Shown here in pieces: positions 1 to 35,047 of a stretch of 35,047 nucleotides of DNA. The notes below the pieces were generated by a model that was given only the letters and a program-made list of their open reading frames with translations, had not been told where the DNA came from and made no database searches. Position 1 is the stretch's first letter. Each line of letters begins with the position of its first letter. This DNA comes from Acidimicrobiaceae bacterium. Its GTDB lineage: Bacteria; Actinomycetota; Acidimicrobiia; Acidimicrobiales; RAAP-2. Both the position numbers and the translations under genes were made by a program. The DNA lies in assembly GCA_003142095.1 (NCBI GenBank), contig PLON01000022.1, forward strand, positions 1-35,047, given 5' to 3'.

Positions 1-132
1 CTTCATGAATGATCGGGGCTAGATGGATAGCGTCCAGGCTCCGCAACTCGTTGTGAGGATCCGTGGCGGGTTTTAGAGGCAATGGCGAAGGTTAAATCTA
101 GATAGTGAAAGTCCCTAATCGCCGGAAGAACT

Positions 133-1311
133 CTATCCGGCAACGAAAGCGAGTCCACCTTGGGGCACGTAAGTCGCACCGGTGATCGCAACGCGCGTGA
201 CTTCTCCCGTGTTCGGGTTCAAGGTCGCGAGATAGTTAGCCGGGTATTTGGGAGCGGGGCAGGTCGCAGGTGAACCATTTGCACCGCACGGGGTTGCCGC
301 CACGATTGATTGATTAATCACGAACGGACCTGTCATCACGTCAACCGCGTCATCGGTTGAATCGGTGGAGTACAACGAACCAGACGTACTGGTTGGCCAC
401 GCTGTGTCGTCAACCGATTGGGTCAACGACAACACCTGCAAGCTTTGGTGTGCGGTCCCCGCTCCACTGACGTAGATCTGTTCTTTGTCACCTTGGCTGG
501 TCAGCATGAAGTCGCCAGCAAACCGGGGACCCGGTGATGGGACTATCTCATTGGAGTCGGGGTCAGTCAACGCGAGCTTGGTCGACTTGAGGTACTGGCT
601 GCTGCCCTTGTTGGCCACCGTCGCGAAACTCTCATCAAAGAAAAGTGGCGCGATCCTCGCCACCTTGGATGTAGCGTCGAGTTTCACCGAGTACACGGCT
701 GGATAGCTTGGTTGAGGCGCGGCTGTTCCGGTGGTGCCGGGCGCCGACGCGCTGATCAAGATTTGACCGTTATTGACAGAGAGGGCATCAGTGCCGCCCT
801 TGTGCGGTAGCGACTCACTGTAGGAGTAGCGAGTCACCGCACCACGTGCAGGGGCACTCGGGCGAATGAGGTAAAGCGCGGAGTGGGCGTCCTCGTTCAC
901 GGTGGCGAGGACGCCGAGGCCCGGATCTGCAGTGACGCCGTCGGCCTTGCCACGGACGTCCCACTGGGCGACCACGTCGCCTTTCAGCGTTAGTTCGATG
1001 ACCGTGCTGTCGAGATTGCCATCAGTGCTCGCTTGACCCTGCGGACCGACGCCGTTTTGGAATCCAACGAACAGATCGTTGCCCCATCGACTGATGTCGT
1101 CCGGGTCACTCAGCGTTTCCGAACGGGTCGCCGTTGATCCGGTTGACGTATACGTATGGTGAAGTGATGTCCCTAGCAAGATCTGGGACACGTGAAATGG
1201 CGTCTTGGTCGCCGAGGCGGAGACTGCCCCGAAGAGCGCGTACGCGCCTGTCAACGCCGCGATCCCGACGACAAGCAGTGCTCTGAAACTATGTAACCTC
1301 GATGACCGCAT
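133..1311 (-). CDS. Secreted hypothetical protein, beta-propeller-like
   Basis: The 392-residue product starts with a clear Sec signal peptide: basic MRSSRLHSFR, a hydrophobic stretch to about residue 30, then an AxA-type site (SASA). The rest is rich in Gly, Ser, Thr and Asp, with short beta-type segments such as DLFVGFQNG, STVIELTLKG and ANYLATLNPNTGEV, which recall the blades of secreted beta-propeller proteins. I see no catalytic motif. The only cysteines visible are two close together near the C terminus (TPCG and ATCP), which could form a disulphide. ATG at 1311 is preceded by a purine-rich GGAAGAGA. It stands alone, divergent from the liv operon. The 132 bases beyond its stop hold nothing I recognise. 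Function unknown. Confidence 0.75.
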   Translation of the reverse strand: MRSSRLHSFRALLVVGIAALTGAYALFGAVSASATKTPFHVSQILLGTSLHHTYTSTGSTATRSETLSDPDDISRWGNDLFVGFQNGVGPQGQASTDGNLDSTVIELTLKGDVVAQWDVRGKADGVTADPGLGVLATVNEDAHSALYLIRPSAPARGAVTRYSYSESLPHKGGTDALSVNNGQILISASAPGTTGTAAPQPSYPAVYSVKLDATSKVARIAPLFFDESFATVANKGSSQYLKSTKLALTDPDSNEIVPSPGPRFAGDFMLTSQGDKEQIYVSGAGTAHQSLQVLSLTQSVDDTAWPTSTSGSLYSTDSTDDAVDVMTGPFVINQSIVAATPCGANGSPATCPAPKYPANYLATLNPNTGEVTRVAITGATYVPQGGLAFVAG

Positions 1312-1772
1312 GGTTTATCTCTTCCGCTAGGGCAGTGAGAGGAACCATATATTCGACGTTTGAATCGGGAGTGACTGTTGTTCTGCACACTCGTGAACGA
1401 ATAGGGAACAGTTCAATCGATTGTGCCTAGCTCGGATCCATCTTTTGTGGCAACAGAGGAACGTCGTCTCACGGTGAATTCGCGTTGCCTCAGGTCGGGT
1501 AGATCGTGATGACAGCGGCCTTGGGTACCGGAAATGGCAGGAATTAAGAGAAGAAACTGAGCTTTGAGTCTTCGTGATTTCGGCCCCATTTCAGACGCGT
1601 TTCATTGTGGAGGGTGCCCTTTTCTGCGCAATATCCACTGATAGAGTTCTGCGAAAGTCAAATCGGCTTTGATTTCGCCTGCGGTTTTCATACGCGTCAC
1701 CTTGGTGACACGTAGGGGTTCGGTGGCGAGCAGTAAAGGTATTCAATCAAGGGACAAGGGAGGACGTAGCTT
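1312..1772. promoter_or_regulatory. 461-bp divergent intergenic region upstream of the liv operon
   Basis: The region lies between the divergent starts at 1311 (minus) and 1773 (plus) and contains no convincing reading frame. It must hold both promoters, but I cannot place -35/-10 pairs with confidence. The clearest structure is the palindrome at 1692-1713, listed separately. The last bases hold a GGGAGGA Shine-Dalgarno site for the binding-protein gene. The length is generous for two simple promoters, so further regulation is possible. Confidence 0.5.
1692..1713. promoter_or_regulatory. 22-bp imperfect palindrome, candidate operator of the liv operon
   Basis: The core GTCACC-TT-GGTGAC (1696-1709) is a perfect 6-bp inverted repeat. 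Adding the flanks ACGC and ACGT gives 10-bp arms with one mismatch. It lies 60-80 bp before the binding-protein start, where a repressor or activator would bind. The short two-base centre fits a dimeric DNA-binding protein better than an RNA hairpin. No regulator gene adjoins the operon, so the binding protein is unknown. Confidence 0.4.
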
Positions 1773-2987
1773 ATGAAGCTTCGTTGGAATAAGACAGTGG
1801 CGATCGCCTCTGCCGGAGTGCTAGCTATGACGGCGGTGCCACTAATTGCCGGAAGTGCAATCAGTGGAGCGGCTTCAAAGCCCACGTACACCATTGGTGT
1901 TCAGGGCCCGTTAACCGGTAGCGACTCCGACTACGGAATCTACGAGTATGCGGGCGTGGAGTTCGCCGTTAGTCAGGCAAACGCCAGCGGAAAGTACGCC
2001 TTTAACCTCAAGGTCGAAAAGTTCGACGACCAAGGCTCGTCGACTGTCGCGCCTGGGGCGGCCCAAAAGGCTGCAGGCACCAAGGGACTGGTCGCGATTG
2101 TCGGCCCTTCGTTCTCTGGTCCTTCGGAGGTTTCGTACAAGTACTACCACGCAGCGAACATTGCTGAAGTGAGCCCGTCGGCGACGGCTGTAGCTCTCGC
2201 GAGCGGTTCGGACAGCAGCTTCTTCCGTACCGTGGCTGACGACTCAGTTCAGGGTTCGGCTGACGCGAGCTACCTCGTAACTACCAAGGGCGAAAAGAGC
2301 ATCACCGTTATTGGCGACGAGTCGTTCTACGGTACCGGCCTGGCTAACGTCGTTGCTACCGAAGCGTCAAAGCTTGGTGCGACTGTGACCACGAAGTCCA
2401 TCGCGAACGTCAACGAAGGCGGCGGTGGAAACGCTGGTGCGTACAGCACCCTTGCGACCTCGCTGGCTCAGGCTGACCCTGACGCGATCTTCTACGGTGG
2501 ATACGCACCGGAGTTAGGTCTGCTCCTCGGTGACCTCGCGAGCGATGGTTACACGACGGCCACTCATGTGATCATGTCGGGTGACGGTTCCAACGACCCC
2601 GCGCTGATGACGAGCACGTCGCCGGCGACCGCTGCGAATGGAGCTTTCCTGAGTGAGTCGGCGACCGGCAAGGTGAGCTACTTCACCGGCAAGTTGGCGA
2701 GTGAGTTCACCGCGTTGACCAAGGCCAAGGCCTCGGTCGCGATCTACGCCGCTCAGTCCTATGACGCGGCGGACGCGATCATCAAGGCTTTGGTTGCGGA
2801 CAAGAAGACCTCGTCGATCCCGAAACTTCGCAAGGAGACCGTGGCGTCGCTGCACAAGGTGTCCTTCGTCGGCGTAACGGGACCCATTGCCTTCCAGGGT
2901 GATGGCGACCTTAAGGTTGACAAGGGTGCTGTTCAGATTTCCGAAGTCGACAATGGCGTAATCACGCTCGTCACGAGCGTCGGCTGA
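1773..2987 (+). CDS. livJ: Branched-chain amino-acid type ABC transporter, substrate-binding protein
   Basis: This 404-residue extracellular binding protein would capture an amino acid, amide or similar solute for the permease encoded by the next four genes. After a signal sequence (to about residue 35), the family pattern follows: TIGVQGPLTGSDSDYG at the ligand-site entry, VAIVGPSFSGPSE, and SITVIGDESFYGTGLA leading into the second lobe. Length matches LivJ/LivK-type proteins (Peripla_BP_6). ATG at 1773 follows GGGAGGA. Unusually, I find no cysteine in the translation, so there is no lipobox and the protein is not an ordinary lipoprotein, although most Gram-positive homologues are. The ligand cannot be told from sequence; urea/amide or aromatic ligands are alternatives to Leu/Ile/Val. 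Confidence 0.9.
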   Translation: MKLRWNKTVAIASAGVLAMTAVPLIAGSAISGAASKPTYTIGVQGPLTGSDSDYGIYEYAGVEFAVSQANASGKYAFNLKVEKFDDQGSSTVAPGAAQKAAGTKGLVAIVGPSFSGPSEVSYKYYHAANIAEVSPSATAVALASGSDSSFFRTVADDSVQGSADASYLVTTKGEKSITVIGDESFYGTGLANVVATEASKLGATVTTKSIANVNEGGGGNAGAYSTLATSLAQADPDAIFYGGYAPELGLLLGDLASDGYTTATHVIMSGDGSNDPALMTSTSPATAANGAFLSESATGKVSYFTGKLASEFTALTKAKASVAIYAAQSYDAADAIIKALVADKKTSSIPKLRKETVASLHKVSFVGVTGPIAFQGDGDLKVDKGAVQISEVDNGVITLVTSVG

Positions 2988-3006
2988 TAACCTTCCAAAA
3001 TTAGTT

Positions 3007-3044
3007 GCCACTGGGGCCGGGGTTTGCGCCCCGGCCCCAGTGGC
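3007..3044 (+). terminator. Strong GC hairpin between binding-protein and permease genes
   Basis: A perfect 16-bp inverted repeat (GCCACTGGGGCCGGGG and its complement) encloses a 6-base loop, TTTGCG, at 3023-3028. It starts 19 bases after the binding-protein stop and ends 32 bases before the permease start. No T-run follows, so a partial terminator or an RNA-stabilising 3' structure is more likely than a full stop. Either would raise the amount of binding protein relative to the membrane parts. Confidence 0.75.
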
Positions 3045-3076
3045 ATCTGCGTCTAGTCAAGGATTTCTAGGTAACC

Positions 3077-4051
3077 ATGGGATTTGCCCACTTCTGGCTG
3101 TCGGGGTTTGATCAGATTCGAAGTGGGTTTTGGGCGTACGTCGCTGTCGGCCTGGAAAACGGCGCTTTGTACGCGATGATCGCGGTCGGCTACACCTTGG
3201 TGTACGGCGTGCTCGGGCTCATCAACTTCGCGCACGGTGAAGTCTTCATGTGCGGAGGTTTCGCCGCGGTGTTTTTAACCCACGGGATTTTGGGTGCGGG
3301 AGTGGCGAACGGTTGGGAGTCAGTTGGTCTCGTCCTGTCCGGCATTGTCTTTGCCGGTCTCATTAGCGCCGTGGTGGCAACCGGAGTGGAGCAAGTCGCG
3401 TATAGACCCTTGCGGCGAAGACACGCTCCAAAACTTGCCTATCTCATCAGCGCCATCGGGGCGTCCTACTTCTTACAGACCATCGCCGGCAAGGAGTTCG
3501 GCTACGGCCAGAACATCTTTCCCGCGGAGGTCTTTCCCGCCGGTCAAACGCTCTTCTATATTGGCAAAACACCTATTCACACAATCGAAGTGATCTGCTT
3601 GGTCGTTGGGATCATCATGTTTCTTGCGGCGGACCGCATCGTGCGTCACACGCGTCTTGGCCGTGGCATTCGCGCCGTGGCGCAGGACTCCGAGACCTCC
3701 TCTCTCATGGGCGTCAACATCGACCGGACGATCACACTGACTTTCATCATCGGCGGCTCACTCGCCGGAGCCGCAGGATTTCTGTATGCGCTCCAAAACG
3801 GGATTATCCAAAACTCGGGCACCGAACTCGGCATCTACGCCTTTACCGCGGCGGTCCTTGGCGGGATTGGCAACCTTCGCGGCGCCGCTCTGGGTGGAAT
3901 GATGATCGGTCTCTTCGGGAGCTTCTCGGTGCCGTTCGCATTCGAAGGAAATATCTCGTGGACTGAGATCTACACCTTCTTGATCCTTGTCCTCGTATTG
4001 ATTATCCGGCCCACGGGGATCTTGGGTGAGAAGTCGGGGAGAACGGCGTGA
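3077..4051 (+). CDS. livH: Branched-chain amino-acid type ABC transporter permease LivH
   Basis: This 324-residue integral membrane permease is one half of the translocation channel. Hydrophobic helices run through most of its length, and family signatures are present: ENGALYAMIAVGYTLVYGVLGLINFAHGEVFMCGG near the N terminus (residues about 28-60, quoted here as the conserved region) and a permease loop near 200 (IRAVAQDSETSSLMGVN) that contacts the ATPases. The C-terminal AAVLGGIGNLRGAALGGMMIG stretch is also typical. ATG at 3077 has only a weak AGGT site. It overlaps the next gene by four bases (GTGA), so the two permeases are translationally coupled. It partners with the LivM-like permease and both ATPases downstream. 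Confidence 0.92.
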   Translation: MGFAHFWLSGFDQIRSGFWAYVAVGLENGALYAMIAVGYTLVYGVLGLINFAHGEVFMCGGFAAVFLTHGILGAGVANGWESVGLVLSGIVFAGLISAVVATGVEQVAYRPLRRRHAPKLAYLISAIGASYFLQTIAGKEFGYGQNIFPAEVFPAGQTLFYIGKTPIHTIEVICLVVGIIMFLAADRIVRHTRLGRGIRAVAQDSETSSLMGVNIDRTITLTFIIGGSLAGAAGFLYALQNGIIQNSGTELGIYAFTAAVLGGIGNLRGAALGGMMIGLFGSFSVPFAFEGNISWTEIYTFLILVLVLIIRPTGILGEKSGRTA

Positions 4052-5394
4052 ACCTGCTGACTCGAAAGTCGCTGAAGCGTCTTTTCGGAACGTTGGCTTT
4101 CTTCGCCCTGGCCGCGGTGATGACCGGTGGGCCCGGTGGATTCGGGGTGCCCGCCTATACCGGGGTCCACGCCTCGTATCTCGAACCCGTGTCGTACTTC
4201 GGACTCTTTCGTACGCAGCGTTGGTCCATTTTCTTAACCCTCGGGATCCTGGCTTGGCTGATTATCTCCCTTTACCAACCTCACGCGCTGACTATCCGGC
4301 GACGTCTGGAGCCAGTGACAGCGCTACCGAACCGGGTCATGCAACGCCGCACCAATCGGTGGGTTCTCATCGGCGTCGTGATCGTGATAGCGCTCTTTCT
4401 ACCCAAGTTTGTTCACGAACAGTTCTGGATGTATCTGATCGTTGAGCAGATCGGAGTATGGATCCTTCTCGCTCTCGGTCTCAACGTGGTGGTGGGCTTC
4501 GCGGGCTTGTTGGACCTGGGATTCGCGGCCTTCTATGCCATTGGCGCGTACGCGACGGCGTGGTTCACGGGCGTGCTGCCAACACCCGCTCCCTTCCATC
4601 ATCCGATCCCGACTCTGTGGTGCATCCCCATTGCCGTAGGGCTTGCCATGATCTTCGGCATCCTCCTGGGTATACCGACCCTTCGGCTCCGCGGTGACTA
4701 CTTGGCCATCGTGACCCTCGGTTTCGCGCTCATCATCGATGACTTCGTCGGAACCCAAAGCGGCTTGACGGGAGGTGGTGAAGGTTCTCTGACGACGCCG
4801 ACGTTCTCGATGAACGTAGGGTTCTGGCATTATCACTGGGGGATAAATCCGACGCCCTATTACTACCTGTGTTTCATTTTCGTAGTCGTCTTTCTCATCG
4901 TCTTTACGTCGCTCGAGTATTCGCGGGTGGGTCGAGCCTGGGTCGCCATTCGAGAAGACGAGGTCGCGGCCCAGTCCATTGGCATCAACCCGCTCAAATA
5001 CAAGGTCTCCGCGTTCGCGGTGGGTGCCGCGAGTGGCGGATTCGGCGGTGTACTCACCGCGGGTCTCATCGGAAACATAAATCCAACACTTTTCCAGTAC
5101 CAAGTGTCAGTGAACGTGCTGATCCTCGTGATCTTTGGCGGGATGGGTTCGATTTGGGGCGTCGCCATCGGCGCGATCATCGTGCAGTTCGTGACGAGTT
5201 ACCTCGATAACTATCAGCCGTGGGGTTACCAGCTCAATGACCTCTATATGTACATTGGCGCGCTGTTGATCATCATGATGATCTTCCGACCGGCCGGTAT
5301 TTTGCCGTCGCGGCGTCGCCAGCGCGAAATTAGCGGGTACGAGACGGAACACGAGGGTCACCTCGACGAGGTCCTCGCCGGGGACGAGCCGTGA
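4048..5394 (+). CDS. livM: Branched-chain amino-acid type ABC transporter permease LivM
   Basis: This 448-residue permease is the second half of the channel. The N-terminal 130 residues hold extra hydrophobic segments not shared with LivH. The conserved core follows: LGLNVVVGFAGLLDLGFAAFYAIGAY (about 145-170), TLRLRGDYLAIVTLGFALI (about 210-230), the ATPase-contact loop GRAWVAIREDEVAAQSIGIN (about 295-315), and IFGGMGSIWGVAIGA near the end. GTG at 4048 overlaps the previous stop, and its own stop overlaps the next GTG start. The basic and acidic C-terminal tail (RRRQREISGYETEHEG) is cytoplasmic. Family length is usually 300-430, so this one is slightly long at the N terminus. Confidence 0.92.
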   Translation: MNLLTRKSLKRLFGTLAFFALAAVMTGGPGGFGVPAYTGVHASYLEPVSYFGLFRTQRWSIFLTLGILAWLIISLYQPHALTIRRRLEPVTALPNRVMQRRTNRWVLIGVVIVIALFLPKFVHEQFWMYLIVEQIGVWILLALGLNVVVGFAGLLDLGFAAFYAIGAYATAWFTGVLPTPAPFHHPIPTLWCIPIAVGLAMIFGILLGIPTLRLRGDYLAIVTLGFALIIDDFVGTQSGLTGGGEGSLTTPTFSMNVGFWHYHWGINPTPYYYLCFIFVVVFLIVFTSLEYSRVGRAWVAIREDEVAAQSIGINPLKYKVSAFAVGAASGGFGGVLTAGLIGNINPTLFQYQVSVNVLILVIFGGMGSIWGVAIGAIIVQFVTSYLDNYQPWGYQLNDLYMYIGALLIIMMIFRPAGILPSRRRQREISGYETEHEGHLDEVLAGDEP

Positions 5395-6194
5395 GCAACG
5401 ATCTGCTGATCACGGTCGAGAACGTCACTCTGCGATTCGGCGGTGTCGTGTCGCTACGCGACGTGTCACTCGAGATGCGCCGCGGGGAAATCCTCGCCGT
5501 GATCGGACCAAACGGCGCGGGTAAGACGTCGCTCTTCAACTCCGTCACCGGCGTCTACCAACCCCAGGAGGGGAAGATCACCTTTTCGTCGCAAAAGGCG
5601 CCTCCTCTCAGCGTTATTGGTAAAAAGACGCATCGGATCGCCCGAGCGGGCGTGACGCGAACATTTCAAGCGTCGCGACTCTTTAGTGCGCTCACTGTCT
5701 TCGAGAATGCGAAGATCGGAGCCGAGGATCACTCGGGGATCGGCGTGGTCGGCGCGTTGGTGAAGGGACCTCGTACTCGTCGAGGCGAGAAGGAGTCGGA
5801 CCGCGTCGCGAGCGAAGTGCTCAAGTTTGTCGGTCTATTCCCCGAGGCGCACACCATCGCCTCGCAACTCTCCTACGGTGCGCGCCGTCGGCTAGAGATC
5901 GCTCGCGCCTTGGCGACCGACCCCGAAGTCATCTTGCTCGACGAGCCGGCGGCCGGCACCAACCCGTCCGAGAAACTCGAGTTGACGACGCTCATCCGCC
6001 GAGTACGCGATGAACGTGGCGTGAGTGTGTTGCTCATCGAGCACGACATGAGACTCGTCATGGCTCTCGCCGAGCGGCTCTACGTGCTGAATTTCGGCTC
6101 GGTGATCGCCGAAGGTACTCCCGAGGAGATTCGGGCGAACCAGGATGTCGTTGACGCGTATCTAGGCACGACCCACGATGAGACGAGCGCGTAA
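5391..6194 (+). CDS. livG: Branched-chain amino-acid type ABC transporter ATP-binding protein LivG
   Basis: This 267-residue ATPase powers the importer. Walker A is GPNGAGKTS (about 42-50), the signature loop is LSYGARRRLEIARAL (about 161-175, with LSYG in place of LSGG, normal for LivG), and Walker B is VILLDEPAAG followed by the LivG-type N-P (AGTNPSE). The H-loop is LLIEHDM. The C-terminal segment LNFGSVIAEGTPEEI is typical of the subfamily. The GTG start overlaps the livM stop, and the stop shares one base with the next ATG (TAATG), so the four transport genes read as one coupled unit. Confidence 0.95.
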   Translation: MSNDLLITVENVTLRFGGVVSLRDVSLEMRRGEILAVIGPNGAGKTSLFNSVTGVYQPQEGKITFSSQKAPPLSVIGKKTHRIARAGVTRTFQASRLFSALTVFENAKIGAEDHSGIGVVGALVKGPRTRRGEKESDRVASEVLKFVGLFPEAHTIASQLSYGARRRLEIARALATDPEVILLDEPAAGTNPSEKLELTTLIRRVRDERGVSVLLIEHDMRLVMALAERLYVLNFGSVIAEGTPEEIRANQDVVDAYLGTTHDETSA

Positions 6195-6940
6195 TGCTGA
6201 AAGTCACCGACGCAGTCGTCCGCTACGGAGTCATTGAAGCCCTGCACGGAATCTCCTTTGAGATCGAAGAGAGCGAGATCGTGACCCTGCTCGGTGCGAA
6301 CGGAGCAGGCAAGTCGACGACGCTGCGCATGATGTCTGGCCTGCACGCGCCGTCGAGTGGTTCGATCTTCTTCGAAGGTCGCGACATTACGAACGTGAAG
6401 GCTCACGAGTTCTCGTCCTTTGGTATCAGTCACGTACCCGAGGGACGTCGGATCTTTGGCGGGATGACCATTGAAGAGAATCTCGAGATGGGCGCCTTTC
6501 GTCGGCGTGGTTCGCTCACTGCGGACATCGACGAGATTTACGAGATGTTTCCGATCCTGAAGGACCGTCGAAAGCAGAAGGGATCGAATCTCTCCGGCGG
6601 CGAACAACAGATGCTCGCGATCGGGCGAGCGCTCATGTCGAAACCACGCCTACTGCTGCTCGACGAACCGTCGATGGGCCTTGCTCCCATGATTATCCAA
6701 CAGATCTTTCGCATCATCAGCCAGATCCGCGATCAGGGAACAACCGTCTTCGTGGTGGAACAGAACGCGCAGCAGGCCCTTCGCTTGGCCGACCGAGGCT
6801 ACGTGATGGAGAACGGTCGCATCGTTTTCGGCGACAGCGCCGCAAAGCTCCTTGAGGACCCACGCGTGCGCGCGGTGTACCTGGGTGAGTCCGTTGAATC
6901 CGACGAGTCGGCGGGAATACAGCCCGGACCAGCTCTGTAG
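6194..6940 (+). CDS. livF: Branched-chain amino-acid type ABC transporter ATP-binding protein LivF
   Basis: This 248-residue ATPase pairs with LivG. It shows Walker A GANGAGKST (about 36-44), LSGGEQQMLAIGRAL (about 133-147), Walker B LLLLDEPSMGLAP and the H-loop VVEQNAQQAL. The glutamine-containing H-loop is usual for LivF. It ends the operon. The 123 bases between its stop and that of the convergent FtsX-like gene contain no strong T-tailed hairpin, only weak repeats. The operon lacks any visible enzyme gene that would reveal the substrate. Confidence 0.95.
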   Translation: MLKVTDAVVRYGVIEALHGISFEIEESEIVTLLGANGAGKSTTLRMMSGLHAPSSGSIFFEGRDITNVKAHEFSSFGISHVPEGRRIFGGMTIEENLEMGAFRRRGSLTADIDEIYEMFPILKDRRKQKGSNLSGGEQQMLAIGRALMSKPRLLLLDEPSMGLAPMIIQQIFRIISQIRDQGTTVFVVEQNAQQALRLADRGYVMENGRIVFGDSAAKLLEDPRVRAVYLGESVESDESAGIQPGPAL

Positions 6941-7063
6941 ACGATTCTCGTCCACGTTCGTTGGGGTGGTACTACGTGACAGTAGTTACGCACGGCGTAG
7001 CAGTAGGAAGCAGCGGCAGGCGAACTTCGAAGCCGAGGTGGATAATGAGGTCGCCAGTTGGAC

Positions 7064-9346
7064 TTACTCCATTCGCGCGTCTTCGGGACGCGTGATGCGA
7101 CTGAGCAGTGGTAGCGCCGAACTGATGATCGCGAGCGACCCAAGAAGACCACCTAGCACGATGAGGTAATACGTGACTCCTCGCAGTCGCAACGTGAGGC
7201 CCAACATCGACCGGAGGAACAGGTCGGAGGCGATGAGACCGAGGAGCGCCGAGCCAAGTGCGATGACGATCAGCGGCGCGGCGGTCTCGAGAGCGACGAC
7301 GCGACGAAGTACGTTCAGCGGCACGCCGGTCAGGCGTAGCAAGCTAAAGGGGCGCTTACGCTCACTCACCCCGGCGATCGTCGCGACCGCCAAGCTGCAC
7401 CCAGCGATCAACAGACTGGCAAGTATCACGACCTCACTCGCCGTCTGCAATTCGGTGAGCAGTTGCGAAGTCCCCGCGTCGAGTTCGCCAAAGAGTGTTG
7501 TCGAACTGGCGAAAGGAAACGCTCGATCGAGCGCCGTCTCGGCGCTCGCTATCGCCGACGCAGATCCGCTGGTGGCGACGGCGACCAACTGAACGGGTAA
7601 ACCCGTCAAGTTTCGTGAGAGATGGGCAGTGGGCCAGGTTGTCGAGGCCGCGACCGTCACCGATTTCGTGGCCGGCATGAACGCAACGTCGTCGCCGAGA
7701 GCGGCGAGCGTGGCACCGGGATGGCATCGCCCGAGCGCGGGGGTGGACGCCAGCGCCGCGCAGGACGCCACGCCGTACTGGATGTCGCCTCCGAGGCCGT
7801 TGATGTCGGGAACCGAACCATCGATTCGCACGTTGGACGGCGCCACGTAGACGAGCGTCACTCCCGTCACGCCCTTGATTGCGCGTAACGACGCCACCAC
7901 GGCACTCGGCACCGAAGGCTCGGAGTTGTTCTGGCTAAAGTCGAACTGATCGGTCACCGTCTTGCTTGCGGGAGTGCCGGAGCTCGCGGAACCGTGATCG
8001 ATGAGGAGCGTCGAGATGACGCCGACCGAGACGCTCGTGACGAAGATAGCGAGTATGAGACCGCTGATCGCTCGAAACGCACCGCGCGGGTTGTCGGAGA
8101 GTCGTCTTCCCGCCAATAGCAGGGGAACACGACTGGTGCGGGTGGCCATGAGCCTCGAGCCGACCATCGTCAGCCACGGACCCGCGAGTACCAACCCGAT
8201 CATGATGAGAAAGAAGCCGAAGAGGTAGGCCTGGATCTGACTACCGGAACTGTTCGGATGACCGATAGCGACAAAAAAGGAAAGTTCCGCGATACCGCCG
8301 AGGAGGGGGAGGACCCGATAAAAGCGCGGTGGCTGGGGCGTGACCCGGCGAGCGACACCGAGCGGGGAGATTCGCACTCGTCGCAATGCGACTCGCGCGA
8401 CCAATGCCGCCGCTACCGGCACTCCGACGGCGGCGGCGAGCACGTCGAACAGACCTAGTGAGAGGTCACCAGACTCTAGAGGCTGTCCGGCGAATGGGAC
8501 ATGAACCAGAGCAGGTCGAACCAAGAAAAAGACGCAGAATCCAATTGCGGCACCTACCAACGCCGCGACGACGGCTTCAACCGCTGAGATCACGGCGACC
8601 TGTCGCAACGTCGCGCCGGAAAGCCGCATCGCCGCAAAGCGCTGCTCACGTCGGGCCGCGGACAATCGCGTCGCGGTACCGATAAATACGAGGACCGGAA
8701 AGAGAAGCACCAGGGCCAAAATGGCGAGGACAACTTGAAGCCCGGTTGTGCCCAACGTGTCCGGGCCACCATGGTTCGACGATGTTGCGAAACTGGTGAC
8801 CTTTCCGGCGCCGGGAACTTTCGCCAAGGTCGACGCGCGAACGCCGACAATGATGATGAGATCGCTGGGCGAGGGCAGGGCGGCTGGCCCTATGGTGCCG
8901 ATTTCCGTTCCACCAAATCGATTCCCTAGTTCGCTCGCCGGTGTGGTTCGAAGCAGTGCGGCAAGGGCCGGTGACGCGTAGTACTGGCCCGGTCCGGGAA
9001 GACGCGGGATGCCCGGGGGAACCAAAGAGGGCGCGCCGGTGGACGCTACGTCCACTTGGACGATCAACTGATTCTCGTATTGGTTGGCGCTGACGTATAA
9101 CCAGGTGGAATCAACCTTCGATGAGGCACTCTCGTTGGTCGCCCGTCCTGCGTGACCAGACCCGCCGTAAAACGTTGAGGTGGCGAGCCACGCGCCGCGC
9201 GCGTTCTGTTTGCCCAACGCGTTGATGGTCCCCATCGTCGCGAGCAGCATCGTCACCCCGACGGCCACCGCGAGCGCCATGACAATCAGGCGTATGAGCG
9301 ACTCTCTCCCGCCGCGCAGCGTCAAGCGGAGACCGAAGCGGATCAC
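7064..9346 (-). CDS. FtsX-like ABC transporter permease
   Basis: This 760-residue membrane protein has the two-module layout of large FtsX/MacB-type permeases. One membrane helix is near residue 20-42, a first extracellular loop follows, then a helix cluster about 205-385 (including VVLAILALVLLFPVLVFIGTATRL, shown as the first helix), a second extracellular region, and a final cluster of four helices from about 640. SAARREQRFAAMRLSGATLRQV and SERKRPFSLLRLTGVPLNVLRR are the two coupling loops that contact the ATPase, one in each half. The GTG start overlaps the upstream ATPase stop by four bases. With padR and the ATPase it probably exports, or confers resistance to, peptides or other envelope-active compounds; the substrate is unknown. 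Confidence 0.88.
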   Translation of the reverse strand: MIRFGLRLTLRGGRESLIRLIVMALAVAVGVTMLLATMGTINALGKQNARGAWLATSTFYGGSGHAGRATNESASSKVDSTWLYVSANQYENQLIVQVDVASTGAPSLVPPGIPRLPGPGQYYASPALAALLRTTPASELGNRFGGTEIGTIGPAALPSPSDLIIIVGVRASTLAKVPGAGKVTSFATSSNHGGPDTLGTTGLQVVLAILALVLLFPVLVFIGTATRLSAARREQRFAAMRLSGATLRQVAVISAVEAVVAALVGAAIGFCVFFLVRPALVHVPFAGQPLESGDLSLGLFDVLAAAVGVPVAAALVARVALRRVRISPLGVARRVTPQPPRFYRVLPLLGGIAELSFFVAIGHPNSSGSQIQAYLFGFFLIMIGLVLAGPWLTMVGSRLMATRTSRVPLLLAGRRLSDNPRGAFRAISGLILAIFVTSVSVGVISTLLIDHGSASSGTPASKTVTDQFDFSQNNSEPSVPSAVVASLRAIKGVTGVTLVYVAPSNVRIDGSVPDINGLGGDIQYGVASCAALASTPALGRCHPGATLAALGDDVAFMPATKSVTVAASTTWPTAHLSRNLTGLPVQLVAVATSGSASAIASAETALDRAFPFASSTTLFGELDAGTSQLLTELQTASEVVILASLLIAGCSLAVATIAGVSERKRPFSLLRLTGVPLNVLRRVVALETAAPLIVIALGSALLGLIASDLFLRSMLGLTLRLRGVTYYLIVLGGLLGSLAIISSALPLLSRITRPEDARME

Positions 9347-10065
9347 GGTACGAGAGGTTTGGCACTGAGTGATCCGACGAGGCCGTCGCGTACGACGACT
9401 TCTCGGCCCGCGTACGCCGCGACCCTCGGCTCGTGGGTCACGAGCACGACCGTGGTTCCGTCGTGGTGGGCTGCGGTGACTAGCAACTCCATCACGAGTT
9501 CGCCAGTCAGTGAGTCGAGGGCGCCGGTGGGCTCATCGGCGAAGAGCACTTTCGGGTGCGCGACCAGACCGCGCGCAAGTGCGACGCGCTGAGCCTGCCC
9601 GCCGGAGAGCTCGCCCGAGCGTCGCCGCTCGAGTCCATCGATCCCGAGTCGCTCGAACCACTCTCGAGCGCGCGCGAGGGCGTCGTTGCGTCGAAGGCCT
9701 CCGAGCAACAGTGGTAGCGCGACGTTTTCTTCGGCCGTCAATTCCGGCACCAGCTGACCAAATTGGAAGACGAAACCGAACGAATCTCGTCGCAGGGCAC
9801 TGCGCTCGGCGTCACTGAGAGTGTCGATGCGTCGACCCGAAAAATAGACCTCACCGTGCTTGGGGACAAGGATGCCCGCTAGGCAGTGCAGGAGCGTCGA
9901 TTTCCCCGATCCGCTCGGGCCCATGACGGCGAGGATCTCGCCTTCACGGATCGAGAGGTTGGCTCCTCGAAGGGCCGGAGTTTCCCCAAATTCAAACACG
10001 ACGTCACGAGCTTCAATGAGGACGTCGCTCGAACGACTATCAACAGTGGACGCCATGACGTTCAC
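9343..10065 (-). CDS. ABC transporter ATP-binding protein (LolD/MacB type)
   Basis: This 240-residue ATPase energises the FtsX-like permease encoded next. Visible motifs are Walker A GPSGSGKST (about 50-58), Q-loop FVFQFGQLVPELTAEENV, signature ELSGGQAQRVALARGL, Walker B VLFADEPTGALDS and H-loop VLVTHEPRV. FADEPTGALD is characteristic of the LolD/MacB/FtsE group. The first 12 residues may be optional, because a second ATG lies at 10056. It overlaps both neighbours by four bases, so padR, this gene and the permease gene form one transcription unit. Confidence 0.93.
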   Translation of the reverse strand: MNVMASTVDSRSSDVLIEARDVVFEFGETPALRGANLSIREGEILAVMGPSGSGKSTLLHCLAGILVPKHGEVYFSGRRIDTLSDAERSALRRDSFGFVFQFGQLVPELTAEENVALPLLLGGLRRNDALARAREWFERLGIDGLERRRSGELSGGQAQRVALARGLVAHPKVLFADEPTGALDSLTGELVMELLVTAAHHDGTTVVLVTHEPRVAAYAGREVVVRDGLVGSLSAKPLVP

Positions 10066-10586
10066 GACGTCACGGCCGCGGCGAGCGAGGGCAGACGAGC
10101 GGCCGTCATATCGATCCAGCGAAGGTCGGCCTCGAGGTGGAACAGTGCGTGATCTGCCAGCAGAGCGTCGATCAGGTTGTCCTGGCGTTTGAGCTCGGTG
10201 AGCTGGCGCATTCGCTGCAAGTGTGCAGCGCGCTGCGTGTCGAGGTACTGCTCCGCCGAGCGGCCAAGCATGAGTGCCAGGACGACCTTCGCGAAGAGGA
10301 CGGTTTGGAGATGGGGTTCAGGCTCCACCGGTTCACTGAGCCAGGTGTCGAACTCTTGCTTGCCTTCGGTAGTAATGGCGTAGCGCTTGCGGTCCGGACC
10401 GTCGCCGGCTTCCACCTCGCCCGGTGCCACCAAGCCGTCTCGCGACAGCCGGGCGAGCGTCGCGTAGACCTGACCGAAGGGCAGTGGTTTGGTACGCCCG
10501 AAGTAGGAGTCGTAGTCGCGCTTCAGGTCGTATCCGTGGCTGGGCTCTCGTTCGAGCAGACCAAGCAATGTCAAGGGAACACTCAT
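10062..10586 (-). CDS. PadR family transcriptional regulator
   Basis: The 174-residue product starts MSVPLTLLGLLEREPSHGYDLKRDY, a textbook PadR winged-helix opening (first 20 shown as MSVPLTLLGLLEREPSHGYD). FGQVYATLARLSRDGLV is the recognition part and DRKRYAITTEGKQEF the wing. The C-terminal half is helical and would dimerise. I chose ATG 10586; reading further upstream adds 40 residues that cross the promoter palindrome and match no family sequence. PadR proteins usually repress a neighbouring transporter and are released by its substrate. Here padR is the first gene of that operon, and a perfect palindrome lies just before it. Confidence 0.9.
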   Translation of the reverse strand: MSVPLTLLGLLEREPSHGYDLKRDYDSYFGRTKPLPFGQVYATLARLSRDGLVAPGEVEAGDGPDRKRYAITTEGKQEFDTWLSEPVEPEPHLQTVLFAKVVLALMLGRSAEQYLDTQRAAHLQRMRQLTELKRQDNLIDALLADHALFHLEADLRWIDMTAARLPSLAAAVTS

Positions 10587-10598
10587 AACTTGACACTC

Positions 10599-10611
10599 TA
10601 CACTGAGTGTA
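10599..10611. promoter_or_regulatory. Candidate PadR operator TACACT-G-AGTGTA
   Basis: A perfect 13-base palindrome sits 13-25 bases before the padR start. On the minus strand it overlaps a possible -10 box TATACA (10608-10613), which has a -35-like CTGACT 17 bases upstream (10631-10636). A second -10-like box TAGAGT (10595-10600) lies 8 bases before the ATG. A repressor bound here would block either. PadR operators are typically short AT-containing palindromes of this kind. Confidence 0.6.
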
Positions 10612-10747
10612 TACTCGACACAGGTACGTGAGTCAGAAAGTTGATCTCGGGTGCTTGTTGCGGTGCCAGTTGGCTGGATCTCGACCCGACCACCGATGAG
10701 AAGCAAACCGTTTGACGCAGTTGAAGTCGTCGCCTAATGTCACCCAG

Positions 10748-11269
10748 GTGAGGGCCCAGACTGGAGTTCGATTCCTACTCGTCGCAGTGGTTCTAGCAGT
10801 TCCAATCGCGCTCTGCGAAGGGGCATGGGCGGCCGCAAGTTCGCCAAGCCCGACCGGCACCTGGCAGATTACGGCGGTGCCGGATGACGGAAGCGACATG
10901 ATTAACGGGACGCTACGAATCACAACATCTGGCGATGTCGTTGGATTCCAAGGTTCGCTCGTTGGCCAGGCTCTTCACGCGTGTGGCACGGGCACGGTCG
11001 TCGTCGCCGGAGTAGAGAAAATTAAATACTCGGCCCTGACGTATTACTTCGTCGGCCAATCCGGTCTACCCGGTGCACAGGATCACAGCGGCCTGACTGG
11101 TCCGCCGGGTTACTCGGTCGGGGTGACGCACGCTGGCAAGTCGTACAAGGGACTGCTGTCCATTCAATTTCACACACCTGCCTTCTCTGCAACTTCCGGT
11201 TTCACCGCCTTCGGTTCACTCAGTTACGGCGCCTGTGGGCTCTTGTTTTCTCTCGTGCCCCCCTCCTGA
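10748..11269 (+). CDS. Secreted hypothetical protein
   Basis: The product (173 residues from GTG 10748) has a signal peptide, MRAQTGVRFLLVAVVLAVPI and onward to a site near AWAA-AS. The mature part is Gly/Ser/Thr-rich with beta-strand patterns and three cysteines (ACGTG, ACGLL and one in the signal region). I chose GTG 10748 because a TAATGT box at 10735-10740 lies 7 bases before it, matching other apparent leaderless starts in this window. TTG at 10712 would add 12 residues. No family is recognised. It is divergent from the padR operon and shares the 10587-10747 region with it. Confidence 0.65.
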   Translation: MRAQTGVRFLLVAVVLAVPIALCEGAWAAASSPSPTGTWQITAVPDDGSDMINGTLRITTSGDVVGFQGSLVGQALHACGTGTVVVAGVEKIKYSALTYYFVGQSGLPGAQDHSGLTGPPGYSVGVTHAGKSYKGLLSIQFHTPAFSATSGFTAFGSLSYGACGLLFSLVPPS

Positions 11270-11356
11270 ACACAGGATGGTCCCGAAGCGAGTTCTTCAC
11301 TTTGTTGCCACTGGCACGCATCAAGTGGTCAACCTCACTGAAAGGAAGTGCAATTA

Positions 11357-11593
11357 ATGAAAACAATGACGTGCACACAATTGGGAGGACCATGTGAGTT
11401 CGCGCACCACGGCAGTACGGCCGACGAGGTTATAAAGGCGCAAGACAAGCATCTGAAAGAGATGGTGGCCAGTGGCGACGCATCACACGAAAGCGCCCTC
11501 AAAGAGATGAAGGGTAGATGGAAGAATCCCATCTCGGGCATGGGCTGGTACAGAAAAGCGAAGCGCGACTTCGCCGCTCTTCCTGAAAACTGA
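11357..11593 (+). CDS. DUF1059-like small protein
   Basis: The 78-residue product begins MKTMTCTQLGGPCEFAHHG and continues with TADEVIKAQDKHLKEM and a C-terminal GRWKNPISGMGWYRK block. The MKTMTC.QLGG.C opening is typical of the small DUF1059-type proteins, whose conserved Cys and His residues suggest metal binding but whose role is unknown. ATG 11357 is chosen over GTG 11348 because GAAAGGAAG lies 9 bases before it. It is a single gene, followed by a strong hairpin. Confidence 0.7.
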   Translation: MKTMTCTQLGGPCEFAHHGSTADEVIKAQDKHLKEMVASGDASHESALKEMKGRWKNPISGMGWYRKAKRDFAALPEN

Positions 11594-11595
11594 CC

Positions 11596-11637
11596 AGTCG
11601 ATCACGGTCACGTGTAATTCTCTGACCGTGATCGACT
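11596..11637. terminator. Perfect 15-bp hairpin between convergent genes
   Basis: AGTCGATCACGGTCA at 11596-11610 and its exact complement at 11623-11637 enclose a 12-base loop. The hairpin starts two bases after the small-protein stop and ends 19 bases before the stop of the convergent epimerase-like gene. It could end transcripts from both sides. No T-run follows on either strand, so the efficiency of termination is uncertain. Confidence 0.65.
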
Positions 11638-11656
11638 AGTCCGGCAGTACCATTGC

Positions 11657-12583
11657 CTATCCCTTGAAGTAGTGACCCTCGTCGAGGTCGGCGATGAGAC
11701 CTTGTTGCGTTGGTTTCCACTTCATGAGCTCCTGGGTGACCGCGCCCGATGCGGGGCTATCCATGGCGACGAAGTGGGCCATCCAGGTGAAGTGTTCGCC
11801 CGCGTCCTCTGCGGAAATGGAGACTTCAGGAACGTTCAGGTGTCGGCCGATGACCTCGGCGATGTCGCGGATTGCTACCCCTTCATCGGCCACCGCGTGC
11901 AAGGTTGATCCCGCGGGTGCCTCTTCTACGGCCAAGCGAAAGAGTTTCGCCGAGTCGAGGCGATGCACCGCGGGCCAGCGGTTAGAGCCATCGCCAACGT
12001 AGCCAGAGACGCCCTTTTCGCGGGCAATGTTAACGAGGGTTGCCACGAATCCGTGGTCGCCGTCACCGTGGTTCGTCGGAGGAAGTCGCACGACCGACGA
12101 CCGGACGCCGCGCGAGGCCAGAGACAGTGCGAACTCTGCCGTTTCCCATCGAGCCACTGGACCGCCGCCAAGTGCGGCGAAGGACGGGTCGCGAACGTGA
12201 CCGTCTGCTTCCGTCGCGATGCGGCCCGGCGCGATGCCGAGAAGACCGGAGGCGAGAACAAACGGGCGATCGGAGCCCGCGAGCGCCTCACCAAAGGATT
12301 CGACGGCGAGTCGGTCCGCGTCGGCAGCTGCCTGAAAATTCCCACTAAATGCGAGATCGTGTTTGAACGCGAGATGAATCACGCCGTCCGACGCACTCGC
12401 GGCACTCTTCAAGTTGTCGAGATCGCCGAGATCGCCGAAATGTACCTCTGCGCCCGCAGCGCGCAGAGCGGCGGCCGACTCTGGCGATCGAGCGAGGCCG
12501 ACTACCTGATGGCCCGCACCCAGCAGTTCAGCAACGACTGCAGAGCCGATCCAACCGGATGCACCGGTAACAAAAACGCGCAT
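11657..12583 (-). CDS. NAD(P)-dependent epimerase/dehydratase family protein (extended SDR)
   Basis: The 308-residue product opens MRVFVTGASGWIGSAVVAEL, a Rossmann fold with the TGxxGxxG nucleotide-binding motif. GDLGDLDNL, binding the adenine, follows at about residue 60. Other family features are VIHLAFKHD, ASGLLGI and a VVRLPPTNHGDGDHG segment. The usual YxxxK catalytic pair is not obvious, so it belongs with the atypical NmrA/NAD-epimerase-like members that may act as reductases on unknown substrates. ATG 12583 has GGAGG six bases upstream. It lies downstream of the helicase on the same strand, with about 100 bases between, and is probably separately transcribed. Confidence 0.85.
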   Translation of the reverse strand: MRVFVTGASGWIGSAVVAELLGAGHQVVGLARSPESAAALRAAGAEVHFGDLGDLDNLKSAASASDGVIHLAFKHDLAFSGNFQAAADADRLAVESFGEALAGSDRPFVLASGLLGIAPGRIATEADGHVRDPSFAALGGGPVARWETAEFALSLASRGVRSSVVRLPPTNHGDGDHGFVATLVNIAREKGVSGYVGDGSNRWPAVHRLDSAKLFRLAVEEAPAGSTLHAVADEGVAIRDIAEVIGRHLNVPEVSISAEDAGEHFTWMAHFVAMDSPASGAVTQELMKWKPTQQGLIADLDEGHYFKG

Positions 12584-12686
12584 AAATCCTCCAAGTGGTT
12601 GATTTCCCCGCAACCATGCACTGCGGGAGCGATGTCATTCGCTGACATCACCCTAGCATGGTTATGTCAGCCACTGCCATCAAGTA

Positions 12687-14726
12687 TCACCAGAGCTGGG
12701 AAATCTGTGTCGCGACCGCGCCAAAGCTGTCCAGTACGACGGGCGGGGAGTCGATGGGCGACGCGATGATCTCATCGGCGGCGGCGACGTCGATGAGCGT
12801 CAGACGCACCGATTCACTGAGAAAACGTGAGGGTTGAGCCCACGAGTGCTCGTCGCGGATGCGATGGTGGTGGTAGCGAAGCGGGACATAAATGGCGAGA
12901 TTTCGTCGAGCTCTCGTGACCGCGACATAGAACAGTCGGCGTTCTTCTTCGAGACCCTCCGGTGTTCCAAGAGACATATCGGAGGGAAAGTTTCCATCGG
13001 CGGCGTGGATGACGTGCACGGCGTCGAACTCCAGACCCTTCGCCGAATGGACGGTCGAGAGCACGAGCCAATCTTCGTCCATCATGGGAGGTCCGGCGAG
13101 ATTGCCCGTCGAGTGAGGCGGATCAAGGGCTTGCGCCGCCGCCACGTCGCTGAGTCGCGTCGCATCGGTGCAGGCGAGTACGAGTGCGTCGAGATCTTCC
13201 AAACGTGGAAGCGCGTCTTCGTACGTCGAGATGACCAGCGGCGCGATCGCGAGGCGAAGTCGATCGGCGTGGGCGACGAGCGGTTCGTCGCTCGTCGGAC
13301 AGAGCGCGTCGATGAGCCCTTGGGACATCTCTCTCGTTTCGGTGGGGAGCACGTCGTGAAGCAGCGTCCACCGTTGGCCGATAACCGCCATGGACAGGGG
13401 GAGCAGTCGATCGTCGTTGCGGAGAGCGTCGATAGCGCGTCGAGCTTTCGCTGGACCGACTCCTGGCATCAACTGCAGAATCCGAAACCAGGCCATCTCG
13501 TCGCGGGGGTTGTCCACGAGGCGAAAGGCGGAGAGAAGGTCTTTTACGTGTGCCGCTTCTAGGTACCTGAGCCCTCCATATTTGATGAACGGAATGCGAC
13601 GTCGAGATAGTTCGATCTCGAGATCCGCGCTGTGGTGTGCGGCGCGAAACAGTACGGCTTGACGTTGCAGAGAAACTCCCTGTTCGTAGAGTTCCAGCAC
13701 GCGCTCTGCGACAATCGTTGATTGGTGACGTTCGTCGACGCAGTGAATCAACGACGGTTGTGCGGCACCGGTTGTCGCCACCTCTTCACGGAGCACGGAA
13801 GTGAAGCCCTCAGGAGCGTCCGCCGCGAGCGCGTTTGCCACGTTGAGGATTGGTGCGGACGAGCGGTAGTTGGCGTTCAGAGTGATCGTGGTGAGTCCGT
13901 CAAAGTACTTCTCCGCGTCGAGAAGGTACCGAGGAGACGCTCCGCGGAAACCGTAGATGGCCTGCGCGTCATCACCGACAAGAGTCACGCGGGGGTCGTA
14001 GTGGCGAAGACCACGCAGGATGTCGAGTTGCAAGAGATTGACGTCTTGAAACTCGTCGACGAGTATGTGGTCGAACGAGGCTCCGAGCCGTTTTCCGAGG
14101 ACCTCGTGCTGCACGGCGAAGCGCCAAAAGAGCAGAAGGTCGTCGAAGTCGAGCAGTCCGAGCGTCTGTTTTCTGGAGACGAAAGCGCGAAAGAGCGATG
14201 CGATGTCGTCGCAGCGATCGACGCACCACGGAGTGATCTCGTTCATGACGTCTCGAAGAGGCATTCCGGTATTCACGGAGCGCGAATATAGGGAAGCCAA
14301 TGTGGCCTTCTTCGGCAGTCGGCGCTGACCACTGAGTATTCCCAGATCGCTTCGTACGAGATCGAGAAGATCGGCGCTGTCGCCTTGGTCGAGCACACCG
14401 AAGCCCTCGGGCAGGCCCACGGAGGCGTGATGACGACGCAACGTGTAATGCGCAACCGAATGGAATGTTCCGCCCGCGACGCGTTGAACCCGTTCGTCGC
14501 GTCGGGACGCACGAACGCGCCCAATTATTTCGCGCGCCGATCGCCGCGTGAAGGTCAGAAGAAGTATTCGTTCGGGCGCGACTCCACGCTCGAGAAGGAA
14601 TTCAACTCTCGCACTCAGAGTGGTGGTCTTTCCCGTACCGGGTCCTGCGAGAACTCGCAAAGGGCCGTCGCCGAACGAGGCCGCTTCACGCTGACGATCG
14701 TTGAGCTGCTGTCGAACTGGGGCCAC
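12687..14726 (-). CDS. UvrD/PcrA-type superfamily 1 DNA helicase
   Basis: The 679-residue ATP-dependent 3'-5' helicase has all SF1A motifs in order: Q-motif LNDRQREAA (about 8-16), I AGPGTGKTT (about 27-35), II ILVDEFQDVN (about 221-230), III LVGDDAQAIYGFRGA, V LSTVHSAKGLEFDAVHV and VI EERRLFYVAVTRARR. It is a little shorter than UvrD, and the C-terminal tail carries no HRDC or Tudor domain I can see. The likely role is DNA repair or replication restart. GTG 14726 lacks a Shine-Dalgarno site, but a TAGCCT box (14734-14739, minus) lies 7 bases before it, suggesting a leaderless transcript. It is divergent from the GNAT gene. Confidence 0.93.
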   Translation of the reverse strand: MAPVRQQLNDRQREAASFGDGPLRVLAGPGTGKTTTLSARVEFLLERGVAPERILLLTFTRRSAREIIGRVRASRRDERVQRVAGGTFHSVAHYTLRRHHASVGLPEGFGVLDQGDSADLLDLVRSDLGILSGQRRLPKKATLASLYSRSVNTGMPLRDVMNEITPWCVDRCDDIASLFRAFVSRKQTLGLLDFDDLLLFWRFAVQHEVLGKRLGASFDHILVDEFQDVNLLQLDILRGLRHYDPRVTLVGDDAQAIYGFRGASPRYLLDAEKYFDGLTTITLNANYRSSAPILNVANALAADAPEGFTSVLREEVATTGAAQPSLIHCVDERHQSTIVAERVLELYEQGVSLQRQAVLFRAAHHSADLEIELSRRRIPFIKYGGLRYLEAAHVKDLLSAFRLVDNPRDEMAWFRILQLMPGVGPAKARRAIDALRNDDRLLPLSMAVIGQRWTLLHDVLPTETREMSQGLIDALCPTSDEPLVAHADRLRLAIAPLVISTYEDALPRLEDLDALVLACTDATRLSDVAAAQALDPPHSTGNLAGPPMMDEDWLVLSTVHSAKGLEFDAVHVIHAADGNFPSDMSLGTPEGLEEERRLFYVAVTRARRNLAIYVPLRYHHHRIRDEHSWAQPSRFLSESVRLTLIDVAAADEIIASPIDSPPVVLDSFGAVATQISQLW

Positions 14727-14835
14727 GTGTCGGAGGCTACTGAGGGCCTGTCATACGCCATAGATCGTGCACGAATCATGGGGCCACGGTGCAACGATCT
14801 TCGGGCGAATGTTCGTGCGGCATTACATTTGACAA

Positions 14836-15285
14836 ATGGAATCGGTGAGACCCGACGGGTTCGTGGTCACCGATGATCGTGCGCGAATTGATATTGCAAG
14901 GGTCCATCGATGGGTAAGTGAGGAGAGTTATTGGGCCGCGGGCAGTTCTCTGGACGTCGTTACGAGATCAATTCACGGTTCGATCTCCTTGGGATGTTTC
15001 GGTCCCGACGGTGAGCAGATTGGAATTACGAGACTGATCACCGATGGGGCAGTATTTGCCCTGATCTCTGACGTATGTGCGGATAGTAAGTTTCGCGGGC
15101 GTGGTCTCGGCAAGTTCCTGGTCCAGTCGGCCGTCGAGCATCCCGAGGTAAGGGATGTGCGACGAATGCTGCTCGCCACCAGTGACGCACACGAGCTTTA
15201 CAGGCGTTTCGGCTTTACCGCCCTTTCGAGTCCGGAGCGATGGATGGAGATGCGTTCGACATCGACACCAGCGTCTGGTGAGTGA
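14836..15285 (+). CDS. GNAT family N-acetyltransferase
   Basis: The 149-residue product has the acetyl-CoA binding loop FRGRGLGKFLVQSAVEH (motif A, about 85-101, R-G-x-G pattern Q/RxxGxG/A), a preceding beta strand ALISDVCADSKF, and the C-terminal LYRRFGFTAL motif that closes the fold. It resembles small YjdJ/ArgA-type GNAT proteins that acetylate unknown small substrates. ATG 14836 has no Shine-Dalgarno site. A TACATT box six bases before it makes a leaderless start likely. Confidence 0.85.
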   Translation: MESVRPDGFVVTDDRARIDIARVHRWVSEESYWAAGSSLDVVTRSIHGSISLGCFGPDGEQIGITRLITDGAVFALISDVCADSKFRGRGLGKFLVQSAVEHPEVRDVRRMLLATSDAHELYRRFGFTALSSPERWMEMRSTSTPASGE

Positions 15286-15439
15286 ACATAAGCATGTAGC
15301 TCGGAACCTGCGGCACCAATAACATGATGATGACTTTTGACGGAGGACGCCGCTGGGTCTCCGTTACGCCGTAACCACGACTGTAACGACCGACGCACTT
15401 CGGATGACTATGAGGCTGTCGCAGCGAGAAGGAGTCACA

Positions 15440-15913
15440 GTGTCAAATCAGTACCAAAAGAGCGAAGAGAAGTTGGCTCACTTGAGCCCTGAGCAGTATC
15501 ACGTCACGCAAGAGCGCGGTACCGAGCCGCCGTTTAGAAACGAGTTCTGGAACCACAAAGAAGCCGGTATCTACGTCGACGTGGTGTCGGGCGAGCCGCT
15601 CTTCGCGTCGACAAAGAAATATGACAGTGGTTGCGGGTGGCCGAGTTTCACCGCGCCGCTTGAGCCAAAAAACGTCGTCGAAAATAGCGACCGCAGTCTC
15701 GGAACGGAGAGGACGGAGGTCCGTTCGACCAATGCGGACAGCCACCTCGGTCACGTGTTTCCCGATGGTCCTCCGGAGGAGGGCGGGCTTCGCTACTGCA
15801 TCAATTCCGCCGCGTTGCGCTTTGTGCCCTACGACGACTTGGATAAGGAAGGCTACGGCGACTACAAGTCGCTGTTCGATCGATCACCGTCAACAAAAGG
15901 AGAGTCGAAGTGA
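15440..15913 (+). CDS. msrB: Peptide-methionine (R)-S-oxide reductase MsrB
   Basis: This 157-residue enzyme reduces the R form of methionine sulfoxide in proteins. It shows DSGCGWPSF (about 58-66), [10 protein letters not shown] (about 99-108) and [11 protein letters not shown] (about 115-125) with the catalytic cysteine; the CGWPSF cysteine may resolve the disulphide. The two CxxC pairs that bind zinc in many MsrB proteins are absent ([10 protein letters not shown] and [10 protein letters not shown] stand in their places), so this is a zinc-free type. I chose GTG 15440 because AAGGAG lies five bases upstream; 15404 would add 12 residues. It overlaps msrA by four bases. Confidence 0.95.
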
Positions 15914-16452
15914 GTGAAGAGAAGGTCATCTTGGCTGGCGGCTGCTTTTGGGGAATGCAAGACCTCATTCGTAAGCGCCCCGGCATAATCTCAACCCGAG
16001 TAGGTTACGCCGGCGGAGACGTGGCGAACGCGACGTACCGCCGCCACGGTACCCACGCCGAAGCAATCGAGATCACCTTTGATCCGAGCGTGACGTCGTA
16101 CCGTGAGATTCTCGAATTCTTCTTCCAGATTCACGACCCGACGACGGTGAATCGCCAGGGCAACGACGTCGGTACGAGCTACCGCTCCGCGATTTTCTAT
16201 CTCAACGACGAGCAACGAAAGGTCGCGGAGGACACCATTGCGGACGTTGAGGCGTCGGGAATTTGGCCCGGCCAAGTCGTGACCGAAGTCGCGCCTGCGG
16301 GGCCGTTCTGGGAGGCCGAGCCCGAGCACCAGGACTATCTGGAGCGCTACCCCAATGGCTACACGTGCCATTTCCCTCGACCTGGTTGGGTCTTGCCGCG
16401 TCGACGGGACTCGACGTCCACGAGCTCGACATCAACCCCCGCGTCAAACTGA
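15910..16452 (+). CDS. msrA: Peptide-methionine (S)-S-oxide reductase MsrA
   Basis: This 180-residue enzyme reduces the S form of methionine sulfoxide. The catalytic motif GGCFWG is near residue 10-15 (here followed by MQ rather than the common xE). Further family motifs are [44 protein letters not shown] (conserved block about 75-97) and [19 protein letters not shown]. The C terminus carries a short Ser/Thr-rich tail of no obvious function. It starts with GTG inside the msrB stop, so both stereoisomers are repaired by a coupled pair. Confidence 0.95.
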
Positions 16453-16515
16453 TCTCGACGCCGTCACGCTGACTACGGATCGTTAGCGCGGCGGCCAAAG
16501 GTGTCGGCGCCGTTG

Positions 16516-17763
16516 CTACCGAGCGCTGGATGCCGCCGGTTGTGGCGAGGAACCGCTGGGCGACGGGTGTGGGGTCTTGCTCAGTGAGTCGATCACGGCG
16601 AGTCCGGTCGCGACGATCGCGATCGCTGCGCCCAGTACGCAGACGCCCGTCCAGTGAAAGTGCTCATAGGTCATACTGCCGAGCCACGAGCCGAGCGCTC
16701 CACCAACGAAATAGCAGACCATATACGCGGAGTTGATGCGGCTGCGAGCGTGAGGGGCGAGTCGATAGATCAGGGACTGGTTCGTCACATGCAGACCCTG
16801 AACACCGATGTCCAAGAGAAGAATTCCCACAATGATCATCGCCAAGTTGTGGCGGCCCCACCACAGCGCCAGGAACGAAACGGCTATCAACGAGGTGAAC
16901 ACCAACGTGGTGGGCTTCGTCCAGCGACGGTCCGCCCAGCGCCCCGCGAAGTTGGCGCAGAGCGCCCCGGCGGCACCAATGAGGCCGAAGAGCCCGATGG
17001 TGAGGTCGTTGTAGTGGTACGGAGCGCCACTCAAGAGAAACGCCATCGTCGTCCAAAAGACGCTGAAGGCGCCAAAGGAGAGCGCGCCGAAGACGCCGCG
17101 GCGACGAAGGAGTGCCTCGGTCATGAAGTAGTGCACGGCGCTCGCGAGCAGCGCCCTGTAGCGCACGTGCGGACGCTCGACCTCGTGGGGCAACAGACGT
17201 TGTAGGACAACGGCGAGAATCAAAGTCATCAGCGCCGCAATGACGTAGACCACGCGCCAACTGGACAGTTGCGCGATGACGCCCGACACCGAGCGCGCGA
17301 GCAGGATGCCGAGCAAAAGCCCGCTCATCACCATTCCGACGACGCGACCCCGTTCGTGGTCGTCGGACAGTGACGCAGCCATAGGAACTAACAGTTGCGC
17401 GGCCACGGAACCCAATCCCACGATGAACGTGATTGACACGAGAACCGTCACGCTCGGCGCGAATGCGGAGATGACAAGACCGACAAAAGTAATCATTAAC
17501 ACAGAGGGAACGAGCCAGCGCCGAGGAAGTATGTCACCGAGGGGGAGTATGAAGGCGAGACCGATCGCAAAGCCAATCTGACCGAACGTGACAATGAGCC
17601 CGACGGTGGCGGAACTTGCGTGAAACGACTTGGCGATGCTGCCTAGGACGGGCTGGGAATAGTAAAGATTTGCCACCGAAATACCACACGCCAAAGCGAA
17701 AAGGAACACGAGAGCCCGGCTGAGCCGCTTTTGAGGGATGGCTACGGGGGCGATATCGGACAC
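16516..17763 (-). CDS. Major facilitator superfamily transporter
   Basis: The 415-residue protein has about twelve hydrophobic helices. The loop after helix 2 is GDILPRRWLVP (G-D-x-x-x-R-R, the MFS motif A variant), and a central basic loop, RRLLPHEVERPHVRYRALL-like, separates the halves. NLYYSQPVLGSIAKSFHAS in helix 1 is typical of the YnfM/arabinose-efflux-like group of drug or sugar exporters. The GTG start has AGGAGG four bases upstream. On the minus strand TGCTATAGT (an extended -10; TATAGT at 17791-17796) fits its promoter. The divergent TetR gene is the likely regulator. Substrate unknown. Confidence 0.88.
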   Translation of the reverse strand: MSDIAPVAIPQKRLSRALVFLFALACGISVANLYYSQPVLGSIAKSFHASSATVGLIVTFGQIGFAIGLAFILPLGDILPRRWLVPSVLMITFVGLVISAFAPSVTVLVSITFIVGLGSVAAQLLVPMAASLSDDHERGRVVGMVMSGLLLGILLARSVSGVIAQLSSWRVVYVIAALMTLILAVVLQRLLPHEVERPHVRYRALLASAVHYFMTEALLRRRGVFGALSFGAFSVFWTTMAFLLSGAPYHYNDLTIGLFGLIGAAGALCANFAGRWADRRWTKPTTLVFTSLIAVSFLALWWGRHNLAMIIVGILLLDIGVQGLHVTNQSLIYRLAPHARSRINSAYMVCYFVGGALGSWLGSMTYEHFHWTGVCVLGAAIAIVATGLAVIDSLSKTPHPSPSGSSPQPAASSAR

Positions 17764-17838
17764 AAAACCTCCTGCAATTGGACGCTCTTCACTATAGCAG
17801 AATTACTGAACGATGCGTACATGAACTAGAGTTTGAGG
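17764..17838. promoter_or_regulatory. Divergent promoter region of the MFS and TetR genes
   Basis: This short region must serve both genes. The minus strand has an extended -10 box TGCTATAGT (TATAGT at 17791-17796) for the transporter. The plus strand has TAGAGT (17827-17832) six bases before GTG 17839 for the regulator. An imperfect repeat AACT-AG-AGTT (17824-17833) overlaps the latter, but is too short to call an operator firmly. Confidence 0.5.
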
Positions 17839-18438
17839 GTGGCCGATGAGATCTCCGTACGTGCGCGCCCTGGACGTCCGCGTAGCGAAGCGGTTCGTCT
17901 CGCAATTCTCGACGCGACGGCGGATCTTATGCTGGAGTACGGATTTTCTGCGACGACCATTGAAGCCATTGCTGCGCGGGCGCGAGTGAGCAAGGTGACC
18001 ATTTATAAGTGGTGGTCCAGCCGCGGCGCCGTCGCCATTGACGCGTATTTTCATCGCTTTCGAGAGACGAGCGTCTTTCTCGATAGCGGGGACGTCGTGA
18101 CGGATATCACGGCCCAAATTCTCTCCGTGATTGAGACATTTCGTGGACGGGCGGGCCAAGTCATGGCCGAACTTCTCGGTCACGCCCAATCGGATCCAGC
18201 GCTTGCCGAGATGTTGCGGGTTCGCTGGTTGCAGCCTCGACGCGAGGCGGCGTCCGTGGTCTTACAGCGAGGAATCGATCGAGGAGAGATTCGTAGCGAT
18301 GTCTCTCTGCCGGTCTTGATGGATGAGTTGTACGGGCCGGTGTACTACCGCCTCATGGCGCGACACGAGCCTTTGAGTGACGCCTTCGCTCATGAGTTGG
18401 TCACCAACACCCTGCGTGGTGTGAGGCCAGACTCGTGA
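17839..18438 (+). CDS. TetR family transcriptional regulator
   Basis: The 199-residue product (from GTG 17839) has the TetR DNA-binding domain near the N terminus: ILDATADLMLEYGFSATT, then TIEAIAARARVSKVTIYKWW, a classical helix-turn-helix. The C-terminal region (about 75-195) is helical and would bind a ligand; MAELLGHAQSDPALAEM and LMDELYGPVYYRLM match the TetR_C_16/AcrR-like pattern. TTG 17833 is an alternative start. I prefer 17839 because TAGAGT lies six bases before it, as in other leaderless genes here. It probably represses the divergent MFS exporter and itself. Confidence 0.9.
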   Translation: MADEISVRARPGRPRSEAVRLAILDATADLMLEYGFSATTIEAIAARARVSKVTIYKWWSSRGAVAIDAYFHRFRETSVFLDSGDVVTDITAQILSVIETFRGRAGQVMAELLGHAQSDPALAEMLRVRWLQPRREAASVVLQRGIDRGEIRSDVSLPVLMDELYGPVYYRLMARHEPLSDAFAHELVTNTLRGVRPDS

Positions 18439-18479
18439 AGTTGCTTCGACCTCATTGTTTTCGTAGTCAGTCAACGTAA

Positions 18480-18515
18480 AAAAATGGCGTGCCTCAAATA
18501 AGGCACGCCATTTTT
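18480..18515. terminator. Bidirectional rho-independent terminator
   Basis: A perfect 14-bp stem (AAAAATGGCGTGCC and its complement) has an 8-base loop TCAAATAA at 18494-18501. T-runs follow the GC stem on both strands: five T on plus, seven A on plus forming T on minus. It lies between the convergent TetR gene and the secreted-protein gene and should end both. Confidence 0.92.
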
Positions 18516-18530
18516 CTGTTGGGGAACTCG

Positions 18531-19160
18531 TTACGACGGCTGACCCGGGTGGGTTGGGGGAGCGCCGAGAACTTCGAGGGCGGTGCTGCGCACCACGATC
18601 GCGTTACCGACGGCGAGCTCGTACGTGAGTCGCGCCGCACGACGGTCCCACGCAGTAGTGGCGGTCGAAATGGACTGCGAATACACCGTCTGCGCCGCAA
18701 CAATGGACGCGCGGAACGCCACGTTGGCGGCCTGAATACCTTCAACGTAGGCCGTGCCGTTGTAGCCAGCGGGCGGCGACGGGGGGTCACCGGCCGCGGT
18801 GATGGCGGCAATGCGGGCATTCAGGTCCGTGACCAGTGACGCCTCAAACGCGGCTCGCGCAGCCTGGTGTTCCGCGGGCGTTGTCGCAACCGCCTGGGCG
18901 GTTAGAAATGCCGCGCGCGACGTGTCCACCGATGCGCGGTAGGTCAAGCGAATTGACCTCAGCCCGTCGACGTAGGCGACCCACGTTTTGTGCCACGTGA
19001 CCCAAGCCGTTGCAGCGGCTCTGGCCGAGACTCCGGCGGTCGTCGTGGTGGCGGACGTCGAGGTCGTCGTCGAGTCGGCAAAGGCGACCGCCGGCGCGCT
19101 GACGCCCATGGTGGCAACGAGTGCAATCGCGGCGATGGATTTGACGCTTAATGTTTTCAT
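18531..19160 (-). CDS. Secreted protein with internal duplicated helical repeat
   Basis: The 209-residue product starts MKTLSVKSIAAIALVATMGV, a signal peptide ending near AFA-DS, then a Ser/Thr linker. The mature part holds two ungapped helical repeats of about 58 residues, beginning YVDGLRSIRLTYRASV and YVEGIQAANVAFRASI. They share YV(D/E)G, (Y/F)RAS(V/I) and an AAR block. The region is rich in Ala with regularly spaced aromatics, suggesting long helices. ATG 19160 is preceded by AAGGGAG; reading further upstream adds about 100 residues that look non-coding. I recognise no family. It is probably an exported structural or binding protein. Confidence 0.7.
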   Translation of the reverse strand: MKTLSVKSIAAIALVATMGVSAPAVAFADSTTTSTSATTTTAGVSARAAATAWVTWHKTWVAYVDGLRSIRLTYRASVDTSRAAFLTAQAVATTPAEHQAARAAFEASLVTDLNARIAAITAAGDPPSPPAGYNGTAYVEGIQAANVAFRASIVAAQTVYSQSISTATTAWDRRAARLTYELAVGNAIVVRSTALEVLGAPPTHPGQPS

Positions 19161-19311
19161 TCGGGTTCTCCCTTCAAGAACAATCACGACAGTAAGCAAT
19201 CGAATTGTGAGAGTGGTGTGAAGGAACTGTCGGATCACTGAGAGATACCTTCGAAATCGCTGGGAAGACGACCGCGCGAGTGCCCGATCTCGGGCTACCT
19301 CGATAACAGTG

Positions 19312-19548
19312 TTAGTGCAGTTGAACATGGCGATATCGATGTACGGCCACGAAGGACCACACGAGCTCCACCACGCCGAAGGGCCACGCCCCGGAGAGAA
19401 ATCCGTAGACGCTCGAGAGCACGCACCCGAGGGCGAAGGCCAGAATGAAAACGTGCCCACGTCGTTCGAGCGCGTACATCGCCATCATGAATGAGACGGC
19501 GCACACGCCGTAGATTGTGACGCCCAGTGTTGACATGGAGTCAGTCAA
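19312..19548 (-). CDS. Small membrane protein
   Basis: The product has about 78 residues (TTG 19548) or 74 residues (ATG 19536, MSTLGVTIYG). Two or three hydrophobic segments cover most of it: a first to about residue 25, a second FILAFALGCVLSSVYGFL, and a third WPFGVVELVWSFVAV. The pattern ALERRGHVFILAFALGC.LSS.YGFLSG.WPFG.VE.VW is one I associate with short conserved actinobacterial membrane proteins of unknown role. It is divergent from exonuclease III with little space between. No catalytic residues are evident. Confidence 0.65.
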   Translation of the reverse strand: MTDSMSTLGVTIYGVCAVSFMMAMYALERRGHVFILAFALGCVLSSVYGFLSGAWPFGVVELVWSFVAVHRYRHVQLH

Positions 19549-19614
19549 GCAGAGCTGGAGGCGTTTCGGGACCGTACGCGGCCCGGTGGCCGAACTCGTT
19601 GCTACATTTCAACG

Positions 19615-20412
19615 ATGAGATTGGTTTCCTGGAACGTCAATGGGATTCGAGCCGTATCGAAGAAGGGTCTGTTCGCCCCGTTCGTCGAAGAGTTGAATCC
19701 CGACATCATCTGTCTGCAAGAGACGAAGGCACAGCAGGCTCAGTGCGAGATAGACGTTGCGGGCTACGCCGAGCACTGGAGCTCCGCCGAGAAGAAGGGC
19801 TACTCCGGCACCGCCATCTTCTCGAGGGTGGAGCCGTTGACGGTCACGCCTGGTCTGCCGGACGCATCGATCACGAAGTTTGGAGTGGTCGGCGATCAGT
19901 TTGGAAACCCCAACACCGAGGGTCGCGTCCTGAGCGCCGAGTTCGACGATTTCTTCGTCGTTAACGTCTATACACCCAACGCGAAAGAGGATCTCGGACG
20001 TCTGTCGCTTCGTCATGTTCAGTGGGACCCGGCGTTTCTTCACCACGTCAAAGAGCTGGAGGTCATCAAACCCGTCATATTTTGCGGGGATCTCAACGTG
20101 GCGCACACCTCTGACGATTTAGCGAATCCGAAGACCAACGTCGGTCGCAAGGGCTTTACCAGTGAGGAGCGGGCGGGATTTCAAAACTATCTTGACGCGG
20201 GCTTCGTTGATACGTTTCGACTGTTTCACCAAGGGAACGGTCAATACACGTGGTGGTCGCACTTCGCCAATGCGCGCGAGCGAAACATTGGCTGGCGCAT
20301 TGACTACTTTCTCGTTTCACCCGCACTCGTGGAGCGAGTTATCGCGGCCGACATTCATCCGGATATTCTCGGCAGTGATCACTGTCCCGTGAGTCTCACC
20401 TTGAGCGACTAG
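19615..20412 (+). CDS. xthA: Exodeoxyribonuclease III
   Basis: This 265-residue AP endonuclease and 3'-5' exonuclease acts in base-excision repair. Motifs in order are WNVNGIRA (about 5-12), LQETKAQ (metal-binding Glu, about 34-40), GYSGTAIFSR, VVNVYTPNA, FCGDLNVAH (Asp/Asn of the active site), RNIGWRIDYFLVS and GSDHCPVSL with the catalytic Asp-His. The length is normal. The ATG has no Shine-Dalgarno site; TACATT ends six bases before it, identical in sequence and spacing to the box before the GNAT gene. It is a single gene. Confidence 0.95.
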   Translation: MRLVSWNVNGIRAVSKKGLFAPFVEELNPDIICLQETKAQQAQCEIDVAGYAEHWSSAEKKGYSGTAIFSRVEPLTVTPGLPDASITKFGVVGDQFGNPNTEGRVLSAEFDDFFVVNVYTPNAKEDLGRLSLRHVQWDPAFLHHVKELEVIKPVIFCGDLNVAHTSDDLANPKTNVGRKGFTSEERAGFQNYLDAGFVDTFRLFHQGNGQYTWWSHFANARERNIGWRIDYFLVSPALVERVIAADIHPDILGSDHCPVSLTLSD

Positions 20413-20415
20413 CCG

Positions 20416-20439
20416 CCGTCTCCACCCTGTGGGGGACGG
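20416..20439 (+). terminator. Terminator-like hairpin after exonuclease III
   Basis: CCGTCTCCAC at 20416-20425 can pair with GTGGGGGACGG at 20429-20439 with one G-U pair and one bulged base, leaving a 3-base loop. It lies four bases after the exonuclease stop and before the convergent gene ending at 20479. No T-run follows. Confidence 0.4.
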
Positions 20440-20478
20440 ACGCGGGGGACGACTTGCGACGACGCCGCGAGTTCTGAT

Positions 20479-20970
20479 TTAGGAGTTCGCGCGAGCGAGA
20501 GGATCAATGTTGGCGATCGTGTCTCGCAGTGCGCTCGAAAGGTTCGTGTGGTTACCGGGGTTGAAAATTGGCCCCGAGCCGTCGCGCAGGAGCGATAGGG
20601 CCATGGCCACGCCACGCACCCGAGGCAGCGGCCCTTCGAGGGCATTCGCGAGTTCGCGGATCTCCGGTTCGGCCGAAAGAACGCGGCGCCGCTCGAAGCG
20701 CACGACGGGATTGAACGGCGAGAAGGGTACGTGAGCTTGGAGTGCGAGGTCGAGCCAACTTTTCGCAACCGTGTGGCGAAGAGAAGGAGACGCCAGCTGT
20801 TGAGCACGCACGCTCAACACGTCGCTTGCCGCGGGGTCGTCGCCGGAGGCCAACTTGGTGTCGAGCGACGGCGCACGCACTCGCGCAACAACGCGTACCC
20901 AGGGGGTCGCGAACGGGAGTTCTCGGCGATGTGATCCGGCGGCGGAACTGGACATGTATTCGTTCGTCAC
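20479..20970 (-). CDS. Hypothetical protein
   Basis: The 163-residue product starts at GTG 20970 (MTNEYMSSS), chosen because AAGGAG lies five bases before it; an upstream in-frame start at 20997 adds nine residues. The sequence is basic, with alternating helical segments (VLSVRAQQLASPSLRHTVAK, EIRELANALEGPLPRVRGVA). I see no signal peptide, membrane helix or known motif. The C-terminal half is reasonably hydrophobic and could form a small globular helical domain. It is divergent from the metallo-hydrolase gene. Function unknown. Confidence 0.6.
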   Translation of the reverse strand: MTNEYMSSSAAGSHRRELPFATPWVRVVARVRAPSLDTKLASGDDPAASDVLSVRAQQLASPSLRHTVAKSWLDLALQAHVPFSPFNPVVRFERRRVLSAEPEIRELANALEGPLPRVRGVAMALSLLRDGSGPIFNPGNHTNLSSALRDTIANIDPLARANS

Positions 20971-21088
20971 GGCATCTCCTTGGGGGTACGTCCACAAACC
21001 AGTTTCGCGGGAGGTTTATTACAACGTTCTTAAAAGGCGCTGGGAACTCGTCATAATTTCTTCACGCGCGAGCACGATAGAAAGGATC

Positions 21089-21865
21089 ATGCGTATTCGC
21101 GGGTTCTGTTGTGGGTGGCTCGAGATGGACCGGGCCGGGCTGATCAGCGGCGATGAAGGTACGATGCGAATCCCAATCCCCGCGTACCTCATCGAACACG
21201 CGGGCTTGACCATTCTGTTCGACGCGGGCCTACCGCCCGAGCTTCGAGATAGCGACTCCGAGCGCGCGAGAGAGATCGCTCCGTTTTTCGGTTGCGACCT
21301 GCCTCCGGGCACCAACCTCGTGGAAAGACTGCGCTCGTGTGGGATTGAACCAGGCGACGTTGACATGGTCGTACTCAGTCACATGCACTTCGATCACGTC
21401 GGGGGAAGTTCTCTCGTTCTCGACGCCGAACTAGTCGTCCAGCGCGCCGAGTGGGAGGCGGCCGTGGCCGACGTGGCGGGGGACCAGTACATGAGAGCCG
21501 ATGTGGACGTCGAGCGACCGCGACGACTGCTCGACGGCGAATGGGACATCTTTGGTGACGGGCGGGTCGTCGTGACCGTAACGGTCGGTCACACTGCGGG
21601 CCATCAATCGCTTCGGATCATCACTGACGACCCTCGTGAACTGATCCTTTGCGGCGATGCGTGCTACTTGCGTCGCTCGCTCGATACTCGCTCGCTCCCG
21701 ACTTCCTCCTTTGACGCGTCGGCCCAACTCGCTGGACTGGAGTGGCTCGACGAGCGCGAGCGCTCGGGGGCTCGCCTCGTCTTCGGCCACGATCCGAGCC
21801 AGTGGCCAATGGACCTTGCAGACGATCGCGTGATCGAACTGACGAGCATCCACGCAGATGGTTGA
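21089..21865 (+). CDS. Metallo-beta-lactamase fold hydrolase, N-acyl-homoserine-lactonase-like
   Basis: The 258-residue product has the zinc-binding motif HMHFDHVGG (H98, H100, D102, H103), a third histidine in VTVGHTAGHQS, the bridging aspartate in LCGDACYL, and a last histidine in VFGHDPSQW. Together these form the two-zinc site. The opening RIPIPAYLIEHAGLTILFDAG resembles AiiA-type lactonases that open homoserine-lactone signals, but other lactones or esters are equally possible. ATG 21089 follows AAAGGA; longer upstream reading runs antisense through the neighbouring gene. Its end overlaps the kinase start by eight bases. Confidence 0.85.
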   Translation: MRIRGFCCGWLEMDRAGLISGDEGTMRIPIPAYLIEHAGLTILFDAGLPPELRDSDSERAREIAPFFGCDLPPGTNLVERLRSCGIEPGDVDMVVLSHMHFDHVGGSSLVLDAELVVQRAEWEAAVADVAGDQYMRADVDVERPRRLLDGEWDIFGDGRVVVTVTVGHTAGHQSLRIITDDPRELILCGDACYLRRSLDTRSLPTSSFDASAQLAGLEWLDERERSGARLVFGHDPSQWPMDLADDRVIELTSIHADG

Positions 21866-22631
21866 GGACGTCCGGGAACCGATCGATCTCTCGAGCGCGC
21901 GGCGAACGGCGCGTGAGCTCGCTCGCGAGTGGGGTCTCGAACTCGGCGAACCGTTTGCACTGAACTACGCGTCATTTGTCGCACCCACCAGCGATGGTCG
22001 GGTCTTAAAGGTGGCATCCGACGGTGACGACGAGTCCTTGCACGAGCCCGATGCGCTGGAACTCTGGGGCGGCGATGGAGCGGTGCGCGCCTTTCGTCGC
22101 TCGGGTAGGGCGGTGCTGGAAGAGCGGGCGGATCCCGGTGACGACCTTTCTGTTTGCAGTGAGGACGACGGAACCGCCATCGCGGTGGCGCTCGTGCAGA
22201 AGTTGTGGCGTCCGGCGACCACGCCCTTTCGCTCCGTTGAGCCGGACGTGGAGAGGTGGCTCGACGAAGCCGAGCGCGAGGGCAGTGAGCTCGCCCCTCT
22301 CGCGCGCGAACTGCTCGACGTAGTTGGAGTCAACGCCGAATGGGTTGTGCACGGAGATTTCCACCACCACAACATTCTTCGCCACGGTGAACGATATGTC
22401 GCCATTGATCCGAAGCCCTACCTCGCGGACCGCGAGTACGACGTTCCCTCGTTTCTTTGGAACCCCATGGACAATCACATGACCGATCGAGCGCAGACCG
22501 AACGCCGCATCGCCGCGTTTGTGGCGAGCGGACTTGACGACTTCAAAATTCGCGCGTGGAGCATTATTCGCGGATCGTACCTTCGTCGCGAAGAGCATTT
22601 CGTCACCGCTCTGCGCGCCCTCGTTGATTAA
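21858..22631 (+). CDS. Aminoglycoside/hydroxyurea phosphotransferase-like kinase
   Basis: The 257-residue product resembles the APH(6)/streptomycin-kinase and hydroxyurea-resistance family. The catalytic loop is VVHGDFHHHNIL (about 167-178, HGDxHxxN with the catalytic Asp), followed by the metal-binding AIDPKPYLADREYDV. VLKVASDGDDE near residue 50 carries the ATP-binding lysine. It could phosphorylate an aminoglycoside or another small hydroxylated molecule; homology alone does not prove resistance. The eight-base overlap with the lactonase-like gene means the two are co-transcribed. Confidence 0.8.
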   Translation: MVEDVREPIDLSSARRTARELAREWGLELGEPFALNYASFVAPTSDGRVLKVASDGDDESLHEPDALELWGGDGAVRAFRRSGRAVLEERADPGDDLSVCSEDDGTAIAVALVQKLWRPATTPFRSVEPDVERWLDEAEREGSELAPLARELLDVVGVNAEWVVHGDFHHHNILRHGERYVAIDPKPYLADREYDVPSFLWNPMDNHMTDRAQTERRIAAFVASGLDDFKIRAWSIIRGSYLRREEHFVTALRALVD

Positions 22632-22699
22632 AAGTGAAGAATCGTGCGTAAAACCGCATTTCATTGCGAGGGTGTCGCACAGTTAAATGAGCTGTTGAC

Positions 22700-23016
22700 T
22701 CACTCGTGAATCGCGACGATGTCAACCGAGATCTCCTGCTCGATGTGTTCGGAGCGAGGAGGTGCTCGCACGTTCTTCACGCGCATGAGAATGCCGACGA
22801 GGTGCGTCGCCACGAGAATTTCGAAGAACTTGTGTCAGACACCGATTCACGGGAGAGGGCCGATATTCCTCTCGGGAAAACGCGCGGTACACTCCGGCAA
22901 CGGCTTGAGGCGATAGACGTTCTCCATTGCCGCGACGTAGCGGAGGACCTTCAGGTGTTCGAAGTTGTACCGACAGAGGTAGCGATGACGACGCCCCGAA
23001 GTGAACAGCGCGAACC
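22700..23016 (-). pseudogene. Possible decayed reading frame with two in-frame TGA codons
   Basis: On the minus strand one frame reads protein-like sequence (including RYNFEHLKVLRYVAAMENVY and, later, KFFEILVATHLVGILMRV). It is broken by TGA codons at 22847-22849 and 22835-22837 and ends at TGA 22700-22702. No start codon opens it; the first ATG is at 22927. The regular use of G/C at third positions suggests former coding. I recognise no family. It fills most of the 406-base gap between the kinase gene and the GH65 gene. Chance is the alternative explanation. Confidence 0.35.
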
Positions 23017-23037
23017 TCGCGCACGGTCGTTTGCGAC

Positions 23038-25416
23038 GTGATCCAGCACCCGGCGTTCGACGTCGAACCGTGGCGTTTGCGCGAGTCCGAACTTGATCTC
23101 GACATTCTTGCTCAGAGTGAGTCTCTGTTCGCTCTGGGCAACGGACACATTGGCTGGCGCGGGAACCTCGACGAAGGCGAGCCCCACGGCCTGCAAGGTT
23201 CGTACCTTAACGGCGTGTACGAACTACGACCCCTGCCCTACGCCGAAGCCGGTTACGGATATCCCGAGCAGGACCAGGTCGTGGTCAACGTCACCGACGG
23301 CAAGGTAATCAGGCTTCTCGTGGACGACGAACCATTCGACATTCGCTACGGCGATCTTCACAGTCACGTGCGCGTTCTGGATTTTCGCACCGGCCTTTTG
23401 GAGCGGCGCGCAGAATGGTCGACGCCGACGGGTCGACGAGTACGCGTGAAGACGACGCGCATGGTCTCTCTCGTTCAACGCGCCGTCGCCGCGATCAAGT
23501 ACGAAGTTGAAGCCGTCGACGCGGTGCGCGTTGTTGCCCAGTCCGAGTTGGTGGCGAACGAACCGGCGGCCAAGTCCGTGGGTTTCGACCCGCGCGCCTC
23601 GGAGGTGCTGGACGCGCCGTGGACGTCGCAGACCCACAGCAGTGACAACACGACGGCCGAACTGGTTCATCAAACCACTTACAGCAACCTCATGGTGTCG
23701 GCCGCGATGGATCACATGGTCGAAGGGCCCGAGGGCACCGAGGTATCGGCGGTGGATTTTGAAGACATCGCCCGCATCACATTCTCGGCAGCGCTGGAGC
23801 CCGGCGAGAAGCTGACGATTGTAAAATTCGTCGCCTACGGATGGTCGGGCGTGCGCACCAAGGAAGCGCTGCGCGATCAAACTGCGGCCGCGCTGGTGGT
23901 GGCGCGAGAGAGCGGGTGGGACGGACTCGTCAACGAGCAGCGATCCTATCTCGACAACTTTTGGAAGAACGCTGACGTGGAACTCGATGGCGACCAGGAA
24001 ATTCAACAAGCCGTACGCTTCTCCCTCTTCCACGTCCTCCAAGCGGGGGCGCGAAGCGAGGAGCGAGCGATTCCTGCAAAGGGTCTGACCGGGAGCGGTT
24101 ACGACGGTCACGCATTTTGGGATAGCGAGGCGTTTGTATTGCCTGTCCTTAACTTGACGGTGCCCGAGACGGTGGCGCACGCGTTGCGGTGGCGCCACAG
24201 CACACTTGCCTTGGCTCGGGATCGGGCGGCGCTCCTCGGCTTTCGAGGTGCCGCCTTCCCGTGGCGCACGATTGCTGGGGCCGAGTGCTCAAGCTACTGG
24301 CCCGCCGGAACCGCGGCCTTTCATGTCAGTGCGGACGTTGCCGACGCGGTCGTTCGTTATCTGCACTCAACGGGCGATCAGAAGTTCGAACATGACTTTG
24401 GCACGGAAATCCTGGTCGAGACGGCGAGATTATGGCTGTCGCTCGGTCACTTTGACCTCGACGGTGGATTTCGCATCGACGGCGTGACGGGTCCCGACGA
24501 GTACAGCGCAATTGCCGACAACAACATCTATACGAACCTGATGGTGCAGGGCAATCTCTTGGTCGCTGCTGACGCCGCGGAAAGGAACCTCGACGTTGCC
24601 GCGGAGCTCGAAGTCAGCGAGGACGAAAGATCGCTATGGCGTCGTGCCGCGCAGAAGATTGTGATTCCTTTTGACACACAACTGGGCGTCCACGCCCAAT
24701 CAGAAGGGTTTACTTACCATCAACCGTGGGACTTCGAAGCAACAAAGCAAGACCAGTACCCGCTGTTACTGCACTTTCCCTACTTTGATTTGTATCGTAA
24801 ACAGGTCGCGAAGCAGGCGGACTTAGTGCTCGCCATGTATCTGCGCGGAGATATCTTTAGCGCCGAACAGAAAAAGGCCAACTTCGACTACTACGAGGGG
24901 CTCACGGTTCGCGACTCCTCGCTCTCGGCCTGTATCCAGTCGGTGATGGCCGCCGAGGTCGGTTACCTCGCTCTCGCCTACGACTACTTGGCCGAGGCCG
25001 CACTCATGGACCTTGAGGACCGCGAACACAACACGCGAGACGGCTTGCACATGGCGTCGTTGGCGGGAACCTGGATCGCGCTCGTGGCGGGCCTCGCCGG
25101 CATGCGTCCGTGGAACCTCTCATTGAGGTTCACTCCACGCTTACCCGGCGGGATTACCCGACTTGCGTTCAACATTGTCTTCTGCGGTCGGCGCTTACAC
25201 ATCGAAACGACGACTACGTCGACGACGTACGAATTGCGCGAGGGCGACGACCTCGAACTGTGCCACGCGGGAGAGACGTTCACTCTTTCGGTTGGAAAGA
25301 CTGAGGAACGCGTGCCGCTCGAAAGACTCGATCCGGGAACTCCTCCTACCCAGCCGTTCGGGCGTGAGCCCGAACACCGCCTGAGTGACAACGAACGAGG
25401 GAAGGAAACACCATGA
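23038..25416 (+). CDS. Glycoside hydrolase family 65 disaccharide phosphorylase
   Basis: This 792-residue cytoplasmic enzyme splits a glucose disaccharide (maltose, trehalose or kojibiose type) with phosphate, giving beta-glucose 1-phosphate and glucose. The N-terminal beta-sandwich begins ESLFALGNGHIGWRGNLDEG. The (alpha/alpha)6 barrel has GHAFWDSEAFVLPVL. The catalytic acid is Glu488 in VTGPDEYSAIADNNIYTN (GPDEY), followed by KQADLVLAMYL for phosphate binding. A C-terminal beta-domain ends near 760. Length is normal. The GTG start has no clear Shine-Dalgarno site. It overlaps the phosphoglucomutase gene by four bases, which supports phosphorolysis. Which disaccharide is used cannot be decided. 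Confidence 0.9.
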   Translation: MIQHPAFDVEPWRLRESELDLDILAQSESLFALGNGHIGWRGNLDEGEPHGLQGSYLNGVYELRPLPYAEAGYGYPEQDQVVVNVTDGKVIRLLVDDEPFDIRYGDLHSHVRVLDFRTGLLERRAEWSTPTGRRVRVKTTRMVSLVQRAVAAIKYEVEAVDAVRVVAQSELVANEPAAKSVGFDPRASEVLDAPWTSQTHSSDNTTAELVHQTTYSNLMVSAAMDHMVEGPEGTEVSAVDFEDIARITFSAALEPGEKLTIVKFVAYGWSGVRTKEALRDQTAAALVVARESGWDGLVNEQRSYLDNFWKNADVELDGDQEIQQAVRFSLFHVLQAGARSEERAIPAKGLTGSGYDGHAFWDSEAFVLPVLNLTVPETVAHALRWRHSTLALARDRAALLGFRGAAFPWRTIAGAECSSYWPAGTAAFHVSADVADAVVRYLHSTGDQKFEHDFGTEILVETARLWLSLGHFDLDGGFRIDGVTGPDEYSAIADNNIYTNLMVQGNLLVAADAAERNLDVAAELEVSEDERSLWRRAAQKIVIPFDTQLGVHAQSEGFTYHQPWDFEATKQDQYPLLLHFPYFDLYRKQVAKQADLVLAMYLRGDIFSAEQKKANFDYYEGLTVRDSSLSACIQSVMAAEVGYLALAYDYLAEAALMDLEDREHNTRDGLHMASLAGTWIALVAGLAGMRPWNLSLRFTPRLPGGITRLAFNIVFCGRRLHIETTTTSTTYELREGDDLELCHAGETFTLSVGKTEERVPLERLDPGTPPTQPFGREPEHRLSDNERGKETP

Positions 25417-26216
25417 CCGACGCACCAGCCACAGGTCCGTCCGTTGATCTCAGCGCCTACGCGGCGTGGCTGTTCGACATGGACGGGGTGTTGACCAAGA
25501 CCGCCCTCGTGCACGCGGCCGCCTGGAAGCAAGCCTTCGATGCCTTTTTGCTTGAGGAGACCTCTCGTACGGGCACAACGTACGCGCCATTCGATCCCGA
25601 GAGTGATTACGAAAAGTACGTTGACGGCGAACCCCGTGACGACGGCGTTCGCAATTTTCTCGCGGCGAGAGGAATCACTCTGCCTGAGGGCAATGAGGAC
25701 GATCCGCCCACCGCGGCCACCGTGTCTGGCGTCGGCAGTCGAAAGAACATACTGGTCTTGCAGGTCATGAAGACTCAGGGCGTTCAGGTCTATGAAGGCG
25801 TCGTCACGCTCATCACGGCGCTGAAGAGTCGCGGCGTCAAGGTAGGTGTGGTGTCGGCCAGTGAAAATACGGAGGCTGCGCTGATGGCGGCGGGCATCAA
25901 CGACTTCTTCGACGCCCGCGTTGATGGACACACGGTGAAGGATCTGCATCTCGCCGGAAAGCCAGCGCCCGACTCCTTCCTTCAGGGGGCGAAAATGCTT
26001 GACGTCGACCCGTCAAAAGCCGTCGTCCTCGAAGACGCGCTCTCCGGTGTTCAGGCCGGACACGCGGGTCATTTCTCACTCGTCATCGGTGTCGATCACC
26101 ACGATCAGCCCGGATCGCACGAGTACGCCGACGAACTTCGCGCCCACGGCGCGGACGTTGTGGTCACTGACCTATCTCAACTGGTCAGTGATGAAGATTC
26201 GCCGTCTGTCGGGTAG
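25413..26216 (+). CDS. pgmB: Beta-phosphoglucomutase family HAD hydrolase
   Basis: This 267-residue HAD enzyme should convert beta-glucose 1-phosphate, the GH65 product, to glucose 6-phosphate. Motif I is LFDMDGVL (nucleophile Asp22, acid/base Asp24), motif II VVSASEN, motif III GKPAPDSF (Lys) and motif IV VLEDALSGVQAG. A helical cap (about 35-120) lies between I and II and is longer than in Lactococcus PgmB, as in the actinobacterial members fused or paired with GH65. The ATG overlaps the GH65 stop. No sugar transporter or regulator adjoins, so the disaccharide may be made internally. Confidence 0.9.
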   Translation: MTDAPATGPSVDLSAYAAWLFDMDGVLTKTALVHAAAWKQAFDAFLLEETSRTGTTYAPFDPESDYEKYVDGEPRDDGVRNFLAARGITLPEGNEDDPPTAATVSGVGSRKNILVLQVMKTQGVQVYEGVVTLITALKSRGVKVGVVSASENTEAALMAAGINDFFDARVDGHTVKDLHLAGKPAPDSFLQGAKMLDVDPSKAVVLEDALSGVQAGHAGHFSLVIGVDHHDQPGSHEYADELRAHGADVVVTDLSQLVSDEDSPSVG

Positions 26217-26247
26217 TGGCGAGAACAACGCCGCCGCTGGGCGGCTA

Positions 26248-26408
26248 GGAGTCTGTTGAATAATCCAGACCGAGATTTGCACTCGCGATTTTTGTTGGAC
26301 TGATTTGACTTGGACGACGATTTGAAGCCGTCTGAGAGTTCTACAGCGTGTTGGTCTTCGTTGCCGTTCCGGACGAGTCTCTCAAAAGCGACTAATTCAA
26401 CAGTCTCC
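26248..26408. mobile_element. MITE-like element with 17-bp-scale terminal inverted repeats
   Basis: The ends, with the flanking CTAG, read CTAGGAGTCTGTTGAATAA (26245-26263) and, on the other strand, CTAGGAGACTGTTGAATTA (26411-26393), 17 of 19 identical. The element is 161 bp if a TA is duplicated at the target (26246-26247 and 26409-26410). It encodes nothing. The size, termini and CTAG/TA target suggest a miniature non-autonomous relative of an insertion sequence of the IS5 or IS1182 kind; the parent is not in this window. It separates pgmB from the operon that follows. Confidence 0.8.
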
Positions 26409-26445
26409 TAGAAGGATGACGACTGCTCCCAGTAAGGTGACAACG

Positions 26446-26847
26446 ATGACCTTTGCGGACGATTCGGATGACCTTCGCATGGCCGCGGCGTCGCTGCGTT
26501 CAAATAGTTCCGACGTCCATATCTTGTTAAAGGCGCTCTGCGACGAACTTTCTGACACCCTCGGCGAACGACTTCACATTGAACGCGCCGGTGGCCGGTT
26601 TCATAAATCCGACGCCATCTCATCAGTGACCATCTCGATAGCGGGTAGTCAGTTCGAAGCGGTAGTGGACGGCGCGGCACTGCAGTGCCACGTGGGGCAC
26701 GTCTCGGGCGGCATTCGCATTCGAAGCGAGACAGTCGACATCGATCAGTGGATCCTTCGCTTACTCGAGGCGCTGAAGGATGAGGCCGCCCATAGTGATT
26801 CCGCGCGGCAGGCTCTTGAAAATATTGTTATTGGAGGAAATCAGTGA
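26446..26847 (+). CDS. Hypothetical protein, first gene of the YbjQ-like operon
   Basis: The 133-residue product is soluble and mixed alpha/beta: a helical N-terminal half (DDLRMAAASLRSNSSDVHIL, ALCDELSDTLGE), then beta-type segments (SVTISIAGSQFEAVVDG, QCHVGHVSGGIRIRSETV) and a final helix DQWILRLLEALKDEA. I recognise no family by name. ATG 26446 has AAGGTG upstream. ATG 26416 would add ten residues but starts only a few bases after the mobile element, with no room for a ribosome site. The four-base overlap with the next gene indicates translational coupling and a shared role. Confidence 0.7.
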   Translation: MTFADDSDDLRMAAASLRSNSSDVHILLKALCDELSDTLGERLHIERAGGRFHKSDAISSVTISIAGSQFEAVVDGAALQCHVGHVSGGIRIRSETVDIDQWILRLLEALKDEAAHSDSARQALENIVIGGNQ

Positions 26848-27641
26848 GCGATGTAACTAACGATCTGCCCCAGGCCACGGAACATCGGCTCGAAGAGCTC
26901 GAAAAGGGGCTCTTCACTTCGGACCTTTCGGTAAATGAGTTCCTGCTCGTGAAAGAGGCCGGGTTTCATCCCGTGGGCTTCGTCATGGGTTCCTCGATCT
27001 ATCACACCGGAATTCAGACGCGAAAGTGGAACCAGAGCCAAGAGTTGACGAAGTTGACTGAGGCGATGTACAACGCGCGCGAGTTGGCGATGACGCGAAT
27101 GGAAGAAGAGGCCGCCGAACTCGGCGCCGACGGTGTCGTGGGCGTGCGACTTGACGTCAACTACTACGAATGGGGAAAGGACGCGGCGGAGTTCATCGCG
27201 GTCGGTACCGCCGTCAAGGCGGAAGACGGCGTCTCGCGACGCAACGCCAAAGGTAAGCCGTTTACGTCGGACCTCTCGGGACAGGACTTTTGGACGTTGG
27301 CTCAAACGGGATACCAACCCCAGGGCCTCGTGATGGGCACCTGCGTGTACCACATCGCCCACCGCGGCCTCGGCCAAACGCTCGGTACGACGGGTCAGAA
27401 CGTTGAACTGCCGAACTTCACTCAGGCACTCTACGAAGCGCGCGAGTTGGCCATGACGAGAATGCAAGACGAAGCCAACGAACTCGGAGCCTCAGGCATC
27501 GTCGGGGTTCGCCTCGAAGAGAAGTCGCACCAGTGGGGCTCGCACACGATCGAGTTCCTGGCGCTCGGAACGGCGGTCACCAAGACGTCCGACGAAGTCA
27601 CGCTGACCAAGCCCGTCACCATCATTTCGCTCGACAACTGA
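26844..27641 (+). CDS. Tandem YbjQ-like (heavy-metal-binding/UPF0145-type) protein 1
   Basis: The 265-residue product has two copies of one domain (about 24-124 and 140-245). Each begins FTSDLS...F, then AG/TG(F/Y)xPxG(L/F)VMG, the strongly repeated ARELAMTRM..EA.ELGA.G(V/I)VGVRL, and ends F(I/L)A(V/L)GTAV. The last part is the YbjQ signature: a helix, GAxxVVGVR and a GTAV strand. YbjQ proteins form rings of five; the name heavy-metal-binding is historical and no function is proven. The second copy has C167, H170 and H173 close together (CVYHIAH). GTG 26844 has GGAGG upstream. It overlaps the next gene by one base. Confidence 0.82.
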   Translation: MSDVTNDLPQATEHRLEELEKGLFTSDLSVNEFLLVKEAGFHPVGFVMGSSIYHTGIQTRKWNQSQELTKLTEAMYNARELAMTRMEEEAAELGADGVVGVRLDVNYYEWGKDAAEFIAVGTAVKAEDGVSRRNAKGKPFTSDLSGQDFWTLAQTGYQPQGLVMGTCVYHIAHRGLGQTLGTTGQNVELPNFTQALYEARELAMTRMQDEANELGASGIVGVRLEEKSHQWGSHTIEFLALGTAVTKTSDEVTLTKPVTIISLDN

Positions 27642-28528
27642 TGTCCCCGAGTGATTTGCCCGAAGCGGCGGAACGACGCCTCGGCCACGGCGCGTTCTCG
27701 TCGGGACTGAGTGTCGCCGACTTCGCCGCGTGTTTGGAGATGGACCTCGAGCCCGTCGGACTCGTCCAAGGATTTTGCGCGATGCAGTGGAGCAGTTACG
27801 CGGGCGGACTGCGGCGCGGAATGACTCCTTACGGGGGAGGCCAGGGCGGCTACGTCGAGAACTATCAGTGTCCTCACGGGATGATCAGCGGCGAGCATCG
27901 GATGTGGGGACAGAACTATCAACAGACCTGGATCGAAGCGGCGTGGACCGAAGGATTCTCCTCGGCGTATTCGCGCATGCTCGAAGAGGCGACGGCTCTC
28001 GGCGCCGACGGCATCGTAGGAGTTGTCGATACCCAGAGTTCACTGAGTGATGCGGGGATTATTGAGTTCCACCTCCTGGGGACCGCCGTGAAACTCAAGG
28101 GCGCGCCAGTGGCAACGGGCACTCCCTGGACGACGTACTTGGCCGGGCAGCGTTTGGCGAAACTGTTCGAGGCCGGTTACGCGCCGGTCTCGGTGGTCGC
28201 GGTCGTCTCGTCCGTTCGGGTCTGGGCGTACTGCATGACCGAATACCTGATGGGTAGCGGTGGCGCGTCAATGTGGGCGCAAAACACGACGCCCATGGAG
28301 ATCGAGCAGGTCGTGCGAGCCCAGAGCGCCGCGAGAGCCATCGCGAGGAAAAGCGCGCGCGACCAGTTACACGGAGACTCGCTGCACGGTGCCGACCTCC
28401 AGGTGCTGGAGCGAGAGTTCGAACAGGGTGATGTCGAGATCCAGACTCTGCTTCGAGGAAACAGGGTCCGCCGGTTCAAAGAGTTCGAGGCCCTGCCCGT
28501 GCCGCAACCGACGGTGCGTCTGTCGTGA
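27641..28528 (+). CDS. Tandem YbjQ-like protein 2, with insertion and a degenerate second domain
   Basis: The 295-residue product (ATG 27641 in TGATG) is a paralogue of its neighbours. The first domain (about 17-151) keeps FSSGLSVADF, LEPVGLVQG, EEATALGADGIVGVV and HLLGTAV. It has an insertion of about 35 residues (52-100) rich in Gly/Tyr/Trp that carries C77, H79 and H86, possible metal ligands. The second domain (about 162-285) keeps only TYLAGQRLAKLFEAGYAPV and a helix; the GAxGVVGV and GTAV motifs are gone, so it may be a structural or partner-binding remnant. It overlaps the next gene by four bases. Confidence 0.75.
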   Translation: MSPSDLPEAAERRLGHGAFSSGLSVADFAACLEMDLEPVGLVQGFCAMQWSSYAGGLRRGMTPYGGGQGGYVENYQCPHGMISGEHRMWGQNYQQTWIEAAWTEGFSSAYSRMLEEATALGADGIVGVVDTQSSLSDAGIIEFHLLGTAVKLKGAPVATGTPWTTYLAGQRLAKLFEAGYAPVSVVAVVSSVRVWAYCMTEYLMGSGGASMWAQNTTPMEIEQVVRAQSAARAIARKSARDQLHGDSLHGADLQVLEREFEQGDVEIQTLLRGNRVRRFKEFEALPVPQPTVRLS

Positions 28529-29358
28529 GTTTGCGTCCGGAAACCCCTATCGACATTGCGGCCGACGTGCGCCGTGCCGCCACTGGTCAATCCATGACCA
28601 CGTCGGGCACGTCGATGATGTCTGATTTGTCGATTGACGAAGAACTGAATCTGCACGCCATTGGCTGGGAACCAGTCGAACTCGTGAGCGGACTCTCGGT
28701 GTTCTCGACGCCCGCGGGGATGTGGAACTGGGGCCAGGGCGAGATCACAGGAGCGACGGAGGCTCACGGATTGGCCTTTAAGAATGCGCTGGCGCGAATT
28801 CACCAAGAGGCGGCGAACGCCGGCGGTCACGGGGTCGTGGGCGTGCACATCGAGCGGACGGTCCACTCGTCACATATCGAGGTCTCACTGCTGGGTACGG
28901 CGGTTCGCCCGGTCGGTTCAGCTCGCATCGATATGAACCACGTCTTTGTCTCGGATCTCTCGGCCCGCGATTTCGCGCTCCTTATGGTCGCCGGGTGGGA
29001 GCCTCTGGGTCTCGCGAACGGCGCGAGTTTCGTCTACGCCCCTCGTCGCAGCGTCGGCGCGGTCTTCCAGCAGCAGACCCAAAACGTCGAACTGACGAAC
29101 TTTACGGCCGCGATGTACTCGGCGCGCGAGTCCGCGATGCAACGAATGCAAGAGTCCGCACTCGCCCTCGGTGGTACGGGCGTCGTTGAAGTCAAGGTCG
29201 TTGAAGGTCCCATGAGGTTTGCGGCCCACGCGATCGGCTTCGCTTCGTGGGGGACAGTCGTACGACTCTCGGCTTCGTCGCACCAGTTGGTGAGGCCCAC
29301 CGCCGTGGTGTCGCTCAACGACGCGACGGTGACCTTTGAAGCGGCCACCCTCGCGTAG
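28525..29358 (+). CDS. Tandem YbjQ-like protein 3
   Basis: The 277-residue product has two domains (about 33-128 and 140-247). The first keeps SDLSIDEELNLHAIGWEPVELV, NALARIHQEAANAGGHGVVGVHI and SLLGTAV. The second keeps FVSDLSARDF, VAGWEPLGLANG, QNVELTNFTAAMYSAREAM-like and QESALALGGTGVVEVKV. The second copy shares QNVEL.NFT with the second copy of protein 1 and is clearly its closest relative, so whole two-domain genes were duplicated. About 30 residues of linker precede domain one. GTG 28525 overlaps the upstream stop. A 65-base gap with a possible promoter follows. Confidence 0.8.
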   Translation: MSLRPETPIDIAADVRRAATGQSMTTSGTSMMSDLSIDEELNLHAIGWEPVELVSGLSVFSTPAGMWNWGQGEITGATEAHGLAFKNALARIHQEAANAGGHGVVGVHIERTVHSSHIEVSLLGTAVRPVGSARIDMNHVFVSDLSARDFALLMVAGWEPLGLANGASFVYAPRRSVGAVFQQQTQNVELTNFTAAMYSARESAMQRMQESALALGGTGVVEVKVVEGPMRFAAHAIGFASWGTVVRLSASSHQLVRPTAVVSLNDATVTFEAATLA

Positions 29359-29376
29359 GGTCGACCCAGATTTCGT

Positions 29377-29405
29377 TTGTCGTGGCCGACACCGAGGGCT
29401 ATTCT
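29377..29405 (+). promoter_or_regulatory. Possible promoter before the AIM24 gene
   Basis: TTGTCG (29377-29382) and TATTCT (29400-29405) are spaced by 17 bases, each matching four of six consensus positions. They lie 18 bases before ATG 29424, which has its own GCGAGGTGA ribosome site. This would allow the last two genes to be transcribed separately from the YbjQ-like genes. Confidence 0.35.
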
Positions 29406-29423
29406 GCGCAAGCGAGGTGATCC

Positions 29424-30218
29424 ATGACAATTACATCCAAGGTTTCTGGCGAGTTCGCGCAGATCATCACCTGCCAGCTCGACGAGGGTCAGACGATGTT
29501 CGCCGACGCCAGCAAATTTCGTTGGAAGACCGCCAACGTCACTTTAGAGACGCGACTGACGACGCCCGGAGGGAAAGCGGACAAGGCTCACCAGGAATCT
29601 CAGCAGGGTGGCAGTTTCCTAAAGGCCGCACTCGCTACCGCCACTGAGGTCGCCAAGCGCGCGATGTCGGGCCAGAGCCTCGCCTTTCAATGGTTCACGC
29701 CGACGGGCGGTTCAGGCCTCGTCGGCTTCTCCGGAGATCAGCCCGGTCAAGTCAAGATTGTGGAACTCGACGGATCAACGGGTTGGACGGCCGAGAGCCG
29801 AGCGTTCGTGTGCGCCGAGACAAGCGTCAATTACGACATCAATTTCGCGGGACTTGCGCTCGGCTACCGGGCGAAGGACGGCTATATCTTTGAGAATTTT
29901 GCGGGGACCGGGACCCTGATTCTTGCGGGTGGAGGAAGCTTGGTCGAGCTCAATCCCAAGGACTACGGTGGAAAACTTCAAGTTCACGGCGGTGCCCTGG
30001 TGGCTTTTGCCAACTCGGTGAACTTCAATGTTGAGCGAGTCGGCGCCTTTAACGCCCAAACTGCAATGACCGCGATCTTTGGTGGATCTGGAATGAATCT
30101 CATCTCGCTCACGGGAGACGGACCGGTCATTCTGCAGTCCACCTTGCACAAAGAGTACGAAGATGAAGATAAGCAAGACCAGAGTGCATCACGCACGGGC
30201 ATGCTCGGTCGGTTCTAG
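29424..30218 (+). CDS. AIM24/TIGR00266 family protein
   Basis: The 264-residue product matches the AIM24 (PF01987) family, named after a yeast mitochondrial protein; bacterial members have a beta-helix-like fold and unknown function. Family features are QIITCQLDEGQTMFADASKF near the N terminus, a Gly-rich helix region about 55-80, QWFTPTGGSGLVGFSGDQPG, ILAGGGSLVELNPKDYGG and GLALGYRAKDGYIFENFAGTG-type beta repeats. The C-terminal tail is charged and flexible. It lies 65 bases after the third YbjQ-like gene and 15 before the next, so it is part of the same locus. Confidence 0.85.
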   Translation: MTITSKVSGEFAQIITCQLDEGQTMFADASKFRWKTANVTLETRLTTPGGKADKAHQESQQGGSFLKAALATATEVAKRAMSGQSLAFQWFTPTGGSGLVGFSGDQPGQVKIVELDGSTGWTAESRAFVCAETSVNYDINFAGLALGYRAKDGYIFENFAGTGTLILAGGGSLVELNPKDYGGKLQVHGGALVAFANSVNFNVERVGAFNAQTAMTAIFGGSGMNLISLTGDGPVILQSTLHKEYEDEDKQDQSASRTGMLGRF

Positions 30219-30233
30219 GAAAGGTACAGAGAG

Positions 30234-30596
30234 ATGGCACTATTCGACAAAGTAAAAGAGCAAGCGAATCAGCTAGCCCAAAAGGCTCAAGAAGCAGGGA
30301 AAGCCGGACAGGCGAAGGTCCAAGACGCCCAGTCGAAGCGCAAAGCAGACGGTATCCTGCGCCAGCTGGGTGAGGCGTACTACGCGCAGCGCACCGGGAC
30401 GGCGGGTTCTGACAACAACGCCGAGATCGATCGACTGATCGCGGAACTGAAGACGTACGAGTCAGAGCACGGCCCCATCGCCTCCGCGGACGACGACGCC
30501 ACAACGTCGTCGAGCGCTCCCGACGCCCCGCCTTCATCGAGTACGAGCGAAGCGCCAACGGATACCGATACTCCCGAAGGTGGCTTCAAGCTCTAA
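30234..30596 (+). CDS. Small charged helical protein, last gene of the YbjQ-like locus
   Basis: The 120-residue product has a Gln/Lys/Ala-rich amphipathic helix (MALFDKVKEQANQLAQKAQE, about 1-40), a second helical part ADGILRQLGEAYYAQRTG and AEIDRLIAELKTYESEHG (about 42-85), and an acidic Ser/Pro/Thr-rich disordered tail. There is no membrane segment or signal peptide. The helices could form a coiled coil and bind to a partner such as the AIM24 or YbjQ-like rings. The start is ATG 30234 with AGGAAAGG upstream. Function unknown. Confidence 0.7.
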   Translation: MALFDKVKEQANQLAQKAQEAGKAGQAKVQDAQSKRKADGILRQLGEAYYAQRTGTAGSDNNAEIDRLIAELKTYESEHGPIASADDDATTSSSAPDAPPSSSTSEAPTDTDTPEGGFKL

Positions 30597-30664
30597 CTCG
30601 GATGGGCTCGTCTCGTGGACAGCGACTCGGGTTGACGGACAACGTGCGAGGCAGCACGACTCCT

Positions 30665-32110
30665 CTAGGGAACGCTCGGTGGGTCGATGTCGGCACCGAG
30701 TGACTCCAGTGTGCGCTGATAGCGCGAGCGAACGTCGCTGAGGTCGTTCTCTTCACTGACGCTGGACTCCGCGCTACGCAGAACCATGTGCGTTTGTCGT
30801 AAGAGAACGGCGCGCTGTTCGGATGTTGTCACGGACGCCGCAATGACGCGGAGCGTGTCGAGGAGTCGAATGAGCACGGCCGGCATCCCAGAGGCGGCTT
30901 GGCGAATCTTGTCGAACGCTCGGTTCACCATTCGTTCGTAAGACCACGTGGCTCCGATGAGACGAATGTATCCCTCGTCATCTCGGTACAGGTCACTCGC
31001 AAGTTCGCGTTGCGACATCCGGCTCAACCCTGACGAGAGCCAGTCGAGACAGGTGAGGGCGGTGAAGGTGTCATTCACGGCGGGCGAGAGCGCTCGAATC
31101 GCGATTTCGACCAGCTGATCGATGGCGAAGACCGGGTCTTGCATCAACGTGCGGTGGGGCCCCGTGACGTGGGCCTTTCCTAGCTCTCGCTCGACTTGCT
31201 TCGCGGCGCCACGGGGAAAGACCTTGGCAATAGGTTGACCCGCCACGATGAAGTGGCCCGGACGGTAATCCAGTCGAATCGTGGCGTCGAGGAGCTTCGC
31301 GATCTTGGTCAATTGGCCATAGCCGACGAATTGGAGATATCCGCTCTTCGCGGCGAGGACAACCCCACCGCGCTCTTCGATTGCGGTGAGTAACTCGGCG
31401 GGATTTTGGAGAGGTTGGCGTGCTACCCGAGCACTACGTCGGACGTCCTCGACGTCGCTCGTGAGGGGAACTTCCGAATCGACGGCGATGTCTAAGTCCT
31501 TAGCAATGCCCGCGATGACGGCCGGCAGTTGGATCGAACTCGCGATGTGGTTAATGAAGTAGATGAGCACCGCGAGGTCTACGAGGAGGAGCGCCTCGGC
31601 GACCGCAATCGAAAGATGCGGGACAAATAAATGATGGGGAAAACTCGTGATCGATCCGAGCGCCAGCACCGAATAGACGAAGGAGGCCACAAAGATACCC
31701 AGGGTGAACTGATTGCCGACGTCACGGACGAAATTTCTCATCATCCGAGGCCCAAACTGCTGTGACGCCAAAGTGAGGGCGAGAATAGTGATGGAGAAAA
31801 CAACGCCGACAACGGTGATGATTGCGGCGGCGATGGCAATCAGTACATCGCGCCCGGCGTCGGCGGATCCGCGTCGAAGCCAAAACGGCAACTGGATGTG
31901 GTGGTAGTACGTGGCAACGTCAATGGAAAACGTGAGTATGAAGACGAGAACCGCAACAATGATGAGCACCGTGGGGACGAACCAAAATGTTGTTCGAAGG
32001 GCTTCCCAGCGCCAACTCGGTAGGCCCCGGCGTCTGGTCATGGGTATATACCGGTCATCGACGAACTCTCCTTCGCCGACCAGTCTTCCCGGCACACCTT
32101 TACTGCTCAT
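30665..32110 (-). CDS. DUF2254 family membrane protein
   Basis: The 481-residue product has four membrane helices in its first half (about 41-65, 88-113, 133-152 and 165-187) and a large soluble C-terminal half. The segment IAIRALSPAVNDTFTALTCL, with S-P-A-x-N-D, and SQQFGPRMMRNFVRDVGNQ after helix 2 are hallmarks of DUF2254, a widespread actinobacterial and proteobacterial family without known function. ATG 32110 is used; there is no clear Shine-Dalgarno site. It is a single gene, convergent with the YbjQ-like locus and in the same direction as the L,D-transpeptidase upstream. Confidence 0.88.
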   Translation of the reverse strand: MSSKGVPGRLVGEGEFVDDRYIPMTRRRGLPSWRWEALRTTFWFVPTVLIIVAVLVFILTFSIDVATYYHHIQLPFWLRRGSADAGRDVLIAIAAAIITVVGVVFSITILALTLASQQFGPRMMRNFVRDVGNQFTLGIFVASFVYSVLALGSITSFPHHLFVPHLSIAVAEALLLVDLAVLIYFINHIASSIQLPAVIAGIAKDLDIAVDSEVPLTSDVEDVRRSARVARQPLQNPAELLTAIEERGGVVLAAKSGYLQFVGYGQLTKIAKLLDATIRLDYRPGHFIVAGQPIAKVFPRGAAKQVERELGKAHVTGPHRTLMQDPVFAIDQLVEIAIRALSPAVNDTFTALTCLDWLSSGLSRMSQRELASDLYRDDEGYIRLIGATWSYERMVNRAFDKIRQAASGMPAVLIRLLDTLRVIAASVTTSEQRAVLLRQTHMVLRSAESSVSEENDLSDVRSRYQRTLESLGADIDPPSVP

Positions 32111-32264
32111 TGGAATCTAGCCGAGGCTCCGGCAACCGAGATGTCTCGCGCTCGTACTGGCTCTTGAACTATGTATCAGTTTGGCCGTTGAGGAGAGCGG
32201 CAACGTCCTCATTGGGGATCGCGGGCGACCAGAGAAAGCCTTGACCCAGCGAACGGCCTTGCGA

Positions 32265-33170
32265 CTACTGGACTGTAACGAGTGTCCCGATCGGCGTGTG
32301 CGGCCAGAGGACCACAGCTTCCGCGAAGGGCATCTCCACGCATCCGAGACTCTGCGGGTAGCCGTAGGACGAGCGAATGAAACCGTGCAAGGCGTCTCCG
32401 CCGTGGAAGTACGAGACCCAAGGGATACCCGTGTCGGCGTAGGGCGTGCCGTCGGGCAGGAAGCCCGACATCGTCGTGACGGTGAAGCGCAAGTACACCG
32501 GGTACGTCCCGTTCTCGGTCGGTGCGACGGTGATACCAGTGTTGGCCAGCGTTGAGAATGTCTTCTTGCCGTTTTCGTACAGTGTCACTGTCTCGGGCAA
32601 CGTCTTCGTGACGGATACATAGTTGTAGCTCGTGGGATCAGTCTGGTGCTGAACAACGGCGTTCGTCAGCTTCTGCCACGTCGACGTGTTCATCTGTCCA
32701 GTCGTGGTCAGATTGTGTACGTACTGAAAGCGCATCAGGGCACCTTGCAAGACCACGTTGTTCGTTCCGACTTGCCACTGCGCGTGCAGTATCGAGGGGA
32801 GAGATGTAAAACGCCAGTGGAAAGAGCCCGCGACTAACTTTGTCGGGTCGCGGGTCGTCGCCGGCGTGGACGTCGTAGTAGTGGACGCTGGCGCGGTCGT
32901 TGTGGTCGTCGACGTCGACGTGGGAACGGTCGTCGTCGTTGTGGTCGTCGTTGTCGTCGTTGTCGTCGTGGTGATTGTGCGAACGGTGGCGACGAAGCGT
33001 ACGGGTAGATAGCGCAGGGTCGCGAGGAACTGGTCTTCTAAGCGAATGGAAAACGCCACCGCGTGGTTACGTTGCGAAGTAGCCTGCGCCGTCGTCGTCA
33101 TGGCGAAGGTGCTCACCGTGACTGCACTCAGCGCGACCAGGTAGGAAGCCCGGAGAAACTTCGAATTCAT
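32265..33170 (-). CDS. L,D-transpeptidase (YkuD/ErfK type), secreted, poly-Thr linker
   Basis: This 301-residue exported enzyme should cross-link peptidoglycan by 3-3 bonds or attach proteins to it. A signal peptide (about 1-30) precedes a short segment, a threonine-rich linker (about 67-110), a region with a peptidoglycan-binding-like pattern (GALMRFQYVHNLTTTGQMNT), and the catalytic domain (about 170-301). That domain has HGGDALHGF (H256, H262) and SLGCVEM with catalytic Cys277, the S-x-G-C motif. Arg normally after the motif is replaced by Glu/Met (CVEM), common in the family. ATG 33170 is preceded by a TAACCT box six bases upstream, suggesting a leaderless mRNA. Confidence 0.9.
   Translation of the reverse strand: MNSKFLRASYLVALSAVTVSTFAMTTTAQATSQRNHAVAFSIRLEDQFLATLRYLPVRFVATVRTITTTTTTTTTTTTTTTVPTSTSTTTTTAPASTTTTSTPATTRDPTKLVAGSFHWRFTSLPSILHAQWQVGTNNVVLQGALMRFQYVHNLTTTGQMNTSTWQKLTNAVVQHQTDPTSYNYVSVTKTLPETVTLYENGKKTFSTLANTGITVAPTENGTYPVYLRFTVTTMSGFLPDGTPYADTGIPWVSYFHGGDALHGFIRSSYGYPQSLGCVEMPFAEAVVLWPHTPIGTLVTVQ
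32841..32972. repeat. Threonine-codon repeat tract in the L,D-transpeptidase
   Basis: A run of GTNGTN-type triplets on plus encodes threonines (about residues 67-110 of the protein) with few interruptions, including 15 consecutive Thr. Repeats of this kind can lengthen or shorten by slippage. It forms the flexible spacer between the signal-peptide region and the catalytic part. Confidence 0.8.
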
Positions 33171-33323
33171 TGACCAAGGTTACTTTGCGAGAACCAGGGT
33201 CACGACGCGCGACTCACCTCTTCGGTTACGAATCGGTTACAGAAGGACGAATCGCACTCCTCGAAGACTGAATTCGATTGATTACTCATGAGTAGCAGAG
33301 GCGCAAGTTGTAAATTAAAGAAC
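33171..33323. promoter_or_regulatory. Divergent promoter region of the two cell-wall enzymes
   Basis: The region carries -10-like boxes at both ends: TAACCT on minus (33177-33182), six bases before the L,D-transpeptidase ATG, and TAAATT on plus (33311-33316), seven bases before ATG 33324. Both genes would then be transcribed without a leader. I see no clear -35 boxes or shared operator. Confidence 0.5.
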
Positions 33324-34535
33324 ATGAATCACGCACTCGCCTCGAAGTTATGGCGAGTCGTCATCTCGCTACTGGGCGTTGGAGCCGTCGCAGTCGGCCT
33401 CATCGTTGGCGCAAGTCCCGCAACGGCCTCCTCGGGAACGACGTCTACCTCCGTCTCAACGACAACCACGTCCTCATCGACGACCACAATCCCGGGAGTC
33501 ACCACCACGACTGGAGTCTCAGGAACTACGACCACCATTCCGCGGCCGTCTCTCGCCTGGCCGTCACAGGGCAGTGCAGCGATCATCGTTCCCGAGTTGT
33601 CGGTGTCGGCGTCATCCCCTAATCAACCTCGCCAACCCATTGCGAGTTTGACGAAGTTGATGACCGCGTGGGTCGTGCTGCACCGCCTGCCACTCGCCGT
33701 CGGACAGACCGGCCCGTGCGAAGTCGTGAACGCGAGCGATATGGCGCTTTACAACTACGACAACGCGACCGATCAGTCGGGCGTGAAGATCGCGATGGGC
33801 GAGACGCTATGCGAACGCACTCTCCTTCGCGGAATGCTCGTGCACTCGGCGGGCGACTACGCCCAGCTTCTCGCTGCTTTGACGGGCATGCACCAAGCGA
33901 CCTTCGTCGCGGTGATGAACCAGACGGCCCGTTCGCTCGGCCTTCGCGAAACACATTACGTCGACGTGACGGGGATCTCGATGGGGGACACCTCGACGGC
34001 GCAGAATCAGGTTCTCGTGGCGGAGGATCTGATGACAAAAGAGCCCGTCGTGCAGAGCATCGTCATTTTGACCCACGTGTCACTCCCGCTGGCCGGGGTC
34101 GTGACCTCGTTTACGCCGTTTACCGGGCAAGGAAATGTCATCGGAGTGAAATCGGGTTACACCAGTGAGGCGGGCGGATGCGACGCCATGGCGATGGTCA
34201 ACGAAATAGACGGTACGGCGTACACCACGTACGCGGTGGTGCTCGGCGAACACACTGACAATCCGCTCGGTACCGCAGGCAACGACGCGTTAGCGTTGTC
34301 GCACTCAATTCGTGCATCGATGGCGCGCATCGCGACTCCCACGGGTCCGCAGGTTCGATGGATCGGTTCGCCGAGCGACGTCGCCACCACGACCACGACT
34401 ACGGCTACGACTACGACAACCACGACCACAACCACGACCACAACCACAACCACAACCACGACCACAACCACGACCACAACCACAACCACGACGATTCCCA
34501 GCACTTCGACGACAACGACAACGTCGTCACTTTGA
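33324..34535 (+). CDS. D-alanyl-D-alanine carboxypeptidase-like protein (peptidase S11)
   Basis: The 403-residue product (MNHALASKLW) has a signal peptide to about residue 35, a Ser/Thr-rich linker to 72, the S11 penicillin-binding domain (about 75-340) and a C-terminal threonine tail. The active-site serine is S108 in ASLTK (SxxK). The second motif, normally SxN, reads SAGD (175-178), and the third, K-T-G, reads KSG (276-278). The C-terminal tail could reach through the wall. I prefer ATG 33324 to 33288 because TAAATT lies seven bases before it. It should trim peptidoglycan pentapeptides, with the altered second motif a reason for caution. It is divergent from the L,D-transpeptidase. Confidence 0.85.
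   Translation: MNHALASKLWRVVISLLGVGAVAVGLIVGASPATASSGTTSTSVSTTTTSSSTTTIPGVTTTTGVSGTTTTIPRPSLAWPSQGSAAIIVPELSVSASSPNQPRQPIASLTKLMTAWVVLHRLPLAVGQTGPCEVVNASDMALYNYDNATDQSGVKIAMGETLCERTLLRGMLVHSAGDYAQLLAALTGMHQATFVAVMNQTARSLGLRETHYVDVTGISMGDTSTAQNQVLVAEDLMTKEPVVQSIVILTHVSLPLAGVVTSFTPFTGQGNVIGVKSGYTSEAGGCDAMAMVNEIDGTAYTTYAVVLGEHTDNPLGTAGNDALALSHSIRASMARIATPTGPQVRWIGSPSDVATTTTTTATTTTTTTTTTTTTTTTTTTTTTTTTTTTTIPSTSTTTTTSSL
34386..34493. repeat. Threonine-codon repeat tract in the carboxypeptidase-like gene
   Basis: Thirty-six ACN codons, all but one threonine, follow a repeating ACCACAACCACG-like pattern over 108 bases. The antisense reading gives long valine runs, which are only a shadow. The tract forms the C-terminal linker and is prone to length variation. 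Confidence 0.88.
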
Positions 34536-34622
34536 AAAGCGTCGGACACTCGTATTCCTGAGTCGAGACGTAACGCCACCACACCGGGAAGGATCTCGAA
34601 CCAGCGGTCTCGAGCGTCTGGT

Positions 34623-35047
34623 CTAGGGAATCGTGACTCGAAACGACAACGGCAAGTCAGCCGACGACTGTCCGACGTTCACGCCATACTTCCCAGGCAT
34701 GAGAGTGAACGAGCCGTGAAGAAAGACGGACAGGCTCGAAATCGGTATGGAGAGCGCGACCCGGCGGGTGGCCAGTGGCAATAACTTCACCCGGGCAAAG
34801 GCCTTTAGCTGTTCAGGGGGCTCATCTAACGCTGACGGATATTTCACGTAGGCCTGAACAACGTCGGTACCTTCACGAGAGCCAGTGTTCGTAACGTCGA
34901 GACGTACGATAAGGCTCGACGACGTTTCTTGGATCGACGGCTCTTCGAGCGAGAACGTGGTGTAGCTCAGTCCGAAGCCAAACGCGAAGAGTGGCGAAAC
35001 GTCGTGCGCTTGATACCAGCGATATCCGGCTCTTCGGATATCCGCGG
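34623..35047 (-). CDS. Glycoside hydrolase family 3 (beta-glucosidase-type), C-terminal part
   Basis: This is the C-terminal 140 or so residues of a gene whose 5' end lies beyond the window. The frame reads AGYRWYQAHDVSPLFAFGFGLSYTTFSLEE, the GH3 signature joining the second domain to the fibronectin-III-like domain (typical form YRWY..H...PLFPFG.GLSYT.F; here quoted in part). The last 90 residues, RLDVTNTGSREGTDVVQAYV and on to a PG(K/R)Y strand, are that beta-sandwich. The catalytic residues are outside the window. Substrate is probably a beta-glucoside or xyloside. It is convergent with the carboxypeptidase gene, with about 87 bases between. Confidence 0.88.
   Translation of the reverse strand, partial: ADIRRAGYRWYQAHDVSPLFAFGFGLSYTTFSLEEPSIQETSSSLIVRLDVTNTGSREGTDVVQAYVKYPSALDEPPEQLKAFARVKLLPLATRRVALSIPISSLSVFLHGSFTLMPGKYGVNVGQSSADLPLSFRVTIP

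What the first reader, a model, noticed from the sequence alone, without database searches (positions are those of the whole stretch)
26245..26411. 161-bp MITE-like element placed at the head of the YbjQ-like operon
Terminal inverted repeats of 17/19 identity flanked by CTAG with no coding capacity point to a non-autonomous mobile element. Removing it would leave only 66 bases between pgmB and the first operon gene, so the element may have separated a formerly continuous transcription unit. In RNA its ends could pair into a hairpin that affects read-through.
Basis: partly seen in the sequence, partly recalled or inferred. Interest (0 to 1): 0.6.

Follow-up and report, generated by a model that had tools for sequence, protein, structure and literature searches.

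The report
IS1182-type mini-transposon inserted at CTAG
A 167-base piece of mobile DNA without genes has recently copied itself to at least five places in this uncultured actinobacterium, almost certainly moved by an enzyme of the IS1182 transposon family; look-alikes of nearly the same length but mostly unrelated inner sequence occur in several bacterial phyla.

Summary
Five identical 167-bp copies lie in the genome; congeners hold homologues up to 80% identical to it. Its ends match complete 1735-1765-bp IS1182-family elements in nine congeners. At a sister copy's site all nine orthologous loci examined have one CTAG at the point, so CTAG is a pre-existing target that is duplicated: an IS1182-associated MITE. 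CTAG is rare and often an amber stop, so many copies sit on stop codons without harming the genes. The downstream operon has a conserved promoter-like motif behind the element and none of 18 relatives examined has pgmB beside it, so a split transcription unit is not supported. Beyond the finding: elements with such ends occur in four phyla with up to 20 interior clusters but a narrow length (157-174 bp where 152-177 was allowed; 26 of 33 pairs at 157-172 in a length-blind scan of 13 carriers). Printed IS1182 MITEs of Paracoccus (159-bp body, 4-bp repeats, as here) and Methanosarcina (160, 169 bp) fit. A length rule for IS1182 MITEs is the most interesting open reading.

The parts
26245..26411 (.). 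MITE with both CTAG copies (167 bp)
   Evidence: five identical genomic copies; homologues in congeners
26245..26248 (.). left copy of the CTAG target duplication
   Evidence: sequence; empty sites of a sister copy have one CTAG; inferred for this copy
26249..26261 (+). left terminal inverted repeat GAGTCTGTTGAAT
   Evidence: near-identical terminus in IS1182-family elements
26262..26394 (.). interior without own gene, conserved in congeners, no match to the interiors of nine IS1182 copies
   Evidence: no Rfam match
26395..26407 (-). right terminal inverted repeat
26408..26411 (.). right copy of the CTAG target duplication
   Evidence: inferred as above
26230..26245 (.). G+C-rich stem-loop directly left of the insertion, behind pgmB
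   Evidence: terminator-like on the - strand only
   Evidence: PF00702
26433..26438 (+). TAAGGT, putative -10 box of a leaderless promoter of the operon
   Evidence: TAAGGT before the inferred start codon in 17 of 18 relatives examined
26446..26847 (+). first operon gene, likely start at 26446 (open frame from 26416); no Pfam match

Best explanation
The stretch is a miniature inverted-repeat transposable element (MITE) mobilised in trans by an IS1182-family DDE transposase. The transposase is inferred to bind the GAGNCTGTTGAAT termini and join the 159-bp body to a CTAG, which is duplicated (shown at orthologous empty sites of a sister copy, inferred for this one). The five identical copies of this genome (shown) point to a recent burst. 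Because CTAG is rare inside genes and is often an amber stop, many surviving insertions lie at gene ends and rebuild the stop codon. In this window the insertion is intergenic, upstream of the operon's own putative promoter, and most likely has little effect on the operon.
For: Five 100% identical copies. 28 matches, partial ones included, to the family model in 11 of 99 genomes of the genus, own included; the ten model sequences match by construction. Same termini on complete 1735-1765-bp elements in nine congeners; the transposase of one scores 324.5 bits against the 270-bit cut-off of NF033551 IS1182, and its relatives bring in the other eight. One CTAG at the orthologous point in 9 of 9 loci examined for the MITE at G032:C5, and in 1 of 4 for the IS at G029:C47. 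Host-matched termini in another phylum: Myxococcales fen_1144 has CTAGGAGCGTGTTGCGGATAG on its IS and CTAGGAGCCTGTTGCGGATAG on its short element. 24 of 65 flank sides are stops of ORFs of 100 aa or more, against 39 of 532 sides of background CTAGs (P 8e-10) and 39 of 212 sides of non-genic CTAGs (P 0.004). A printed precedent, MITEPye1, has the same body length, 4-bp repeats and IS1182-like termini (PMC11578231).
Against: No IS1182 transposase was found in the own genome. Of the 11 genomes with the MITE only G003, G031 and G116 hold a near full-length one; G032 has an N-terminal piece running into a contig end, G009 decayed pieces. Draft assemblies often lose multicopy elements, but that is an argument, not a demonstration. 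The window's own insertion has no orthologous empty site among the relatives examined, because the upstream neighbour is not conserved. Two of the four sites queried gave no contiguous empty site; three of four relatives at the G029 site lack CTAG and a fifth was inconclusive. By two-flanked element the stop-codon excess over non-genic CTAGs is not significant (9 of 22 against 35 of 106, P 0.47). Movement was not observed.
Confidence: 0.93

Rival explanations
1. The element moves by the inverted-repeat-replacing route reported for IS1272 (IS1182 family): CTAG would be part of the element, and a genomic stem-loop would be replaced without target duplication.
For: IS1272 belongs to the IS1182 family, and three new insertions replaced stem-loops (PMC5678879; abstract and two results sections read). 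The window copy lies beside a G+C-rich stem-loop.
Against: Empty sites carry one CTAG in otherwise collinear sequence; nothing is replaced. Once composition is corrected, target flanks are no more structured than other CTAGs (83 targets against 88 non-genic sites, P 0.16 to 0.41; against 222 genic sites P 0.06 to 0.73). The uncorrected difference was strong (P 1e-7) and goes with a higher G+C content of the targets.
Confidence: 0.04
2. The element now regulates the YbjQ-like operon as terminator, insulator or RNA hairpin between pgmB and the operon.
For: It stands between the genes and its ends pair in RNA. Elements of the wider set are rarely between divergent genes (2 of 43 against 16 of 83 background sites, P 0.03), as terminator-like elements would be. 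A large survey reports IS1182 over-represented between convergent genes (PMC9208149, passages read), and MITEPye1 is said to be able to alter co-transcribed mRNA (PMC11578231, passages; a proposal there).
Against: No intrinsic terminator inside; the operon has its own conserved promoter-like motif downstream; pgmB is not a conserved neighbour in the 18 relatives examined; the identical copies elsewhere speak for a recent insertion. Depletion between divergent genes is also what selection against promoter damage would give.
Confidence: 0.12
3. It is a conserved structured RNA or chromosomal site, not a mobile element.
For: Interior conserved among congeners (mean column identity 76% over 10 sequences); 5 of 25 predicted pairs include a change on both sides.
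Against: Identical paralogues in one genome, empty sites of a sister copy, transposon termini, no Rfam match; outside the ends the predicted helices are short and the covariation term is +0.34, i.e. no net support.
Confidence: 0.02
4. It is a simple internal-deletion derivative of an IS1182 copy.
For: Shared termini.
Against: The interiors of ten MITE copies (24 bases trimmed at each end) have no blastn match at E 0.1 to the nine complete IS copies. The parent IS copy need not be among the nine.
Confidence: 0.15

Closest known systems
MITEPye1 of Paracoccus yeei (PMC11578231; results section on transposable elements read in full, discussion in passages)
   Same: 159-bp body, 4-bp direct repeats, no gene, intergenic, termini similar to IS1182-family elements, predicted to be mobilised by them
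   Different: Alphaproteobacterial host, 18-bp repeats, folds into a long stem-loop at the RNA level, 1-3 copies per chromosome; its letters and its repeat sequence were not compared here
MITEs paired with ISMac2 (IS1182 family) in Methanosarcina acetivorans, Table 4 of PMC3852290 (section read)
   Same: IS1182 partner, 160 and 169 bp, 14 and 7 copies; the paper says that of its MITEs generally only the borders resemble the partner; 4-bp repeat for the 160-bp one
   Different: Archaeal host; inverted repeats given as 26 and 25 bp; the 169-bp one is listed with direct repeat 0; letters not compared here
IS1182-family insertion sequences, e.g. ISPse1 (PMC3281130, passages read)
   Same: family of the presumed transposase; ISPse1 is listed with 16/16 and 4 in the repeat columns
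   Different: autonomous, 1653 bp; its target is not given in the passages read
IS1272 of Staphylococcus (PMC5678879)
   Same: IS1182 family
   Different: reported to replace stem-loops without target duplication; here CTAG is duplicated and no stem-loop preference is found

Membership tests
MITE | short, no coding capacity | tested here: met
   167 bp; no ORF of 80 aa or more lies within it
MITE | terminal inverted repeats | tested here: met
   16/17
MITE | several dispersed copies in the genome | tested here: met
   five identical copies on five contigs
MITE | target site duplication | tested here: met
   one CTAG in 9 of 9 examined empty loci of a sister copy; inferred for the window copy
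IS1182-associated element | termini shared with an IS1182-family IS | tested here: met
   nine complete IS copies in congeners
IS1182-associated element | partner transposase in the same genome | tested here: inconclusive
   none found in the own assembly; near full-length in 3 of 11 MITE-bearing genomes
IS1182-associated element | mobilised by the transposase | not testable with these tools
   needs a transposition assay
IS1272-type inverted-repeat-replacing element | target stem-loop replaced, no duplication | tested here: not met

The most novel reading that the evidence does not exclude
IS1182-family transposases impose a length on their passengers. Miniature elements with CTAGGAG-type ends are about 167 bp long (about 159 without the CTAGs) in four bacterial phyla and, from print, in a fifth (Paracoccus, 159 bp) and in an archaeon (160 and 169 bp), although their interiors fall into up to 20 sequence clusters and 16 of 30 folded are full-length hairpins. 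The length would reflect the geometry of the synaptic complex (or a hairpin intermediate), and unrelated empty cassettes would have arisen repeatedly.
Probability: 0.45. Interest if true: 0.6.

Novelty: new member of a known kind. Interest (0 to 1): 0.42.

Why it matters
It names the probable mover and the target of a repeat without genes, and shows by empty sites that the target is CTAG, so insertions can land on stop codons and rebuild them. The near-constant length over unrelated interiors suggests a testable physical rule for a little-studied transposase family.

Tried and rejected
Split transcription unit: rejected on promoter and synteny grounds. Hairpin target preference: seen without composition control, gone with it. 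Conserved RNA structure inside the element: not supported. Plasmid reservoir: no match among 72,556 plasmid records at E 1e-5. Viral reservoir: four patterns together covering total lengths 59-299 gave 0 contigs. Exact 23-mer of the left end in genome contigs: 0 (records of the own genome may be left out there). Stop-codon preference beyond what CTAG rarity and selection give: weak. By flank side P 0.004 against non-genic CTAGs, by two-flanked element P 0.47, and 21 of 43 against 25 of 83, P 0.05, in the wider set. The gene calls are a crude longest-ORF method of my own. G000:C18 (identical to G005:C16, counted once), G050:C43 and G005:C47 were left out of the count; L157, L190 and L198 out as duplicates. 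In one search, 15 of 83 sites were too near a locus end to score, and 23 of the 68 scored fall inside a called ORF, which may be gene-caller error or true gene insertion; not resolved.

Three further empty loci were examined. PMC11578231, until then only in listings, was opened and proved the closest precedent; because its MITE has the same body length I raised the odds of the length reading from 0.35 to 0.45. '20 unrelated interiors' became 'up to 20 clusters', because one cluster (L198) is a relative of the window's own family by the comparison.

Full report
Observation. The stretch 26245-26411 has inverted ends (16 of 17) that did not arise in shuffles (0 of 40), CTAG at both ends and no gene of its own. 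In the own assembly (2.64 Mb, 77 contigs) five copies are identical over all 167 bases: C76 (the window), C60, C40, C28 and C21. Three end exactly at a contig end, as expected where an assembler stops at a repeat. At C45:18434-18479 two 22-bp termini face each other across 'NN'. That is either an assembly gap that could hide an insertion sequence or a real palindrome of about 46 bp; facing termini 50 and 57 bp apart exist in other genomes, and I cannot decide.

Relatives. Searching 100 genomes, own included, with the 167 bases gave matches in 5: the own genome, G004 and G032 with full-length matches (77-80% identity to the window copy), G050 and G052 with terminal matches only. A sequence-only model from ten copies found 28 places in 11 of 99 genomes of the genus, own included (the ten match by construction, and several of the rest are partial). 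Copies that match nearly end to end are 161-169 bp long. Copies within one genome are 94-100% alike, those of different species 68-87% where they align over most of their length. The G000 copy at C18:148858 lies in a stretch identical to another species (see the noticed items) and is not among the five.

Partner. A termini-only search of 99 genomes of the genus, own included (up to 3 mismatches), gave hits in 18. At G052:C69 the terminus borders an open frame of 505 aa that is IS1182-family (NF033551, 324.5 bits against a cut-off of 270; Pfam DUF772 and DDE domains). Complete elements of 1735-1765 bp with CTAG and the same kind of repeat at both ends were measured in nine genomes: G052, G026, G116, G120, G045, G029, G003, G031 and G001. 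The MITE interior is not a piece of them: ten interiors against the nine elements gave no match at E 0.1. The own genome shows no transposase. Of the 11 MITE-bearing genomes G003, G031 and G116 have a near full-length transposase, G032 an N-terminal piece that runs into a contig end, G009 decayed pieces.

Target. I joined the flanks at four insertion sites and searched 99 genomes. For the MITE at G032:C5, where open frames of 301 and 163 codons from either side end in the CTAG, nine loci that run through the point were examined, six at 88-93% and three at 73-83% identity; all nine have one CTAG there. Further, more distant matches across the point in the list were not examined. For the IS at G029:C47 the closest relative (G021, 92%) has one CTAG, three more distant ones lack it, and a fifth alignment ended at the point. 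The other two sites gave no contiguous match in the part of the list shown. So CTAG is a target that is duplicated. CTAG occurs 266 times in 400 kb of genus DNA against 1319 expected from base composition; 35 of the 266 are stops of called ORFs. Of 65 flank sides of 43 elements and element ends (MITE, IS and partial copies, the C45 pair included; three copies left out as told below) 24 are such stops, against 39 of 532 background sides and 39 of 212 non-genic sides (P 0.004). Counted by two-flanked element the excess over non-genic CTAGs vanishes (9 of 22 against 35 of 106, P 0.47), so most of the effect is CTAG rarity plus selection. Stem-loop targeting, as reported for IS1272 (PMC5678879), is not seen once composition is controlled.

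Effect on the neighbours. The first operon gene has matches in 41 of 99 genomes, own included. Of the 20 loci fetched, one is the own and one lacks upstream sequence. Of the other 18, 17 show TAAGGT just before the inferred start codon and one (L106) TAGAGT, and none has pgmB or the GH65 gene in the upstream sequence held, 0.5 to 1.5 kb; the remaining 22 relatives were not examined. In the window TAAGGT is at 26433-26438, seven bases before ATG 26446, downstream of the element. The spacing fits a leaderless -10 promoter (inference from spacing; general knowledge of Actinomycetota promoters, recalled). Insertion at a CTAG that was already there leaves the last 34 bases before the start codon unchanged. 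Thus a split transcription unit is not supported, and an effect on read-through is open but has no positive evidence.

Wider family. A pattern with the two ends and 152-177 bp total length hit 96 stretches in the genome collection; 80 loci were listed and hold 83 elements, a few of them from the window's own genus. By record titles they belong to Actinomycetota (Acidimicrobiia, Nocardioides, Pimelobacter, Mobilicoccus, Solirubrobacter and others), Myxococcota, Bacteroidota and Gemmatimonadota. By my own estimate for uniform base composition under one chance hit is expected. Lengths run from 157 to 174, and 67 of 83 are 166-171. A wider pattern (119-179) in 396 Actinomycetota genomes gave ten elements in two genomes, the own and one other, all 167-171 bp. 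A scan with one terminus only, blind to length, in 13 genomes chosen because they carry such elements (listing cut off) gave 33 facing pairs within 3 kb: 26 of 157-172 bp and seven of 46 (the C45 pair), 50, 57, 78, 101, 110 and 202 bp (counted by hand). One 246-bp pair was seen in the 80 loci. Interiors of the 83 and the own fall into 20 clusters at blastn E 1e-4 over 40 bases or more; this is an upper bound, since L198 stands alone there but is related to the window's family. In 16 of 30 representatives, own included, every predicted pair is symmetric about the centre, i.e. the whole element is one hairpin; the window's element is not. Of 23 genomes searched for IS1182, own included (a 24th was not held), 15 have matches and 3 exceed the cut-off. 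Of 14 of those loci examined, four (L277, L279, L282, L287) show termini within two mismatches of CTAGGAGNCTGNTG on both sides of the transposase. In print, MITEPye1 of Paracoccus yeei is 159 bp between 4-bp repeats (PMC11578231), exactly the body length here, and two archaeal IS1182 MITEs are 160 and 169 bp (PMC3852290).

Comparison and novelty. The element meets the tested features of a MITE and of an IS1182-associated element; a partner in the same assembly and an observed transposition are missing. IS1182 MITEs are in print (PMC3852290, PMC11578231), so it is a new member of a known kind. What I did not find stated is the CTAG target shown by empty sites, the coincidence with stop codons, or a common length across phyla. 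That rests on nine searches of the paper library, some of whose lists were shown only in part (20 of 147, 15 of 44, 12 of 44), and on six papers opened: two sections and the abstract of PMC5678879, one section and passages of PMC3852290, one section and passages of PMC11578231, and passages of PMC3281130, PMC10969869 (no IS1182 or CTAG in it) and PMC9208149. Most subscription journals are not held.

Noticed in passing
G000:C18 from about 146965 to its end at 149680 (L312, L022), against G005:C16 (L123, L313): Two congener genomes are collinear at about 68-82% identity per 500 bases and then abruptly 100% identical for the last 2.7 kb or so of the contig, an old MITE copy included: recent transfer or, more likely, a chimeric or contaminating contig end.
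   Followed up: partly
G000:C45:18434-18479: Two 22-bp IS1182-type termini face each other with NN between them: a scaffold gap that could hide the autonomous element, or a minimal palindrome like the 50- and 57-bp pairs in other genomes.
   Followed up: partly
L158, L165, L182, L160, L180 and others: 16 of 30 folded representatives of the cross-phylum set are full-length symmetric hairpins of 163-172 nt with 57-70 pairs.
   Followed up: partly
window 26844-29358: Three consecutive genes with YbjQ_1 domains, followed by an AIM24 gene. The gene before them, without a Pfam match, has relatives in 41 of 99 genomes of the genus, own included.
   Followed up: no
G124:C23:45514 and G003:C15:12421: A MITE and an IS1182 copy each sit at a CTAG that ends a called ORF on both sides, i.e. 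between convergent genes that would share the stop codon without the insert.
   Followed up: partly
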